From assembly GCA_003139735.1 (NCBI GenBank), contig PLGA01000392.1:1-10278 (forward strand): a stretch of DNA of 10,278 nt, given 5' to 3'. The stretch is from Bryobacterales bacterium (GTDB lineage: Bacteria; Acidobacteriota; Terriglobia; Bryobacterales; Bryobacteraceae). The notes beneath the pieces are model-generated. The model did no database searches. It was not told where the DNA came from and saw only the letters and a program-made list of their open reading frames with translations. Shown here in pieces: positions 1 through 10,278 of the stretch. Position 1 is the first letter of the stretch; every line of letters begins with the position of its first letter. The position numbers and the translations under genes were made by a program.

Positions 1-1248
1 CCGCACCTGTTCACGCTGTTGTTTGTCGTCCTTTTCTATATCGCCCTGGAACGCGAAAGAGACGGACGCCGGCAGGTTTTCGGCGCGCCCTTCCTGCTCC
101 TTCTCCCCGCTTTGACCGTCGTCTGGACCAATTTGCATGGCGGGTTCGTCGCGGGCATCGCCATGATCGGCGCCTATGCCGCCGGCGAGTTGTTGAGGAT
201 GGCGTTCGCCGCCGCCGCCCCGGAGCGCCGCGCCGCCTGGTGCGCCGCGCGCCGTTACCTGCTGGCAAGCCTCTTTTGCCTGGCGGCCAGCCTGGTCAAC
301 CCGTACACCTACCACCTGCACGTGCACGTGTTCCAGTACCTGCGCGATCCGTTCCAATCGGAATACATCAACGAGTTTTTGACGCTGAGTTTCCATCACC
401 CCTCGGCCATTTTCTTCGAGGTCCTCCTGTTGGGCGCCGCGGCTACGACCGCGTGGAACCTCTCGCGGCGGAGTTTCATCGAACCCGTGCTCATTGTGCT
501 CTGGGCGCACGGCGCCCTCCTGGCCACGCGCAACATTCCCCTCTTCGCCATCGTGGCCGCGCCTCCCGTGGCGGCTGCTTTGGAGCGTTGGATCGAATCT
601 CTGGCCCGGTCGAATACCGCCGCCTGGCTCCGCGCGGCGTCCCGCAGGTACCTTCGCGTCGCCGCCGGCCTGGCCGACACGGATTCCATCTCGCGCTGGC
701 ACCCGGTCAGCGCGCTGGCTGCCCTGGCCGTGGCCGCGCTGCTGTTCGCGCCCCATCCGCCCGCGAAGTTCCGCGCTGAATTCGATCCGAAATCGTTTCC
801 CGCCGCGGCGGTTGACGCGCTCCGCGCCGGTCCCCCCGCGCGCATCTTCGCCTACGACCAATGGGGCGACTACCTGATTTACCGGCTCTACCCGCACACG
901 CGGGTGTTTCTCGACGGCCGCAGCGATTTTTATGGCGACGACTTCGAAAAAGACGTCATCGGCGTCGAAACCGTGAAATACGACTGGGAAAAAACCCTGA
1001 ACCGATTTGAAATCGACACGATTTTACTATCCCCGGCCACGCCGCTAGCCGGCGCGTTGAAGGAATCCGCGCGCTGGCGCCTCGTCTACGACGACGGCGT
1101 CGCGCTGGTCTTCCGGTCCGCCGGCGCGCAACCGGGCGCAACCGTCCCCGCTGGAGCAGTTTCCGGCGGCCTATGCCGTGATCGCGAGATCACGAAAACC
1201 GAGGCGCGTGATCGCCCGATCACGCAGTACAACAACAGCACAACTTAA
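1..1248 (+). CDS. Polytopic membrane protein, GT-C glycosyltransferase-like, partial (5' end missing)
   Basis: The frame is open from base 1, so the start lies upstream and 415 codons are visible before the TAA. The visible part has repeated hydrophobic segments, roughly codons 1-15, 27-70, 86-98, 137-153, 158-195 and 236-252. Loop motifs include WTNLHGGF, NPYTYHLHVH, FHHPSAIFFE and ATRNIPLFA. From about codon 261 it becomes a soluble C-terminal domain with FAYDQWGDYL (codons 283-292) and VFLDGRSDFYGDD. Aromatic and His-rich loops between helices, followed by a soluble tail, fit GT-C type polyprenyl-sugar transferases and related uncharacterised bacterial proteins. I see no defining catalytic motif because the N-terminus, where the GT-C Asp usually lies, is missing. 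The last 30 or so codons look unconserved and carry two palindromes. The stop is 17 nt before the first pilin gene. Coding is certain, function is weak. Confidence 0.8.
   Translation, partial: PHLFTLLFVVLFYIALERERDGRRQVFGAPFLLLLPALTVVWTNLHGGFVAGIAMIGAYAAGELLRMAFAAAAPERRAAWCAARRYLLASLFCLAASLVNPYTYHLHVHVFQYLRDPFQSEYINEFLTLSFHHPSAIFFEVLLLGAAATTAWNLSRRSFIEPVLIVLWAHGALLATRNIPLFAIVAAPPVAAALERWIESLARSNTAAWLRAASRRYLRVAAGLADTDSISRWHPVSALAALAVAALLFAPHPPAKFRAEFDPKSFPAAAVDALRAGPPARIFAYDQWGDYLIYRLYPHTRVFLDGRSDFYGDDFEKDVIGVETVKYDWEKTLNRFEIDTILLSPATPLAGALKESARWRLVYDDGVALVFRSAGAQPGATVPAGAVSGGLCRDREITKTEARDRPITQYNNSTT
1177..1224. promoter_or_regulatory. Paired palindromes upstream of the pilin genes, candidate operator
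   Basis: Two 18-bp dyads have identical arms: CGTGATC-GCGA-GATCACG at 1177-1194 and CGTGATC-GCCC-GATCACG at 1207-1224. Their centres are 30 bp apart, about three helical turns, so both would face the same side of the DNA. They lie 41 bp upstream of the flp1 start codon, inside the poorly conserved 3' end of the preceding frame. There they encode the repeated peptides RDREIT and RDRPIT. A dimeric regulator bound to two phased sites is the natural reading. I could not identify a convincing -35/-10 pair. No T-tract follows, so these do not look like terminators. Confidence 0.5.
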
Positions 1249-1265
1249 TCGAAGGAGCGAATCAC

Positions 1266-1445
1266 ATGACGTTTTTGCGAAATTTCTGGCAAGAAGACGA
1301 AGGACAGGATCTCATCGAGTACACCCTGCTTCTGGCTTTCGTGGCCCTGGCATCGGCGGCCCTTTTTCTGGGCGCCGGCAAGAGCATCTCCGGAATCTGG
1401 AACGCGACGTCCACCCAACTGGCCTCCGCCAACTCCGGCAGCTAG
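1266..1445 (+). CDS. flp: Flp-type pilin prepilin, first copy (59 aa)
   Basis: Major subunit of a type IVc (Tad/Flp) pilus. The 13-residue leader is Lys-free and ends in Gly13. The prepilin site reads G|QDLIEY, with Glu at mature position +5 and Tyr at +6, the Flp signature cut by a TadV/CpaA-type peptidase. A hydrophobic helix follows (about residues 20-37, LLLAFVALASAALF), then a short polar C-terminal tail ending ANSGS. The mature protein would be 46 residues, a normal size for Flp. The ATG is preceded by AAGGAG (1252-1257) at 8 nt. The gene sits just after the membrane-protein frame and before a second, 80% identical pilin (47 of 59 residues by my count). A strong stem-loop follows the stop codon. 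Confidence 0.93.
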   Translation: MTFLRNFWQEDEGQDLIEYTLLLAFVALASAALFLGAGKSISGIWNATSTQLASANSGS

Positions 1446-1500
1446 AACCTGGGAGCGGGCATGACGGCCGTTTTGGCCGTTAGCCGTCATGCCCGTCCGG
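1443..1500 (+). promoter_or_regulatory. Stem-loop element after flp copy 1
   Basis: A perfect 12-bp inverted repeat, GGGCATGACGGC at 1457-1468 and GCCGTCATGCCC at 1483-1494, encloses 14 nt. Inside it a second stem is possible (ACGGCC / GGCCGT around GTTTT). It starts 11 nt after the pilin stop codon. No run of T follows, so it is not a classic intrinsic terminator. A 3' stabiliser or partial terminator that keeps pilin mRNA more abundant than the downstream assembly genes is a reasonable inference. A near-identical element follows the second pilin. Confidence 0.65.
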
Positions 1501-1503
1501 AGA
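1499..1503 (+). promoter_or_regulatory. Candidate Shine-Dalgarno for flp copy 2
   Basis: GGAGA lies 9 nt before an in-frame GTG at 1513. It is too far (21 nt) from the ATG at 1525 that matches the start of copy 1, and nothing SD-like lies nearer that ATG. Either the second pilin starts at GTG 1513 with four extra leader residues (MNIA), or it starts at 1525 with a weak site. Confidence 0.4.
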
Positions 1504-1524
1504 CCGTACGCTGTGAACATAGCA

Positions 1525-1704
1525 ATGACCTATTTGCAAAAGTTCTGGCAAGAGGATCAAGGGCAGGATCTCATCGAGTACACCCTGCTCCTGGCATTCG
1601 TGGCGCTGGCATCGGCGGCCCTTTTTTCGGGCGCCGGCCGCAGCATCAAGGGAGTTTGGAACTCGACTTCCAGCACACTGGCTGTCGCCAACTCCGGCAG
1701 CTAG
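1525..1704 (+). CDS. flp: Flp-type pilin prepilin, second copy (59 aa)
   Basis: Paralogue of the preceding pilin with the same length. The same G|QDLIEY processing site (Gly13, Glu18, Tyr19) is present, and the hydrophobic helix is almost identical. Twelve residues differ, concentrated in the leader and in the C-terminal half (for example Leu35 to Ser, Ser42 to Lys). The distal, probably surface-exposed, part of the subunit is therefore what has changed. I chose ATG 1525 because it aligns exactly with copy 1. A GTG at 1513 with a better-spaced SD would add four residues, and the ATG at 1489 lies inside the copy-1 hairpin and is unlikely. It may act as an alternative or minor pilin in the same fibre, or simply raise dosage. 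The gap to cpaB is 183 bp, the largest inside the operon. Confidence 0.92.
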   Translation: MTYLQKFWQEDQGQDLIEYTLLLAFVALASAALFSGAGRSIKGVWNSTSSTLAVANSGS

Positions 1705-1760
1705 AACTTAGGGAGCGGACATGACGGCCGTTTTGGCCGTTCGCCGTCATGCCCGTCCGG
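1702..1760 (+). promoter_or_regulatory. Stem-loop element after flp copy 2
   Basis: The arms at 1717-1728 (GGACATGACGGC) and 1743-1754 (GCCGTCATGCCC) repeat the copy-1 hairpin. There is one mismatch in the stem (A1719) and one change in the loop. The distance to the stop codon is 12 nt. No T-tract follows. It probably limits or tunes read-through into cpaB, or protects the pilin mRNA 3' end. Confidence 0.6.
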
Positions 1761-1789
1761 ATCCTGTGCGCCATGGGCATAGAGGATCC
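1759..1789 (+). other. Imperfect inverted repeat in the flp2-cpaB gap
   Basis: GGATCCT (1759-1765) and AGGATCC (1783-1789) form a 7-bp stem. An additional TGC/GCA pair lies inside it, around the loop GCCATGG. It overlaps the end of the second pilin hairpin element and the degenerate third-unit leader. The rest of the gap up to cpaB (1790-1887) shows nothing I can name except a GGGGA SD-like site at 1876-1880. Confidence 0.35.
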
Positions 1790-1887
1790 TTCGCCGCCGC
1801 CGCGCGGCGCAATCGACGGCCAGGCGGAATAGGCTTCCCGAAGTCCGGCGCCGGGACCTTCAGCGCGCCGCGAATGGGGAACGGAAC

Positions 1888-2760
1888 ATGCATAAAAGGT
1901 TTATTGGAGTTCTGATCTTCGCGTTTATCGTGGCCGCTTGCGGAGGCCTGCTCACCTACCGGCAGCTTATCAGGAGCCAGCCGGCGGCCCGCGCCCCCGA
2001 GCCCGTGGCGCGGATCGTCTTGGCCGCTCACGATCTCGAACCTGGCAGTATTCTGGCCGAGGGCGACGTCAGGCTGGCCGATTGGCCCGGCCCGGCGCCC
2101 GACGGAGCGTCTTCCAAACCCGAGGATTTCGTGGGCCGAGGCGTCATGGCCAAAATCTATTCCAAGGAGCCCGTAAGCTCATCGCGCCTCGCCGCCAAGG
2201 GCAGCGGCGGCGGTCTGGCCTCCTTGATTCCCGATGGCATGCGCGCTTTCGCCGTGCGCGTCAATGAGGTCGCCGGCGTGGCCGGATTCGTTACCGCGGG
2301 CATGCACGTCGATGTGGTGATCGACGGCAACCCGCCCGGGGGCGACCCCACCATGGGCACCGAGGCTCGCACCCCCCTGCAGAACATCGAGGTCCTTTCG
2401 GCCGGACAGGACTTTAAGAAGGATGCCGAAGGCAAACCCGTCACCACGCAGGTGGTCAACCTGCTGGTCAACCCGGCGCAGGCCGAAAAGCTCAGCCTGG
2501 CCGCCAACCAGACAACCATACAGCTCATCTTGCGCAATCCGATGGACCGCCGGGTGGAGCCGACTCCCGGCACCGCCCTGGCCTTCCTGTTCCATCCGGG
2601 CGGACCTGCGCCCGCTGCCCGAGCCGGTAAGCCGGCCCCGCAACGGCCCGTGGCGCATGAGGTCGCGACGCCGTCGAAGCCCGTCCCCTTCACGATGGAA
2701 ATCATCTCGGGCACCCAGAAAACCGAAAAGCAATTCGGCTCCGAAGGGGGGAATCGATAA
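1888..2760 (+). CDS. cpaB: Flp pilus assembly protein CpaB/RcpC
   Basis: Periplasmic component of the Tad pilus that works with the secretin. Residues 1-24 form an N-terminal membrane anchor (FIGVLIFAFIVAACGGLLTY). A SAF domain follows at about 41-104, with the typical VLAAHDLEPGSIL opening and a conserved small-residue pattern. The RcpC/CpaB domain spans about 115-217 (GMRAFAVRVNEVAGVAGFVTAGMHVDVV). The Ala/Pro-rich stretch 237-267 leads to a C-terminal MEIISGTQKTEKQF, a usual CpaB ending. At 290 aa the length is normal. ATG 1888 has GGGGA seven nt upstream. The TAA overlaps the next ATG by one base, indicating translational coupling with the secretin gene. Confidence 0.95.
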   Translation: MHKRFIGVLIFAFIVAACGGLLTYRQLIRSQPAARAPEPVARIVLAAHDLEPGSILAEGDVRLADWPGPAPDGASSKPEDFVGRGVMAKIYSKEPVSSSRLAAKGSGGGLASLIPDGMRAFAVRVNEVAGVAGFVTAGMHVDVVIDGNPPGGDPTMGTEARTPLQNIEVLSAGQDFKKDAEGKPVTTQVVNLLVNPAQAEKLSLAANQTTIQLILRNPMDRRVEPTPGTALAFLFHPGGPAPAARAGKPAPQRPVAHEVATPSKPVPFTMEIISGTQKTEKQFGSEGGNR

Positions 2761-4415
2761 TGTCCGGCTTACGCTGGCTGCGTGCGCATTTCTTATTGAG
2801 GCGGTGGACGCCCGCTTCGTTTGTGGGTCCGGCCGTCCGCTCCGTTTGCAGGCCGTCCGCCTTCTGCGCAATCATGGCCGCGGGTTTCTGTCTGTGCTCG
2901 TCGTTCCTGACGGCCCAAAACCCCGCCGCTCAACCGCCCGTCGTCACCTCGCCCAAGCCCACCGTCGAAGACTGGACCGTGACCGTCGGCAAGTCGCTGG
3001 TGGTGGACAGTCCGCTCACCATCGAGCGCATCTCGGTCGCCGATGGCGCCTTGGCCGACGCGGTCGGAGTCGGCCCCAGGGAAGTGCTCATCAACGGTAA
3101 GGCGCCCGGCGAAACCTCCGTCATCGTATGGCAAAGCGGCGGCAGCCGGCTGCTCTACAACCTCAGCGTCCGGCCGAGCTCGGCCAGGGTAGACGCCGTC
3201 CGGCAGCAGATCGCCCTGGAATTCCCGGAGGACGACGTCAGCATCGTCTTCGATAACGACACCGCATTCGTACGCGGCACGGTGAAGGACGTGGTGGACG
3301 CGGCGCGCGTCGCGGCCATTGCCTCCAGCCTCGGCAGGGTGGTCAACCTGCTCCACGTCGCGGTGCCTCCCGTAGAGGCGCAGATCATGGTAAAGGTACG
3401 GTTTTGCGATGTCGACCGGTCGGTCAGCAGGACCCTGGCGGTGGAGTTGGCCTCGGGAGCCTTCAACCAGTCCACTGCGTTGGGCACGGGTATGCCCCTT
3501 AGCACCACCGGCTCGCCGCCCTTCTCGCTCTCCGACGCGGTCAACATTTTTCTCTTCCGCAACGACATTAATCTGGCCGCCGCTATACAGGCGCTGGCCA
3601 GCAAGAGCCTGCTGGAGACGCTGGCCGAGCCCAGCGTGCCCGCCATCAACGGCAAGTCGGCCAGCTTCCTCGCCGGGGGCCAGTTCCCCTTCCCCGTCGT
3701 GCAACCGGGATCGAACGGCAGCGCCGCCACCATCACGATTTCCTGGCGCGAGTATGGCGTCCGTCTGAATTTCCTCCCCTTGATCACTCCCCGCGGCACC
3801 ATTCGCCTGCAAGTGGCCCCGGAAGTGAGTGCGCTCGATTACACGAACGCCATCACGATAGCCGGGACAACGGTCCCGGCCTTGTCCACGCGCAAAGTGC
3901 AGACCGAAATCGAGCTCGAAAGCGGCCAAAGCTTCGTGATCGCCGGGCTGCTCGACAACCAGACCACCGATAATTTCTCCAAGGTGCCGGGAATCGGCGA
4001 CATTCCGATCCTTGGCAAGCTATTTCAATCCAAAACGGTTTCCCGCAGCAACAGCGAGCTGCTGGTGATCGTCACGCCCGAGATCGTGCGGCCCATCCCC
4101 GCCGGCCAGCCGGCTCCGGCGCTGAATTTCCCGCAGACTTTCCTGCCCGCCAATAGCACCGGGCCGATTCGCCAGCCGGGCATGGATGTCACGGGCCCGG
4201 TTCCGGTGACGCCGCCTTCCGAGACCGTCCGGTTCGAACAGTTGTTGCAAATGCTGAAGCAGGGGCAGCCGGATACGGCGCCCAACGCCCCCGGGCTTTC
4301 CGATCCCGATTTACCGCAGGCCCCGCCCTCGACAACCGGTTCCTGGAACGCGGCGCCGCCTACCGTGTCCGGGACAGCGCGCGCCACCGGGCAAGCTGGA
4401 GGAACCGCCAGATGA
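2760..4415 (+). CDS. cpaC: Tad pilus outer-membrane secretin CpaC/RcpA
   Basis: Forms the outer-membrane channel for the Flp fibre. It has a hydrophobic signal region (about 34-50) with likely cleavage after LTA (residue 52). The N-terminal pilus-formation domain is at about 68-138 (VTVGKSLVVDSPLTIERISVADG). A BON-like segment covers 142-202. The secretin core at about 205-445 holds LLETLAEPSVPAINGKSASFLAGG (shown here only as a landmark around 285-307) and VPGIGDIPILGKLFQSK at 409-425. The tail from about 446 to 551 is Pro/Thr/Gly-rich and makes the protein longer than many family members. ATG 2760 overlaps the cpaB stop and gives an unusually long, Arg-rich n-region. An internal ATG at residue 39 (2874) would give a conventional short signal peptide, so the true start is open. 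Confidence 0.94.
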   Translation: MSGLRWLRAHFLLRRWTPASFVGPAVRSVCRPSAFCAIMAAGFCLCSSFLTAQNPAAQPPVVTSPKPTVEDWTVTVGKSLVVDSPLTIERISVADGALADAVGVGPREVLINGKAPGETSVIVWQSGGSRLLYNLSVRPSSARVDAVRQQIALEFPEDDVSIVFDNDTAFVRGTVKDVVDAARVAAIASSLGRVVNLLHVAVPPVEAQIMVKVRFCDVDRSVSRTLAVELASGAFNQSTALGTGMPLSTTGSPPFSLSDAVNIFLFRNDINLAAAIQALASKSLLETLAEPSVPAINGKSASFLAGGQFPFPVVQPGSNGSAATITISWREYGVRLNFLPLITPRGTIRLQVAPEVSALDYTNAITIAGTTVPALSTRKVQTEIELESGQSFVIAGLLDNQTTDNFSKVPGIGDIPILGKLFQSKTVSRSNSELLVIVTPEIVRPIPAGQPAPALNFPQTFLPANSTGPIRQPGMDVTGPVPVTPPSETVRFEQLLQMLKQGQPDTAPNAPGLSDPDLPQAPPSTTGSWNAAPPTVSGTARATGQAGGTAR

Positions 4416-4437
4416 TCGGCCCAGCCGGAGGACAGGC

Positions 4438-5598
4438 ATGTACCCGCTAACCATCGGACTGGCTATCCAAAACCAGGACCTGATGGAGCAGACGCGCGCC
4501 TGTCTCGCCGAGCTGCCCTTCCGCGTCACCGTCGAGCAACCGGATACCGCCGACGTGGGCGGTTTCCTCGACCGCCTCGAGCGCATGCGGCCGGACGTCG
4601 TCCTGTTGGATATCACGAGTTGCCAGAGCCCTCTGGAGGGGTTGGTTACCGGCGTCCGGGCCGCCACGGGCGACTCCCTGATCGTCGCCCTGAACACCGT
4701 CGCCGACTCCGATACGATCCTGGCCGCCTTTCGCGCCGGCATCAACGAGTACGTGCATTCCCCCTTTGGCGTCACGCTCCGCAGGGCGCTCGAAAAGCGC
4801 GCCGGTGAACGCAGCCGGCGCCGCGACGGCGGACCCAAAGGCGCGGGCAAGGCCTTCGCCTTCTTCTCCGCCAAAGGCGGATGCGGCGCCACCACCCTGG
4901 CCTGTCATGTGGCCGCCGAACTGGGACGGCAGGATCGCAAGGTACTACTGGCGGATCTCGATCTGGATGCCGGCATGGTCGGGTTCATCACCAAGACCAA
5001 CTCGATCTACTCTATTCTCGACGCCGTCAATAACCTGCACCGCCTGGATATCCACTACTGGAAGGCGCTGGTCTCGAACGGAATTCATGGCGTGGATATT
5101 GTGGCGTCGCCCATGGCCCTGGCTTCCAAGCATCCGCCCAAGGACGACCAGCTTCGCCAGGTCATCGCTTTCGCCAAGCCGCACTACGATTGGATCGTGG
5201 TGGATCTCGGCCGTAGTTTGAGCCGCCTGGGCCTGGCCGCCCTGGAGGAAATCGACGAGGCCTGCCTGGTGGCCACCCTGGAAGTGCCCGCCCTGCATCA
5301 GGCCAAACAGATCATTCAGACGCTGCTCGATAGCGGATTCGGAAAGAATCGCATCCGCCTCATCCTGAACCGTTCGCCCAAGCGCATGGACATCACCCTG
5401 GGGGATCTCGAGAAAATGCTCGCCATTCCCATCTTCTGCACGGTTGCGAACGACTACACCGAGTTGTATGAGACCTATGCCGAAGGCCGCATGTTGGACC
5501 GTGGAACGAATCTCGGCAAGCAGTTCGTCAGGCTGGCTGCCAAGCTGGCCAACCTCGAAGAGGAGAAAGACCCGAAGAAGCGCGGGCTTTTCGGGTAA
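4438..5598 (+). CDS. cpaE: Tad pilus localisation ATPase-like protein CpaE/TadZ
   Basis: Places the Tad machine in the cell and belongs to the MinD/ParA superfamily. Residues 1-115 form an atypical response-regulator-like receiver domain, with Asp58 in VVLLDI at the phospho-acceptor position. The ATPase part starts at about 138. Its deviant Walker A is KGGCGATT (146-153), an ADLDLDAG switch segment is at 172-179, and Walker B is WIVVDLG (252-258). The P-loop Lys is replaced by Ala (GATT rather than GKT/S). This occurs in this family, while the signature Lys146 is retained. The charged C-terminus ends KKRGLFG. The length of 386 aa is typical. GGAGGA (4427-4432) lies 5 nt before the ATG, 22 nt after the secretin stop. 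Confidence 0.94.
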   Translation: MYPLTIGLAIQNQDLMEQTRACLAELPFRVTVEQPDTADVGGFLDRLERMRPDVVLLDITSCQSPLEGLVTGVRAATGDSLIVALNTVADSDTILAAFRAGINEYVHSPFGVTLRRALEKRAGERSRRRDGGPKGAGKAFAFFSAKGGCGATTLACHVAAELGRQDRKVLLADLDLDAGMVGFITKTNSIYSILDAVNNLHRLDIHYWKALVSNGIHGVDIVASPMALASKHPPKDDQLRQVIAFAKPHYDWIVVDLGRSLSRLGLAALEEIDEACLVATLEVPALHQAKQIIQTLLDSGFGKNRIRLILNRSPKRMDITLGDLEKMLAIPIFCTVANDYTELYETYAEGRMLDRGTNLGKQFVRLAAKLANLEEEKDPKKRGLFG

Positions 5599-5613
5599 AG
5601 GATCGAACCAACT

Positions 5614-6975
5614 ATGCCTACCGTTCTTGAAAATCCAACGCGCGCCGGGGAAAGCCGGGAAGGTGGCTGGGTAAGCCGCCTTTTCAACACCGACGGCTAC
5701 ACCCCGGAGTACCAGGAGCTGAAATTCACGCTCCATCGCAAGCTCCTCGACCGGATCAATCTGGAGGCGCTCTCCTCCATGGCCAGCGAGCGCGTGCGCA
5801 CCGAAATCCGAGCCGCGGTCGCCAAGCTCGTCGAAGAGGAGAAGACCCCCCTCAGCCTGTTGGAGAAGGACCGCGTGATCGAGGAGATCCTCGATGAAGT
5901 GTTCGGTCTCGGCCCTCTGGAGCCGCTCCTTCAGGACCCCGACATCAGCGACATCCTGGTGACCACCCCGCACCTGGTCTATGTGGAGCGCGGCGGAAAA
6001 CTGTATCGCACTTCCGTTGAGTTCAAAGACGACGCCCACCTGCTGCGCATCATTGAAAAGATCGTCTCGCGCGTGGGCCGCCGCGTGGACGAATCGTCGC
6101 CCCTGGTGGATGCCCGGCTTCCGGACGGTTCGCGCGTCAATGCCGCCATCGCGCCGGTCGCCGTGGACGGCCCGCTGCTTTGCATCCGCCGCTTCGGCCG
6201 CACCGCCCTGAAGGGCGAGGACTTGGTGGCCAAAGGGAGCATGACCGCCAGCATGCTGGAGTTGCTCAAGGGCTGCATTAGAGCGCGGCTCAATATCCTC
6301 ATCTGCGGCGGAACCGGCTCCGGCAAGACCACCCTGCTCAACGCGCTGTCGTCCTACATCCCCGAGGACGAGCGCATCGTGACCATCGAAGACGCGGCCG
6401 AATTGCGGCTCCAGCAGACCCACGTGGCGCGCATGGAAACGCGCCCCCCCAACGTGGAGGGCGTGGGCGCCATTCACATTCGCCAGCTTGTCATCAACGC
6501 CCTCCGCATGCGTCCCGACCGCATCATCGTCGGCGAGGTGCGCGCCGAGGAAGCCCTGGACATGTTGCAGGCCATGAACACCGGCCACGACGGCTCCCTC
6601 ACCACCATCCACGCCAATAACCCCCGCGACGGCTTGGGACGCCTGGAAGTCATGGTCGGCATGGCCAACGCCAACATGGGCGTGCGCTCCATCCGCCAGC
6701 AGATCTCCTCGGCGGTCGACCTGTTCGTTCAGACCTCGCGCTTCAGCGACGGCTGCCGGCGCATCACCCATATTACCGAGGTGACCGGGATGGAGGAGAA
6801 TACCATCTCGCTCCAGGACATCTTCCTGTTTGAGAAGACCGGAATCACCGAATCGGGCCGGGTCGCGGGGCGCTTCCGCGCCACCGGCGTCCGCCCCAAG
6901 TTCTACGAGCGCCTGCGGGCGTGCGGCATCGTGCTGCCCATGCAGACCTTTCAAACCGTGCAGGAGGTCAACTAA
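5614..6975 (+). CDS. cpaF: Tad pilus assembly ATPase CpaF/TadA
   Basis: Hexameric secretion ATPase that powers Flp pilus polymerisation from the cytoplasmic side. The N-terminal helical domain, about residues 30-120, includes the [20 protein letters not shown] family landmark (97-116). The core contains Walker [10 protein letters not shown] (232-240), an Asp box VTIEDAAEL (256-264), Walker B around [13 protein letters not shown] (298-310) and a His box [13 protein letters not shown] (323-335). No zinc-binding Cys tetrad is seen, as expected for TadA-type rather than PilB/GspE-type ATPases. The 453 aa are normal. An AAGGA at 5598-5602 overlaps the tadZ stop and lies 11 nt before ATG 5614. The TAA overlaps the ATG of tadB by one base. 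Confidence 0.97.
6962..6968 (+). promoter_or_regulatory. Ribosome binding site fixing the tadB start
   Basis: AGGAGGT sits 6 nt before ATG 6975, inside the last codons of cpaF. It makes ATG 6975 (TAATG overlap) the start, rather than an upstream in-frame GTG at 6921 that would add 18 unconserved residues and has no such site. Confidence 0.8.
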
Positions 6976-7946
6976 TGGCTGCCGGAGTCCTGGTTTCTTT
7001 CGTGGTCGTCTTCGCGCTGGTTCTGTGCGCGGTGAGCGTGGCGATGAAATTCTTCGAGGCCAAACGAAAGAGCCAGGTGACCGGCATGCTGAAGACCGCC
7101 TCGGGCGAGTCGCGGACCAGTCTCTCCAACCTGCTGAAAGAAGCCGAACCCGAAAAGCCTACCGGCATCAAAACGCTGCTCGCCTCCCTCCAGTTTTCGC
7201 GCCAGGCGCAGATCCAGCTTACCGAAGCGGGCATGAACTGGAAGGTGAGCCGTCTGCTGGCGGTCATGGGCGCGATGGCCGCGTTCGGATTTGCGCTGGG
7301 CATTGCGTTTCCCCTTCTGTTGAACGGCCCGACCACCGCCCTGTCGCTGGCGGCCGTCTGCGGAGTTATGCCGTATCTCTTCGTGAGACGGAAGCGGAAG
7401 AAGCGGCTGGCCGCATTGGAAGAGCAGTTTCCGGACGCTCTCGATTTCCTGGCGCGGTCCATGCGCGCCGGCCATGCATTCTCGATCAGCATGGACATGC
7501 TGGGCCAGGAGCTCGAAGACCCTCTGGGCCAGGAGTTCCGAGGACTTTTCAACGAACAGAACCTGGGCGCCCCGCTCGACATCGCGTTGCGCAATTTCGC
7601 CGTGCGCGTGCCGCTGCTCGACGCGCGCTTCTTTACCACCTCCGTGCTCCTGCAAAAGCAAACCGGCGGCAACCTGAGCGAGATCCTCACGCGTCTGGCT
7701 TACATTATCCGCGAGCGCTTTCGCCTGAAAGGTCAGGTGAGGGCCGCCAGTTCGCACGGGCGCCTGACCGCGACCATATTGACCGTTTTGCCCATCGCCA
7801 CCACGGTCTGCATGCTGCTCGTGGCCCATGGTTACCTGGAGGGCATGGCCGCCGACCCCGACGGCAAGAAACTCATCGGTGGGGCCATCGTGGCCCAGGT
7901 CTTGGGGAGGTTTTTCATCACGCGGATTATCGACATTAAGGTGTGA
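6975..7946 (+). CDS. tadB: Tad pilus inner-membrane platform protein TadB
   Basis: Integral membrane partner of TadC. Together they form the platform on which TadA acts. The 323 aa have a membrane segment at about 1-23, a soluble linker (24-90), a pair of segments at about 93-113 and 118-137, a cytoplasmic T2SSF-type domain at about 148-262, and two final segments at about 265-285 and 299-317. Family marks are LEEQFPDALDFLARSMRAGH (148-167) and LLQKQTGGNLSEIL (225-238). It is coupled to cpaF by a one-base overlap, and tadC follows after two bases. The layout and length are standard for TadB. Confidence 0.95.
   Translation: MAAGVLVSFVVVFALVLCAVSVAMKFFEAKRKSQVTGMLKTASGESRTSLSNLLKEAEPEKPTGIKTLLASLQFSRQAQIQLTEAGMNWKVSRLLAVMGAMAAFGFALGIAFPLLLNGPTTALSLAAVCGVMPYLFVRRKRKKRLAALEEQFPDALDFLARSMRAGHAFSISMDMLGQELEDPLGQEFRGLFNEQNLGAPLDIALRNFAVRVPLLDARFFTTSVLLQKQTGGNLSEILTRLAYIIRERFRLKGQVRAASSHGRLTATILTVLPIATTVCMLLVAHGYLEGMAADPDGKKLIGGAIVAQVLGRFFITRIIDIKV
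7938..7943 (+). promoter_or_regulatory. Ribosome binding site fixing the tadC start
   Basis: AAGGTG ends 5 nt before ATG 7949. The alternative in-frame GTG at 7943 would overlap this site, so ATG 7949 is preferred. The site lies within the last codons of tadB, in keeping with translational coupling. Confidence 0.6.
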
Positions 7947-7948
7947 CT

Positions 7949-8896
7949 ATGGCGCATCCCCTGCTCATATCCATTTGCGCCTTCCTGATGTTGCTGCTAT
8001 TCCTCAGCGGCGCGTCGTACCGCGTGATCTACAAGCCCGGCAAATTCCTCAAACAGCTTGGCGCTCCCGTGATCACGGACGCCGCTGTGCGCCTCGCGGC
8101 GGCGGAAGCCAACGAGCCCAGCGGCAGCACCGTGCTCGCCGTGCTCCACCAGCTCGGCTCCAGGATGCCGTCCTCCGATGCCGACCTCAGCTCGTTGCGC
8201 ACGGATTTGCTTCGCGCCGGCTTCCGCTCCGAGACCGCCGCGCCGGTTTTCTACGGCATGCGATTCGTGGCCACGGCGGCCATGTTCGCGATCAGTCTGG
8301 CGCTGCAGCCCAAAATGCCCGAAAACCCGCCCATGAGAATGGCGCTGCTGGGCTTTGGCGTGGCCGCCGGGTGGATTCTGCCTCGGTTTTTCCTCGAGAA
8401 AAAGGTGGCCAAGCGGCAAACGATTTTGCGGCTCTCGCTTCCCGACGCCTTGGACCTCCTGGTGGTCGCCATCGAGGCCGGCCTGGGATTGGATCAGGCC
8501 ATGCAGTACGTGGGACGCGAACTCCAATGGAGCCATCCCGAATTGAGCGAAGAGTTGTTCCTGGTGCAGCTCGAAATGCGCGCCGGAAAACAGCGCTCGG
8601 AGGCCTTGCGCAACCTTGCCGAGCGCACCGGCGAACCGGAAATCAAAAAGTTGGTGGCCATCCTCATTCAGAACGACCGCTTTGGCACGAGCATGGGCGA
8701 ATCCCTGCGCAGCCATTCGGACTTCCTGCGCGTCAGAAGGCGCCAGGACGCCGAGGAGCGCGCCGGTAAAGTCGGCGCAAAGCTGGTCTTTCCCATCTTT
8801 TTTTTCATTTTGCCGTCAATGCTGGTGGTCGCGGCAGGCCCTGGGCTTCTTCAGATTTTCAAGAACCTATTCCCCATGATGAACCAATTCAAATAA
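7949..8896 (+). CDS. tadC: Tad pilus inner-membrane platform protein TadC
   Basis: Second platform protein, paralogous to TadB, 315 aa. There is an N-terminal membrane segment (about 4-22), a soluble region (23-98) with SLRTDLLRAGF (82-92) like the conserved region in TadB, and a membrane pair (about 102-119 and 131-149). The T2SSF domain is at about 158-272 (LRLSLPDALDLLVVAIEAGLGL around 160-181, FGTSMGESLR 245-254). A final segment lies at about 277-297. The short amphipathic C-terminus is LLQIFKNLFPMMNQFK. A run of eight T (8798-8805) encodes Phe residues in the last segment, which is unusual in this GC-rich DNA. It ends the recognisable Tad block. Confidence 0.95.
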   Translation: MAHPLLISICAFLMLLLFLSGASYRVIYKPGKFLKQLGAPVITDAAVRLAAAEANEPSGSTVLAVLHQLGSRMPSSDADLSSLRTDLLRAGFRSETAAPVFYGMRFVATAAMFAISLALQPKMPENPPMRMALLGFGVAAGWILPRFFLEKKVAKRQTILRLSLPDALDLLVVAIEAGLGLDQAMQYVGRELQWSHPELSEELFLVQLEMRAGKQRSEALRNLAERTGEPEIKKLVAILIQNDRFGTSMGESLRSHSDFLRVRRRQDAEERAGKVGAKLVFPIFFFILPSMLVVAAGPGLLQIFKNLFPMMNQFK

Positions 8897-8912
8897 AGGG
8901 AGTAAAACGAAA

Positions 8913-9005
8913 ATGCACATACTCGTTCAGTACGGTATCTGGCTGGCCGCTGGCGCGGTCCTCCTGGTCTTCCTGAAACGCCGTCGTTCCCGCAAGAGCG
9001 TCTAG
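8913..9005 (+). CDS. Micropeptide 1, single-pass membrane peptide with C-terminal RRR (30 aa)
   Basis: A 30-codon frame starts 16 nt after the tadC stop. AGGGAG (8897-8902) lies 10 nt before its ATG. The peptide starts MHILVQYGIWLAA, continues with a hydrophobic stretch (residues 8-21, ending LVFL) and ends KRRRSRKSV. The positive-inside rule would put the C-terminus in the cytoplasm. I do not recognise a family. The hydrophobic-plus-Arg layout recalls the tails of sorting signals such as PEP-CTERM or LPXTG, but no PEP or LPXTG box and no body protein is present. The strongest support for it being real is the second, similar frame downstream. It could be a small accessory subunit of the Tad platform. 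Confidence 0.6.
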   Translation: MHILVQYGIWLAAGAVLLVFLKRRRSRKSV

Positions 9006-9036
9006 TGCGGCGGCCGACCTGGCTTGGGCGCTTCCG

Positions 9037-9056
9037 GGGCTGGGCATGCCCGGCCC
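9037..9056 (+). other. Near-perfect palindrome between the micropeptide genes
   Basis: GGGCTGGGC (9037-9045) and GCCCGGCCC (9048-9056) can pair with one G-U wobble around CAUG in RNA. The surrounding gap (9006-9122) has no gene I can support. No T-tract follows, so an RNA processing or attenuation role is more likely than termination. Confidence 0.35.
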
Positions 9057-9122
9057 TCGCCTGCCGTCAATAGCGGGCGTGGCTCCGAGCTAAAGCGCCT
9101 TCATAAAAACGAAAGGAGAAAC

Positions 9123-9218
9123 ATGGATCTCGCGTTGCAGGCCTCCATTTGGCTGGCTGCGGTCGTGACGCTGGTCAGCCTGTTGCAGCGCCGCCGCAAG
9201 CGGTTAACGCTGCGGTGA
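9123..9218 (+). CDS. Micropeptide 2, single-pass membrane peptide with C-terminal RRR (31 aa)
   Basis: A 31-codon frame with a strong SD, AAGGAG at 9113-9118, 4 nt before ATG 9123. It starts MDLALQASIWLAA, has a hydrophobic stretch (residues 8-21) and ends with LQRRRKRLTLR. Aligned without gaps to micropeptide 1 it shares Gln6, the IWLAA block (residues 9-13), Leu17, Leu21 and the RRR block (23-25) at identical positions. The pair looks like a gene duplication of a membrane micropeptide. Function is unknown to me. Position after tadC suggests a link to the pilus or its regulation. Its reading frame continues open after the TGA into the next gene. Confidence 0.65.
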   Translation: MDLALQASIWLAAVVTLVSLLQRRRKRLTLR

Positions 9219-9296
9219 CCACGACAATGTCCCGGCTACAACGCCGGCCCGTCTCGCGTCCCGAAGGCGGATTGCCTGCTAAGTGCGCCTAATTTT

Positions 9297-10151
9297 ATGC
9301 CGATTGTCCTGCTCAAGCAAAAGCAGAACCCCGATGGTGGATGGCCTTACATCCGCGGCTCCTCCTGGACGGAGCCGACGGCCTACGCGGTCCTGGCGCT
9401 GTTGTCCGCCGGAGAAACCGAGGCTGCCGGGAGCGGCCTGCGCTGGCTTCGCGCGGCGCAGCGCTCCGATGGAGGCTTTCCGCCCCAACCGGGCGTCGAC
9501 CACAGCGCCTGGGTCACGGCGCTTGCGTCCCTTGTGCCCGCCGGGCGGCTGGGGTTGCCGGTCCACGCGCGCGCCGTCGCATGGCTGTTGAGAGACTGCG
9601 GGGCGGAATCCACCCTCGCTTACCGCGTGCGCGAGTGGCTTCTGGGCAGTTCGGTCGGCGATTCCGAAAACGTGGGCTGGCCCTGGGCGCCGGACGCCGC
9701 CGCGTGGGTTGGACCGACTTCCCTGGCGATCCTCGCGCTCAAGAAAGAGCACTTGCGGAGGCCTTCGGCCGCGATCCGCGGGAGGGTCGAGTCCGCCACG
9801 CGATTCCTGTGGAGCCGCATGTGCAACGGGGGTGGATGGAATTACGGGAACGCGAGCGTGTTGGGGCAGGATCTGCGGCCCTACCCCGAGACCACCGGAA
9901 TGGCGCTCGCAGCCTTGCGCGGCGATCGCTCTCCCCGGATCGGCCAAGCCATCGCCGTCGCCACCCGATTTCTCGCGGAGTGCCGCTCCGCCGATGCTCT
10001 GAACTGGCTCCGGCTCGGCCTCATCGCTCACGGATGCCTGCCCGAGGGATACTGCCCGCCGCCGCGTATCGAACGCCGCACCATTATGGAGGCATCGCTC
10101 GATCTGCTGGTGGCCAATGCCTCGAATGCCGAAGGCCTGTTGGGGAGTTGA
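9297..10151 (+). CDS. Alpha/alpha-toroid protein with squalene-cyclase/prenyltransferase-type repeats
   Basis: The 284-aa protein has QW-like repeat motifs: QNPDGGWPY at 10-18, QRSDGGFP at 55-62 and GGGWNYGN at 178-185. Helical TEPTAYAVLAL (25-35), HSAWVTALASL (69-79) and GPTSLAILAL (139-148) segments come between them. These mark the alpha/alpha-barrel fold of terpenoid cyclases and protein prenyltransferase beta subunits. It is less than half the length of squalene-hopene cyclases (about 630 aa). I find no DXDD protonation motif, so cyclase activity is unlikely. A binding or scaffold role, or action on another substrate, is possible. No signal peptide or membrane segment is evident. ATG 9297 is the first start in the frame after the preceding stop, but it has no clear SD. 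Confidence 0.8.
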   Translation: MPIVLLKQKQNPDGGWPYIRGSSWTEPTAYAVLALLSAGETEAAGSGLRWLRAAQRSDGGFPPQPGVDHSAWVTALASLVPAGRLGLPVHARAVAWLLRDCGAESTLAYRVREWLLGSSVGDSENVGWPWAPDAAAWVGPTSLAILALKKEHLRRPSAAIRGRVESATRFLWSRMCNGGGWNYGNASVLGQDLRPYPETTGMALAALRGDRSPRIGQAIAVATRFLAECRSADALNWLRLGLIAHGCLPEGYCPPPRIERRTIMEASLDLLVANASNAEGLLGS

Positions 10152-10155
10152 TGCC

Positions 10156-10278
10156 ATGAGATGCGATCGCATTAGCGGGGCGGGCCGGGGTACCCACGTC
10201 GTTCGTGGGCCGGCGTCCCTTCCGGGTGGCGGGAATGATCGCGCCGAGGAGGGCAGCGTCGAAAGCCCCGATGTGGGG
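10156..10278 (+). CDS. Possible start of a further gene, partial and uncertain
   Basis: ATG 10156 follows the toroid gene's stop by 4 nt. GGGGAG at 10142-10147 sits 8 nt upstream, a good SD. The frame stays open for 41 codons to the window edge. The product (starting MRCDRISGAGRG) is hydrophilic, Gly-rich and not recognisable. Another + strand frame is also open from 10160 to the end and contains an ATG at about 10235. A hairpin lies at 10193-10209, so this could be intergenic DNA. Confidence 0.3.
   Translation, partial: MRCDRISGAGRGTHVVRGPASLPGGGNDRAEEGSVESPDVG
10193..10209 (+). other. Short stem-loop after the toroid gene
   Basis: CCCACG (10193-10198) and CGTGGG (10204-10209) form a perfect 6-bp stem around TCGTT. 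No T-tract follows. It may belong to the 3' end of the operon transcript or be a dispersed palindromic repeat. Confidence 0.3.

Follow-up and report, generated by a model that had tools for sequence, protein, structure and literature searches.

CydX, KdpF and AcrZ are small accessory subunits of complexes in the inner membrane, which they span once. In the Tad (type IVc) pilus machinery, which comprises TadA, TadB, TadC, TadZ, RcpA, RcpC/CpaB and Flp, the portion of PMC11300603 available to us mentions no peptide subunit of this kind. According to the same portion, TadA, TadB and TadC are likely sufficient to drive assembly, TadB and TadC are the platform for the CpaF/TadA motor, and the passing-on of motor motion is left open (PMC11300603). 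Here, we describe two micropeptides, PepA (MHILVQYGIWLAAGAVLLVFLKRRRSRKSV) and PepB (MDLALQASIWLAAVVTLVSLLQRRRKRLTLR), that are encoded in a Tad operon directly behind tadC.

The window, that is the whole stretch of 10,278 nucleotides analyzed (G000:C525:1-10278), belongs to a genome that is 82% complete and has relatives among named records in Bryobacterales/Bryobacteraceae MAGs (Acidobacteriota). The order of its Tad operon is as follows:

1266..1445, + strand: Flp prepilin 1 (GQDLIEYTLLL by motif scan; ends derived from scan output)
1525..1704, + strand: Flp prepilin 2 (GQDLIEYTLLL by motif scan; ORF listed)
1888..2760, + strand: RcpC/CpaB (Pfam RcpC, E 4.6e-25)
2760..4415, + strand: RcpA/CpaC secretin (Pfam Secretin, E 2.4e-45)
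4438..5598, + strand: TadZ/CpaE-like ATPase (Pfam AAA_31 and CbiA)
5614..6975, + strand: TadA/CpaF ATPase (Pfam T2SSE, E 5.8e-61)
6921..7946, + strand: TadB platform protein (Pfam T2SSF, E 2.1e-14; coordinates are those of the ORF as listed)
7943..8896, + strand: TadC platform protein, the gene preceding the peptides (Pfam T2SSF, E 5.6e-19)
8898..8902, + strand: ribosome-site-like GGGAG of PepA (read from the sequence)
8913..9005, + strand: PepA, 30 aa, first TadC-linked micropeptide, predicted N-out/C-in single-pass (homologue behind tadC in 27/27 window-type loci; pN/pS 0.43)
9113..9118, + strand: ribosome-site-like AAGGAG of PepB (read from the sequence)
9123..9218, + strand: PepB, 31 aa, the second such micropeptide (present in 24/27 window-type loci; pN/pS 0.28)
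9297..10151, + strand: squalene-cyclase/TED-like gene (Pfam TED_complement, 22.2 bits with a cut-off of 22)

The real start of TadB probably lies further in, behind tadA. The two Flp prepilins are near-identical to each other, and we noticed no gene for a minor pilin or a prepilin peptidase in the window. The original prediction had placed the peptide pair at the end of the Tad operon. This had to be given up, as the squalene-cyclase/TED-like gene comes next and no terminator-like site was found between 8700 and 10278. Relatives of this gene, which is of the alpha/alpha-toroid type, stand behind the peptides in 14 of the 19 other operons examined.

PepA and PepB share the gap-free pattern that had been noticed at the outset (Q6, IWLAA at 9-13, L17, L21 and RRR at 23-25), and each frame is indeed preceded by a Shine-Dalgarno-like site. 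It had also been argued that random short frames would not match in this way. The two peptides align with a score of 50, which none of 5000 shuffles of PepB reached when the composition of its three segments was kept. The best shuffle scored 49, however, and the likeness of the pair is therefore only modest evidence when taken alone. What settles that the peptide frames are real is the comparative evidence.

A TadC match was present in 227 of the 237 genomes of the window's family. Among the first 33 loci examined, taken from among the TadC matches listed (30 of window type and three of other operons), a short frame for a membrane peptide with a basic tail came after tadC in 31; the misses were L008 and L036, the latter being a contig end. 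Sixty further loci with about 42-58% TadC identity were chosen from the matches listed, by hand and not at random, and 59 of these passed a looser filter. The peptide of the remaining locus, L127 (MDSGLIRIVCSVMAAAFLGLIIVRRRNTEE), was found by eye. With L036 left out, a peptide-like frame follows tadC in 91 of 92 Acidobacteriota loci if a ribosome site is not required, and in 89 of 92 if it is. The latter count was obtained with a strict filter for SD-preceded membrane ORFs of 26-40 aa with a basic tail, located no more than 400 nt after tadC. It missed L008, L090 and L114, of which L090 and L114 do have the frame, lacking a strict ribosome site. This filter was devised after the peptides had been seen; applied identically to controls, it accepted two of 1840 dinucleotide shuffles, none of 92 antisense stretches and none of 652 windows located >600 nt downstream. 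In G131, both L069 and L071 have a divergent small frame between tadC and the typical peptide.

The codons of both peptides are under purifying selection. Over a 22-codon core, pS was 0.638 and pN 0.275 for PepA (27 loci), with pN below pS in all 351 pairs, and the respective values for PepB (24 loci) were 0.526 and 0.148, with pN below pS in all 276 pairs. Among the PepA rows, that of L014 has a short insertion and lies slightly out of register. PepB was not found in three of the 27 window-type loci (L020, a contig end, L022 and L035). Third codon positions are the most variable in the PepA and PepB alignments, and shifted frames yielded ratios above 1. The expectation that SD-preceded frames of 28-35 codons recur behind tadC and change mainly synonymously was thus borne out, and the frames are real genes tied to tadC.

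A peptide could be read in all 91 loci of a distance comparison, a set to which L008 does not belong. These 91 peptides have 30-40 aa (median 32) and follow one plan, consisting of a near-neutral start, a single hydrophobic stretch forming the predicted membrane helix and an Arg/Lys-rich tail. Each is a stand-alone frame with its own start and stop and without secreted cargo. Trp occurs in 75 of them. The mean charge is -0.54 on the N-side and +5.97 on the C-side, and the C-side is the more positive one in 91/91. According to the positive-inside rule, the more positive flank of a membrane helix stays in the cytoplasm, so that an N-out/C-in orientation is predicted. A small-xxx-small helix-packing motif was considered as a fixed feature and rejected, as it is present in only 28/91. 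Searches of Pfam returned nothing for PepA or PepB up to an E value of 1.

To what extent the peptides occur apart from tadC was assessed with profiles. A PepB profile built from 16 sequences gave 119 listed places in 82 of the 237 whole genomes at E <=0.01, 16 of these places being the profile's own rows. Of the 119, 109 follow a listed TadC of the same strand at a distance of 0-450 nt, and three more joined them after TadC had been sought in their genomes, resulting in 112/119 places behind TadC (97/98 at E <=1e-3). The sole strong place without TadC, G168:C293, begins at base 4 of its contig, and the other six have E >1e-3. A profile of class-2 peptides (11 sequences) was run against 396 genomes from the phylum and matched 41 of them; TadC was then sought in 40 matching genomes. 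Behind TadC were 32/33 class-2 places at E <=1e-4 and 34/45 at E <=0.01, the 45 including the class-2 locus of the window's own genome. Single-contig genomes from a second family of the class (G472, G480 and G496) are among those with class-2 peptides. With the same 396 genomes, the profile of the first class matched mainly in the window's family. Outside of it, matches were found in G563 (behind a TadC fragment), in G412 and at weak places mostly within long frames. The match in G412, a member of another family, is a twin pair (L228, about 11432-11760) with E values of 4.9e-14 and 9.6e-10. No TadC was detected at E <=1e-3 in this genome, which is a single scaffold with 100-base gaps and 85% complete, and the orphan pair may be a relic, the product of an assembly gap or a case of orphan use.

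Both the presence and the class of the peptide follow the TadC tree. Among 80 named tadC loci, which partly overlap with the genome sets from the family and the phylum, a peptide was found in 45 (including L181, by eye) and none in 35. A TadC-peptide fusion considered for L181 was ruled out because the two are separated by TGA. On the TadC tree of 78 rows, from which the short rows L162 and L198 had been dropped, the peptide trait changes four times as compared with a mean of 25.9 after shuffling, and none of 500 shuffles was as low. One starred clade has the peptide in 38/38 rows and is divided into two starred subclades, each of 19, that differ in peptide class. Since the two classes match the two TadC subclades, swap experiments are ready-made. 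In the named set, no peptide was found in loci from Nitrospirota, Proteobacteria, Planctomycetes, Desulfobacteraceae and Gemmatimonadetes, and a Krumholzibacteria locus (L204) gave a looser match of 38 aa. The peptide is missing from the Tad systems of other phyla and also from many within Acidobacteriota, and hence is not essential to Tad pili generally. Where it is missing, another gene mostly lies directly after tadC. On three annotated proteobacterial plasmids, the annotated genes in this position encode a MarR-type regulator or TPR proteins. Several peptide-less operons (L166, L167, L172, L176, L177 and others) have a protein of 127-135 aa of one kind (AFNQTR...THWSRLRGLLG) after tadC, which may be DUF192-like.

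Distances between peptides correlate with those between the TadC proteins (r 0.68; none of 2000 permutations was as high, maximum 0.19). Such a value would also be expected if the two had simply descended together in one operon. Among genomes with several operons, eight in number, 12/18 peptides are closer to the peptide at the locus of the nearest TadC elsewhere than to the paralogue in their own genome, while 6/18 are not. Operons have one, two or three peptide copies: those of the window's clade carry two divergent ones, and tandem class-2 copies occur as three similar ones in G472 (L229) and as two identical ones in G642 (L232). We also gave AlphaFold2 a 43-row alignment, in which 35 rows read through from TadC into the peptide and eight have TadC only. 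The model of the read-through TadC-PepA row had a mean pLDDT of 80.8 and a pTM of 0.64, with the peptide modeled as a helix at 327-355 (block pLDDT 81-85). It was not used as evidence for binding because it is without contact information and the linker forces closeness. Its best Foldseek matches were cytoplasmic domains of EpsF (E 0.023), and searching the PDB with the TadC sequence returned nothing meaningful.

Of the roles proposed originally, that of a putative TadB/TadC partner fits best. We consider it fairly probable that PepA and PepB are accessory subunits of the TadB-TadC inner-membrane platform in N-out/C-in orientation. The orientation, TadC binding and function that we infer can be outlined as follows. 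The peptide would insert into the inner membrane such that its short N-terminus faces outwards and its Arg/Lys tail stays cytoplasmic. It would pack against the membrane helices of either TadC or the TadB-TadC pair and might help to assemble or steady the platform. The basic tail would then lie at the cytoplasmic face, next to the contact between the platform and the TadA motor.

Other explanations were weighed against this one. Small size and hydrophobicity, together with the prepilins in the same operon, could speak for a pilin- or pseudopilin-like subunit (the latter suggested in the original prediction) that enters the filament. Unlike the Flp prepilins, however, none of the 91 peptides has a prepilin-peptidase-type motif (G-x4-E-Y type) before the helix, and their charges predict the reverse orientation. 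In addition, the number of Flp genes (0-3) did not correspond to that of the peptides in the window and 19 other operons; the Flp motif scan gave 0 for three loci, one of which (L214) begins near a contig end. We regard a place in the filament as very unlikely. Type I toxins are likewise short and have a single basic-flanked helix, and a membrane toxin, for example of a type I toxin-antitoxin pair, would be in line with the length and helix of our peptides. Yet the window contains no Rfam family, with RNA outside Rfam being possible, the profile matches lie almost exclusively behind tadC and selection on the peptides is long-term and purifying. The membrane-stress toxin proposed at the outset is improbable, given that the peptide genes are passed on together with tadC as part of a pilus operon. 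Short frames between genes of one operon could also be a translated leader, coupling or spacer element for which translation or RNA matters and the peptide does not. We give this little credence, because selection acts on the protein sequence and the PepA-PepB spacer, which contains just a short palindrome at 9037-9056, folds no better than shuffles (z -0.52). The resemblance to the membrane-plus-Arg end of sorting signals that had been pointed out is real. In NCBIfam, PepB reaches 15.9 bits with the MYXO-CTERM model TIGR03382 (cut-off 15.85), with which it shares a membrane stretch followed by RRR, and PepA and the class-2 peptide stay under all cut-offs shown. The match is nevertheless confined to the membrane stretch and the Arg residues. 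The peptides are stand-alone genes with their own start codons and ribosome sites, have neither recognition motif nor cargo and are tied to tadC. That they are sorting tails (MYXO-CTERM/LPXTG-like) detached from their cargo is highly improbable.

MgtR and AcrZ are models for small regulators or stability factors, and the peptides could similarly be membrane-bound factors that tune pilus dynamics or the proteolysis of TadB/TadC without being structural subunits. The genetic tie to tadC would be the same, and a variable copy number, such as the tandem copies in G472 and G642, suits a dose-setting factor. Near-constant presence throughout a clade, in turn, is more in keeping with a fixed part than with an optional regulator, and we consider a regulatory role rather unlikely. 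Returning to an accessory subunit of the platform, we tentatively suggest that the platform in a large part of the Acidobacteriota might comprise, besides TadB and TadC, at least one obligate helix of 30 aa. Such a third subunit, duplicated in some lineages as a PepA/PepB hetero-pair, might set how the platform engages the TadA motor. A basic-tailed helix would be well placed at the platform-motor junction, for which the available portion of PMC11300603 leaves the coupling open. A helix that accompanies TadC throughout one clade but does not occur in others would offer a natural handle on the way in which TadB and TadC convert the action of the TadA motor into pilus extension and retraction.

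Many soil Acidobacteriota have, behind tadC, one to three overlooked genes for membrane peptides of about 30 residues, which are probably a minor component of the pilus machinery. With a length of just some 30 residues, even a conserved part of a machine that has been studied well can escape notice. Our literature search, covering titles and the beginnings of abstracts, yielded no description of such Tad-linked peptides, and the global small-protein catalogue (PMC11364881) may contain them unnamed. Together with the recurrence in 91 of 92 loci and the purifying selection, this supports the original view of a conserved and possibly undescribed family of single-pass peptides. Small single-pass partners of membrane complexes are already known; as far as the search goes, one linked to the Tad platform within a clade is not described. 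Like CydX, KdpF and AcrZ, the peptides have about 30-50 aa, form one helix, are encoded beside a large partner and are poorly caught by annotation. The likeness is one of plan, and what sets the peptides apart from CydX, KdpF and AcrZ is their putative partner, the Tad platform.
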